A stretch of DNA of 44,770 nt from a virus. The notes below the pieces were generated by a model. The model made no database searches and had not been told where the DNA came from. It saw nothing but the letters and a program-made list of their open reading frames with translations. Of this stretch, positions 1 to 44,770 are shown in pieces (positions within the stretch are counted from its first letter, which is position 1; each line of letters starts with the position of its first letter). Both the position numbers and the translations under genes were made by a program. Location of the stretch: positions 1 to 44,770 of IMG/VR virus record IMGVR_UViG_3300028920_000118. One strand, given 5' to 3'.

Positions 1-214
1 TTCTGAACCAGATTCAGAGAGTAACATTGATCTGGTAACTGAATACTTCAAGAAAGGATGGACACAGGTTGGAAACTTGTGGATTAAAGGAAGCCAGAGA
101 TACCTTGCACAACAGTTAGGTGTTGAGGGTTCCTTGAAGGGCAGGGCAGCAGGAGGTAACGGATGGATTAAGGATGCCTTCGATGCCTACCAGTGGGGAA
201 CCAAAGAAGATTGG
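1..214. repeat. Terminal redundancy of the contig, left copy
   Basis: These 214 bases are repeated at 44557..44770 with one difference: G at 127 against T at 44683, which gives a Glu or Asp codon. The repeat lies inside a coding gene, so it looks like the overlap of a circular or circularly permuted assembly rather than a natural terminal repeat. It implies a unique length of 44,556 bases. Confidence 0.93.
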
Positions 215-481
215 GAACCCATGCTTGCTGGTAATGGCCTGGAGGATGATGATGTCTTTCCAGAAGTTGACAACAAGAAAGGTACTGTAAGGATGGTTGC
301 CAGGAATAAAGCATTCAGGGCAAACCTGTATCTTACTAAACCTATTCCACTATCAGAAATTAGAAAGTTCATGGCTAAGAAGAAAGAACATGATCAGAAG
401 ATCGCTGCCGAACGTCACGAACAGGCAGAGGCTGAGTACAGAAAACAGATGACTGAGATGGGATTAGGTCAATATATGTAG
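2..481 (+). CDS. Internal virion protein, T7 gp15-like (C-terminal part; start lies at 42863)
   Basis: The reading frame is open from base 2. Through the 214-base terminal overlap it joins in frame to the gene starting at 42863, giving a 724-residue protein, close to the 747 residues of T7 gp15. The visible part is charged and helical, and its end is rich in Glu, Gln and Lys (about the last 40 residues), a likely coiled coil. In T7, gp15 forms part of the internal core ejected into the cell to build the DNA conduit. The ATG at 77 is internal and should not be taken as a start. The TAG stop (479-481) shares its G with a hairpin that precedes the next gene. The assignment rests on length and position, not on a recognised motif. 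Confidence 0.72.
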   Translation, partial: SEPDSESNIDLVTEYFKKGWTQVGNLWIKGSQRYLAQQLGVEGSLKGRAAGGNGWIKDAFDAYQWGTKEDWEPMLAGNGLEDDDVFPEVDNKKGTVRMVARNKAFRANLYLTKPIPLSEIRKFMAKKKEHDQKIAAERHEQAEAEYRKQMTEMGLGQYM

Positions 482-497
482 TCTAACACCGTTAGAC
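481..497 (+). promoter_or_regulatory. Hairpin GTCTAAC-ACC-GTTAGAC before ribosome site
   Basis: A 7-bp stem with a three-base loop begins on the last base of the upstream TAG stop and abuts the AAAGGAGG ribosome site of the gene at 509. It belongs to a ten-copy family described in the findings. Confidence 0.8.
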
Positions 498-508
498 AAA
501 GGAGGATT

Positions 509-1639
509 ATGATAGACAAAATCATGAACTCTATTGGTGAGTTCTTAGGACAAGGTGCCAGTCAAGATAGTATCCGTCAGCGCATCTTAGATAACTTAGG
601 ACCGGCAGAAACTCCTGTACCAGAACCAGTGGTGCAGGAGGAACCTGCTCCTGTTAAACAACCTATGGTGCCAGACATGCCTAACGTGACTGCACCTGAT
701 GTTATGGATGACATGCGAATCCATGAGGAAGAAATTGATGAAACACTTTCAGACTTTGAGCCTGTCGATGTCCGTGGTCAGTGGGAGATTAAGGCTGCTG
801 ATGAACGTAAGCGCCTTGACAACGATCCTGATGCTGCTATCGAACGGCTCACTACGAACAGAGGTGGACTGACCAGGAACAAAGGTCAAGCCAATACCAT
901 GTATATGGATATGTTAAAGAAGGCAGAGAATCCAGACATGAAAGGTCTAACTACTGTCAACGGTGAAAAGAGATTCATGATGATCAAGTCACCGAAAGAG
1001 AAGAAAGAGGATGGACAATCCGAGTATGAGATCGGATATGGGATCAAAGTCCTGGATGACTGGCTATCTGATGATCCAAAGAAGTGGCTTAAGATCAATG
1101 ACATCCCTGTTAATGTGAAGGAAGGACTGACACAAGAACAAGTTGATACCTTACTGCAAGAACGTATAGGTAAAGACAGGGCTGTTACAAGCTCTCAACT
1201 AAATCATTGGGATAACATGACAGAAGAAGAGAAGATAGGGTGGCAGGATCTGACCTATAACGGTGGCATCGGTTTGCTTAAATCAAGCAGCCAAGCTAAG
1301 ACCGCTGCCAACAAAGGATATACCATGGAAGGTCTTGTTAAGCTTACTCACTTCACCAGGGCTGGAAGCCAGAGATATCGTGGACTTCTCAAACGAAGGA
1401 TAAATAACTACAACCAAGCTGCCTTATCAGTGACTGGTGCGCCGGTGATTGAGAAGTACGAGTTTGGACCGAAGGGAATACGAATCAAATTCAGTTCCAA
1501 GCTTATGGGTCCGAAGTTCAGCAAAGGTTTTAAGGATAAGGTTAATGCTGCTGATGGATGGTACAATGTACCTGGATCAGTAAAGGAGGGAAAGGATAAA
1601 CTCTACAGCATGAATGATGATTACCAATTTGAAGCATAA
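509..1639 (+). CDS. Virion-associated lysozyme-like (GH24-type) protein
   Basis: This 376-residue protein probably opens the peptidoglycan for the ejected core. Residues 1-125 are acidic and proline-rich. Residues 130-310 resemble a phage lysozyme fold: a Glu in KKAEN (E140) sits where the catalytic Glu of T4-type lysozymes lies, followed by IGYGIK (about 175-180), LTQEQVDTLLQ, a DLTYNGGIG segment and an FTRAG...GLLKRR ending typical of the family. No signal peptide or membrane segment is visible, which argues for virion delivery rather than secretion. It lies between the gp15-like and gp16-like genes. In T7 the murein-cutting domain is the N-terminus of gp16, so this looks like the same job carried on a separate protein. 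It could also serve as the endolysin, since no other was found. The catalytic assignment is by pattern only. Confidence 0.7.
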   Translation: MIDKIMNSIGEFLGQGASQDSIRQRILDNLGPAETPVPEPVVQEEPAPVKQPMVPDMPNVTAPDVMDDMRIHEEEIDETLSDFEPVDVRGQWEIKAADERKRLDNDPDAAIERLTTNRGGLTRNKGQANTMYMDMLKKAENPDMKGLTTVNGEKRFMMIKSPKEKKEDGQSEYEIGYGIKVLDDWLSDDPKKWLKINDIPVNVKEGLTQEQVDTLLQERIGKDRAVTSSQLNHWDNMTEEEKIGWQDLTYNGGIGLLKSSSQAKTAANKGYTMEGLVKLTHFTRAGSQRYRGLLKRRINNYNQAALSVTGAPVIEKYEFGPKGIRIKFSSKLMGPKFSKGFKDKVNAADGWYNVPGSVKEGKDKLYSMNDDYQFEA

Positions 1640-1647
1640 GGAGATAT

Positions 1648-4600
1648 ATGGGAGATTACTATGAAAACATAGGGCTGGCCGATCAGCCTATAACTAACTA
1701 TGAACGCTTCCAGGCTAAGAAAGCTGCCGAAGAAGCCACGGGGCCAGATGCAGTATTGAAGGGGTTAGAAGCTTCAGCATCTTCCGCAATGACTCCATTT
1801 GCAGCTAAAAGAGCTTGGGATCGCAGGTCTTCTCAGTTTGAAGATGACCCGACATGGGAGATTACTGATGACCTGCGTTCTGATCTAATGCACGAATACA
1901 ACAAACATGAAATGGAAGAACTTGAGAAGTCAGGATCTGAGTCAGAGTTTCTGGCAAGGAAGAGATACATTCAAGAAGACAGAGATAGGTTATATGCAAA
2001 GTCTGCTCTTGGCTTGAAAGGTATCGTTGCTGACGTTGCTTTCTCATTGCTTGACCCTACTGCATGGGTTCTCGGCGCTGGCACTGGTATGCTGGGTGTG
2101 GGTGCCAAAGCTACCGGGCTTGCTAAAGCTGCCCAGGTTGCTACTATGGCAGGTATGGAGAACGCATTCCTTGAAGGTATATTAGCTCAAGGAGATACAC
2201 AGCATGAAGCTATTGACACTGTCATTGCCTTTGGTGGTGGTGCTACAATCGGTGCTGCAATGTCTCCTTTTGTAAGAACAAGAGGTGGAAGAAGGGTTGA
2301 CTTAGCTGATGAAGCTGATGACGCCTTCCGGCGGGATGCTGAGAACTTTGTAGCAGATGAGGTCTTGAAGAACTCACCAAGACCTCAGACAGACATTGAC
2401 ACTTATAAAGTTCAACGGCATATAAACACCAGAGATATTGAGCTTAACAGAGCTTATAAAGCTGGTGAAGCGTGGGATAATGCAAGGTTTGGGGAAGCTA
2501 AAAGACGTATCAAGCAGATTGACAAAGAGCTTGAGATAGAAAGTCTTAGGGAGGAATCCCCGGCTTTACATAGGGAAAGGGTTCGTGAAGAACAACGGTC
2601 TTTTATCAAGAAAGCTGAACCAGAGAGACAGAAGATAAAGGAGCAATACCGTGAAGGGATCGCTAAGCAACAAGAGAAGATCATCAAGATCGAAAAGAAG
2701 CTTGCTCAGAAGGACACACCCAAACAGCAAGCGAAGTTGTGGAAAGAAGAACTAAGACTTAGAGAGATACAAGCAGAAATGACAGGAAAGATCAGCCGCC
2801 TTGAATCAAAGCTAAAAGCCAGAATACACAAAGCTGAATACAAGTTCCGCAAAGCTACCAACCAGACAGCAAAGAGGGCAGTTGATTTACGTAATACTTT
2901 ACTGAGGGAAAGATTACAATTGAACCATGGTATGGACCTTGCTATTAAGTCCAGAAAGGCAGGTAAAGAACTCCAAGCCTGGAACAATATGACTTATGGT
3001 CAGAAGATCCAGAGTATTTTTGGTGAAGATCTGCCAACTATCAGTAGTAAGATGCAAGAGCAAGCCAAAGGGAGAGTTGACTTGAACTCTGATGCAAAAG
3101 TTAAGGTAGATGAAACAGTTGGTGTAGATGATGAAGGGATTATAACCGATACCAAAACTGCTCCGCTTGGATCAGCAGGTGCCGCAGCAGCGGGGTTCCG
3201 TCCCTTACATCGTCTATACAATTTAGCTGACCCTGTCAAGCAGTCTATTCAAAGGTTTGCATTTGATGGAGGAAAAGTACCTAAAGCCCTTGAAGGTTGG
3301 TCTTTGTTTCCTAAGTTTACCAAGTGGGCACATTCACCATTTACCAGACTATCCAAGTCTGATAATCTTACAATCCGTGGTTTGAACTACCACTTGCTCT
3401 CTGCTGGTCAGGGTGGACCTGCTAACCCTACAGGCGCTGCTGCTGTATGGTCAGATATTTATGGTAAGCAGTTCCGGTCTGCTGTTCGTAATAGGATCGC
3501 AGAAGGTATGGATATTTATCGGAAAGCCAATAACATTGGCAGAATGCAGATGATGTTCAAACCAGAAGTAACGCACCAGTTCTATAAAGATGTGATCATG
3601 GAAGTTAAGTATCCTGGTTCGATAGCTGATGATGGAGTCAAGCTTGCTGCCGAGGGTTGTCGTGACCTATTTGAAGTTGCGGGTAAGAGCATGAAGACCA
3701 GAGGTGTCAAAGGCTTTGAGAATTTGGACCTTGATAGGAACTACTTCTCAACTATTGTGGATGAAACCAGAATAGCGACTGCTTGCCGGGAGCATGGGAT
3801 TGATAAGGTTGAAGCCTTGTTATCTGATGCCTACCAACGCGGTGAGTTTGAGCTACCAAAGCAGACTGCCGACTATGTAGCCAGAGGATATGTAGCCAGA
3901 GCTTTGGACCATACTTTGAAGATGACTGAGTTCCCTACTAAGGTTCGGAACGTGGATATTGATAGGATGGTCAAAGGCTTGAAAGATGCAAATGTTCCAG
4001 ACGATGTTATCGAATCTTTCATATCCGAAGCTGCTGAGAGCAATCTTGTTCAAGGTATGTCCAATAGGGCAAAGAAGTCACTTAGACCTGACTTGCAAAC
4101 TGAGTTGAACGGGTTAAAGATGATTGATATGATTGAATCTGATGTGCCGAAGTTGCTTGAATCCTACACCAGAGAAGCTGCTGGAAGTTCTGCCATGGCA
4201 AGGCTTGGATTCAAAACAAGAAGAGAAGCTAAAGAGTTCCTAATGGAAGTTAAGAAGGACTCTTACAACCAAGGTTTCAATAAAGCAGACATTGACCAGG
4301 AAGTGCAGATTCTTTCTGACTGCATCGACATGATCTACGGTCGGTCCATTGAGAAAGATCCAGGTTCTACTTTCATTAGAAACATGAGCCGTGTCAGAGA
4401 CTTTACAGCACTTATGCGACTCCAAACAATGGGGTTGTCTACTATACCTGAGATTGCCAGAGTAACCGGCAAGAGAGGGTTAGGCACAGTCATGGATGCA
4501 ATACCTGATGTTGGTATCTTTGGAACCAGAGGAATACGGGCTGGAAAGAAATGGTCCGGTGAATTAACAAATCCTAAACTGAGAGAACTTGAAGATATGT

Positions 4601-5622
4601 TTTATATTACAGGTGAAGATCATATCCTGTATCCAGGTTATCTTAGAATAGATAACATAGAAGAATCTGCAGTATATAAAAGCTTAGGCTCTTATGTGGA
4701 TAATTGCCTTGCAAGAGGCAGGAGGGTGCAAGAGGTTATATCAGCCTTCCGCATTATGCAGGGTTCAGGTGAACGTCTTAGTTTGAATGCCCTTGCTAAT
4801 AAAATGAAGCGATGGGCAGATGATGAAATAGAACTTGGCAAGTTCCTAAATAACTCCGACATTAATGATGCTGGATGGCATGACGGGTTTCTTGACCAAG
4901 TCAAAGAGTGGATGCAAGCCAACCCAAGAACAGAGATGCACGAAGGCAGAGAGATCAGATTATTTAATGCTGGTAAGATGCCTTTGGAGATGCGTGAGCG
5001 ATTAGTGCTTGGGTTACACCAGTTGACAATGAGAGATATGCAACGGCCAATGATAGGAGAGATGCCTACTTGGATGAACAAGTGGTTCGGAAGTACCTTG
5101 ACACAGTTCAGAAACTTCTCCTTACTTTCCTTGAATAAGCAGTTGATACATGATATCCGACATGATCAGATGGCTGGTGCATTAATTGCTATGCACTCTA
5201 TATTCCTTTCTTATGTCGCCTATGGGCTTAAAGCTTGGCACAATGGAGTAGGGAGGAAAGATCAAGATGCTTACTTCAAGCAAGCATTTGGACCAACTGG
5301 TTTGGCATTTGGTATGCTGAACAACATGGGCCAACTTGCCTCTCTTGGCCTTGCTGGAGATGTGCTGGCTACTCTCGGAGCTTTACCAAGCGATTGGATG
5401 GCTGCACCTGGAAAGAGGGGATTCAGATCAATGACTCCAAGCTCTATACCTATTGTTGGTATGGGGTCTGATATGCTTAATATTGGGAAGGATGCAGTTG
5501 ATACAGTTAAGTGGGATGCTGATCCAAGTAAGACATTTAGGGATTTACAAAAAGTTGTACCATTTGGCAAAGCAGCAGGTATACACCAAGCTCTTAACGC
5601 TATATCTGGTGCATTAGAATAA
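1648..5622 (+). CDS. Large internal virion / DNA ejection protein, T7 gp16-like
   Basis: At 1324 residues it almost equals T7 gp16 (1318) and keeps its place just upstream of the tail fibre gene. In T7 the protein leaves the capsid, spans the envelope and pulls in the first DNA. Residues about 120-155 and 185-205 are glycine/alanine-rich hydrophobic stretches. Residues about 290-430 are very charged Lys/Glu/Arg helix, a probable coiled coil. A hydrophobic stretch near residues 1174-1197 could insert in a membrane. Unlike T7 gp16, I see no transglycosylase-like N-terminus; the neighbouring lysozyme-like protein may supply that activity. The start follows AAGGAG at 1638-1643 with a short spacer. 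Function is inferred from size and synteny. Confidence 0.78.
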   Translation: MGDYYENIGLADQPITNYERFQAKKAAEEATGPDAVLKGLEASASSAMTPFAAKRAWDRRSSQFEDDPTWEITDDLRSDLMHEYNKHEMEELEKSGSESEFLARKRYIQEDRDRLYAKSALGLKGIVADVAFSLLDPTAWVLGAGTGMLGVGAKATGLAKAAQVATMAGMENAFLEGILAQGDTQHEAIDTVIAFGGGATIGAAMSPFVRTRGGRRVDLADEADDAFRRDAENFVADEVLKNSPRPQTDIDTYKVQRHINTRDIELNRAYKAGEAWDNARFGEAKRRIKQIDKELEIESLREESPALHRERVREEQRSFIKKAEPERQKIKEQYREGIAKQQEKIIKIEKKLAQKDTPKQQAKLWKEELRLREIQAEMTGKISRLESKLKARIHKAEYKFRKATNQTAKRAVDLRNTLLRERLQLNHGMDLAIKSRKAGKELQAWNNMTYGQKIQSIFGEDLPTISSKMQEQAKGRVDLNSDAKVKVDETVGVDDEGIITDTKTAPLGSAGAAAAGFRPLHRLYNLADPVKQSIQRFAFDGGKVPKALEGWSLFPKFTKWAHSPFTRLSKSDNLTIRGLNYHLLSAGQGGPANPTGAAAVWSDIYGKQFRSAVRNRIAEGMDIYRKANNIGRMQMMFKPEVTHQFYKDVIMEVKYPGSIADDGVKLAAEGCRDLFEVAGKSMKTRGVKGFENLDLDRNYFSTIVDETRIATACREHGIDKVEALLSDAYQRGEFELPKQTADYVARGYVARALDHTLKMTEFPTKVRNVDIDRMVKGLKDANVPDDVIESFISEAAESNLVQGMSNRAKKSLRPDLQTELNGLKMIDMIESDVPKLLESYTREAAGSSAMARLGFKTRREAKEFLMEVKKDSYNQGFNKADIDQEVQILSDCIDMIYGRSIEKDPGSTFIRNMSRVRDFTALMRLQTMGLSTIPEIARVTGKRGLGTVMDAIPDVGIFGTRGIRAGKKWSGELTNPKLRELEDMFYITGEDHILYPGYLRIDNIEESAVYKSLGSYVDNCLARGRRVQEVISAFRIMQGSGERLSLNALANKMKRWADDEIELGKFLNNSDINDAGWHDGFLDQVKEWMQANPRTEMHEGREIRLFNAGKMPLEMRERLVLGLHQLTMRDMQRPMIGEMPTWMNKWFGSTLTQFRNFSLLSLNKQLIHDIRHDQMAGALIAMHSIFLSYVAYGLKAWHNGVGRKDQDAYFKQAFGPTGLAFGMLNNMGQLASLGLAGDVLATLGALPSDWMAAPGKRGFRSMTPSSIPIVGMGSDMLNIGKDAVDTVKWDADPSKTFRDLQKVVPFGKAAGIHQALNAISGALE

Positions 5623-5640
5623 TAATTAGAAAGGAGGATT

Positions 5641-8634
5641 ATGTCTTTAACTTTTAGTCAAACGCAAGGAAATGGTGTTAATGTAAATTACCCAATTGTT
5701 GTACAAGGTGGTTATTTTACAGATGAAGATATCTTAGTTGAGTTTGTTAATGTTGAAACTAAGATAGTTTCAGAAGTACCTGATACTATGTATATAATTT
5801 CAAACGGAAGCGTTATCTTCAATGAAGCACCTTCAAGTGATGTTTATGTAAGAATTAGAAGGGAAGTAACGTTAGAAGATACTTATTCAGACTTCACTTC
5901 TGGTAACTCTTTTGGTGAAGATAATATGAACAGATCTTTTCTACAGGCCCTTTATCAGACTCAGCAACTTGCTGATGGATTTAAGCAGGACGATTACTAC
6001 GAGAAAGATAATCTTAATCTCGGAGATAACAGGATAACAAATCTACAAGATGGTGTAGATGAACAAGATGCTGTTACTATGAGTCAGTTAGCTTTAGTTG
6101 ATCCAACAGTTTTAGATGGTGTTGTATTTACCTCTACACAAGAGACAGAGTTACAAGAAGCTTATGATCATATAACAGAAGATGGAACCAGTCACTCAGC
6201 CGTATCTTCCCATCTTGCTGATACTGATAACCCTCATAATGTGAGTGCAGACGATGTGAATTGTCTGTCTAAGACAAACACAACTCCATACGTTCCTACG
6301 CTTGGGTATCATCCTGCAACAAGAGCATACGTCATTGATTATGTCACGTCTGCTATTGAAGGAGTAGATGTAAATGCGGATGATTTCCTAAGTAAGACCA
6401 ATGAAACACCATATACACCTACAACTGACTATCACCCATCTACTAAAAAATATGTTGATGATACTGTTGCAGAAGCAAGCTTAGATGTTATTGGTGAAGC
6501 CTTATCTACATACAATGGAAGTATCCTTGATGCTATAACAGCAATAGGTGTAACGGAAACTGTATTAATAATAGACCAAACACCTGATGCGCTTGTTGCA
6601 TATACCGAAGTGCCAACTAATATAACAATAGACTGGAAGCCTGGGTTTGTTTTATCAGGTTCTTATGATTTTGTGGTTAAAGGAAATCTTATTGCTGGTT
6701 ATTATAAGTTGTTTAATAGTACAGTCACTGCTACATTTAATGGAACGGGATCAGTCTATCCTGAGTGGTTTGGTGCTATAGGCAATCAGATAACTGATGA
6801 CCATGATGCAATTCAATCTGCTTTTTACTCAGAAGCTGGAATGGTAGTAGGAAGACCTGGGGCTAAATATCTAAGTGGAGGGCAGTTGTTAATTCCGTCT
6901 AATTTTATATGGAATGGAAACGGAGCTACTCTTGTTCGTGGATACCAAGGTTCTGGAGTTACAAATGAATTTATAACAAACACTGCAGGTCGTACAACTT
7001 ATGATAACCATGATATAACTCTTATAAATTTAAAAATAAGACAAAACTCTACAAGTGATGCAGGCAATATTCTACAACTTATTGGTGCAGATAGAGTAAC
7101 TATATATGGTTTAAACATTGTAACAATAGCAGAGTTTTCTGGTATTGGTGGTTGGGCTTGTTACTTATCAGGGGAAGATATAGTCTTAGATAATATATAC
7201 ATAGATGCAAGATCACACTACACCTGGGGTGATGGAGTGCATCTTTCTTATGTTAAGAATTTCTCTATGCAAAATTTTGTTATACATGGTGGAGATGATG
7301 CCATCTCTTTATTCTATCAATCTGCTTCTTGGGCTACAGCAGGAGCGAATCTAACAAGCGAAAACATAAACATTGGGAATGGTGTAGTATCTTCTCAGAT
7401 GGCTAATGGAATAACTTTAGGTGCCGCTGCTGTTATAGACCCTGGTGGTGAGGATGCAGGAAATAATTGTTATTTTAAGAATGTTCTTTTCCATGATATC
7501 AATATTAATGGAGTTGGCGATGGTTCTTATTCAATAACCATACGAGACAGAAGAGCTGTAGGGGCTATGACAGGTAAGCATGATAACATAAGATATTCAA
7601 ATATAGTTATCTCTGAAACTACTAAGAACTCTGTTATCTACTTAGCAGGGAATGATGATATAGATGATGTTGGAAATATAGGTAATGGTAATTTTGGATC
7701 AGTTACTTTTGATTGTATAAAATATAACCACACAGGTAGTGGATCAGATGTTTATATGTATGGTGTAGATAAGCTAAGCTTTAATAACTGCAGTGCTATT
7801 AGAAGTAATGCTTCACCAACAGGTAGCCAATTTCAACTACAAAAGATAGAAGAGCTTATATTTAATAATTGTGACATAAGTATAAATACTTTAAGCACTA
7901 TTGGCCTACAGTTGAAACACATAGATAAGACAACTATAAACTCTTGTGACTTAGTAGGAACAGCATCATTATATGCCGCCATACAAGTATCTGTTGATGC
8001 TAACTTAACTCCTGATTTTTATATGTCAGGTGGAAGTATCAGAACTGCTTCAAGGTCAATACATACTGAGGGTACAGGAAGTTATGGTGATTTCATAATC
8101 AAGAGTGTAGATATTGATGATACATCCATTACCCTTACTGAACCCTCTGGAACAAGAGTTAAAATCGGAGAGGATATCCCTACTATTGTAGCAGGGCCGG
8201 AATTTTCAGCAGACCATGACACTTACGGAGGTATAATAGGTGCTGGGGGTTATGCCAGTTTATATGGTGGACTTAAATGGACTGAGAACTTTGACATCAA
8301 TGGTAATTTTTATGATGGTAAGTTCACGGCACCTGCTGATGGTATTTATGAGTTTAATGGACTTATGAGCTTTACAGGTCTTGATACCTCAGTTACCCTT
8401 GTGGTAGTTTATTTAGTACAAGAATATGCAGCAGGTGGGTCTAAGAATCACACGCTTGCATACACTAAAGGAGGCAACATTGTTCATTATGGTAACTTGA
8501 GTATGCCTTATGGTAAGATGATTCAAATGAGTGAAGATGATGAAGTTTATCTTTATGTTTATGCCGACGGGATGTCAGATAATCTTGGTGGGATCTATGA
8601 AACAACTACCTTTGAAGGAAAACGTCTATCTTAA
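5641..8634 (+). CDS. Tail fibre/tailspike with T7 gp17-type anchor, beta-helix and C1q-like end
   Basis: The 997-residue protein should bind, and may degrade, a surface polysaccharide. Residues 1-150 match the T7 gp17 N-terminal anchor that attaches fibres to the tail (early FSQTQGNGVNVNYPI, later NMNRSFLQALYQTQQLADGF). Two copies of an LSKTNxTPYxPTxxYHPxT motif start near residues 204 and 247. From about residue 375 (EWFGAIGNQITDDHDAIQSA) a long Asn/Asp/Ile-rich stretch to about 830 looks like a right-handed beta-helix of the pectate-lyase/tailspike kind. The last 130 residues (FTAPADGIYEFNG) resemble a C1q/TNF-like trimerisation or binding head. The start has a strong AAAGGAGG site. The gene is more A+T-rich than its neighbours, as is common for exchanged receptor-binding modules. 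Substrate and catalytic residues cannot be assigned. Confidence 0.85.
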   Translation: MSLTFSQTQGNGVNVNYPIVVQGGYFTDEDILVEFVNVETKIVSEVPDTMYIISNGSVIFNEAPSSDVYVRIRREVTLEDTYSDFTSGNSFGEDNMNRSFLQALYQTQQLADGFKQDDYYEKDNLNLGDNRITNLQDGVDEQDAVTMSQLALVDPTVLDGVVFTSTQETELQEAYDHITEDGTSHSAVSSHLADTDNPHNVSADDVNCLSKTNTTPYVPTLGYHPATRAYVIDYVTSAIEGVDVNADDFLSKTNETPYTPTTDYHPSTKKYVDDTVAEASLDVIGEALSTYNGSILDAITAIGVTETVLIIDQTPDALVAYTEVPTNITIDWKPGFVLSGSYDFVVKGNLIAGYYKLFNSTVTATFNGTGSVYPEWFGAIGNQITDDHDAIQSAFYSEAGMVVGRPGAKYLSGGQLLIPSNFIWNGNGATLVRGYQGSGVTNEFITNTAGRTTYDNHDITLINLKIRQNSTSDAGNILQLIGADRVTIYGLNIVTIAEFSGIGGWACYLSGEDIVLDNIYIDARSHYTWGDGVHLSYVKNFSMQNFVIHGGDDAISLFYQSASWATAGANLTSENINIGNGVVSSQMANGITLGAAAVIDPGGEDAGNNCYFKNVLFHDININGVGDGSYSITIRDRRAVGAMTGKHDNIRYSNIVISETTKNSVIYLAGNDDIDDVGNIGNGNFGSVTFDCIKYNHTGSGSDVYMYGVDKLSFNNCSAIRSNASPTGSQFQLQKIEELIFNNCDISINTLSTIGLQLKHIDKTTINSCDLVGTASLYAAIQVSVDANLTPDFYMSGGSIRTASRSIHTEGTGSYGDFIIKSVDIDDTSITLTEPSGTRVKIGEDIPTIVAGPEFSADHDTYGGIIGAGGYASLYGGLKWTENFDINGNFYDGKFTAPADGIYEFNGLMSFTGLDTSVTLVVVYLVQEYAAGGSKNHTLAYTKGGNIVHYGNLSMPYGKMIQMSEDDEVYLYVYADGMSDNLGGIYETTTFEGKRLS

Positions 8635-8656
8635 TTAAGGGACCAGTTACGATATA
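8634..8656 (+). promoter_or_regulatory. Phage RNA polymerase promoter (variant copy)
   Basis: The sequence reads AAGGGACCAGTTAC-GATA, matching the recurrent promoter except for C instead of A at -1; the predicted +1 is G8651. It begins on the last base of the tailspike stop codon and would drive the lysis/packaging cluster. Confidence 0.65.
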
Positions 8657-8679
8657 AACTTAATAAGGGAGGTGGTTAC

Positions 8680-8931
8680 ATGAAAATAACATCATTAGTT
8701 ACTATCATTACAACTATCCTCCCTATACTTGCAGTCTTAGTTGTTCTATGGTCTGACGTACAAACTATTAAGAAGACTAAACTTGAGTATAGGGAGCTTG
8801 CTGATTTCCGTACTGAAGTTACAGGAAAATTATCATGTATTGATCAATCAATCAAGGGCTTAGACGAGTCCGTGAACAGGCTGCTTGATGAAAGGAGATT
8901 AGCTTATGAGCAAGCGATTAGCAGCAACTGA
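8680..8931 (+). CDS. Small membrane protein, holin or spanin candidate
   Basis: This 83-residue protein has one N-terminal hydrophobic segment (about residues 5-24, ending at an Asp-containing turn) followed by a charged, heptad-like helix to the end. It sits where T7 has its class II holin gene 17.5, between the fibre and the small terminase subunit. The topology of one membrane helix plus coiled coil also fits an inner-membrane spanin, although spanins are usually longer. The start has a strong GGGAGGTGG site. The 3' end overlaps the next gene by 26 bases in another frame. The lysis role is inferred from position and topology only. Confidence 0.5.
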   Translation: MKITSLVTIITTILPILAVLVVLWSDVQTIKKTKLEYRELADFRTEVTGKLSCIDQSIKGLDESVNRLLDERRLAYEQAISSN

Positions 8932-9223
8932 GGAAGAGATAGGTGAACTGCACAAATTAATCACGACCTGCCACAACATGAAGCTCGACGCTATCTTGAA
9001 GATGGCAAAGAAGTTCCAGGAGATGGGAGCTTTAGAAGCTGTGTCAGAAATTATTAACTCTCGTGATCTCGGAGCTATCCAGAAGTGGGTAGAGTACAAT
9101 GGTGTATCAGCTATTGCTGCATCCGAGAGTGGAGAAACTGAGCTTGGCAAGAAGCTACGGCTTATTAAAGAAGCTCAGAAGGGTAAGGTAGTACCCTTTA
9201 AAGAAACAGGAACGGACGACTGA
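8906..9223 (+). CDS. Terminase small subunit, T7 gp18-like
   Basis: This 105-residue, mostly helical protein ends in a Lys/Thr/Asp-rich tail and occupies the small-terminase position directly before the large subunit (T7 gp18 has 89 residues). Small terminases bind concatemer DNA and regulate the ATPase and nuclease of the large subunit during packaging. The ATG lies inside the upstream gene and is preceded by AAAGGAG. The final TGA shares one base with the next ATG (TGATG), so translation is probably coupled. The call rests on position, length and helical character. Confidence 0.6.
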   Translation: MSKRLAATEEEIGELHKLITTCHNMKLDAILKMAKKFQEMGALEAVSEIINSRDLGAIQKWVEYNGVSAIAASESGETELGKKLRLIKEAQKGKVVPFKETGTDD

Positions 9224-9315
9224 TGTTGAATATTCACATCTTCTTAGGTTCTGTACTTGGCATAGGATGGATGATTATGTGCTGGTCCTTTGTATATTAT
9301 AGGTACTTTACCTAA
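9223..9315 (+). CDS. 30-residue membrane microprotein between terminase genes
   Basis: The frame reads MLNIHIFLGSVLGIGWMIMC and ends VYYRYFT, so nearly the whole 30-residue peptide is one membrane helix. It is joined at both ends by shared bases: TGATG with the small terminase gene and TAATG with the large terminase gene. T7 carries its spanin genes (18.5/18.7) at exactly this place between 18 and 19. The peptide is too short to be a normal spanin and has no lipobox, so it could be a small lysis accessory or holin-like peptide. No ribosome site of its own is visible, so translation would depend on coupling. Confidence 0.5.
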   Translation: MLNIHIFLGSVLGIGWMIMCWSFVYYRYFT

Positions 9316-11150
9316 TGGCAAGAGTAATGGCCGAAGACAAACAACTTGAGATGTGGCAAGCTTTGAAAGAAGTTCAGGAGACCTTTCCATGTAATGTGGA
9401 GGGTTTCCTACTTTTTTCTCAAGTATGTATCAGCAGTTTGATACCTGGTTCCCCTAACCTTAACAGGGTCCAGGCTGATATCTGCAAATGGTTGTTTGCA
9501 GGACCACAGTTCCGCATGGTACAAGCACAGAGAGGACAGGCTAAAACTACCTTAACAGCCATCTACGCTGTGTTCATGCTAATACATAATCCGAAGTTAA
9601 TTATCCTAATTGTATCTGCTGGTGGTAAGATGTCTAAAGACATTGCCAGCTTTGTAATCCAGATCATTGAAGGTTTGGATATCTTATGGATGCTTCGAGC
9701 AGACAAGAACAATGGAGACAGAAGTTCTATTGAAGGGTATGACTGTCATTGGGTTCTCAAAGGAGTTAATAAGTCACCGAGTATTAAGTGTTTAGGCGTT
9801 GACAGTAACATCCAAGGTTCCCGTGCTGACATCCTGATTGCTGACGATATTGAATCAACAAAGAACTCAAGGACAGTTACTACAAGAGAGATACTTGAAG
9901 ACCTTACCAAAGAGTTCGAGTCTGTCTGTTCCAAGGGAGAGATTATCTATCTTGGTACTCCACAGACAACTGAGTCCATCTATAACAATCTACCAGGTCG
10001 TGGCTATGCCATTCGTATCTGGACTGGACGTTATCCAACGTATGAGCAAGAGGCTAATTATGGTGACATGCTTGCACCTATGCTTATTAAGGACATGCTA
10101 CTTAACCCTGACTTAAGATCAGGGTACGGCCTTGACGGATTGCAAGGTAAGCCAACTTGCCCTGAGATGTTTGATGAAGAAGTGCTTATGGGCAAAGAGC
10201 TAAGCATGGGTGCAGCTAAGTTCCAGTTACAGTTCATGCTGAACACTAAGCTAACTGACGAAGAGCGATACCCCTTAAAACTCCGAAATTTGATCATACA
10301 CGACTATTCGATTGATCACGGACCGGTACTACCCGTCTGGACAAATCAGCTCGGAAATCTATACCAGAGCGCTTCAGTGAACGGGAAATACAAACTGTAC
10401 AGATCATTACAGCACGAGTACGAGTTAAGGCCGTTTGAGCAGCGAGTGATGTATATTGACCCAGCAGGCGGTGGAAAGAACGGTGATGAAATGGCATATG
10501 CTGTAATCGCTTTAATAGGGGCATACGTGTACGTTCTACGTATAGGGGGAGTACCAGGTGGCTTTGAAGAGGAATCGCTGTTAAAACTGGTCAGAATCGC
10601 ACGAGAGACGAAAACAAAGACAGTTCTTATTGAACGAAACTTTGGTAATGGCGCTCATGCCAATATGCTGAAACCACTGTTCACCAGGGAAGACTGGCCG
10701 GTGAATATGGAGGAGGTATGGGAATCAGGGCAGAAAGAGCTTAGGATCATAGACACCTTGGAGCCTCTACTTACTTCTCACAGGCTTATTATCTCACCAG
10801 AGGTCATAGAGGACGATTACGCTTCAATACAGAGGTATCCAGCGGAAACGAGGGGTACGTATCGCCTATTACACCAAATGGCCTTAATAACGAGAGATAG
10901 GGGCTGTCTAAGGCATGATGACAGATTGGATGCTCTTGCATCTGCTGTCCGGTATGTAGTTGAAAGATTGGACTTCGATACTCAAGTTATCATTGAAGCA
11001 AGGAGACGTAAGGAACAGATCCAAGGAATCAACGCCTGGAAAGATCCTGTGTCCCGTAGAAACTGGATGACTGAGGTTTGCATAGTCTCTGGAACTAACA
11101 GGAACCGCCGAAACAAGTTCGGTTCGATGCGTAGGAAATCTCGCTTCTAA
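9315..11150 (+). CDS. Terminase large subunit, T7 gp19-like
   Basis: This 611-residue packaging motor (T7 gp19 has 586) translocates DNA into the prohead and cuts the concatemer. The ATPase shows a Walker A-like QRGQAKTT at residues 72-79, a Walker B-like ILIADDIES and a coupling-type LGTPQTTES. The nuclease domain begins at MYIDPAGGG and contains LIERNFGNGAHA and the acidic HDDRLDALASAVRY ending expected of the RNase H-like fold. The ATG overlaps the microprotein stop (TAATG). A second ATG at codon 5 is possible, and neither has an obvious ribosome site, which again suggests coupling. Confidence 0.93.
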   Translation: MARVMAEDKQLEMWQALKEVQETFPCNVEGFLLFSQVCISSLIPGSPNLNRVQADICKWLFAGPQFRMVQAQRGQAKTTLTAIYAVFMLIHNPKLIILIVSAGGKMSKDIASFVIQIIEGLDILWMLRADKNNGDRSSIEGYDCHWVLKGVNKSPSIKCLGVDSNIQGSRADILIADDIESTKNSRTVTTREILEDLTKEFESVCSKGEIIYLGTPQTTESIYNNLPGRGYAIRIWTGRYPTYEQEANYGDMLAPMLIKDMLLNPDLRSGYGLDGLQGKPTCPEMFDEEVLMGKELSMGAAKFQLQFMLNTKLTDEERYPLKLRNLIIHDYSIDHGPVLPVWTNQLGNLYQSASVNGKYKLYRSLQHEYELRPFEQRVMYIDPAGGGKNGDEMAYAVIALIGAYVYVLRIGGVPGGFEEESLLKLVRIARETKTKTVLIERNFGNGAHANMLKPLFTREDWPVNMEEVWESGQKELRIIDTLEPLLTSHRLIISPEVIEDDYASIQRYPAETRGTYRLLHQMALITRDRGCLRHDDRLDALASAVRYVVERLDFDTQVIIEARRRKEQIQGINAWKDPVSRRNWMTEVCIVSGTNRNRRNKFGSMRRKSRF

Positions 11151-11173
11151 CTTGCTGAATTTTAAAGTGGATT

Positions 11174-11196
11174 ATTTAGGAACCAGTTAAGAAGAA
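11174..11196 (+). promoter_or_regulatory. Phage RNA polymerase promoter, late type
   Basis: The sequence ATTTAGGAACCAGTTAA-GAAGAAG matches the recurrent phage promoter; the predicted +1 is G11191. The ATTTAGG end is identical to the SP6 promoter's. Like the capsid promoter it starts GAAGAAG and feeds a long purine-rich leader. Confidence 0.8.
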
Positions 11197-11242
11197 GTAG
11201 AGAAGAAAGAATAAGAAAGAATAAGAAATTAACAGTAGTTTA

Positions 11243-11276
11243 AGAGAGTATAGAGAGTATAGAGAGTATAGAGAGA
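11243..11276 (+). repeat. Tandem 9-base repeat in leader
   Basis: Three full copies of AGAGAGTAT and a partial fourth lie in the purine-rich leader. They are preceded by two copies of a ten-base GAAAGAATAA unit. The stretch is non-coding and lies downstream of the late promoter. Confidence 0.8.
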
Positions 11277-11294
11277 TAAGAGAGTTAAGTACAC

Positions 11295-11367
11295 CTTAGC
11301 AAGTTCTAAGAGATCCTTAGTAGCTACAGGTGAGACTACTACTTGTCTCCTGTTCTCTTTAAAGAGA
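11295..11367 (+). promoter_or_regulatory. Structured 5' leader of the decoration-like gene
   Basis: Several hairpins can form before the ribosome site: CTTAG/CTAAG (11295-99 with 11306-10), TAGTAG/CTACTA (11318-23 with 11336-41), and a competing bulged stem CAGG..AGAC/GTCTCCTG (11327-36 with 11345-52). A perfect 14-base palindrome TCTCTTTAAAGAGA follows at 11354-67. The second and third stems share base 11336 and cross, so they exclude each other. Confidence 0.45.
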
Positions 11368-11400
11368 TACTAATCAACACTAACAAGAAGGAGGTATAAC

Positions 11401-11673
11401 ATGGCCTATTCAACAACTATTGGTGATGCTCAACCCACCGCTAAAGTAGTAGCAGCTGCTGCTCTTCCCATCTCTGTAGTAACTCAGGCAGAGATTGAGG
11501 ATGTCGATGCAGATGTCAATGATGCTCAGGTATCAGGTAAGAAACTTGGTGCTTGCTATATCATGACTCTGACTTCCGGTGGCAATCCCATCCTGGTTAT
11601 CGCAACTGGCGCTGCCGCTGACGATGATTGGTTGGCTCAGGGAACCACTCCGGTTGCTTATTCACCGGTATAG
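11401..11673 (+). CDS. Putative capsid decoration / small virion protein
   Basis: This 90-residue protein is rich in Ala, Val and Thr with alternating beta-strand pattern (SGKKLGACYIMTL, then ILVIATGAAADDDWL). That pattern recalls small phage head-decoration proteins that carry an SGK.KGA...ATG...W core. It has its own late-type promoter, a long structured leader and an AGAAGGAGG ribosome site, so high expression is likely, as for an abundant virion component. It opens an accessory block between the terminase and the early region that T7 does not have. The decoration role is inferred; no database match was run. Confidence 0.5.
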   Translation: MAYSTTIGDAQPTAKVVAAAALPISVVTQAEIEDVDADVNDAQVSGKKLGACYIMTLTSGGNPILVIATGAAADDDWLAQGTTPVAYSPV

Positions 11674-11692
11674 GTAGCTTAATGAACGCATG

Positions 11693-11738
11693 GTAGGAGT
11701 CCGCAGAAAGTGCTTGCTAAAGGCTCCTACTTGCACTT
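11693..11738 (+). promoter_or_regulatory. Possible RNA pseudoknot between two virion genes
   Basis: GTAGGAG (11693-99) pairs with CTCCTAC (11724-30). AAGTGC in its loop (11708-13) can pair with GCACTT just downstream (11733-38). The interleaved stems would make an H-type pseudoknot ending about 18 bases before the start codon of the adhesin gene. The two-base third loop is tight, so it may instead be two alternative hairpins. Confidence 0.4.
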
Positions 11739-11756
11739 AAAGGATTAGGAGGAAGA

Positions 11757-13499
11757 ATGATTAAACATAGCCTTAAACAGGCAATTAAGATGTATGTCAG
11801 AGGACAGCTACACGATCTTGGCTTGCTTGAAGATATGGGCCTGGATTTTAATCTCCCTCTAATTGCAAGTATTGAACCAACAATCGGAGATACAACTACA
11901 ACTTTCAGCAGATCAACTACAGCAACAGTTGTGGATTTTGAAGGAGTGGTGCATACTACTCAGATTAATGAGGCAAGGTTTCCAGGTGCCAGACGGGTTG
12001 AAAATAGACTGACTGATTCAAGCAATTTATTGAATTGGTCATCTGCTGTTAATATTACAGATACAGGAGAAACAATAGAAGCACCAGACGGGAGTATTGT
12101 TAAAGTATTTTCAATGCCAATTGATTCTTATGCCTTAGATTATAACCTAGTACAGGTAGGCAGTAGTTATGTAAACAGTATATGGATTAAATCAGATGTT
12201 GAAACAACAATTGGTTTTCGTAGACCAACAGGTATAGCCGATTCATTTAATATTACTATAACAACAGAATGGCAAAAGTTTGAGATTCCTGGAACATGCA
12301 ATGCAGCTTTAACTACAGTAACATTTCTACTTGATAATAGAACAATCAGTGGATTCGGAACATATGACATCAACATTGCAATTTGGGATGCTCAGCAAGA
12401 ACATATGACAGGCACTCAAACTGGTGCTTCTGAGGCAGTATCCGTAGGAACCCTAAGTTACCCATACCACGGTGCTGGGGTTGACGGCGTTAAGTATTTC
12501 ACGACTGACAGAGACGGGAATAGCCTAACCGATCTACCGGGATATCTTAATGAGCCGAACGGTACTAACCTAGTAGTTTACTCAAATGACTTCACAGTTT
12601 GGACTGCTTCCGGAGGTGCAACTGCTTCAGGTAATCAAGCTATTGCTCCAAATGGTTTACTTGAAGCAGATTTAATATCTATTCCAACTTCTCTCGGAAG
12701 CATATTCACGGGAATTACCCCTACAGCTGGTGCAATATATACATATTCCATTTACTTACGTAGCGTTTCAGGCACTGGCATTGTAACACTTAATTGGTAT
12801 GATACTGTTGCAGGGCATCATCGGACTCCTGTTAACATAACAGAAGAGTGGCAGAGATTTGAAATTACCTTTACTTTATCAATAGGGGCTACTCACTTAT
12901 ATGCTTACGTAGGTGATGATAGGAGTAGTACATCAACTATATCAAGTTATTATGCTTGGGGCGCACAAGTTGAGTTTGGTTTAGGAAGTACATCTCATAT
13001 ACCTACATATGGCAGTACCGCTACCAGAACTGCTGATAGCTTGGAGTACGATGTATTTGATGTTATCACTCAGGGGCAAGGGAGCATGTTTTGTGAGTTT
13101 GCTATCGATTCGACACAATCAAGTGATTACAGGTTGTTGTATTTATCTGATGGAACTGCATCAAACATGATATACATGTATATTAATTCGGATGGAAAAA
13201 TATCAGGTACTGTTGTTAATTCTGATGTCACTGTTGGTTCAATCGAATCGTCAGTTGTTACTGTCCAGGACACAACTTATAAAGTCCTGTTAACTTATGA
13301 GGATGATCATATATGCTTATATGTTAATGGGGAACTTATAGGATCTGATACATCAGGGTCTATTCCAATGCTATCAACAGCATATCTTAATGTAGGATCA
13401 TCTTATGGTGGTTCTGATCAGATGATAGGGTGCATTAGAAATGTCAAGGACTTCAATCAACCATTAACAGAAGCACAAGCAATAAGGATTACATCATAA
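11757..13499 (+). CDS. Virion adhesin with two carbohydrate-binding-like repeats and a lectin-like C-terminus
   Basis: This 580-residue beta-rich protein probably binds host glycans. Residues about 85-215 and 272-425 look like two copies of a jelly-roll module, each starting near a sample-like SSNLLNWS or YSNDFTVWT and containing WQ(K/R)FE(I) before the last strands. The second ends with WGAQVEFG and a YGSTATRTAD link. Residues about 430-580 resemble a LamG/concanavalin-like domain (YKVLLTYEDDHICLYVNGEL, then IGCIRNVKDFNQPLTEAQA). Such proteins are known as head fibres or secondary receptor binders in phages. The ribosome site is AGGATTAGGAGG. The stop overlaps the next ATG (TAATG). Whether it sits on head or tail cannot be read from sequence. 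Confidence 0.65.
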   Translation: MIKHSLKQAIKMYVRGQLHDLGLLEDMGLDFNLPLIASIEPTIGDTTTTFSRSTTATVVDFEGVVHTTQINEARFPGARRVENRLTDSSNLLNWSSAVNITDTGETIEAPDGSIVKVFSMPIDSYALDYNLVQVGSSYVNSIWIKSDVETTIGFRRPTGIADSFNITITTEWQKFEIPGTCNAALTTVTFLLDNRTISGFGTYDINIAIWDAQQEHMTGTQTGASEAVSVGTLSYPYHGAGVDGVKYFTTDRDGNSLTDLPGYLNEPNGTNLVVYSNDFTVWTASGGATASGNQAIAPNGLLEADLISIPTSLGSIFTGITPTAGAIYTYSIYLRSVSGTGIVTLNWYDTVAGHHRTPVNITEEWQRFEITFTLSIGATHLYAYVGDDRSSTSTISSYYAWGAQVEFGLGSTSHIPTYGSTATRTADSLEYDVFDVITQGQGSMFCEFAIDSTQSSDYRLLYLSDGTASNMIYMYINSDGKISGTVVNSDVTVGSIESSVVTVQDTTYKVLLTYEDDHICLYVNGELIGSDTSGSIPMLSTAYLNVGSSYGGSDQMIGCIRNVKDFNQPLTEAQAIRITS

Positions 13500-13939
13500 T
13501 GAAAGTACAAGGATATATAGAAATTGATTATCAAGCTATGACTGGTGATCAGCTTCAGGAATTTAACAAGACTATGAGACAGTTCTGTATTTATTACTAT
13601 CGAGTGCATAAGGGCGATAGGGACTACTACTTCTGTATCCTTGAAGATATCTCAGTGCTTCCAACTTTGTTGGAGTTTATGGATGAAAGAAATCCAGTTA
13701 TTAATGGACTATGGGATATTGAAGGAACTCCGTATGGACAGATTAAGCAGGTCGATGCAGAAACCGGAGAAGTAACAATCACCGGAGATGCAGAGTACAG
13801 CTTTGATCTGGACATGCACCTTATTCACACACCTGATGAAAGCTCAATGGATGAAGATGGTAATATTACTAAGGTTACTGTTACTGAGTTTAAACCATTG
13901 CATAGTTTCTCTGGTTGGGAGCTATGTCAAGAATATTAA
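13499..13939 (+). CDS. Hypothetical protein coupled to the adhesin
   Basis: I do not recognise this 146-residue acidic protein. It is rich in aromatic residues early (FCIYYYRVHKGDRDYYFCIL), has a central turn-rich beta region and ends GWELCQEY. Its ATG overlaps the adhesin stop codon (TAATG), so the two are probably made in step. A fibre chaperone or a small virion partner would fit that arrangement, but there is no motif to support either. Confidence 0.6.
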   Translation: MKVQGYIEIDYQAMTGDQLQEFNKTMRQFCIYYYRVHKGDRDYYFCILEDISVLPTLLEFMDERNPVINGLWDIEGTPYGQIKQVDAETGEVTITGDAEYSFDLDMHLIHTPDESSMDEDGNITKVTVTEFKPLHSFSGWELCQEY

Positions 13940-13951
13940 TTAGGAGGAACA

Positions 13952-14227
13952 ATGACTATTCTTTTAGATGCAGTATCAGCAGATGCTGAAAGTACGAGTG
14001 TTTCTGCTTCCGGTCCTATTATTGTATCGGTAGTGGGGGAGTTCAAGCAGGGATTAGTCAGTATAAAAGCTGACATTGGAAGCGGAGAAGCCACTGCTTG
14101 TACCTTCAAACCGGCTGATCAGGTAAAGATTTGCAGGTTGGAGTTCGCTACTGGTGTTACCTTTAAGGCTTACCTTGAAGGGACAAGTTCGGACAGTGAA
14201 GTCACGGTGGAGTATATAAACGTTTAA
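13952..14227 (+). CDS. Small beta-sandwich-like protein, possible virion component
   Basis: The 91-residue protein is mostly Ser, Val, Ala and Gly in alternating strand pattern (SVSASGPIIVSVVGEFKQG, later SDSEVTVEYINV) with no signal peptide or membrane helix. It follows the adhesin pair after 12 bases with a TTAGGAGG ribosome site. Composition and place suggest a decoration or fibre-associated protein. The family is not recognised. Confidence 0.6.
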   Translation: MTILLDAVSADAESTSVSASGPIIVSVVGEFKQGLVSIKADIGSGEATACTFKPADQVKICRLEFATGVTFKAYLEGTSSDSEVTVEYINV

Positions 14228-14249
14228 GACAGATTAATGGAGGTTAAGG

Positions 14250-14513
14250 ATGTTAAAAGAGTACAGCAGTATTCCTCAGAAGAGATTGGCTTGCCAAATT
14301 GAAGAAGAGGGTAAGGTGGAAAAGATTAAAGAAGGTATTGCTCGGTATACCAACAAAGTTGGAGCGATCCAGGAGATTATGGATTTCCAGTACGGTGACA
14401 AGAAACCGGAGACTGGTGATTATATTGTGAAGGAAAGCAAGACTGATTGCTATCTTGTGAAGAAAGATTTGTTTGAAAGAACGTACAGATCAACAGGGTT
14501 TAAGTTGCGTTAA
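14250..14513 (+). CDS. Hypothetical protein with GDYIV...YLVKKDLFERTY ending
   Basis: This 87-residue protein has a basic and helical N-terminus, then a strand-like GDYIVKE and a YLVKKDLFERTYR segment. That segment resembles the short phage proteins with a PGDWI...V(K/R)P(D/E)(I/V)FE.TY ending, whose role is unknown to me. The ribosome site is ATGGAGG. It is the last convincing gene of the accessory block and is followed by a hairpin. Confidence 0.65.
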   Translation: MLKEYSSIPQKRLACQIEEEGKVEKIKEGIARYTNKVGAIQEIMDFQYGDKKPETGDYIVKESKTDCYLVKKDLFERTYRSTGFKLR

Positions 14514-14532
14514 GCTTATTAAGTAACCTCCT

Positions 14533-14560
14533 GCTGGAACTGCTTGTTTAGGGTTCCAGC
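14533..14560 (+). terminator. Hairpin after accessory block, weak terminator candidate
   Basis: An 8-bp perfect stem GCTGGAAC/GTTCCAGC encloses a 12-base loop. It is followed by TTAACAATAATT rather than a T-run, so it may slow or protect transcripts more than end them. Confidence 0.4.
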
Positions 14561-14610
14561 TTAACAATAATTGAATTGTACTGACACTCAGAAGAGAAAG
14601 GAGATGTAAG

Positions 14611-14778
14611 ATGCAAAGTTTAGTGTTTAACATGTTGTTAAGTAGTATTGGTCAGTTTGTGACTGTAGAAAGTTCTGAGAATGAGCTGGATGATAGAGTT
14701 ATTGTTCTCATCCTGGCTATTGTTGAGTCAGCTCTATTGAGTGACAAAGCTCCGCTTGTTATAGACAGTACAGAGTGA
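14611..14778 (+). CDS. Hypothetical 55-residue protein
   Basis: The frame begins at an ATG with a good GAAAGGAGATG ribosome site and ends at TGA 14776-78. The product is hydrophobic and acidic, with a central aliphatic stretch (RVIVLILAIVESALL) that could be a buried or membrane-touching helix. Its stop overlaps the GTG of the next frame (GTGA). Part of its 3' end (GTGACAAAGCTCCGCTTG) resembles the hairpin repeat found just downstream, so it may be a marginal gene grown over repeats. Confidence 0.5.
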   Translation: MQSLVFNMLLSSIGQFVTVESSENELDDRVIVLILAIVESALLSDKAPLVIDSTE

Positions 14779-14996
14779 AAGGAGGTGATCAGCATCTAAG
14801 TGACAAAGTCACGCTTGGGTCTAACAAGCCTGAGAAGCTTAAGGATGCAAAGCATGAGTATTGTATGAAGTCTCTTGCTTTGCATCGAGCAAATATTACT
14901 TCCAGAGCGTACAATCAGATCATAGAACGATACTTGGAGCGTATAAGAACTGAAGTCAGAGCAAGGGATCAAACTGACGAAGTCAGAACTCTCTAA
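14775..14996 (+). CDS. Hypothetical basic helical protein, start uncertain
   Basis: This 73-codon frame opens with GTG overlapping the previous stop and encodes a Lys/Arg-rich helical protein with no recognised family. An exceptionally complete anti-16S match, AAAGGAGGTGATC (14778-14790), lies inside the frame after the GTG, not before it, and no ATG follows at normal spacing. Two copies of the C(RAA)G hairpin repeat (14800, 14974) fall inside. Either translation starts by coupling at GTG, or the frame is an accidental opening over regulatory repeats. Confidence 0.4.
   Translation: MKGGDQHLSDKVTLGSNKPEKLKDAKHEYCMKSLALHRANITSRAYNQIIERYLERIRTEVRARDQTDEVRTL
14778..14790 (+). promoter_or_regulatory. 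Full-length Shine-Dalgarno AAAGGAGGTGATC without an obvious start
   Basis: All 13 bases complement the conserved 3' end of 16S rRNA. The nearest downstream starts are GTG at 14800, which gives only 22 codons, and nothing in the main frame. A hairpin repeat begins ten bases after it. Confidence 0.6.
14800..14812 (+). repeat. Mini-hairpin GTGAC-AAA-GTCAC
   Basis: First of five 5-bp stems closed over an RAA triloop; this one has G-C as the outer pair. Confidence 0.75.
14974..14986 (+). repeat. Mini-hairpin CTGAC-GAA-GTCAG
   Basis: Second copy, with outer pair C-G and loop GAA, near the end of the 73-codon frame. A shortened relative, CTGAAGTCAG, lies about 25 bases upstream. Confidence 0.75.
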
Positions 14997-15181
14997 GCAA
15001 GATGAGATTTGATTTAGTTATACGGCACTCAGCTTGGAGTGTCAAGAGAGCCAGAGATGAAAATTTGATACAGTCACGCTCAGCACTTCTCCCCTGCGCT
15101 CTCAACTGACTTTCCCCCTTGGGGCTTGCTGTGTTAGCTCTGTCTAGCGATCTTAGACAAGACTAATCGCTCTGGGAGATA

Positions 15182-15194
15182 CTGACGAAGTCAG
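15182..15194 (+). repeat. Mini-hairpin CTGAC-GAA-GTCAG
   Basis: Third copy, identical to the one at 14974 and lying outside any gene. Confidence 0.75.
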
Positions 15195-15333
15195 CAGAAC
15201 CAGCCAGAGTTAGGAGAGACTAACATTTGCCTTGGAGCATAACAGTATAAGCTGGAGCTTGCCAAGTTCCTTGGAGCGAACTATCACTTCCTTGGCTAAT
15301 ACTTAGCAATACCTTGGAGAATGTTAGCCATTC

Positions 15334-15346
15334 CTGACAAAGTCAG
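15334..15346 (+). repeat. Mini-hairpin CTGAC-AAA-GTCAG
   Basis: Fourth copy, with loop AAA, followed by AGCGAGCAG. Inverted relatives (TGACTTTGCGCTC, TGACTTTCCCCC) occur near 15431 and 15107. Confidence 0.75.
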
Positions 15347-15617
15347 AGCGAGCAGAGGAAGTTAGGCAGACCAGCAATAAGTTAGGCAAGGCTAACAATG
15401 TAAGAGAGGGCCATCTGTTCGCTCTCGAACTGACTTTGCGCTCTTGTCCTGACTTGTAAAGTTCCAACTTACTTCTTATTTACTTCCTTATAACTTCTTT
15501 CCTTACCTAAGTTACTTGGAGAGTGATAGCAATTGATAGCCATAGCTAACAATGCCTTGGATACTCTCTTGTCTATTGCTGTTAGACTCACAAGTTCTTA
15601 TCAATTGTTAGCTCTTG

Positions 15618-15630
15618 CCGACAAAGTCGG
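15618..15630 (+). repeat. Mini-hairpin CCGAC-AAA-GTCGG
   Basis: Fifth copy. The stem differs from the fourth by T to C on one side and A to G on the other, so pairing is kept by compensating change. Confidence 0.75.
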
Positions 15631-15786
15631 AAGATGCAATCTTTTAACTATTAGATGAAGAAAGTTAGAAGCAAGTTTCTATCCGCCTTCTATGGTTCTG
15701 AACAAGCCTATCAAGTTATGTCAATCCATGAACTTACAATAAATTCAACAAGTTAAAAGAAAGTGTTCACTTATTTAAAAAATCGT

Positions 15787-15815
15787 TTGACAAAGCTTTT
15801 CAGTTCCTTCATACT
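15787..15815 (+). promoter_or_regulatory. Host sigma70-type early promoter
   Basis: A perfect -35 TTGACA is followed after 17 bases by CATACT as -10 (four of six consensus bases). It lies about 95 bases before the first early gene and upstream of the phage RNA polymerase gene, as expected for transcription by host polymerase on entry. Confidence 0.65.
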
Positions 15816-15848
15816 GGCCTTGCAAGTTGAGAGAAAACAGCTTGCAAG

Positions 15849-15878
15849 CCCGGATAGACCGGGTGGCCGACTTCCGGC
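15849..15878 (+). promoter_or_regulatory. Two tandem G+C-rich hairpins in early leader
   Basis: CCCGG-ATAGA-CCGGG and GCCG-ACTTC-CGGC, each with a five-base loop, lie between the early promoter and the ATAAGGAG ribosome site of the gene at 15910. They could stabilise the early transcript's 5' end or slow elongation. Confidence 0.5.
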
Positions 15879-15909
15879 AAACTAACTTTACTTTATAAGG
15901 AGACACACA

Positions 15910-17193
15910 ATGTCAAACGAACTTACCGCCAAAACAGTTAAATCCTACGAACTGACAATTGACGCAATGAACAACGTTATTAAAGAAGCAAACCTTGTTA
16001 TTGACGAACTTGCAAACGGTTGTACTTTGAAGACTGCTAAGTCCGAACTTGAAAGCTTTGTGGCTGATACTGCTAACTTGCCAATTGGTATCAAGGAAGC
16101 TGTCAAGGATGCAAGCAAGGCCAGAACTAAAAGTCTTTACATTGAAGGCATTGACTTGATTAAAGGCAAGCTTGTTGAGTCAATAAAAGTTGCTATGGGT
16201 GCCATTCATGATATCAAGCATGTACAGAAAGCCGCTAAGAAGGACAGCAAGACTGAAAAGCCGGAATTAAATCAAGATGAACTTGATAAACTGGCAGCTT
16301 GTGTCCGTGAAGCTATCGCACAAAGTCTCAAATACCACTTTGAAGCTGGTAAACTCTTGAGTGAAGCCCTTGACATGTTCAAGGCAAGCGGTAAACCTGC
16401 CAAAGAATGGATAGCATGGGCAAACACGGCTTGTCAGGTAAAGAAAGCACAAGCCTATAACCTTGTAAAGATCTATAACGACTTTGGCGACGTATCAGAG
16501 TTCAAAGGCTGTTCAATGAGAGTTCTTAACTTGCTGGTTCATTGTTCCAAGGATGTTTATAGCAAGATAGAAGAACAGGCCAAAGCCCTTGCCAAAGCTG
16601 GCAAGCTTACAAGCAAAACCGTAAACAAGCTTATTGCCAGTGTAAAGCCGGCACCTGTCAAACCTGCTACACATTCCAAACAGTCTAACACTGTTAGACA
16701 GGAAGACGAAACGCCGGACAATACCACTAAAGCAATTCAATCATCCATTGAAAATGGACAGGGAACCAGTATGAACCAGGAAGACAGCGAAATTAAAGAC
16801 CATAGCAAGGCTGATTTAGGTACCAGCAAAGATAAAGTTTCAGGTACTGAAACGGCAAACCAGACAAACAGCCAGATGGACGACAAAGACCGCCTGATTG
16901 CCGAACTTAAAGCCCAAAATGAAGCCCTTCAAAACCAGATTGCCGAACTTACCAAAGCAGTAAAGGAAGGCAACAAAGAGCAAGAAAAACCGGCACGGAC
17001 TGCTACCTACCTGCCCCAGTTTGAAGCCAAGAGTCCTAACCTTGTCTTAGGGATTGAAGCAACCGCAACCAAAGCCGAAATCAACAAACGGTATAGAACC
17101 ATGGCTGTTATCTTCAACGCTAAGACCTGCCCTAAAGGAGCTAAAGCCCTTAAAGCTGCAAGGGAAGCAATGCTGAAAACTGCTAAGAAATAA
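15910..17193 (+). CDS. Early protein with DUF3102-like segment, coiled coil and degenerate J-like C-terminus
   Basis: This 427-residue protein is the first early product and has no T7 counterpart I recognise. Residues 1-120 are charged helix. Residues about 140-215 (FEAGKLLSEALDMFKASGKP, WIAWANTACQVKKAQAYNLV) resemble DUF3102-type DNA-associated modules. Residues about 250-320 are a low-complexity linker that contains one GTCTAAC hairpin element. Residues about 324-358 are a coiled coil. The last 51 residues (LVLGIEATATKAEINKRYR) align with a DnaJ J-domain, but the HPD triad that activates Hsp70 reads NAK. Such a protein could act as an early host takeover or DNA-binding factor; that is inference. 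The start follows ATAAGGAG. Confidence 0.8.
   Translation: MSNELTAKTVKSYELTIDAMNNVIKEANLVIDELANGCTLKTAKSELESFVADTANLPIGIKEAVKDASKARTKSLYIEGIDLIKGKLVESIKVAMGAIHDIKHVQKAAKKDSKTEKPELNQDELDKLAACVREAIAQSLKYHFEAGKLLSEALDMFKASGKPAKEWIAWANTACQVKKAQAYNLVKIYNDFGDVSEFKGCSMRVLNLLVHCSKDVYSKIEEQAKALAKAGKLTSKTVNKLIASVKPAPVKPATHSKQSNTVRQEDETPDNTTKAIQSSIENGQGTSMNQEDSEIKDHSKADLGTSKDKVSGTETANQTNSQMDDKDRLIAELKAQNEALQNQIAELTKAVKEGNKEQEKPARTATYLPQFEAKSPNLVLGIEATATKAEINKRYRTMAVIFNAKTCPKGAKALKAAREAMLKTAKK
16683..16699 (+). promoter_or_regulatory. GTCTAAC-ACT-GTTAGAC hairpin inside a coding linker
   Basis: A perfect copy of the hairpin family lies within the early gene and is read as SNTVRQ. It is not followed by a ribosome site, unlike most copies. 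Confidence 0.7.
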
Positions 17194-17208
17194 ACCGTCA
17201 ATATACCA

Positions 17209-17231
17209 GGGCAGGACTAAACACCCTGCCC
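17209..17231 (+). terminator. G+C-rich hairpin between early genes
   Basis: GGGCAGG pairs with CCTGCCC over a nine-base loop just after the first early gene. No T-run follows, so it may act as a processing or attenuation site rather than a full terminator. Confidence 0.45.
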
Positions 17232-17252
17232 ACAACTTGAAAGGATAAGACA

Positions 17253-17462
17253 ATGCAAGAGCAGTACCTTGACACCATTGGAAGACTTTACCCTGATAAG
17301 CTTCTTGAAATCTTGGAAGCTGACGAACAAGCACAAAGACAGGAGCAAGAAACGCAAGAAATTATAGAAGCTGTTAGGATGCCACAAGGTTTAAGGGACT
17401 GGCTTTCAATTATCTTCCTTGCTATAACAAACTTAACCATTATATCAATCTTAGCTGTCTAA
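17253..17462 (+). CDS. Early tail-anchored membrane protein
   Basis: This 69-residue protein has a Gln/Glu-rich helical N-terminal part (residues 20-42) and a C-terminal hydrophobic helix (about 49-69, WLSIIFLAITNLTIISILAV) with almost nothing after it, a tail-anchor layout. It lies between the first early gene and the polymerase, with a GAAAGGAT ribosome site. Early phage membrane proteins often act in host takeover or superinfection exclusion, but nothing here identifies a target. Its stop falls within the next hairpin element. Confidence 0.65.
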   Translation: MQEQYLDTIGRLYPDKLLEILEADEQAQRQEQETQEIIEAVRMPQGLRDWLSIIFLAITNLTIISILAV

Positions 17463-17473
17463 CAGTGTTAGAC
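17457..17473 (+). promoter_or_regulatory. Hairpin GTCTAAC-AGT-GTTAGAC before ribosome site
   Basis: The element overlaps the preceding stop codon and is followed by TTAAGGAG, the ribosome site of the frame at 17488. Confidence 0.8.
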
Positions 17474-17487
17474 TTAAGGAGAACAAC

Positions 17488-17805
17488 ATGCAATCTTTTA
17501 ATGAAGACTTTAAAAACGTAACCGAAAAGCAGTTCATTGAAGCTATCAAGTTTTGTCAGGAGAACTACAAACACATTAGACAAGCAACAACGCCATGAGA
17601 TGAACTACACTGTGAAGAAGGGACAAGTTATTACCTGTCTGGCAACCCTGCTTTTATGGGCTTTGCCTTGTCACCTTCCGGCGAATTGACAAGCGTATTT
17701 TCAGCCATCAAAGGCAAGGGTAATACCATTGTGTCTAACCCTGTTAGACAAAACCTAAAAGCTCTGTCAATCCAGCAGGGCTTTCCTTTATTTAAAGGAA
17801 CAAAT
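17488..17805 (+). pseudogene. Interrupted acyltransferase-like gene running in frame into the RNA polymerase gene
   Basis: A frame with a good ribosome site encodes 36 residues (MQSFNEDFKNVTEKQFIEAI...) and then meets TGA at 17596-98. The same frame stays open afterwards and reads YYLSGNPAFMGFALSPSGEL, TSVFSAIKGKGNTIV, a pattern typical of small phage GNAT-like acyltransferases (a GFAL..GEL..VFS strand pair and a G.G acetyl-CoA loop). No further stop intervenes before the polymerase ATG at 17806, so the remnant is fused in frame to it. The usual C-terminal half of such enzymes is missing. The likely explanations are a nonsense mutation plus deletion, or read-through producing an extended polymerase. 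It carries a GTCTAAC hairpin copy at 17733. Confidence 0.6.
17733..17749 (+). promoter_or_regulatory. GTCTAAC-CCT-GTTAGAC hairpin inside the interrupted gene
   Basis: This copy is read as SNPVRQ, in the same frame as the copy inside the early gene (SNTVRQ). No ribosome site follows directly; the polymerase site lies about 45 bases on. Confidence 0.7.
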
Positions 17806-20460
17806 ATGTCCTACACTATTGAAGAACTCGCAGAATTACAGATTAAACTTGAAATAGGTATGAAGACAGCAGGAGTTGAAAGATTTCACAAAAATAATCA
17901 AAGAGCTATTGATAATGGTTCAAGTTCTGAAACTTATTGGAATAAGCGGATATTGCAGAACATCATAGGTCCAATGTCTGAAAGCATTGAAGCCTACATT
18001 GATTACTATACCGGACGACGTGGTAAACCCGTCAAGGCACTGGCTTATATCAAGCTGGTAGATCCGAAGGTTGCTTCATTTATTACCCTTAAAACCATCA
18101 TTGATAAGTCCGTTAGGGATGTTAATCTTGATTCGGTCATTGACAGCATAGGCCAGAAAATTGAAGATCAAGTAAGATTTGAAAGTATGGAGAAGTTCGC
18201 GGATAAGTATACAGCCAAGGTGAAAGAACGCTTGAAACAAGCAAGATCCAAGTCATATAGGCACCAGAGGAACGCCATGCTTGCAGGTGAGCGCAAGCTT
18301 GCCGAAGGGTCAGAAGACTTTGAAGCAATGGATGAATGGGAACCATGGGGCATCGACGCCCACAGGCATATCGGTTCCATGCTTGTTAATATTGTGCTTG
18401 ATAATATAACTTTTGAAGGCAACCCGGTATTCAAAAAAATCAATATCTTCCGTCAGTCTGGAAACGATAAAGGTAAGAAGTATAAAGAACTTACAAAGAT
18501 TGTACCAACTGAATATGTTTGTGCATGGATAGATGAATACAAGGAAGTTATGGAGAAAGAGTCACCTGCTTATCGCCCTTGTATCATACCACCACTTGAC
18601 TGGACAACTCCAACAAATGGAGGTTATCATGTACCAGAGATTAGAAACACTTTACCTATGGTTAAATGCCGAAAATCACAACGTAACAGGTTGACACTTG
18701 AACAGATGCCGCTTGTTTACAAGGCTGTTAATGGCTTGCAACGTATGCCCTGGAAGGTATCTAAAGATGTACTACAGGTTGCCATGGATATCAAGGAACT
18801 TGGCATTGACTTAGCTATGCCGCAACGTGAACCGTATGAAGTACCTGAATGCCCGGTTCCACCAGAGTACAAAGAGTTCAGGGGTAAAGACCTTAAACGT
18901 ATGCTAACTGACCAGGAATGGCAGGACTTCATGATCTGGAGAAAGGAAGCAACCTATGTTTACCTGTTAGACAACAAGCGTAAAGCAAAGTACATGACAA
19001 CGCATAGCACCATATCAACTGCTAAGATGTACCAAGATTTCGATAAGTTCTACTTTGTTTACACTATGGATTCCAGGGGCAGGGTTTATGCTAAGTCTGA
19101 TACTATCAGCCCACAAGGGGATGACTTACAGAAAGGATTGATTAAGTTTGCAGAGGGCAAGCCGCTTGGAACAGAGGGTTATTATTGGCTTGCCGTGCAT
19201 GGTGCTGGTAAGTGGGGCAATGACAAGATTACCTTTGATGAAAGAGTTAAGTTCATCGAAGATATGACAGATGATATCAGAGATTTCGTAGCAGATCCAT
19301 TAACAAACACAGGTTGGGCAGGTGCTGACAAGCCATGGCAGTTTCTGAACTGGTGCTTTGAATGGGCTGAACTTGCTGACTGGCTGGATGATGGTAAGGA
19401 TATGACAGAGTTCATGAGTTATATACCTTGCGCTCAAGATGGTTCCTGTTCTGGCTTGCAACACTACTCTGCTATGCTTCGCGACTCTATTGGTGGTCGG
19501 GCAGTTAACCTTGTACCAGACGAAAAGCCTAATGATATTTATGGACAGGTCAGTGACTTGGCAGTAGTTAAGCTTGAAGATATGGCAGCTACCGGGGAGT
19601 TGGGATTTGAAATGAAGACTAATCGGTTGTCACCTGAACAGATACAAGATGTTGCCAGTGGTTTACTTAACATTAAAGGCGGTATTAATCGCAGTATAAC
19701 TAAGCCACCTGTTATGACTAAAACTTATGGTTCAACTTACATGCGCTGCATGGAAACAACAAGTCAATACTTCATAGACCTTCAATCTAAGGAGAACAAG
19801 CAAGCTAAAGCAGAGAAGAGAGATCCGGTTCCGGTCCATCCCTTCGCACAAATTGGTGAAGAAGGTGTCACCTTGAGAGATGCAGAGAAGATATGTGCCA
19901 AGGTAATTTGGGAAGCTTTGAACGAGACAGTAACGTCAGCGGTTGACGGAATGCAGTTCATCCAACAAGTTGCAAGCTACATGGCTAAAGCTGGATGCCA
20001 TCTTGAATGGGAAACACCAACTGGTTTCATAGTTGAGCAAAGAGAATACGAGTACAAATCAAGACGTATCAAAACTCAACTGCTTGGCAACACAAGATTT
20101 ACTATCGCAGAAGAAACCAACAAGTTAGATGTTAATAAGATGCAGAGTTCAAGCTCACCTAACTTTGTTCATAGCATGGATGCAAGTCACTTGGTTCTGG
20201 CTGTAAATGCTTTCTTAGATGCAGGATTCAGTGGTATAGCTGTCATTCATGACGACTTTGGTACCCATGCTTGTGATACTCCAAAGCTTAGGGATCTGCT
20301 TAGAGAGACATTCGTTAACCTGTACTATAAGAATGATGTACTTGATCAGTTCCTTGAACATAATGAAGCCTTACTACTTGAAGAGATTGAAATTCCTTTA
20401 CCTGCATCTGGTACCTTGAACATTAAAGATGTACTTGAATCACCTTATGCTTTTGGTTAA
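17806..20460 (+). CDS. Single-subunit DNA-dependent RNA polymerase, T7-like
   Basis: From the ATG at 17806 the protein has 884 residues, against 883 in T7. An upstream in-frame ATG at 17656 only adds remnants of another gene, and AAAGGA lies six bases before 17806. Catalytic landmarks match T7 RNA polymerase: the metal-binding Asp in QDGSCSGLQHYSAMLRD (D545), the nucleotide-binding Lys and Tyr in KPPVMTKTYGS (K633, Y641), SPNFVHSMDASHL, and the second metal-binding Asp in HDDFGTHA (D816). It should transcribe the middle and late genes from the GRACCAGTTAAGA promoters in this window. A strong hairpin terminator follows the gene. Confidence 0.97.
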   Translation: MSYTIEELAELQIKLEIGMKTAGVERFHKNNQRAIDNGSSSETYWNKRILQNIIGPMSESIEAYIDYYTGRRGKPVKALAYIKLVDPKVASFITLKTIIDKSVRDVNLDSVIDSIGQKIEDQVRFESMEKFADKYTAKVKERLKQARSKSYRHQRNAMLAGERKLAEGSEDFEAMDEWEPWGIDAHRHIGSMLVNIVLDNITFEGNPVFKKINIFRQSGNDKGKKYKELTKIVPTEYVCAWIDEYKEVMEKESPAYRPCIIPPLDWTTPTNGGYHVPEIRNTLPMVKCRKSQRNRLTLEQMPLVYKAVNGLQRMPWKVSKDVLQVAMDIKELGIDLAMPQREPYEVPECPVPPEYKEFRGKDLKRMLTDQEWQDFMIWRKEATYVYLLDNKRKAKYMTTHSTISTAKMYQDFDKFYFVYTMDSRGRVYAKSDTISPQGDDLQKGLIKFAEGKPLGTEGYYWLAVHGAGKWGNDKITFDERVKFIEDMTDDIRDFVADPLTNTGWAGADKPWQFLNWCFEWAELADWLDDGKDMTEFMSYIPCAQDGSCSGLQHYSAMLRDSIGGRAVNLVPDEKPNDIYGQVSDLAVVKLEDMAATGELGFEMKTNRLSPEQIQDVASGLLNIKGGINRSITKPPVMTKTYGSTYMRCMETTSQYFIDLQSKENKQAKAEKRDPVPVHPFAQIGEEGVTLRDAEKICAKVIWEALNETVTSAVDGMQFIQQVASYMAKAGCHLEWETPTGFIVEQREYEYKSRRIKTQLLGNTRFTIAEETNKLDVNKMQSSSSPNFVHSMDASHLVLAVNAFLDAGFSGIAVIHDDFGTHACDTPKLRDLLRETFVNLYYKNDVLDQFLEHNEALLLEEIEIPLPASGTLNIKDVLESPYAFG

Positions 20461-20498
20461 CCACTAAATCAAATACCTTGTACCACTAAATACTCTTT

Positions 20499-20528
20499 GC
20501 CCTGGCCTTTAATTAGGTCAGGGCTTTT
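20499..20528 (+). terminator. Terminator after RNA polymerase gene (TTAATT loop)
   Basis: A 10-bp stem GCCCTGGCCT/AGGTCAGGGC with one G-T wobble closes on exactly TTAATT and is followed by TTTTCG. It separates the early unit from the phage-promoter-driven replication unit. Confidence 0.88.
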
Positions 20529-20569
20529 CGTGTTTGTACTACTGTTTATTTAAGTCCGATTCTAAATCG

Positions 20570-20592
20570 AATTAGGAACCAGTTAAGATAAG
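20570..20592 (+). promoter_or_regulatory. Phage RNA polymerase promoter, middle type
   Basis: AATTAGGAACCAGTTAA-GATAAG; the predicted +1 is G20587. It lies directly after the polymerase terminator and before the replication genes. The leader is purine-rich and contains two copies of ACTATCAATT at about 20633-20652. Confidence 0.85.
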
Positions 20593-20666
20593 AGAGCAAG
20601 AGAGAATAGAGAGAAAGAGATAAGTAGAAGTAACTATCAATTACTATCAATTACTAAGGAGTTAGT

Positions 20667-20861
20667 ATGTCAAATCAGTTTAAAGAAGTAGATATGAAGA
20701 ACCATGTTAGGTATCATGAAGTTGTATTCAATCATGTACCTCTTAACCCTTGCATCGGATGCATCTATCGTGGTCATTGTGAAGGAGAACAGTACGCTGA
20801 ACCTGGGGAATACTGCCGTTCAAAGAAAGGAGATGAAAAGGAGAATAACAATGCAGTGTAA
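20667..20861 (+). CDS. Small cysteine-rich protein
   Basis: This 64-residue protein has a CxxC pair and two further Cys with a His nearby (PCIGCIYRGHCEGEQY, GEYCRSK), suggesting a small zinc-binding knuckle. It is the first product of the phage-driven middle transcript, with a CTAAGGAG ribosome site. The last 11 bases overlap the next gene. The family is not recognised. Confidence 0.65.
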   Translation: MSNQFKEVDMKNHVRYHEVVFNHVPLNPCIGCIYRGHCEGEQYAEPGEYCRSKKGDEKENNNAV

Positions 20862-21018
20862 CACAACAGAAAGAATGAGATGCCGTAAGATTAGAGATAA
20901 TAAAGCAGTTGTCAACAAGAAGAATGACAAGATGCTTAGGCGTAATCGTATGCTGCATCGATCCATTAAACAGGGAGAGTTTCAAGAGTCTAACACGTTA
21001 GACAAGGAGTATACATGA
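20851..21018 (+). CDS. Small very basic protein
   Basis: This 55-residue product starts at an ATG preceded by AAAAGGAG. An upstream in-frame ATG at 20704 overlaps the cysteine-rich gene and has no ribosome site. The protein is Arg/Lys-rich (MRCRKIRDNKAVVNKKNDKM, LRRNRMLHRS), as in small nucleic-acid-binding proteins. A GTCTAAC hairpin lies at its 3' end and is read as SNTLDK, so its C-terminus may simply be the element. The stop overlaps the next ATG (ATGA). Confidence 0.55.
   Translation: MQCNTTERMRCRKIRDNKAVVNKKNDKMLRRNRMLHRSIKQGEFQESNTLDKEYT
20988..21003 (+). promoter_or_regulatory. Hairpin GTCTAAC-AC-GTTAGAC (16-base form) before ribosome site
   Basis: The two-base-loop form lies inside the end of the basic-protein gene and is followed by AAGGAG for the gene at 21015. 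Confidence 0.8.
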
Positions 21019-21227
21019 ACTACAGTGCTTTACTTCTTGCATGGTTTGAAGATTCTTTTTCTGTACCTGCACCTCCTGATTGTTTTTATAATTGGGAAGT
21101 TAAAGATCGTATCAGTTACATTAAAGAGCATGGTGTATTCTATAACCTTGATAAGTACTTAAGGCGTGTCAATCAAACTTATATATGTGCTGTATGGGTT
21201 ATGCTTAAACATAACAGATTAGTCTAA
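21015..21227 (+). CDS. Hypothetical 70-residue protein
   Basis: I do not recognise this protein. It is aromatic-rich (LLLAWFEDSFSVPAPPDCFY) with a basic hydrophobic end (YICAVWVMLKHNRLV). It is coupled to its neighbour by an ATGA overlap and ends just before another hairpin element that precedes the primase-helicase gene, so it belongs to the middle replication transcript. Confidence 0.6.
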   Translation: MNYSALLLAWFEDSFSVPAPPDCFYNWEVKDRISYIKEHGVFYNLDKYLRRVNQTYICAVWVMLKHNRLV

Positions 21228-21237
21228 CACGTTAGAC
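21222..21237 (+). promoter_or_regulatory. Hairpin GTCTAAC-AC-GTTAGAC (16-base form) before primase-helicase
   Basis: It overlaps the stop of the preceding gene and is followed by TTAAGGAG, the ribosome site of the gene at 21251. Confidence 0.8.
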
Positions 21238-21250
21238 TTAAGGAGAAACA

Positions 21251-23206
21251 ATGGCTATAGTTTTAAATCAACCATGCCCTATGTGTAGACAGACAGGCCA
21301 TGACTCAAGAGGTACTAACCTTATGGTATTCTCTGATGGTGGAAAGTTCTGTAATAGAGCACACTGGCATAAGAACGGACAAACCTATTATGTACCACCC
21401 GATGCCGATGATCCTATTCTGGCTATGGAAATCAACGGCAATATTAAATACACTACTGACCAGTTCAAAGAGCTATGCAAAGAAGGTAAGCTTGACAGTC
21501 CAGTAATGCGACATATGGCCTTATCCGGCATGAAAGGACAGGACAGATGGGATGTATCAACCGAAGAAGAAAGACAGCAGATGCTGAAGGAGAAGGAGTT
21601 AGATCATGAATACTTCGAGAGACTCAAGATTAAGAACCTGGTTACAAGACATATTAAAGGACAGATTGCCAAGCTGTATAATGTCAGGGTTGGACACGAC
21701 ACAGAGGGAAAAGTTGACAAGCACCTATATCCTCAGTATGATAAATCAGGAAACTGGAAGGGTGCTAAATGCCGTACCCTCCCAAAGGATTTCATGTACG
21801 GACACCTCGGCTGGCTGTGGGGAGAAGGGCTCTTGTTCGGACAAATCACTATGTCCGATATCCTTTCAAGAGGCGGAAGAAAAGATACTCTCTTATTGGT
21901 TGGAGGGGAATGCGATGCCATGGCATCACAACAAATGCTATTGGAATCAAGAGATGGTACAAAGTGGGAAGGGATGCCGTTCCACGTCTGGTCTCCCAAT
22001 AAAGGAGAGTATGCGCTGCAAGAGATCCTTGATCAGAGGTCCGAGATCAACCAGTTCAAGAAGATCATACTCTGCTTCGACGCCGATGAAACTGGACGGA
22101 CTCTCACAAGAAATGTTGCTAAGTTATTTCGTGGTAAGGTATATAAACTTCAACTCCCCGGCACTTGTAAAGATCCCAATGATTGTCTTAAGCAAGGGAA
22201 AGAGAAAGAGTTTGTTGATAGCTGGTGGAATCCAGTGGACCCCTTTGAAGGAGGCGTTGTCGCCAGTGCCGGGAAATATAGAGATAAAGCCAAGCTTCAA
22301 CCCACGATGGGCTTATCATGGCCTTGGCCTGAACTCGATCCAGTGACGTATGGGATACGGGAAAATAGCTTGTATGTTTTCGGTGCAGGTACAGGTGTAG
22401 GTAAGACTAAGACTACCAAAACAATTGTTGATCATCTTATCAATGTACACAATGAACCAGTGGTTGTCATCTATCTGGAAGAACAAGCAGAGAAAACAGT
22501 TCGTTCCTTTGCTGGTGAGTTGATTGGTAAAGACTTAACTGCTCCACCTATCAATGACAAGAATGATCCAGAGTATACACAGATGCGTGATTATACCAGG
22601 GAAGAAGCAGATGCTGCCATTGATAAGATATGTGATGACAACATGCTTATGATTGGGGATCTTGAAGGTAGGAAGGATGTTGATTCTGTACTTGAGGTAT
22701 GTGAAGAAGCATTGGCCTTAGGTTACAAGAACTTTATCATTGACAACTTGACTGCCTTTGAACACAAGCAGAAAGAAGGAACTGCCGGGTCTGTCCAGGC
22801 TATAGATGCCACGATGAAGAGACTTGGCACCTTCAAGGATGAAGAACCTGTATGCCTTATCCTGCTGTCGCATCTAAAGCGTCCCTACGGAGAGCGCAAG
22901 CCGCATGAAGAAGGAGGATCAGTACAGATCAGTGACTTTCGTGGTTCTGGTTCAATAACCTTTTGGGCTAATGCAGTTATAGGCATTGAACGTAACACGG
23001 TAGCTGAGAGTATGGAAGAGAGATGCCTAACTTGTTATCATTGTATCAAGAATAGAGATGTAGGGTACAAGGTAGGTAGCCGGGTATATGCAGCCTTTAA
23101 CTTCAAGACCGGAAAGTTGTGCAGTACAGATCATAAGCCTAAGCCTGATGACTTTGATTATGGAACGGGAACTAAACTAACTGAAACAAAGGAGATAGAT
23201 TTCTAA
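21251..23206 (+). CDS. Primase-helicase, T7 gp4-like
   Basis: The 651-residue protein primes lagging strands and unwinds the fork. The N-terminus has a zinc-binding domain (C9, C12, C34, with H38 or H40 as a possible fourth ligand). The TOPRIM primase core shows LLLVGGECDAMA (E220) and LCFDADETGR. The RecA-like helicase has Walker A GAGTGVGKTK (378-387), VVVIYLEEQ, Walker B-like FIIDNLTAF, and LILLSHLKRP with DFRGSGSITFWANAVIGIER at the end. T7 gp4 has 566 residues; the extra length is mainly in the primase-to-helicase region. Unlike T7, where gp4 and gp5 are separated by other genes, four small genes lie between it and the polymerase here. Confidence 0.95.
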   Translation: MAIVLNQPCPMCRQTGHDSRGTNLMVFSDGGKFCNRAHWHKNGQTYYVPPDADDPILAMEINGNIKYTTDQFKELCKEGKLDSPVMRHMALSGMKGQDRWDVSTEEERQQMLKEKELDHEYFERLKIKNLVTRHIKGQIAKLYNVRVGHDTEGKVDKHLYPQYDKSGNWKGAKCRTLPKDFMYGHLGWLWGEGLLFGQITMSDILSRGGRKDTLLLVGGECDAMASQQMLLESRDGTKWEGMPFHVWSPNKGEYALQEILDQRSEINQFKKIILCFDADETGRTLTRNVAKLFRGKVYKLQLPGTCKDPNDCLKQGKEKEFVDSWWNPVDPFEGGVVASAGKYRDKAKLQPTMGLSWPWPELDPVTYGIRENSLYVFGAGTGVGKTKTTKTIVDHLINVHNEPVVVIYLEEQAEKTVRSFAGELIGKDLTAPPINDKNDPEYTQMRDYTREEADAAIDKICDDNMLMIGDLEGRKDVDSVLEVCEEALALGYKNFIIDNLTAFEHKQKEGTAGSVQAIDATMKRLGTFKDEEPVCLILLSHLKRPYGERKPHEEGGSVQISDFRGSGSITFWANAVIGIERNTVAESMEERCLTCYHCIKNRDVGYKVGSRVYAAFNFKTGKLCSTDHKPKPDDFDYGTGTKLTETKEIDF

Positions 23207-23232
23207 TGGACTTATTGAAGAAGTCTACCTTG

Positions 23233-23255
23233 ATTAAGGAACCAGTTAAGATAAC
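23233..23255 (+). promoter_or_regulatory. Phage RNA polymerase promoter, middle type
   Basis: ATTAAGGAACCAGTTAA-GATAAC; the predicted +1 is G23250. It lies between the primase-helicase gene and a run of small genes that leads to the DNA polymerase. Confidence 0.82.
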
Positions 23256-23272
23256 AAGAACTTGGAGGTAGT

Positions 23273-23476
23273 ATGAAGAAGCTAAGAGAAACACGCTTGC
23301 TGTCTGGAAGTCCAGAGTTAAGCAGGTGGATGGTGCAGAAATGCTTGAACTACTGTGCTATGTGGCCTATCGAAACACGTTGGGCAATGCAAGAGTTCCA
23401 GTGGTTGTGTACAATCCTTGGAGTACAGCTTGTTGCCGATGCCAATGGTATCTGGCTTGAACCTATTTCAATTTAG
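23273..23476 (+). CDS. Hypothetical 67-residue protein
   Basis: The protein is Trp- and Cys-rich for its size (SRWMVQKCLNYCAMWPIETR, later FQWLCTILG). It has no clear membrane helix and no family I recognise. It is the first gene after a phage promoter, with a TTGGAGG ribosome site. Confidence 0.6.
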   Translation: MKKLRETRLLSGSPELSRWMVQKCLNYCAMWPIETRWAMQEFQWLCTILGVQLVADANGIWLEPISI

Positions 23477-23488
23477 AAAGGAGAGTTT

Positions 23489-23728
23489 ATGAAGACTGTG
23501 TTTGTAATCAATGAAGAAACTGATAAGGTTGTTGGAACCATACAAGTGGATCAGAGAGCAAAAGGTGTAACATACACTGAGATGGAAAAGATTGAAGGTG
23601 GTGTCGTTAGAACAACATTTAACTTTGAGATTAAGTATGTTGTTATAGGTTGTGCTATTGCCTGTGTTATTGTGGTACCCTACCATGAGATTGCCGAAGA
23701 ACTTACATTAGCTGAAGACATCAGCTAA
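23489..23728 (+). CDS. Hypothetical 79-residue protein with hydrophobic core segment
   Basis: The N-terminus looks like a small beta domain (MKTVFVINEETDKVVGTIQV). Residues about 50-66 (YVVIGCAIACVIVVPYH) are hydrophobic enough for a membrane helix or a buried strand pair. The ribosome site is AAAGGAGAG. A hairpin element follows two bases after the stop. Confidence 0.6.
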   Translation: MKTVFVINEETDKVVGTIQVDQRAKGVTYTEMEKIEGGVVRTTFNFEIKYVVIGCAIACVIVVPYHEIAEELTLAEDIS

Positions 23729-23729
23729 A

Positions 23730-23744
23730 TCTAACAGTGTTAGA
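23730..23744 (+). promoter_or_regulatory. Hairpin TCTAAC-AGT-GTTAGA before ribosome site
   Basis: The outermost G-C pair is lost here (6-bp stem). It is followed by CAAAGGAG for the gene at 23759. Confidence 0.75.
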
Positions 23745-23758
23745 CAAAGGAGAACATC

Positions 23759-24016
23759 ATGCACTATGAGCTAACTAAAGAAGAACGAGATAGTATTCTT
23801 GGCAAAGAAAACTTCAAAGGTACTTTCGTTTGCTGTGACTCACCCATTTGTGAATACTGTGCAAGGTATCACTACCAGGATGATTGCTTTGGAGATAATT
23901 TGAAATGTGCTGAGTGCATTCATAATCAAAAGTCTTATTATCTTGGCTATGACTCAGAGAAGTATGAAGATAATTTCCTTGGTATTGAATGTATTACCTG
24001 GGAGGGGGATATATGA
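23759..24016 (+). CDS. Cysteine-rich zinc-ribbon-like protein
   Basis: The 85-residue protein has seven cysteines between residues 24 and 56 (FVCCDSPICEYCARYHYQDD, CFGDNLKCAECIHNQ), which could hold one or two zinc ions. The rest is acidic, ending GIECITWEGDI. It is coupled to the next gene by ATGA. Small zinc proteins in this position may bind DNA or a replication partner. The family is not recognised. Confidence 0.65.
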   Translation: MHYELTKEERDSILGKENFKGTFVCCDSPICEYCARYHYQDDCFGDNLKCAECIHNQKSYYLGYDSEKYEDNFLGIECITWEGDI

Positions 24017-24270
24017 TACTTGTTGATATATTCAAAAGGATTCAAGATGATAAGTTTATATGTTTTGAATACATTAAAACCATGCATGTATCTAATACAC
24101 CGAGTATAAGGTTTACTACTATCCCAAATCTTAAAGCACTGATGCCAGGTGAGTCATCTCACCAAGATGAAATAGAAATAAAAACTTATGATATCATAAG
24201 GTTTAAAAGCCTATCAAATAACGCTATCATAATAATAGATCAAGAAGATGCAGGGAGATTAATGATATGA
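24013..24270 (+). CDS. Hypothetical 85-residue protein upstream of DNA polymerase
   Basis: The ATG at 24013 overlaps the previous stop (ATGA) and follows GGGAGGGGG, which makes it a better start than the in-frame ATG at 23989. The product is beta-rich (NAIIIIDQEDAGRLMI at the end) with no recognised motif. Its stop in turn overlaps the ATG of the DNA polymerase gene, so the chain from 23759 to the polymerase is translationally linked. Confidence 0.6.
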   Translation: MILVDIFKRIQDDKFICFEYIKTMHVSNTPSIRFTTIPNLKALMPGESSHQDEIEIKTYDIIRFKSLSNNAIIIIDQEDAGRLMI

Positions 24271-26597
24271 ACGGTGAAGGAAGGATAATAACAGCAGACA
24301 CTGAGACCGTTGGCCTGTTGTGGGATATGAGAGAAGGTCATCCAGAGGACATGCACATTATTCACTGCAAGGACTTTGAGACGGGAGAGTTATTCACTTT
24401 CTTTGATGACTTCGATGACCGGATCAATGCCGTGTGGCTGGACGAGTATGAGGGTGGATTTAAAGCCGGTTCAATTGCAGATGGTATTGAGTTCCTTAGA
24501 ACCTGTGAAGTTCTTATTATGCACAACGTCAGCGGCTTTGACGCCCTTGCAATTGAGAAGGCATACGGTAGTTTCAAGCGGAATCATTTTGAAATGCGTG
24601 GACCGGGTCAGAAATACAGCGATATCATGCCGTATAAGACCATGGACACAGCGGTCATAAGCCGCGTTCTTAACCCGGAGAGACAGCTTCCAGGGCAAGC
24701 TTATACTATGGGTATCAAGCTCCCTGGACCGCACACAATCGAATCGCACGGTATCCGCATGGGCAGATTTAAACCAGAGCATGAAGACTGGTCTCACCTG
24801 TCTATTGCTATGATCCACCGTTGCTCTGAGGATGTTGAGATAGGTGAAGATATGTTCAAGTCCTTGTTGGTCAAAGAGTGGAGAGAACAGATGGCCCGAC
24901 CAAATAAGATGACCTGGCTTGATATTCGTAACGCTTACTACTGTGAGTTGCGTATGGCTTTTGCCGTAGCAAGACAGGAACAGCGTGGTTTTGCAGTTGA
25001 TGTTGAGTTAATGAATAAACTGCTGGTTGAGATGGATGAAAAGATCCTGGCAGTTGAGAAAGCATTCAGACCTAACATGCCACAACGTATCAAAAAGAGG
25101 AAACTTACACCTGCTCAGATTGAAGGGTTCTGTAATTCTCTTGCAGAAGCTACCGACATTGCTACAAGTTTACAGTATGAGCAAGACCTTGAGAAGATTG
25201 AGAACCGTGGTTCTTATGCTACTACTTACTGGAAGCTGGTGACTGCGAAGGGTGCTTTTCTTAAGAACGTAACCAAGTATATCCCAAAAGCTCGGGGTTT
25301 TATGCACGAGTACAGTGAAGAAGATTTACCTGTGCATGGACCATTTACGCCTTTGGTGTGGGAAGACATTCAGCTTGGCAATCGTGATCAAGTCAAGCAG
25401 TTGTTGTATAAGCAAGGATGGCGTGGTGTAAACTATAACGACACTGAACTTGAATACATTGAAAACAATGACGGGGAGTTACCACATCCTTGGTCAGGCA
25501 AGATAGATGCAGACAGCATTGAAGCTTGGGAAGAATCTGGTAAAGAGATTCCAGAGTGGTGTCGTGGTATAGCTGAATGGTACGTTATTAACAGCAGAAG
25601 AAATCAGATCTTGAACCAGAAAGATCCTGCTTACTTTAATAAAAACAAAGTATGGCCCAGGCAGGCAAGCGGTAAGAATGAATGCCGTGGATTGCTTGCT
25701 AATGCTATCTGCTTTGATGAAGATTCAAGATGGTACATGAAGAGATCAACAGAACACTATGAAGAATTAGGGTTCTGGCCTACTGAAGGACATTGGAGAG
25801 TACCAGCAAGAGCTTTTCATTGTGCTACAAATACTTTTCGTCTAAGGCATAAGGTGGTTGTGAATATCCCATCTCGTGGGCTGTACGGAAAGCAGATGCG
25901 CCAGATATTTATTGCAGGTCCAGGTAATGTACTGTTAGGTTGTGACGGTGCTGGGTTAGAGCTTAGAATGCTGGCTCACTTTATGAATGATCCTGTATAT
26001 CAGGACATCATACTGAATGGAGACATTCATACACACAATCAGAATCTTGCTGGTTTACCAACCAGAGATATGGCTAAGACTTTTGTGTATGCTACATTGT
26101 ACGGCTCAGGTATACCTAACCTATCAAGACAGATGGGCTTGGATTTGCATCAAACTGAACAATCAGTTGAGAAGTTTAAGAGAGAGTTGCCCTCACTTAC
26201 CAACCTTCTTGAACGTGTAGAGTCTGCTGCTAATAACTTTGGTTACATGCTGGCAGTCGATGGACGTTGGGGTAGGATAAGATCGAAGGGTGGAGACTTA
26301 CTTCTTCATACAGCTTTGAATGTTCTTCTTCAAATGACTGGAAGCTTAGTGATGAAATGGTCTCACATCTTTGCAGAGGATATGGCAGTTGAGGAAGGTT
26401 TAATTGCAAGCTTTGATGAATTTCCTATGGTTGCTCATGTTCATGATGAACTTCAGATGGATGTCCAACCAGATAAAGCTGAGCAATATGGTAAGATATA
26501 TTGTGATGCAATCACCAAGGCAGGTGAGTTCCTAAAGTTAAGGTGCCCAACAGCAGGAGAGGCACTGATCGGAAAAGATTGGAGTGAAACACACTAA
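24267..26597 (+). CDS. DNA polymerase, family A, T7 gp5-like
   Basis: The 776-residue replicative polymerase (T7 gp5 has 704) has a 3'-5' exonuclease with ADTETVGL (D11, E13), MHNVSGFDALAIEK and a later CSEDVEIGEDMF. The polymerase motifs are A, CDGAGLELRMLAH (metal Asp D560); B (O-helix), RDMAKTFVYATLYGSG; and C, VAHVHDELQMD (H726, D727). The residue at the E. coli Phe762 position is Tyr (Y608), as in T7, which fits efficient dideoxy use and fast lytic replication. The Gly after it in T7 is Ala here. An extra charged region at about 270-330 accounts for part of the length. A thioredoxin-binding loop could not be identified by eye. Confidence 0.96.
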   Translation: MNGEGRIITADTETVGLLWDMREGHPEDMHIIHCKDFETGELFTFFDDFDDRINAVWLDEYEGGFKAGSIADGIEFLRTCEVLIMHNVSGFDALAIEKAYGSFKRNHFEMRGPGQKYSDIMPYKTMDTAVISRVLNPERQLPGQAYTMGIKLPGPHTIESHGIRMGRFKPEHEDWSHLSIAMIHRCSEDVEIGEDMFKSLLVKEWREQMARPNKMTWLDIRNAYYCELRMAFAVARQEQRGFAVDVELMNKLLVEMDEKILAVEKAFRPNMPQRIKKRKLTPAQIEGFCNSLAEATDIATSLQYEQDLEKIENRGSYATTYWKLVTAKGAFLKNVTKYIPKARGFMHEYSEEDLPVHGPFTPLVWEDIQLGNRDQVKQLLYKQGWRGVNYNDTELEYIENNDGELPHPWSGKIDADSIEAWEESGKEIPEWCRGIAEWYVINSRRNQILNQKDPAYFNKNKVWPRQASGKNECRGLLANAICFDEDSRWYMKRSTEHYEELGFWPTEGHWRVPARAFHCATNTFRLRHKVVVNIPSRGLYGKQMRQIFIAGPGNVLLGCDGAGLELRMLAHFMNDPVYQDIILNGDIHTHNQNLAGLPTRDMAKTFVYATLYGSGIPNLSRQMGLDLHQTEQSVEKFKRELPSLTNLLERVESAANNFGYMLAVDGRWGRIRSKGGDLLLHTALNVLLQMTGSLVMKWSHIFAEDMAVEEGLIASFDEFPMVAHVHDELQMDVQPDKAEQYGKIYCDAITKAGEFLKLRCPTAGEALIGKDWSETH

Positions 26598-26614
26598 CGA
26601 TAAAGGAGTAAAGC

Positions 26615-26938
26615 TTGATTGAAACTTATCTTATTCCCGGCATTATCACCGCTGTCATTATCCCGTTCTTCGCACCGTTCCTCATGGACCTGCTTGCCTG
26701 TCTATGGATTGCACTCATGAACAGGGCGAAGCACAAACCAACATGGAGAGTTGGGACCAGATTCAAAGATGTAATTCTACCTAACGCTGCATCTCTTGGT
26801 GATTGCTATATCACATCCAAGACTTGGAAGTATGTTATACTTAAACAGGTAAGCGGGAACCCAGGTTGCATTCGTATGAAGAAGAGGGACCTTATGAAAT
26901 CTACTACTATTGAGATGGATGTTAGCATACTTAAATAA
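26615..26938 (+). CDS. Membrane protein with TTG start
   Basis: The frame opens with TTG at 26615, preceded by TAAAGGAG, and no ATG lies nearby. The 107-residue product begins with a hydrophobic stretch (about residues 5-34, GIITAVIIPFFAPFLMDLLA) and then has a soluble basic part (HKPTWRVGTRFKDVILPN). A single N-terminal anchor with a cytoplasmic domain is likely. It follows the DNA polymerase gene, and its stop shares a base with the next phage promoter. No family is recognised. Confidence 0.6.
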   Translation: MIETYLIPGIITAVIIPFFAPFLMDLLACLWIALMNRAKHKPTWRVGTRFKDVILPNAASLGDCYITSKTWKYVILKQVSGNPGCIRMKKRDLMKSTTIEMDVSILK

Positions 26939-26960
26939 TTAAGGGACCAGTTAAGATAAT
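26938..26960 (+). promoter_or_regulatory. Phage RNA polymerase promoter, middle type
   Basis: ATTAAGGGACCAGTTAA-GATAAT; the predicted +1 is G26955. It drives the coiled-coil and single-strand-binding genes. Confidence 0.85.
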
Positions 26961-27008
26961 ACAAGCCAGGGTTAAGAGCTCTGGCTATAACAAATAGGAG
27001 AAACTAAT

Positions 27009-27233
27009 ATGAAAACACTTGACTCTATTCTTGGTAAATTCAAAGAAGTTAAAGAAGAATTGATTGACTTCATTGCAGGCTCAGAGGTTGATGTTGCTGT
27101 TCTGAATGATTCAAATGAATCCCTGAAATCTCAGATTCAGGCCAACACAGATACTATTAAAAACATTGGTGGTGAAATAGAGGTGGCAAAGAGATCTATC
27201 AAACAGATTAACAAACTGATAGGAGGTAAGTAA
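27009..27233 (+). CDS. Small coiled-coil protein
   Basis: This 74-residue protein is almost entirely amphipathic helix (SILGKFKEVKEELIDFIAGS, then SQIQANTDTIKNIGG and AKRSIKQINKLIGG) with heptad spacing, so it probably oligomerises. It sits one base upstream of the single-strand-binding gene (TAACATGG) under the same promoter, which hints at a replication accessory. The family is not recognised. Confidence 0.65.
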   Translation: MKTLDSILGKFKEVKEELIDFIAGSEVDVAVLNDSNESLKSQIQANTDTIKNIGGEIEVAKRSIKQINKLIGGK

Positions 27234-27234
27234 C

Positions 27235-27972
27235 ATGGCGTATGAAGGTTTTGATTACGGGACAGAAGAAGAAATCAAAGAGCCTGGTGGAGATTTTAAG
27301 AACCCAACCGAAGGTGATCACTCAGCCAGACTCCGTTCATTGATTCATGTCGGCATGTACCGGGAAACATTCAAGGGTGAAAAGAAGAAACCATTCCCCC
27401 AGGTCATTGCCATCTTTGAACTGAAAGAGGATGATGATTTTGAAGATGACGGTATCACTCCACTTACAATTTCCAAATCTTTTCCCTTGAAGAAAGGGGA
27501 CCGTGCATTCTGCACAAAGTTCCTGGCTGCTCTCGATCCTCAGAAGAAAGCCAAGGGCTTCGATGACGTAATTGGTGCCGCTTGCACTGTCACCTGTAAA
27601 GGTGGGAAGGAGAAGAACGAAGATGGTACACCCAAGTATATTAATTTCGGCGGTCTGTCTGGCTTACCTGCAAAGTTCTCTGCCATGCTTGACCCCCTCA
27701 CAGTGGAAGGCGTGGGTCATGTACCTTTTGACCAGATCAGTAAGGAAGCTATCCTTGAACTTAACCCTGTGAAGGATGTAAATATGGTACTCATGGAGTC
27801 TGAGAATTATTCCGGCTCAAAGGCAGAGAGTATTATCAATTCCATTCGGAAGGACAATCCTGACTTTGCAGCTCGTAAAAAGAAAGATGAAGATGCCGGT
27901 CAGGACAACGAGAAAGCTCAGGAGAAGCCGATTGAGAAAGAAGCAGACCTGGACGACCAGGAAGAATTTTAA
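27235..27972 (+). CDS. Single-stranded DNA-binding protein, T7 gp2.5-like role
   Basis: The 245-residue protein (T7 gp2.5 has 232) has a beta-rich, Lys-bearing core suited to an OB fold (FPQVIAIFELKEDDDFEDDG, KYINFGGLSGLPAKF). It ends in a long acidic tail finishing DLDDQEEF. In T7 gp2.5 an acidic tail with a terminal Phe contacts polymerase and helicase. Location among replication genes fits. Sequence alone does not show clear homology to gp2.5, so the role is inferred from architecture. Its stop overlaps a 23-residue microgene (TAATG). Confidence 0.7.
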   Translation: MAYEGFDYGTEEEIKEPGGDFKNPTEGDHSARLRSLIHVGMYRETFKGEKKKPFPQVIAIFELKEDDDFEDDGITPLTISKSFPLKKGDRAFCTKFLAALDPQKKAKGFDDVIGAACTVTCKGGKEKNEDGTPKYINFGGLSGLPAKFSAMLDPLTVEGVGHVPFDQISKEAILELNPVKDVNMVLMESENYSGSKAESIINSIRKDNPDFAARKKKDEDAGQDNEKAQEKPIEKEADLDDQEEF

Positions 27973-28043
27973 TGGACCCTATCACGTTCATTTGTGTGTC
28001 ACTGGTGCTGGCATTTTTGATAGCTCCGCCACTCAGTCGGTAA
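27972..28043 (+). CDS. 23-residue hydrophobic microprotein
   Basis: MDPITFICVSLVLAFLIAPP plus three residues forms a single membrane helix. The ATG overlaps the stop of the single-strand-binding gene and its own TAA is the edge of the next promoter. Translation would depend on coupling. It may be real, or a chance frame in a short gap. Confidence 0.35.
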   Translation: MDPITFICVSLVLAFLIAPPLSR

Positions 28044-28064
28044 TTAGGGACCAGTTAAGATAAG
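28042..28064 (+). promoter_or_regulatory. Phage RNA polymerase promoter, middle type
   Basis: AATTAGGGACCAGTTAA-GATAAG; the predicted +1 is G28059. It is identical over -17 to +6 to the copy at 20570 except at -10 (G for A). It serves a single small gene closed by a terminator. Confidence 0.86.
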
Positions 28065-28108
28065 AGAAGCATTAAGCAACAACAACATATACTTAGGAGG
28101 TTAACATT

Positions 28109-28387
28109 ATGGCAGAAGTAATCGAAGTATTTGGACAGTTCGCAACCAAAGTAAATGGTAAAGTAAAGATGTTCGCAATCAAAGGCGAAGCTGAATCAGC
28201 AGCCGTTATGGAAGAACAGGCCGGTGCATTCCAGGAACGTGCCACAGCTTACTGTGTCTCCCGTGAACTGGATGTGGAATCCAAGATGGCAAAAGGGAAG
28301 ATGAATGTTATCATTGACTTCCTTGCCTTTGAAGTTGCCGGAGCGCCCGAGGAAACTGAACCCAAGGAAGCTCCCGAAGAGTTCTAA
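28109..28387 (+). CDS. Small acidic-tailed protein, single-gene transcription unit
   Basis: The 92-residue protein has a compact alpha/beta core (EVFGQFATKVNGKVKMFAIK, KGKMNVIIDFLAFEV) and an acidic tail ending EEF, the same last three residues as the single-strand-binding protein two genes upstream. It has its own promoter, an AGGAGG ribosome site and its own terminator, so it is probably made in large amounts. A second fork-binding or inhibitor protein that uses the same docking partner is a reasonable guess. No family is recognised. Confidence 0.65.
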   Translation: MAEVIEVFGQFATKVNGKVKMFAIKGEAESAAVMEEQAGAFQERATAYCVSRELDVESKMAKGKMNVIIDFLAFEVAGAPEETEPKEAPEEF

Positions 28388-28405
28388 ACTTACCCGGTGC
28401 CATGG

Positions 28406-28435
28406 CCCCACTCGTTAATTCGGGTGGGGTCTTTT
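28406..28435 (+). terminator. Terminator with TTAATT loop
   Basis: A 9-bp stem CCCCACTCG/CGGGTGGGG with one T-G wobble closes on exactly TTAATT and is followed by TCTTTTCG. Confidence 0.87.
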
Positions 28436-28448
28436 CGTTAAGCAAGTT

Positions 28449-28465
28449 GTCTAACACTGTTAGAC
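28449..28465 (+). promoter_or_regulatory. Hairpin GTCTAAC-ACT-GTTAGAC before exonuclease gene
   Basis: It is followed by TTAAGGAGG, the ribosome site of the gene at 28478. No promoter lies between the upstream terminator and this gene, so the gene relies on read-through. Confidence 0.8.
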
Positions 28466-28477
28466 TTAAGGAGGTAT

Positions 28478-29716
28478 ATGGCGTTTGATTACGGAGTATA
28501 CGAAAAGTTAATGAGTGTCTCTGGATATTCAGATGTTAAGAGGTGGCCGACCGATGGTGAGATGGTTGGCTTATTTGATGCAGATACCGTTCCATACATA
28601 GTTGGTTATACCAGCACTGAACATGAGTACCTGCAATTCAAGAGAGCCAAGCACCCGTTCGAGACTGACGTATGGAAAGCTAAAATCAGCCATGCCAGTC
28701 ATATAATCAATTCAACTTTGGCTGCTGCTGGATGTGATGCTGCTATGTTCTATTTAACTGATAGCTTCAAGAACTTCCGGCTGGCTATTGGTACTCAAAA
28801 GGAATACAAAGGACAGCGCAAGCAGGAGAAGCCTCCCTTCTTTCAAGAGATCAAGAGTTGGATAAGATCCTTTCACAGTGCCAAGATGTCAAACCTATGT
28901 GAAGCTGACGATGAGATCAGCATTGAAGCATGGAGAAGACATGTAGAGTTTGCAACTGCCAATGGTAAAGAGAATCTATTTACCGAGATGCACCGGAGGT
29001 TCTCTGGATTCTGCATCTTATCCCAGGATAAAGACCTTAACATCATCCCAGGTATGCACAATACAGTGGGCAAGGATTGTGATCCTCTGAATGCTATATG
29101 GGTTGATCGCATCGGCTGGCTTGAACCTAAGTACAAAGAGGTTGAGGTCAATGCCTATGAATACTGGCCGTTGTTCAACGGCAAGGCAGTAAACCCAAAG
29201 CACCTATTCACCTTTGATGACAAGGATGAAGAACTCACACCAAGAGATTTCTCCTGGGTGCAGGAAGAAGAGAATGGATGGGAGAAGCAATACCTATGGT
29301 ATAGCATAGACTTAAAAGCCCATGCTCATTGTCAGGATACAGTTACCCGTGGTGCCAGAAAAGGTGAAGGTAAGTACAAGAGGATCAAGGTAGGAAAGAA
29401 AATGAAGCAGAACATTGACAAGCTTAAAGGTGCTGGTCTTATCTTCTTCTACGCCCAGGTCATTATGGGAGATGCCGTCGATAACTACCCTGGACTACCA
29501 GGCTATGGACCGAAGAAAGCATTTGATATTCTGGATGGTGCAAGTACAGAGTATGAGATGTATCACCGTGTTCTTGCTGCATACCGTGAATACTATCGGA
29601 AGTCTGACAAAGCTCTTGAGAGGTTGACAGAGCAAGGCCAACTTGCCTGGATGCAGACAAAGAAGTTTGAACTGTGGGAACCACCCACCAAGAATAAAGG
29701 ATCTTTCCCATTATGA
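28478..29716 (+). CDS. 5'-3' exonuclease / flap nuclease, T7 gp6-like role
   Basis: The 412-residue protein (T7 gp6 has about 300) belongs to the FEN/5'-nuclease family. It shows an early metal-binding Asp (LFDADTVPYI), EYKGQRKQEKP in the arch region, CEADDEI, ILSQDKDLNI, and the helix-hairpin-helix GDAVDNYPGLPGYGPKKA. It should remove RNA primers and digest host DNA, as gp6 does. An inserted stretch at about residues 190-300 explains the extra length. The last four bases overlap the resolvase gene (ATGA). Confidence 0.87.
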   Translation: MAFDYGVYEKLMSVSGYSDVKRWPTDGEMVGLFDADTVPYIVGYTSTEHEYLQFKRAKHPFETDVWKAKISHASHIINSTLAAAGCDAAMFYLTDSFKNFRLAIGTQKEYKGQRKQEKPPFFQEIKSWIRSFHSAKMSNLCEADDEISIEAWRRHVEFATANGKENLFTEMHRRFSGFCILSQDKDLNIIPGMHNTVGKDCDPLNAIWVDRIGWLEPKYKEVEVNAYEYWPLFNGKAVNPKHLFTFDDKDEELTPRDFSWVQEEENGWEKQYLWYSIDLKAHAHCQDTVTRGARKGEGKYKRIKVGKKMKQNIDKLKGAGLIFFYAQVIMGDAVDNYPGLPGYGPKKAFDILDGASTEYEMYHRVLAAYREYYRKSDKALERLTEQGQLAWMQTKKFELWEPPTKNKGSFPL

Positions 29717-30102
29717 AGATGAAGCAAAGTGATAGACCCATCGTCATCCGAGAACTTATGGTTAAGCAGAATGGACTCTGTCCTATCTGTGGAAAGGATC
29801 TGACAAGGACTCCATCCAAGAACATAGTCATTGATCACGACCATCAGACAGGATATGTCCGTGCTGCTGTCCACCGTGGATGCAATGGAGTGGAAGGTAA
29901 GATCAAAGCATATGGTATCCGATGGGGAAAGGCGAAGAGTATTGATGGTCTGGCCCGGTTATTTCAAAGGCTGGTAGATTACTGGACTTTGCACCAGGAA
30001 CCGCAGACAGACTGGATTTACTACAAACATAAGACTGCCGCCGAGAAACGTGCAGCCTATAACGCTAAACGAAGGAGGGCAAGAGCGAATGCAAAGAAAT
30101 GA
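29713..30102 (+). CDS. Recombination endonuclease VII-like Holliday resolvase
   Basis: This 129-residue His-Me-finger nuclease should cut branched DNA before packaging, the job of T7 gp3. The zinc and active-site region reads CPICGKDL (C23, C26), IDHDHQTGYVRAAVHRGCN (D41, H42, D43, H44; H54 and C57). His54 stands where many endonuclease VII proteins have a third Cys. The tail is very basic, ending KRRRARANAKK. It overlaps the exonuclease gene by four bases. Confidence 0.86.
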   Translation: MKMKQSDRPIVIRELMVKQNGLCPICGKDLTRTPSKNIVIDHDHQTGYVRAAVHRGCNGVEGKIKAYGIRWGKAKSIDGLARLFQRLVDYWTLHQEPQTDWIYYKHKTAAEKRAAYNAKRRRARANAKK

Positions 30103-30295
30103 AATCATGAAGCACTTTAAGTTTGACCATTTACCTGAAAGGTTGTAGGAGATCAGCTTGCCGTGCTGCAACTTGGCACTTACTATGAATAAGGACTTAC
30201 CTAATTGTGCTGAGAAGTCAGCAGGTTTGAGGAAGTTACTTGAGGCAAAGGATTGTTTCGTTAGAGCATCAATTGAAGAGAAGGAGGTAGGATAA
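30089..30295 (+). pseudogene. Small phage hairpin-protein gene interrupted by TAG
   Basis: The frame starts at an ATG with GAAGGAGG upstream and reads KHFKFDHLPERL, then TAG (30146-48). It then continues open for 48 codons with EISLPCCNLALTMNKDLPNC and GLRKLLEAKDCFVRASIEEK to TAA. Together this matches a common phage family with the pattern LP..LQ.(V/I)S.P...LA...LP...E...LRKLLEAKD..VRA, in which the TAG position is Gln, so one CAG-to-TAG change explains it. The family may belong with Acb2/Tad1-type helical-hairpin nucleotide sponges; that link is from memory and unverified. The final TAA still overlaps the next ATG. Confidence 0.65.
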
Positions 30296-30774
30296 TGCTT
30301 AAAGCAATGACTGTTAAATGGAATCGTGACCGTGGACTTCTTGATAAGTTTGACCCAAAGCTTGAACTTAAGATGCTGAGTGAAGAAGCCAAGGAGTTCT
30401 ATGCTGCTGAAACGCTGGCTCATATGCTGGCCGAATATGCTGACTTCATCTTCGTACTGGATGGGACCAAAGCCAAGTTCGGAAGCCAGTTAATTGATTC
30501 GCATCTTGATATTGATCTGCGTGTCAAGACTTATGGTGACATAATGGAATGGGCCAACAGGATAAGGTGTAATATCGAAACCTGCATAGGCTCTGCTCTT
30601 GGCAATCAGTACAATGAGATCAGTGGTCTTGTTGAGATGGCAAGAGGTATAGTCATTCAGTGCAACAACCTGAAAGGGAAGAAGAAGAATGCAGATGGAA
30701 AGGTAATTAAGAACACTGAACATGTAGATCCGGTTGAGCGTATCCAAGCTGAACTGGACAGGTTGGGTTTCTGA
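30295..30774 (+). CDS. MazG-like nucleotide pyrophosphohydrolase
   Basis: This 159-residue helical protein carries the all-alpha NTP-pyrophosphatase pattern: EEAKEF (E30, E31, E34) followed by AEYADF (E47, D50), the acidic residues that bind magnesium in MazG and dUTPase relatives. The later helices are less typical. Such phage enzymes hydrolyse (d)NTPs or ppGpp-like nucleotides and commonly sit beside ThyX and ribonucleotide reductase genes, as here. Its ATG overlaps the preceding interrupted gene and its TGA overlaps the next ATG. Confidence 0.68.
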   Translation: MLKAMTVKWNRDRGLLDKFDPKLELKMLSEEAKEFYAAETLAHMLAEYADFIFVLDGTKAKFGSQLIDSHLDIDLRVKTYGDIMEWANRIRCNIETCIGSALGNQYNEISGLVEMARGIVIQCNNLKGKKKNADGKVIKNTEHVDPVERIQAELDRLGF

Positions 30775-31340
30775 TGATACCTATGGTGGAAGTTGAAAAG
30801 ATAACAGACCTGGACTTGCTTCAATGGGCTTGCAGTATGACTATTGATAGTGAATCAGAGATGACACTTGAACGCATCTATAGGAATGAACACTCTCCTA
30901 TGCGTACTCAATTGTTTAAGGTTGGTATGTACGGCCTACCTACCTTTGTCTCAACCCACTTCATGCGTCACCCTATTGGGGTTGTGGCTCACTTCGGTAA
31001 GACTCTCAGAGATGACAGAGGTGGACCAGATGATGCGAACAGATGGACACCCACTAACCATGGTATGGTATTGAATGCTCAAGCACTGGTTAATATGGCA
31101 AGGAAGAGACTGTGTTTCAAGTCTCACATCGCTACAGTCAGACAGATGCTGCTTATCAAGCAAGCGGTTGGGAAGGTTGATCAGGCGCTGGCAAGATACA
31201 TGATACCTGAATGCGTATATCGTGGAGGCGTATGTCATGAGGATAAGATGTGTGGTAAACGGAAACATATTAAACATTGGAAGGAGGTTGACATTGTCAG
31301 AGAATATATGGAAGACGAGCTTTGCCAAGAATATCTTTGA
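30774..31340 (+). CDS. ThyX-like protein (flavin-dependent thymidylate synthase family, divergent)
   Basis: The 188-residue protein matches the phage branch of ThyX-like proteins: RNEHSPMRTQLF, a THFMRHPIGVVAHF segment in place of the classic RHR motif, RWTPTNHGMVLNAQALVNMA with RKRLC, and a cysteine-rich end (ECVYRGGVCHEDKMCG). Family members are annotated as thymidylate synthase, but the canonical RHRxxSxNExSxR is not intact here, so activity is uncertain. It lies between the pyrophosphohydrolase and ribonucleotide reductase genes, all linked by overlaps. Confidence 0.65.
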   Translation: MIPMVEVEKITDLDLLQWACSMTIDSESEMTLERIYRNEHSPMRTQLFKVGMYGLPTFVSTHFMRHPIGVVAHFGKTLRDDRGGPDDANRWTPTNHGMVLNAQALVNMARKRLCFKSHIATVRQMLLIKQAVGKVDQALARYMIPECVYRGGVCHEDKMCGKRKHIKHWKEVDIVREYMEDELCQEYL

Positions 31341-32922
31341 TGCAAAGTACGCTAACAGTAAGACGCCAACATGGAGAACAAAGTCGGAAGTATTAGTCAA
31401 TGAGGTATGCGGAGGTTTACTACGTCAGTATGAGATCGAAAAACTTATTGACATCATATATCAAATGAAGTTTATCCCGGCAGGCAGGTACCTGTATTAT
31501 GCTGGACAGGATGCTAACTTCTATAATAACTGTTTCTGTCTCGGTGCCCAGGAGGATACAAGAGAAGAGTGGTGCCGTATTACTCATAATGCCATGTCCT
31601 GCCTTATGTCTGGTGGTGGTATCGGTGTTGATTACAGTAAGTTTAGACCTGCTGGATCTACGCTTGGAAGGACAGGTGGTACTGCATCTGGTCCTATCCC
31701 TTTGATGAAAATTATGAATGAGGTTGGAAGAAATGTCATGCAAGGTGGTTCTCGTAGATCAGCTATGTATGCTTCATTGAACTGGTTGCATCAGGACTGC
31801 ATGTCATTCATTCATGCAAAGGATTGGAGTTCTGAAGTAAAATCTTTGAAAGCCTCAGACTTTAACTTTCCTGCTGACCTTGATATGACAAACATCTCTG
31901 TCAACTATGATGACTTGTTCTTTGAAGCTATCAATAATCCAGATCATTACATGCACGGATATGCTGAAAAAATCTGGATGGCAAATGTAACTCAAGCACT
32001 AAAGACTGCTGAGCCTGGATGGAGTATTAACTTAGGTATAAACAGTAAGGACACATTACGCAACGCTTGCACCGAGTTTACTTCAGAGGATGACAGTGAT
32101 GTCTGTAACCTGGGGTCAGTTAACTTTGGTGCCATCAAAGATATACAAGAGCTGATAAATGTTACTTACCTTGCAAGTAAGTTTTTAGTGTGTGGTGGCT
32201 ACAGAGCTGGCCTTCCATACCCTGGTGTTATTAAGACCAGAGAGAAGAACCGCAAGATAGGTCTCGGGCTTATGGGTCTGCATGAATGGCTATTAAAGAA
32301 TGGATATCAGTACGGTATGACTGACGAGTTGCATGAATGGCTTGCAACTTGGGAGTTGGCAAGTGAAGCAGGTGCTGATGAAATGTCTATTAATTTAGGT
32401 ATTAATAAACCTAAGAAGTACAGAGCTATTGCACCTACTGGAACTATTGGAATTTTGGCAAGTACCACTACAGGTATTGAACCTCTGTTTGCCGTAGCAT
32501 ACAAACGTAGATACTTGACGAATGGAGACAAGTGGAACTATGAATATGTGATTGATGCAACAGCGCAAAGGTTGATTGATCAGCACGATCTGAACCCTAA
32601 TGAAATTGAAACCTCAAGCTCTCTTGCTGTTGATCCAGAACGTAGAATTAAATTTCAAGCTGATGTTCAAGAGTATGTAGATATGGCTATCTCAAGTACC
32701 TTGAATCTGCCAGCATTTGAAGAACAGCAGTTCACTCCTAAACAATTTAGTGATATAGTCCTGAAGTATGCACCAAGACTTAGAGGACTGACTTGCTATC
32801 CAGACGGTGCAAGAGGCGGGCAGCCATTGACAGCAGTTCCTTATGCTGAAGCTAAGAGTAAGACAGGTGTAGTGTTTGATGAAACAGAAGAGAAGTGCAG
32901 CGGTGGAATCTGCGGTATTTAG
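31294..32922 (+). CDS. Ribonucleotide reductase, class II (B12-dependent) type
   Basis: The enzyme reduces ribonucleotides to deoxyribonucleotides. I place the start at TTG 31294 (SENIWKTSFAKN follows), six bases after AAGGAGG; the in-frame ATG at 31222 lies inside the ThyX-like gene with no ribosome site. That gives 542 residues. Recognisable parts are IPAGRYLYYAG, the first redox Cys in NNCFCLGAQED, a substrate loop MSGGGIGVDYS, the radical-site pattern RNACTEF (N, C, E), the partner Cys in DVCNLGSVNFG, and a C-terminal pair in KCSGGICGI. No small radical subunit gene is present, which fits the cobalamin-dependent class. Such genes are common in aquatic podoviruses. Confidence 0.9.
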   Translation: MSENIWKTSFAKNIFDAKYANSKTPTWRTKSEVLVNEVCGGLLRQYEIEKLIDIIYQMKFIPAGRYLYYAGQDANFYNNCFCLGAQEDTREEWCRITHNAMSCLMSGGGIGVDYSKFRPAGSTLGRTGGTASGPIPLMKIMNEVGRNVMQGGSRRSAMYASLNWLHQDCMSFIHAKDWSSEVKSLKASDFNFPADLDMTNISVNYDDLFFEAINNPDHYMHGYAEKIWMANVTQALKTAEPGWSINLGINSKDTLRNACTEFTSEDDSDVCNLGSVNFGAIKDIQELINVTYLASKFLVCGGYRAGLPYPGVIKTREKNRKIGLGLMGLHEWLLKNGYQYGMTDELHEWLATWELASEAGADEMSINLGINKPKKYRAIAPTGTIGILASTTTGIEPLFAVAYKRRYLTNGDKWNYEYVIDATAQRLIDQHDLNPNEIETSSSLAVDPERRIKFQADVQEYVDMAISSTLNLPAFEEQQFTPKQFSDIVLKYAPRLRGLTCYPDGARGGQPLTAVPYAEAKSKTGVVFDETEEKCSGGICGI

Positions 32923-32934
32923 AAAGGAGGTTAT

Positions 32935-33333
32935 ATGAAACTTACAAAACCGAAACAGACTATAACGAAGGAAGAAGTTGAAGCACAAACAGCAGGACTT
33001 ATTGCTACACCTGATACACCTGATGTATCTGAGCAAGAGATTAAAGAACCAGTTAAGATAGAGGGACAGATAACAGATAACACTGAAAGTGTACCGGAAG
33101 AGGCTGACCCACTCACCTATCATGTAGGGAACTCGGACTATTCTGATCACAAGATTCAACCTTGGATGATTTGGGATGAATACAATCTTGATCCTTGGGA
33201 AGCTGATGTTGTTAAGCGTATCCTTCGTAAGAAGAAAGCAGTTGGCAAGAACATGAAGGAATCCCGTATTGAGGATCTTGAAAAGATCATCCATGTTTGC
33301 AATTTCAAGATAAACAAACTTAAGAACTCATAG
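32935..33333 (+). CDS. DUF3310-like protein (T7 gp1.7-related)
   Basis: The C-terminal half of this 132-residue protein (IQPWMIWDEYNLDPWEADVV, then KRILRKKKA and IEDLEKIIHVCNF) follows the DUF3310 pattern of I.P...I....L....a.viKyi.R...K....EDL.K....L. T7 gp1.7, a nucleotide kinase, contains such a domain. Residues 1-65 are acidic and disordered-looking and contain a promoter-like sequence read as IKEPVKI. The gene follows the reductase after 12 bases with AAAGGAGG. Its TAG stop is the first base of a hairpin element. Confidence 0.65.
   Translation: MKLTKPKQTITKEEVEAQTAGLIATPDTPDVSEQEIKEPVKIEGQITDNTESVPEEADPLTYHVGNSDYSDHKIQPWMIWDEYNLDPWEADVVKRILRKKKAVGKNMKESRIEDLEKIIHVCNFKINKLKNS
33040..33062 (+). 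promoter_or_regulatory. Promoter-like sequence inside the DUF3310-like gene
   Basis: ATTAAAGAACCAGTTAA-GATAGAG differs from the phage promoter core only at -12 (A for G); the predicted +1 is G33057. It could drive DNA ligase and the late block from within a disordered coding region. Confidence 0.5.
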
Positions 33334-33349
33334 TCTAACACCGTTAGAC
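33333..33349 (+). promoter_or_regulatory. Hairpin GTCTAAC-ACC-GTTAGAC before ligase gene
   Basis: As at 481, it begins on the last base of a TAG stop; AAGAAAGGAG for the ligase gene follows. Confidence 0.8.
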
Positions 33350-33365
33350 AAGAAAGGAGAAACTA

Positions 33366-34334
33366 ATGAACATCTTTGAATTTTTGAACCTTCCTGCTAA
33401 TCACAGAGTTAAAGACAAAGTGACCATGAAGGTGAAACATTGGGATGAAGTACCTGACTCCAAGAAGCCCCGTCGTGCTGTCTACTATGGACAGGTTAAG
33501 AAAGATGGGATCTTTTGCCATGTTGTGAAAGGGTTTGGAATAGCCCTGTTCTCTCGTACTGGTATGCCTCTTACAAATACAGATCATCTGATTAAACAGC
33601 TTGATTTGTGGCATTATAGCATGCCAGATGGTGTATACTTAACTGAATTATGTTGTGATTTCTGTAGTATTGAAGCCTTGTCAGGGATTTATAACCCTAA
33701 CAGAATTAAGCCTCTTGATGCAGAGCAAGAAGAGTGGAAGAGAGATTCATACTTGGCTTTCCATGACTATTTAACCATTGACGAATTTATTCGTGGTGTA
33801 TCAAATGCTGATTATGCCTCAAGGTATCTTAAGCTTCAGAACAGCCTTCCTTTGGAACTCTCTCTACTTGATGTTGATATGATCCACATTGATAGCATCA
33901 GAAGCTATGCTGATTACCATATTAACAATGGTGAAGAGGGCGTGGTTATCAAGAGAGCTTTTGAGTGCTGGACTGCTGGACACAAAGGGTTCCGTCAGAT
34001 GAAGATAGTTCGTGGTGTTGATTATGATCTTGAATGTATCGGTGCAGAAGAAGGAACCGGGAAGTACAAAGGAAAGATTGCTAATCTTATCTTCAGATGG
34101 AAGAATGGTAAAGAAATCAAAGCCATGCTTGGTAAAGGCTGGACACATGAAGATGCGGAATGGATGTATAAGTGTTGGTCATGTGGGGAGAGTATTAATG
34201 GAACACCTCACAGTGAAGGCAGTCCTATTGGTAAAATCTTTCAGGTCAATGCCTTACAAGAATCCAGTAAAGGAGTTCTTCGTCTTCCGAAGGTTGGGGA
34301 GTTACGATTTGACAAGGAGGTTGCGGATGTATAG
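33366..34334 (+). CDS. ATP-dependent DNA ligase, T7 gp1.3-like
   Basis: This 322-residue ligase seals nicks during replication and repair. The adenylated Lys is in the KxDG motif (QVKKDGIF, K45). Motif III-like residues are around YLTELCCDF, motif IV is EEGVVIK, and motif V is QMKIVRGVDYDLEC. The C-terminal OB-fold region (GKYKGKIANLIFRWKNGKEI) is typical of phage ligases. In T7 the ligase is an early gene; here it follows the nucleotide genes. Confidence 0.92.
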   Translation: MNIFEFLNLPANHRVKDKVTMKVKHWDEVPDSKKPRRAVYYGQVKKDGIFCHVVKGFGIALFSRTGMPLTNTDHLIKQLDLWHYSMPDGVYLTELCCDFCSIEALSGIYNPNRIKPLDAEQEEWKRDSYLAFHDYLTIDEFIRGVSNADYASRYLKLQNSLPLELSLLDVDMIHIDSIRSYADYHINNGEEGVVIKRAFECWTAGHKGFRQMKIVRGVDYDLECIGAEEGTGKYKGKIANLIFRWKNGKEIKAMLGKGWTHEDAEWMYKCWSCGESINGTPHSEGSPIGKIFQVNALQESSKGVLRLPKVGELRFDKEVADV

Positions 34335-34566
34335 TATCAAAGCTGAGATTGTGTCTCAGATCCTTGAATGTTTTGAAGAGGATAGAGGCATCCCGTATGC
34401 ACTTGAACGTGCAGCAACAACCTATGGTATAAATATTGAACAAATTAAGGAGATCATTAAAGATGTCAACGAAAAAGAACCTAAGTTCATTAACTCAGAG
34501 TCCAGCGAGGCCGGAGAACATGAAACCGATGACGACTGGTTCAGGTATCCCGAGGCTTACTCCTGA
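34327..34566 (+). CDS. Small hypothetical protein after ligase
   Basis: The start is the ATG at 34327, seven bases after AAGGAGG and overlapping the ligase stop by eight bases; longer in-frame versions begin inside ligase and are unlikely. The 79-residue product has a helical N-terminus (IVSQILECFEEDRGIPYALE) of a type seen in short DNA-binding or adaptor proteins, and an acidic end. Its last 104 bases also encode the next gene in another frame. Confidence 0.55.
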   Translation: MYSIKAEIVSQILECFEEDRGIPYALERAATTYGINIEQIKEIIKDVNEKEPKFINSESSEAGEHETDDDWFRYPEAYS

Positions 34567-34705
34567 TGTCTATGCCTTTCTTATGGCTATGACTGAACCT
34601 GCTAAACTGAATCACACTGCATCTCATGCTGATATGATTCGTAACGTAGTTCTGGAAGATTTAAGAAGGAGGATACATGCAGTATATAACTCGGATCGCT
34701 ATTGA
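34463..34705 (+). CDS. Small basic hypothetical protein, overlapping both neighbours
   Basis: The ATG at 34463 has AAGGAG about ten bases upstream. The 80-residue product is basic at its N-terminus and helical later (DVYAFLMAMTEPAKLNHTAS, MIRNVVLEDLRRRI). The first 104 bases overlap the previous gene in a different frame and the last 29 overlap the acetyltransferase gene. Both overlapping frames look protein-like, so real dual coding is possible. Confidence 0.5.
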   Translation: MSTKKNLSSLTQSPARPENMKPMTTGSGIPRLTPDVYAFLMAMTEPAKLNHTASHADMIRNVVLEDLRRRIHAVYNSDRY

Positions 34706-35150
34706 TCTTGACCTTATGCGACTTATTACCGTTGGTGAAGAATACTTCGGAGAGATCAGCAGATGGACAAACTTCACCTACAATCACGACAAGGTCATGA
34801 CTTCGGCTATAGCTGCAATCAGAAACAAAGACCATAACATCTTCCTCGCTGTTAACGAGGATAATGAAATTCTTGGTTTCATGTGGGGATGTATCACGGG
34901 TCAGATATGGTCGGATGATCCAATTGGACATGACATCTTCCTGTATGTTCGACCTAAGTTCCGTGGTAACGAGATCGCCAAGTCACTGATTAAGATGTTC
35001 CTTGACTGGTGTAAGGCTTGTGGATGTAAAGGTGTCCAATGCGGTGCTAACTCTGGTATCCAAGATGACGCACCTGCTGTCAATATGTATAGATCGCTCG
35101 GCTTTGGATCGGGCGGCAGATGTTTTAACCTTCAATTTAAAGGAGAATAA
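34677..35150 (+). CDS. GNAT-family N-acetyltransferase
   Basis: This 157-residue protein follows the GNAT order: a strand pair (FLAVNEDNEILGFMWG), a beta-strand IFLYVRPKFRG leading into the acetyl-CoA loop (RGNEIAKSLIKMFLDWC), then VQCGANSG and the family ending APAVNMYRSLGF. Substrates of such phage enzymes, which often sit just before the portal gene, are generally unknown; modification of host proteins or nucleotides is possible. The ribosome site is AGAAGGAGG. Confidence 0.8.
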   Translation: MQYITRIAIDLDLMRLITVGEEYFGEISRWTNFTYNHDKVMTSAIAAIRNKDHNIFLAVNEDNEILGFMWGCITGQIWSDDPIGHDIFLYVRPKFRGNEIAKSLIKMFLDWCKACGCKGVQCGANSGIQDDAPAVNMYRSLGFGSGGRCFNLQFKGE

Positions 35151-35152
35151 AT

Positions 35153-35341
35153 ATGGGATCAAGCCCTGATGTAGCAAATCCGGCAAAAAGACCGGAAAGA
35201 ACAATAGATACAGAAGCAGAGGATATTGTGCTTGGCACAGCTGATGACATGCCAAGTGACCTTAAAACTCAAGGTAAACGTGCTTTAATCAAGCCATCAG
35301 GAGGTGCCAGCACTGGAGGTTCTTCCGGTCTTAACGTCTAA
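35153..35341 (+). CDS. T7 gp7.3-like tail/virion assembly protein
   Basis: This 62-residue disordered protein ends with GKRALIKPSGG and SSGLNV. That recalls the T7 gp7.3 C-terminus (a basic GKK-type segment, then Gly/Ser, then a terminal LN(I/V)-type ending), and it keeps gp7.3's place directly before the portal gene. T7 gp7.3 is a minor tail component needed for adsorption. The TAA overlaps the portal ATG. The match is by pattern and position only. Confidence 0.6.
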   Translation: MGSSPDVANPAKRPERTIDTEAEDIVLGTADDMPSDLKTQGKRALIKPSGGASTGGSSGLNV

Positions 35342-36921
35342 TGCAGCATTTACTTGAACAAGTAAAGAAAGGTGTTGGAACTGCTGTCGATCTTGAGGGT
35401 AGATACACAACCCTTGCTGCCACCAGGAACCAGTACCTGGACAGAGGCAGAGAGTACAGCAAATTTACCTTGCCTTATATTCTACCTGATACTGACGGAG
35501 TACAGGCAGCAGATGCAAACCAGCATGGGTATCAAGGGATTGGTGCCAGGTCTGTCAACCATCTTGCGAACAAGTTAACCACTACTTTATTCCCTGTACA
35601 ACGCAGTTTCTTTAAACTTGAATTTGAATCAGAAGCAAAGGCAGCGTTGCAAGCTGCTGGATATGAACCAACCTCTTTGTCTGAACTGTTGGTAGAAGCA
35701 GAGAACAGAGTAGAGAGTTTACAGAGTAAGATTGCCGCCAGAGTAGCATATGTTGATGCCTTTAAGAGCTTGCTTATATCTGGTAACATCCTTATGTATG
35801 TGCCGGAGGATGAAAAGCTGCAAGCCATTAAGCTCAATAGATACTGCGTCCGACGCAATACCTCTGGAAGTTTAATTGAACTTTGCATTGAAGAAAAGAA
35901 ACACTTCTCAGCAATGTCCGAAGAAGTCCAAGACATTCTCAGGAAGCTTAAAGGTCCAGGTGTTTGTAGTAAGGTCGAAGAAGTTACGCTTTATACCTGG
36001 GTATGTAGGACTGCTAAGGGTAAGTTCGGAGTTACCCAATCTTGCATTGGAGTGCAAATCAAGCCATTCCAAGAGATTGATGAAGCTGACTTACCCTGGA
36101 TACCCCTTATGTGGAACCACACGAATGGTGAAGATTACGGTCGTGGATTAGTTGAAGATCATGCCGGTGACTTCTATGTCATTGAGTTCTTATCCGAAGC
36201 ACTTGCGAAAGGTATGGCTTTAATGGCTGATATCAAATACTTCCTAAGACCGGGCAGCAACATCGACATTGATGAAGTTGTTAGCTCTCCCATCGGTGAG
36301 TGGATTCATGGTAACATAGAAGATATTGGGGTGCTACAGCTTGAGAAGTATGCAGACTTCACGCCGATTAACGAAGTCTTGAACAAGTATGAACGACGGG
36401 TTGGTCAAGCATTCCTGCTTAACTCCGCTGTCCGTCGTGATGCTGAACGTGTAACTACGGTTGAGCTACGGATAGATGCCCAGGAGCTTGAGACTTCCCT
36501 GGGTGGTGTCTACTCCCTCTTAGCTCAGACTATGCAAGCTCCACTGGCTTATCGTTACTTGAAGGAAGTTGGGTTCCCATTACCGAAAGAAGATGTTATT
36601 CCTCAGATTGTAACAGGGTTAGCTGCTCTCGGTCGGATCGGTGATCTGGATAAGATTAAACAGTTCACGGAACTTATGCAACTTCCTCAGACATGGCCCG
36701 AGCCTGTCCAGCGTAGGACTAAATGGGATGTTTATGCCCGTGAGGTAGCTGCTGGACTTAGTATGAAGATGCCTTGGATGATGTCAGAAGATGAATGGCA
36801 AGAGAAGGTCAAAGCCGAGCAGCAAGCACAGCAGCAACAAGCAATGATGCAAGCTGGAACTGAGATGGTTGGAAAGGCTGGACCTGAAGTCATTAAACAA
36901 GTTATGCAAGGACAAGGATGA
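35341..36921 (+). CDS. Portal (head-tail connector) protein, T7 gp8-like
   Basis: This 526-residue protein (T7 gp8 has 536) forms the dodecameric DNA gate. It has the characteristic early region FTLPYILPDTDG with GIGARSVNHLANKLTTTLFP, a clip/stem region with LPWIPLMWNHTNGEDYGRGL, the RRDAERVTTVELRIDAQELE helix and a Gln-rich C-terminus. It is followed by scaffold and capsid genes as in T7. Confidence 0.95.
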   Translation: MQHLLEQVKKGVGTAVDLEGRYTTLAATRNQYLDRGREYSKFTLPYILPDTDGVQAADANQHGYQGIGARSVNHLANKLTTTLFPVQRSFFKLEFESEAKAALQAAGYEPTSLSELLVEAENRVESLQSKIAARVAYVDAFKSLLISGNILMYVPEDEKLQAIKLNRYCVRRNTSGSLIELCIEEKKHFSAMSEEVQDILRKLKGPGVCSKVEEVTLYTWVCRTAKGKFGVTQSCIGVQIKPFQEIDEADLPWIPLMWNHTNGEDYGRGLVEDHAGDFYVIEFLSEALAKGMALMADIKYFLRPGSNIDIDEVVSSPIGEWIHGNIEDIGVLQLEKYADFTPINEVLNKYERRVGQAFLLNSAVRRDAERVTTVELRIDAQELETSLGGVYSLLAQTMQAPLAYRYLKEVGFPLPKEDVIPQIVTGLAALGRIGDLDKIKQFTELMQLPQTWPEPVQRRTKWDVYAREVAAGLSMKMPWMMSEDEWQEKVKAEQQAQQQQAMMQAGTEMVGKAGPEVIKQVMQGQG

Positions 36922-36938
36922 AGACAACAACAACTAAA

Positions 36939-36981
36939 GCTTATGGTCATAGCCTCCTACTTGGCGGTTGTGGCTATAAGC
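36939..36981 (+). promoter_or_regulatory. Bulged hairpin between portal and scaffold genes
   Basis: GCTT and ATAGCC (36939-42, 36949-54) pair with GGCTATAAGC (36972-81), giving ten pairs with a six-base bulge. It lies about ten bases before the CGGAGG ribosome site of the scaffold gene. No T-run follows. Confidence 0.5.
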
Positions 36982-37000
36982 CTACTTTAACGGAGGTTAT

Positions 37001-37819
37001 ATGGACGAACCAGTTAACGACAATACAATTGATGAAAACCCTTCGGCTACCGGAACCCCTACTGATACCCAGGTCACTGAACCTGTAGTTGATCCGGCTC
37101 AGAATACCCCGCAGGACGACGCTCCTGTCGATTCTAAGGACACTGACACCCCGACTGATACGAATACCTTCACTGAGGATATAAAGCTCTCAGGATTGAA
37201 ATTTGACGGTCAGGATGTGACGGTTGACATACCGGTTGATCTGGCAAACGCTGCCGCTGAAAAAGGAATTGATGCCGAAGCGGTGACTAAAGAACTGTAT
37301 TCCGAAAACGGACTCTCTCAGGAGACCAGGGATGCCCTTAATGCGGCGTTCGGGAAGTGGCAGGTAGACGCATACCTGAAAGGGCTGGACGCTCTTAATC
37401 GGGATACTATGACCCGTCATAAGACCGATGCAGAAAACGCAACCAAAGCCCAAGAACAAGCCTGGAACGATACCATAGAGATCATGGGAGGTGAGGACAG
37501 ATGGGCCGATATGGATGCCTGGGCTGTTCAGAACCTGTCACCGGAAGACATGGACGAGTTCAATGCAGTCATGAAGGACGGTACTTTGAAGATGCAGAAA
37601 CTCATGATTCGTGACTTATGGAGTCAGTTTGAAGCAGCCGGGAAGCCCAATGCTCCTGCATCTCTTGATCTTGAACAAGGAGAGAACATCCCTGCCGGAG
37701 ACACCAAAGGTGCCATAACCCAGGCTGAATACTTTGAAGCATTCAAAAATGGTGAGTACCGGAAAGATCCTGGTGCTTGGGATTCCCGACGTAAGGCCGG
37801 GATGTTAAAGGGAATTTAA
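37001..37819 (+). CDS. Capsid assembly scaffolding protein, T7 gp9-like
   Basis: This 272-residue protein (T7 gp9 has 307) is acidic and Thr/Pro/Asp-rich over residues 1-60, with a helical middle and a basic C-terminus (AFKNGEYRKDPGAWDSRRKA) of the kind that docks scaffolds to capsid subunits. It lies between portal and capsid genes. Its first codons carry an 11-base match to the phage promoter core (GAACCAGTTAA). Confidence 0.87.
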   Translation: MDEPVNDNTIDENPSATGTPTDTQVTEPVVDPAQNTPQDDAPVDSKDTDTPTDTNTFTEDIKLSGLKFDGQDVTVDIPVDLANAAAEKGIDAEAVTKELYSENGLSQETRDALNAAFGKWQVDAYLKGLDALNRDTMTRHKTDAENATKAQEQAWNDTIEIMGGEDRWADMDAWAVQNLSPEDMDEFNAVMKDGTLKMQKLMIRDLWSQFEAAGKPNAPASLDLEQGENIPAGDTKGAITQAEYFEAFKNGEYRKDPGAWDSRRKAGMLKGI

Positions 37820-37840
37820 TTAGGGACCAGTTAAGAAGAA
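37818..37840 (+). promoter_or_regulatory. Phage RNA polymerase promoter, late type (capsid promoter)
   Basis: AATTAGGGACCAGTTAA-GAAGAAG; the predicted +1 is G37835. It occupies the place of T7 phi10 before the capsid gene. Confidence 0.88.
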
Positions 37841-37858
37841 GGAGAGAAAAGAAATTAA

Positions 37859-37956
37859 TAGAGAGTTTAGTAGTTATAGTAATTAATAGCTCTCTACTTC
37901 CTACTTCTACTCTGTAGGAAGTGAACTAACTATCACTTAGGGCAACAAGTAGCCCT
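37859..37956 (+). promoter_or_regulatory. Structured 5' leader of the capsid gene
   Basis: TAGAGAG/CTCTCTA (37859-65 with 37890-96), ACTTCCTAC/GTAGGAAGT (37896-904 with 37914-22), AAGTGA/TCACTT (37919-24 with 37933-38) and AGGGC/GCCCT (37939-43 with 37952-56) can form. The second and third share bases and exclude each other. The capsid ribosome site AAAGGAG follows about 22 bases later. Confidence 0.5.
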
Positions 37957-37988
37957 TCCCAATATAACGTATATACAAAGGAGATTAC

Positions 37989-39104
37989 ATGTCTGGATCT
38001 ACGACTAACACACTTGTAAATCCTGCTGTGGGCGCTGATGTTGATTCTCTACTTATTGAGAAATTCAACGGAGTTGTTCATGAGCAGTATCTGAAAGGCG
38101 AAAACCTTCTCGGCGGCTTCACTGTCCAGGACGTTGTCGGCACCAACATTGTGTCCGATAAGTACATGGGCGAGACAAAACTTCAAACCCTTACTCCTGG
38201 ACAGGAACCAGAGGCAACCAATGACACAGAATTCAATAAGAATGCACTGGTAGTTGATACCATTGTTCTGGGTCGGAATACTGTACACACCCTGCACGAC
38301 ATTCAGAATGACTTTGATGTCATGACCAAACTTGCCACAAACCAAATGGGTAAACTCAAGACCCTTGAGGATCAGATGGTTGTTCAGCAGTTGCTTGCTG
38401 CCGGGGCAACTGGCGGTGCTTATAATCCCTATGCCAATACCATTACGGGTGGTACATCCCGTGTAACTGGTCATGGCGTTGCTATCAATGTGGAATTGAA
38501 TGACGACCTGTCTCAGTCCCAAGACCCATATCAGTTGGTATCTGCCATTGAGATCGGTATCATGGGGCTTGTTACTCAGCGTTGCCCGATGGCTGGTATG
38601 AAGGTACTGGTTCCCATTGCTGAGTTCGGCTTGCTGGTTGACTATGGTTTCATTGCTCAGTCCGATGGTGGACAGAATGAAGCAACTGGAACTTCCTTCA
38701 ACTCCAATAACCTGATGGGTCGCCTGAAAGGTTGGAACATCCCTGTAATGGGTTCTGTTGAGTTCACTCAGATGAAGATCAACCCACATGATGGTGAGAC
38801 CAATCACTTGCTTTCCAATGCCAACAACGGAAACCGTTACAATGTAACCACTGATATGCAAGCTGCTCATGCAGTCATCTATAACTCTGATGCCCTGCTC
38901 TGCGGTCGTACTATTACCTTGCAGTCTGACATCTTCTTTGATAAGAAGACCAAAGGTTACTTCATTGACTCTTGGCTGGCCGAAGGTGCCACCACTGGCC
39001 GATATGATAACTGTGCCATCGTCGGCTCAACTGCTGATGCAGACAACACTGTTGTTCTGACCAAGGCAGAAGGTAAGGCAAAAGCCACTAAGACCTACGC
39101 TTAA
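37989..39104 (+). CDS. Major capsid protein, T7 gp10-like
   Basis: This 371-residue protein (T7 gp10A has 345) begins with a short helical arm, then LLIEKFNGVVHEQYLKGENL, and contains VLGRNTVHTLHDIQNDFDVM and the mid-domain MKVLVPIAEFGLLVDYGFI typical of the T7-type HK97-fold capsid. It has its own late promoter, a structured leader and a terminator behind it. No frameshift-extended minor form is evident: the frame ends cleanly at TAA with a terminator about 40 bases on. Confidence 0.95.
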   Translation: MSGSTTNTLVNPAVGADVDSLLIEKFNGVVHEQYLKGENLLGGFTVQDVVGTNIVSDKYMGETKLQTLTPGQEPEATNDTEFNKNALVVDTIVLGRNTVHTLHDIQNDFDVMTKLATNQMGKLKTLEDQMVVQQLLAAGATGGAYNPYANTITGGTSRVTGHGVAINVELNDDLSQSQDPYQLVSAIEIGIMGLVTQRCPMAGMKVLVPIAEFGLLVDYGFIAQSDGGQNEATGTSFNSNNLMGRLKGWNIPVMGSVEFTQMKINPHDGETNHLLSNANNGNRYNVTTDMQAAHAVIYNSDALLCGRTITLQSDIFFDKKTKGYFIDSWLAEGATTGRYDNCAIVGSTADADNTVVLTKAEGKAKATKTYA

Positions 39105-39143
39105 TAGTTTAACCAAGACTGACGCCACAGTCGCTACCACCAG

Positions 39144-39177
39144 CCCAGCATCTTAATTGGTGCTGGGTTTTTTTTTT
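39144..39177 (+). terminator. Terminator after capsid gene (TTAATT loop, T7 Tphi position)
   Basis: A 9-bp stem CCCAGCATC/GGTGCTGGG with one T-G wobble closes on exactly TTAATT and is followed by ten T residues. T7 has its main late terminator at the same place. Confidence 0.93.
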
Positions 39178-39179
39178 AA

Positions 39180-39195
39180 GTCTAACGTGTTAGAC
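39180..39195 (+). promoter_or_regulatory. Hairpin GTCTAAC-GT-GTTAGAC (16-base form) before tail tube A
   Basis: It lies directly after the capsid terminator and before AGAAAGGAGG of the gene at 39209, so it would mark the read-through transcript. Confidence 0.8.
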
Positions 39196-39208
39196 AGAAA
39201 GGAGGACT

Positions 39209-39865
39209 ATGTCAGCATTACTTGATGCTATGAATGCTTGTCTTGCTGGTGTTGGGTTAGCTCCTGTCTCTGATGAAGATGACACAGACCTGGATGCTTC
39301 CCAAGCCAAGAGGACAATTGAAAGAATATCTAAAGAGATCCAGCAACGTGGCTGGTTCTTCAACAAAGAGTACAATTGGAACTTAGTACCTGACAATAAC
39401 ACTGGTCAAGTAGTTGCACCTGCTAACGCTATGTCCATAGTAACTGATGCGTACTCAAGAAACATACCACTTGCTTTAAGGGGTGGTAAGTTATATGACA
39501 CTATTAATCACACTTATGATCTTACTGATCTTGCCAATTATGAAGTAGGTGGAGTAATGACAATCCAAGCTTCTTTCATCTTTTATCTTGAGTTCAATAA
39601 CTTACCGCCGATTGCTCAGACAGCTATCATGTATTCATCCAGACGGCAGTTTGCCCAGGATCTTGAAGTTGATGAAAAGCGTTGGAGGTTTCAGGATGCT
39701 GATGAAAAGAATGCAATTGATTTACTCACAAGAGAGGAAATGAGAAACCGGAAGCATAACTACCTCACCGATAATCCTACTGCTGTCTTATTCCAATCCA
39801 GAGCAGGTGGGAGAAATAGTACATCCTCTGGACTCTCAGTATTCCCAAGGAGGGATAGCTACTAA
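39209..39865 (+). CDS. Tail tubular protein A, T7 gp11-like (gatekeeper)
   Basis: This 218-residue protein (T7 gp11 has 196) shows the family hallmarks LDAMNACLAGVGLAPVSDED, AKRTIERISKEIQQRGWFFN and YNWNLVPD. It forms the ring between portal and tail nozzle. The stop overlaps the next ATG (TAATG). Confidence 0.93.
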   Translation: MSALLDAMNACLAGVGLAPVSDEDDTDLDASQAKRTIERISKEIQQRGWFFNKEYNWNLVPDNNTGQVVAPANAMSIVTDAYSRNIPLALRGGKLYDTINHTYDLTDLANYEVGGVMTIQASFIFYLEFNNLPPIAQTAIMYSSRRQFAQDLEVDEKRWRFQDADEKNAIDLLTREEMRNRKHNYLTDNPTAVLFQSRAGGRNSTSSGLSVFPRRDSY

Positions 39866-42294
39866 TGACATATGTAACGAGTAATCAGGGGAGACCGATC
39901 CAGGGAGTCTCTCAACAACCTGACAAGAACAGATATCCTGGTCAGTGTACTCAATCTGATAACTTTCGACCTGATGTAGTTCGTGGTCTGATTACCAGAC
40001 AGGGAACCATGATGACAGGTATGCTTGAGTATGCAAGCCAGAATCCATTAAGCAAATGGCACTACTATAAAAGGAATGATGAAGAATACTTTATTGAGAT
40101 TCAACCAAATGGTACTTTGCAAGCTTGGTCTCCCGATGGTACGGTTCATACAATTACAGTTGAAGATAGTTCCGGAGGCTATCTGGCTTGTACTGACCCT
40201 TCAAGTTCTATCGAGACGCTTACCGTTGGTGATTACACCTTTATTATTAATAAAGATACAACTGTTGTAGAGAGTACAGATACAGCAGATGCTCTGGATA
40301 ATACAGCAATTGTTTATGTTCAATATAAAGACTATGGACAGACAACAAGTATCTTTATTAATGATGCAGAAGTAGCTTGGCATACGTCACCAGTAGGGGC
40401 AGACCCAGAAAACATTTATGCAGTACAACCAGAATTAGTTGCTGCAAAACTGTATGATGCTTTGAATGGAGGCTCGAATACAGGGCTTGCACAAGCAGGT
40501 AAATGGGGTGGTACTGATATCTCTGCAACTTATGATCTTACTTTAGCAAGTAACTGCATTTATATATCAAAGGCGGATGGTACTGATTTTGATATCTATG
40601 TAACTGATGATGTAGACAATGCGAATGCCGTAGCTATCTATAAAGAAATAGAACAAGTGTCTTTGTTACCAAACAGGGCACCTGAAGGCTTCAAAGTCAA
40701 AGTTAATCCGCCGGGTGGAGAAACAACTGAGAATGCTTCTTACTGGTTACAGGCTACTTCGATAGATGGCTCAAGCGGTAATACCTTGCAATGGGAAGAA
40801 ACAATAGAACCAGGTGTGGTACTTGGATATGACTTAACCACTATGCCTCATGTCCTGGTAAGAGAGTCAGTAGCAGGTGGAGTGGCAAGCTTTACTTTGA
40901 GAGAGGGTGAATGGGAAGATAGAGAGGTCGGTAATGATGATACAAACCCATTACCAACTTTTGTAAATGAAGAGATTAAGGCAATGGGATTAATGCAAAA
41001 TAGATTGTACCTTACAGCCAGTGAGTCTGTGATTATGTCCAGATCTGGTCACTTCTTTAACTTTTTCCGAGCTACTTCTCAAGCTGCTCTTGATACAGAT
41101 CCTATTGATATCTATGCAGATAGTGAACAGATTAACTACTTAGAAGCTTCAATGGCTTTTGATGGTGATGTTGTTTTCTTCTCTAAGTCTGCTCAGTTTA
41201 TTTTACCAGGAGATAAAACCTTGACTGCTGCTAATGCGGTTCTTAGGAAGACTACAAACTTTGAAACCAATTTAGATACTAAGCCAGTAGCTTCTGGTGA
41301 TAGTATTCTATTCGCCATTAATTATGGGCGGTATACAGGGATCAGAGAATATTTTACTGACTCAGTAACCGATACTAAAATGGCAAGGCCCATCACAGAT
41401 CATGTGAAGGAGTACATTGCCGGAAGCCCTCAGATTATGGTAGCCAGTACAAACTTAAATATCCTGGCTGTCAAAGCAGAAGATGACCATATCTTGTATT
41501 TGTATGATTGGATATGGCAAGGATCAGAGAAACAGCAAAGTGCCTGGGGTCGGATCATCTTTAATGAGGATGATAAAGTTGAGCATCTTGCCTTTGTTGA
41601 TGATACTCTAAAAATTGTCATCCAAAGAGGCGGAGAGGATACCTACTGTGAGACTATTGATCTTGGAGATGCAGATAGTACCGGACTTGACTTCCCTGTC
41701 AGATTGGATAGAAGGTCAGACATAACTTTTACCTGGGATGAAACCGATAAAGTATGGAAAACTGATGATCCACTACCTGACGTTGCGGTGGATGATATTC
41801 GTATTGTCAGATCAACAGATTGTTATGAGTCAGAGAAGGGAACCTTGGCTAACATAGAAAGACAGAGTGATGAGCTATGGTGCTATGATGATCTTAGCGA
41901 AGAGAACACATGCACTTGCATTGCTGGAGTTTCTTATACATGCACCTACATTCCAACCAACCCGGTTGTGAAGGATCAGAACAACCAGGCAATGAACCTT
42001 GACAAGCTAACAGTTGGTGCTTTTTATATCAACTACAACACCACCGGGGATATTACAGCGATAATTACTGATAACTATGGTAGAGAGAGAACAAGCAATT
42101 ATGGTAACAGAGTATTTGGTGCCGCTGAGAATATTGTGGGATTTGCAACTTTGACGGAAGGCCAACACAGGATTCCAGTCCGTGCTAAATCTGATAAGTA
42201 CACATTAACAATTGAAACGGATAGTCATATCCCATTAACGATAAGAGATTTCAGTTTCAATGGGAACTTGAATAGGAGAGGACAGAGAATTTAG
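39865..42294 (+). CDS. Tail tubular protein B, T7 gp12-like (nozzle)
   Basis: This 809-residue protein (T7 gp12 has 794) begins with the family signature GRPIQGVSQQPDKNRYPGQC and continues with FRPDVVRGLITRQGT. Later are LTASESVIMSRSGHFFNFFR and the beta-propeller-like repeats. It forms the hexameric nozzle to which fibres attach. Translation is coupled to the tail tube A gene. Confidence 0.95.
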   Translation: MTYVTSNQGRPIQGVSQQPDKNRYPGQCTQSDNFRPDVVRGLITRQGTMMTGMLEYASQNPLSKWHYYKRNDEEYFIEIQPNGTLQAWSPDGTVHTITVEDSSGGYLACTDPSSSIETLTVGDYTFIINKDTTVVESTDTADALDNTAIVYVQYKDYGQTTSIFINDAEVAWHTSPVGADPENIYAVQPELVAAKLYDALNGGSNTGLAQAGKWGGTDISATYDLTLASNCIYISKADGTDFDIYVTDDVDNANAVAIYKEIEQVSLLPNRAPEGFKVKVNPPGGETTENASYWLQATSIDGSSGNTLQWEETIEPGVVLGYDLTTMPHVLVRESVAGGVASFTLREGEWEDREVGNDDTNPLPTFVNEEIKAMGLMQNRLYLTASESVIMSRSGHFFNFFRATSQAALDTDPIDIYADSEQINYLEASMAFDGDVVFFSKSAQFILPGDKTLTAANAVLRKTTNFETNLDTKPVASGDSILFAINYGRYTGIREYFTDSVTDTKMARPITDHVKEYIAGSPQIMVASTNLNILAVKAEDDHILYLYDWIWQGSEKQQSAWGRIIFNEDDKVEHLAFVDDTLKIVIQRGGEDTYCETIDLGDADSTGLDFPVRLDRRSDITFTWDETDKVWKTDDPLPDVAVDDIRIVRSTDCYESEKGTLANIERQSDELWCYDDLSEENTCTCIAGVSYTCTYIPTNPVVKDQNNQAMNLDKLTVGAFYINYNTTGDITAIITDNYGRERTSNYGNRVFGAAENIVGFATLTEGQHRIPVRAKSDKYTLTIETDSHIPLTIRDFSFNGNLNRRGQRI

Positions 42295-42305
42295 AAAGGA
42301 GGAGT

Positions 42306-42854
42306 ATGGCCGTAACAGCAGTAGTTGCAATCGTCTCGGCAGTTGCCGCACTGGCAAGTGCTGGTATGTCTTACAAGACCTCTAAAGATCAAGAAAAAGC
42401 ACAGAAGCATTATAATGAGTACCTTGAGAAACAGGCTATTCAGCAGTATGCCGAACTTGATAAACAGGAAGCTGATGTAATAGAGACCAGTTACAAAGAA
42501 AGTATGCAAGCTCAGAGGGAGTACATGAAAGCCAGGAGTACAGTAGAACTGCAAGCTGCTGCTACTGGAACATATGGACAATCTATTGATCTTGCTATCC
42601 AAGACTTAGGTACTGGACTTGGACAGAGAATGGCAGATATCACAAACAGGAGGGAGATGCAATTAGATAACATAGACATCGAAGCTAAGAACATAAAAGC
42701 AGGTGCCGAAGGTGGATCTGATTATAGCATTAATCAACCTGCATGGTATCAAGGTTTAAGCACTGGACTTAGTACATTCCAGAGAACTTATGGAGTTGCG
42801 TCCGGCGTAGGAAATGCTTATACTGAATCAAGAACCGCATCAACAGGATCATAG
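42306..42854 (+). CDS. Internal virion protein, T7 gp14-like
   Basis: This 182-residue protein (T7 gp14 has 196) has an N-terminal hydrophobic Ala/Val segment (about residues 2-22, VTAVVAIVSAVAALASAGMS) followed by a long helix (DQEKAQKHYNEYLEKQAIQQ) and a Gly/Ser-rich tail. T7 gp14 enters the outer membrane at infection. Position after gp12 and before the gp15-like gene supports the call. Confidence 0.83.
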   Translation: MAVTAVVAIVSAVAALASAGMSYKTSKDQEKAQKHYNEYLEKQAIQQYAELDKQEADVIETSYKESMQAQREYMKARSTVELQAAATGTYGQSIDLAIQDLGTGLGQRMADITNRREMQLDNIDIEAKNIKAGAEGGSDYSINQPAWYQGLSTGLSTFQRTYGVASGVGNAYTESRTASTGS

Positions 42855-42862
42855 GAGGTTGA

Positions 42863-44770
42863 ATGGCTGAAAAGAAACTTGAAAGGGAAGCAGTACAGAA
42901 CCCGTTTGATATGGGTCCGAACACTCGTTTCCAGCAACCTGCAAGACAGATGAAGCAGCAGATCAATAAACCGAGGTCGGCTTTCCAGAAAAGCAACCAA
43001 GGGTTACAGATAGTGGATTCCCTTCTTAGCTTTGCAGAAGCGGCAGGTGGGGTATATACCACACAAATGAGTAAGAAGATATCTGAGGATAAGATAGTTC
43101 AGACAGCCCTGGCTTCTGCCGGTGCTGGTCCCTCTGATGACGCCACCGTTGCCGGGTACCGTGCCCATGCAGCAGTTATCATGCAAGACAAAGTGATGCA
43201 ACACCAACTTGAACTGAACGAACTTGCCAAGCAGGATCTGACAGATGAAGAATGGGATAACGAGATCCGTAAACGGTACAGAGAAACGGATGAATATATC
43301 CAGAGTAACTACACCACCTACGATAAGGATAAAGAGATGCAGAAGCTACTCCCGTTATCCTTCCGTGAGATGATGCCGCAATTGAATGCGACAAGACAAA
43401 GTGAACAGATCAAGCTTATGGTTGAGAAGGGAAAGGACTCTATAACTGATTACCTAATCCAGCAAGCAAAGCTTATGCAGGATAACGGAGTTGCTCTTCC
43501 TCCCGACCAACTGGCTAACACCTTTGACTTTAAGTTGAAGGCACTAAAGCTTACCTCCAAGGAAAAGGATGATGTTATTGAGAATGCAATCCTGACCTCT
43601 AAGTCACCTGCTTTGCTGGAAGCTGCCAAGGTTTGGAAAGGTGACAGGAAGGCCAGCTTATTTGACAGATCAGCAAGATTGCAGACACTTGAGAAGAAGC
43701 TAACCAATGAAGCTTTAAGCACCGAGGCTGTGGCACTGACCACAAAGCTCATGGCAATTAAGCAGGGTATCATAGGTGGAGAGATAACCATTACTGACGG
43801 TATGGCAATGTTAGATAAGATGAACAAGGCTACCAATGGAGAGGCTGCATCCCGTGGCTTTATCAGTGGTATCTGGACTGATTACTACAAAGCCAGATCA
43901 GCAGAGGCAGAACTGACCAATACCAAAAGAATACTCTCTGACCCTAACAGTGTTGACACTGGCACCTTAAAAGAGAAGACCAAGAAGGCTGCATACCGTA
44001 GCATTTACGAAGATGAAATGGATAGGGCCGCCGATGCTGTAAAGGATCTTCCCGAGGTTCAGAAGCAGCAGCAGATGACCGTATTGAAGAAACAAGCCCA
44101 GGCCAGGGTAGCTGATATGGCAGTCAGGAACAATGATACCGTGGTTCCATTCGTTAATATCCTTCATAACCTTGCAACTTCTAATGTTGCTTTCAGGGCT
44201 GAGAAGGACGAGAATGGACAGCCAACTTTCGGGAATACTGAGAAAGAAGGCATCGGTCTTATTGAAGCTATGTCACCTATTGCATTGGTTCAGCACCTTG
44301 AAGAACTCGGAGGCCGTGGAAAGGAAGCAAGAGTTATCCGAGATTTCATGGCATACCGTGACCGTGGATTAACTGAACCACAGGCACTTGCCCAGGCCCA
44401 GGCTAACTACAGGAACCTTCCAGTAGCCAACGCCAAGCAGATCAATGCAGGTGTAGCAGAGGTTAGGGATAACCTTGAGTTCCTGTGGCATCCAGACTTT
44501 GAGGATAAGCAGGTACCCTATCTGGAAGAACAGATAAGAAATCAAATTGCTCTGTCTTCTGAACCAGATTCAGAGAGTAACATTGATCTGGTAACTGAAT
44601 ACTTCAAGAAAGGATGGACACAGGTTGGAAACTTGTGGATTAAAGGAAGCCAGAGATACCTTGCACAACAGTTAGGTGTTGATGGTTCCTTGAAGGGCAG
44701 GGCAGCAGGAGGTAACGGATGGATTAAGGATGCCTTCGATGCCTACCAGTGGGGAACCAAAGAAGATTGG
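42863..44770 (+). CDS. Internal virion protein, T7 gp15-like (N-terminal part, runs off the window)
   Basis: The gene starts at ATG 42863 behind ATAGGAGG and is open to the window end. It continues in frame at base 2 of the window through the terminal overlap and stops at 481, giving 724 residues in total. The N-terminus (NPFDMGPNTRFQQPARQMKQ) is followed by long charged helices. Size and order match T7 gp15, a core protein ejected with gp14 and gp16. No catalytic motif is visible. Confidence 0.78.
   Translation, partial: MAEKKLEREAVQNPFDMGPNTRFQQPARQMKQQINKPRSAFQKSNQGLQIVDSLLSFAEAAGGVYTTQMSKKISEDKIVQTALASAGAGPSDDATVAGYRAHAAVIMQDKVMQHQLELNELAKQDLTDEEWDNEIRKRYRETDEYIQSNYTTYDKDKEMQKLLPLSFREMMPQLNATRQSEQIKLMVEKGKDSITDYLIQQAKLMQDNGVALPPDQLANTFDFKLKALKLTSKEKDDVIENAILTSKSPALLEAAKVWKGDRKASLFDRSARLQTLEKKLTNEALSTEAVALTTKLMAIKQGIIGGEITITDGMAMLDKMNKATNGEAASRGFISGIWTDYYKARSAEAELTNTKRILSDPNSVDTGTLKEKTKKAAYRSIYEDEMDRAADAVKDLPEVQKQQQMTVLKKQAQARVADMAVRNNDTVVPFVNILHNLATSNVAFRAEKDENGQPTFGNTEKEGIGLIEAMSPIALVQHLEELGGRGKEARVIRDFMAYRDRGLTEPQALAQAQANYRNLPVANAKQINAGVAEVRDNLEFLWHPDFEDKQVPYLEEQIRNQIALSSEPDSESNIDLVTEYFKKGWTQVGNLWIKGSQRYLAQQLGVDGSLKGRAAGGNGWIKDAFDAYQWGTKEDW
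44557..44770. repeat. Terminal redundancy of the contig, right copy
   Basis: Matches 1..214 except at 44683 (T against G127). Confidence 0.93.

Follow-up and report, generated by a model that had tools for sequence, protein, structure and literature searches.

What is the role of a cluster of very small, perfectly paired hairpins in the genome of a phage? The DNA analysed here, termed the window and comprising 44,770 bases, contains five of them on the plus strand, each with a C:G closing pair and the loop RAA: GTGAC-AAA-GTCAC (14800-14812), CTGAC-GAA-GTCAG (14974-14986 and 15182-15194), CTGAC-AAA-GTCAG (15334-15346) and CCGAC-AAA-GTCGG (15618-15630), numbered 1 to 5 in this order. An earlier note on this DNA had given these sequences and positions, all of them correctly; the start-to-start spacing is 174, 208, 152 and 284 bases. 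It had ascribed the hairpins to selection for structure and had proposed promoters of a virion RNA polymerase, single-strand origins or packaging marks as possible functions.

Genome and relatives

The first 214 bases of the window recur at the end of the record (1-214 versus 44557-44770) with one mismatch (99.5 % identity). This overlap shows that the record, despite being listed as linear, is a circularly permuted genome, complete at about 44.56 kb and cut open at no particular place. Judged from its sequence, the window is the complete genome of an SP6-like autographivirus. Terminase, RNA polymerase and gene order are of the T7/SP6 type. The RNA polymerase (934 aa, 17656-20460) is of the SP6/T7 type and the sole RNA polymerase found in the window; also encoded are primase/helicase, DNA polymerase, portal, tail, terminase and a T7-type internal virion protein, the latter by the largest open reading frame (1324 aa). 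The terminase is about 52-54 % identical to those of SP6 and Vibrio Colwellvirinae phages. Searches for relatives with single proteins (the 427-aa protein described below, RNA polymerase) found none, and the DNA of the hairpin region had no match in phage records. Terminase and pair alignments provided two relatives, L002 and L012; the RNA polymerase pair alignment provided L002 only. The terminase of L002, an IMG/VR record, is 87 % identical to that of the window.

The hairpins are located in the only long non-coding stretch of the window. It is preceded by the last late gene (14250-14513) and followed by a putative early host promoter, TTGACA-17-CATACT (15787-15815, plus strand); the context of this promoter, AAAAATCGTTTGACA, is shared with L002. 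Downstream follows the first early gene (15910-17193, plus strand), coding for a protein of 427 aa and unknown function (phrog_4571). This terminus-adjacent gene is conserved in SP6-like phages and Colwellvirinae, and its product is a candidate terminus-binding protein. A repeated element, TTAGGRACCAGTTAAG, was observed in the window at 8636, 11176, 20572, 23235, 26940, 28044, 33042 and 37820, and in L002 in the form ATTTAGGGACCAGTATAGGA; with its SP6-like layout it is probably the promoter of the phage RNA polymerase. A search for intrinsic terminators from 13.9 to 16.0 kb revealed one consensus-like site at 14405 and none at the hairpins.

Predicted genome terminus

The hairpin region is predicted to be the genome terminus, the ends being assigned by homology. 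A direct terminal repeat (DTR) of about 325 bp is predicted at 15088-15412, bounded by a left-end signal TCTC..(22 nt)..CCCCCTTGGGG (15088-15123, plus strand) and a right-end cut signal GCCATCTGTT (15410-15419, plus strand; CCCT/ATCTGTT in T7, GGGCTA/TCTGTT in SP6). Both signals are homologous to those of T7, T3, SP6 and Nufs112. In the records of T7, SP6 and Nufs112, the direct terminal repeats are exact, with lengths of 160, 174 and 410 bp, respectively. The repeats of T7 and SP6 begin with TCTC, all three have CCCC..GGG about 25-30 nt further in, and in all three ATCTGT follows the end directly or is at most one base away from it. The DTR of T3 likewise ends at the right-end (C/T)ATCTGT signal; its ends, determined by sequencing, begin with TCTC (PMC3896407). 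The left-end signal (TCTC, about 25 nt, CCCC..GGG) lies at 15088/15114 in the window, at 15300/15326 in L002 and, with TCTT, at 3087/3114 in L012, the right-end signal (C/T)ATCTGT at 15413, 15738 and 3416, respectively. The predicted DTRs thus have lengths of about 325, 438 and 329 bp. Mini-hairpins 1 and 2 are situated before the predicted DTR of the window, 3 and 4 inside, mini-hairpin 3 at 94 nt from the left end, and 5 is situated 206 nt to the right of it. The predicted terminus adjoins the early host promoter, in agreement with the earlier placement of the hairpins beside a genome end and an early promoter.

Enrichment and stability of the mini-hairpins

The common core GACRAAGTC occurs five times in the 44,770 bases, always on the plus strand and always within 14802-15628, hence the genome-wide scatter that would have spoken against a local element was not seen; shuffled sequences had 0.52 copies on average and two at most. 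Of the 10 C(RAA)G cores inside 14514-15780, 5 extend into a perfectly paired stem of 5 bp or more, versus 2 of 249 outside (P = 5e-7), and these two, at 13660 and 14350, are less than 1.5 kb from the predicted terminus. Dinucleotide shuffles of the region contained 0.04 hairpins of the C(RAA)G or C(TTY)G type, the region itself five. Loops of three bases were favoured (9 versus 1.7 expected), loops of four were not (1 versus 1.6). Chance as the source of the cluster was rejected by the shuffle and core-count tests.

Three further sites were added to the set. CCAAG-TTC-CTTGG (15262-15274), with a GAA loop on the minus strand, is homologous to a site at 15530 in L002. CCAACAAAGTTGG, i.e., CCAAC-AAA-GTTGG (14350-14362, plus strand), lies inside the last late gene, where it codes for TNKVG, and is identical in L002 at 14445. 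The third, TCCAAC-AAA-GTTGGA (13660-13674), is CCAACAAAGTTGG on the minus strand, inside the open reading frame 13499-13939. Folded as single-stranded DNA, the 13-mers of the window have free energies of -2.1 to -3.3 kcal/mol; stems of 5 bp are only marginally stable.

The same non-coding region contains dispersed short repeats, CTTGGAG(CG)/CCTTGG and TTAGC/CTAAC (14930-15560, plus strand), and with six copies of CTTGGAG in 14500-15900 they form a short degenerate repeat array. Short repeats at T7-like ends are already known, e.g., CCTAAAG in T7, and share with those of the window the location in or beside the DTR, the non-coding context and the many short degenerate copies. Vibrio phage AS51 has CTTGGAGCG boxes that match those of the window, and the CTTGGTAG boxes of Njord and HJG are similar to them. 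The hairpins are mixed with such CTTGGAGCG-type repeats, which correspond to the short-repeat arrays at other autographivirus ends. The window differs from these arrays in that a number of its copies form complete hairpins without mismatch, in which the C(RAA)G triloop is constant and the stems vary. A non-coding 15-nt inverted repeat, GATGCAAAGCATGAG/CTCTTGCTTTGCATC, was observed at 14844-14886, immediately before the predicted DTR.

Conservation and covariation in relatives

The class of hairpins is conserved in the corresponding regions of both relatives. L002 has CTGACGAAGTCAG twice, CCGACAAAGTTGG and (A)TGACGAAGTCAG on one strand and CTGACAAAGTCAG, CCAACAAAGTTGG, CCAACGAAGTTGG and TCAACGAAGTTGG on the other; L012 has CCGACAAGGTCGG, CTGACGAAGTCAG and GCTACAAAGTAGC. 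In the window (15182) as well as in L002 (15394), the distance of CTGACGAAGTCAG from the predicted left end is exactly 94 nt. With the exception of this +94 site, number, position and orientation of the hairpins vary among the relatives: half of the L002 copies are on the other strand, whereas all five copies of the window share one orientation. At one homologous site the closing pair has changed on both sides, from CCAAG-TTC-CTTGG in the window (15262) to CCAAC-TTC-GTTGG in L002 (15530).

For a test of the outer pairs, sites were picked by the inner core ACRAAGT alone. All three outer pairs were Watson-Crick pairs at 12 of the 16 cores in the region, the one unpaired core L012 2886 being counted here, and at 4 of 31 cores outside (P = 4e-5). 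A separate alignment of 16 sites combined 15 ACRAAGT cores with the conserved 14350 site and left out L012 2886. Pairing was kept in 98.8 % of its pair cells, and 14 cells had changes on both sides, compared with 4.1 after shuffling and at most 7 in slid controls, although the copies may be related by duplication and are then not fully independent. The unpaired stems in relatives that the earlier note had named as evidence to the contrary were not seen across these 16 sites, and the proposal of selection on structure is supported by the pairing kept through stem changes.

Triloops were not markedly enriched in the non-coding regions of L004, L008, L010 and L011. The ends of SP6 and of other Colwellvirinae (Njord, HJG) contain short repeats and no C(RAA)G mini-hairpin; at the HJG end there is one CCGCA-TTC-TGCGG, the closing pair of which differs.

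Hairpin in T7-like terminal repeats

The DTR of T7 contains GTCAACC-TTC-GGTTGAC at position 66, the DTRs of T3 and phiYeO3-12 contain TTAACC-TTC-GGTTAA at 79, and KP32 has TTAACC-TTT-GGTTAA at 72. On the opposite strand all of these read as triloops of the class of the window, C(GAA)G or C(AAA)G. One such hairpin, AACC-(TTC, TTT or GAA)-GGTT, was present in T7, T3, KP32 and about 25 related records, where its distance from the left end is about 65-80 nt. The right-end signal was used to retrieve 45 IMG/VR loci, and where such a locus reaches as far as the left end, it has the hairpin in most cases; of the 649 C(RAA)G cores at other places in some of these loci, only 3 had a 5-bp stem. In the window, the hairpin at 15182 is comparable: its stem comprises 5 bp, and its distance from the predicted left end is below 100 nt. 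It shares with the T7, T3 and KP32 hairpin the triloop, the C:G closing pair, GAA or AAA on one strand and the location in the DTR less than 100 nt from the left end. The latter, however, is present in one copy per DTR, with a stem of 4-7 bp and other arms, whereas the family of the window is multi-copy and extends outside the DTR.

A free MAFFT alignment of the T7-like DTRs misregistered the Klebsiella hairpins, and hairpin-centred rows were used instead. The inner four pairs of these rows are partly fixed by the search pattern, covariation was thus tested by the outer pairs only. The outer pairs change on both sides, with U-A, C-G and A-U at one pair, and in phage C2 the closing C-G is replaced by U-A. 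The loop is flipped between identical flanks in two loci, cacccctaacc-GAA-ggttaaacctt in L059 and cacccctaacc-TTC-ggttaaacctt in L079, and also between NC-A and T7. Loops inverted between otherwise identical hairpins are shared with the non-coding flip-flop loops of plastids (PMC6342102), but those have stems of 18-19 bp and are located in introns, while the phage-end hairpins have stems of 5-7 bp. The C(RAA)G hairpin was absent from the DTRs of SP6, gh-1, K1F and BA14, thus it is a common but not universally required element of the DTR. In the DTR of L048, which is without the usual hairpin, another C(AAA)G triloop, CACCC-AAA-GGGTG, was observed nearer the left end, at about 49-61.

Possible function of the hairpins

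Our preferred reading, which we hold with about even confidence, regards the hairpins as DNA elements of the terminal repeat that form structures and probably serve end duplication or packaging. The arms covary around a conserved loop and closing pair, and the orientation is free, with copies on both strands in L002 and flipped loops in the T7-like phages; both observations argue for a DNA structure rather than an RNA signal or an operator. The flipped loops further imply either a real folding back of the DNA strands or a template switch of replication over the hairpin. The position of the hairpins about the two cut signals would point to steps at the concatemer junction, namely repeat duplication, terminase processing or the passage of replication. 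The junction may become negatively superhelical or single-stranded during replication, duplication of the terminal repeat or terminase processing, and the C(RAA)G triloops would then extrude or fold. The end-processing and packaging machinery or the replication fork would meet the hairpin itself and not an exact sequence. In N4, small hairpins extrude at physiological superhelicity, for which a C:G closing pair and a loop with 5'G and 3'A are required (PMC4496689). The unusual stability attributed to C(GAA)G before is in line with this rule for two of the five loops of the window (GAA), the three AAA loops do not conform to it. We infer extrusion in vivo in this phage together with the role in end duplication or packaging. 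The proposal of a packaging or end mark remains the best of the earlier ones; the location at the predicted terminus and the hairpin structure are shown, the function is inferred.

The main rival is neutral turnover of the terminal repeats, an account that we regard as unlikely but to be taken seriously. Short repeats would spread in the non-coding terminus, and template-switch (quasi-palindrome) mutations would make or perfect hairpins that have no function. The fast turnover of repeat content and hairpin positions is expected from such a process, loop flips and the restoration of pairing in one step are typical of template switching, and the flip-flop loops of plastid introns are homoplastic (PMC6342102). 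Moreover, the 3' arms of the hairpins often run on into the AGCG or AGCT of the CTTGGAGCG repeat. Neutral turnover explains the shifting positions and the flips; it explains less well that the preference for a single loop size and for the core C(RAA)G is so strict (nine triloops versus one four-nt loop; five hairpins versus 0.04), that the +94 site is kept in the window and L002, and that the hairpin at about +65-80 is retained across T7, T3 and the Klebsiella phages.

An action as RNA elements is considered distinctly improbable. The hairpins would have to act in a transcript crossing the terminus, e.g., by late read-through on concatemers, affecting stability, pausing or protein binding. The common orientation of the five window copies would fit, as would the folding, which is stronger as RNA (-3.4 to -4.9 kcal/mol) than as DNA, and the G-U pairs on the RAA strand of two L002 sites. 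However, the hairpin region is without a phage RNA polymerase promoter of the TTAGGRACCAGTTAAG type, and the early promoter follows only after it; the mixed strands in L002 and the flipping loops of the T7-like DTRs do not agree with an RNA signal, and an Rfam search, up to E = 1, gave no match.

Double-stranded operators, 13-bp palindromes bound by a dimeric protein such as the first early gene product for replication, partition or repression, have a low probability in our estimate: dyad symmetry, five copies and the adjoining first early gene are consistent with them, but a dimer site would fix the arms and leave the spacer free, and here the spacer RAA is fixed and three of the five arm pairs vary with compensation. 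Finally, N4-type promoters or single-strand origins, in which a virion RNA polymerase or a primase would read the extruded hairpins, are hardly credible, as the likeness to the N4 early promoters in stem (5-7 bp), 3-nt loop, C:G closing pair and the two GAA loops that fit the extrusion rule is met by AAA loops, by a location and orientation unlike promoters, by the lack of a giant virion RNA polymerase (about 3500 aa in N4; the 1324-aa protein is an internal virion protein, and an SP6-type enzyme is the sole RNA polymerase found), by an ordinary host-type promoter at 15787 and, for the origin, of which no evidence was obtained, by the mixed orientation in L002, which argues against a directional site.

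Other hairpin families

A second family of hairpins, GTCTAACNNNGTTAGAC, with a 7-bp stem and a 3-nt loop, is dispersed over the genome, with nine matches at up to two mismatches versus 0.12 expected. Sites were found at 481, 16683, 17457, 17733, 23729, 28449 and 33333 in the window, at 630, 11933, 21393 and 21466 in L002, at 7309 in L012, and in L017. They are often located just 5' of a ribosome-binding site, but also occur in-frame, coding for SNTVR at 16683 in the window and for ESNTVRQ in the RNA polymerase of L017. In these respects the family resembles a mobile palindrome. GTCTCAC-type versions of it were observed in the terminal repeats of Njord, AS51 and HJG, near the right cut. The predicted terminal repeat of Vibrio phage AS51 (L032) further contains two identical triloop hairpins, TGTTAT-GTT-ATAACA, 35 nt apart (3666 and 3701).

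Implications for autographivirus ends

The completion of the left terminal repeat before packaging is still incompletely understood in T7-like phages (PMC3350473). As a tentative generalization, more doubtful than probable at present, autographivirus terminal repeats may contain a C(RAA)G mini-hairpin that has so far gone unrecognised, can extrude, is selected for its structure rather than its sequence, flips in replication and is involved in repeat duplication or terminase processing. A search of the open literature found no paper describing a C(RAA)G hairpin in the DTR; the classic T7 papers are poorly covered there, and an earlier description is possible. A covarying, loop-flipping hairpin in matching positions of T7, T3, KP32, many Klebsiella phages and a new lineage would represent a mutable cis-element in the best-studied lytic phage, and its sequence signature could help to find where the physical ends lie in metagenomic phage genomes that were assembled as circles.
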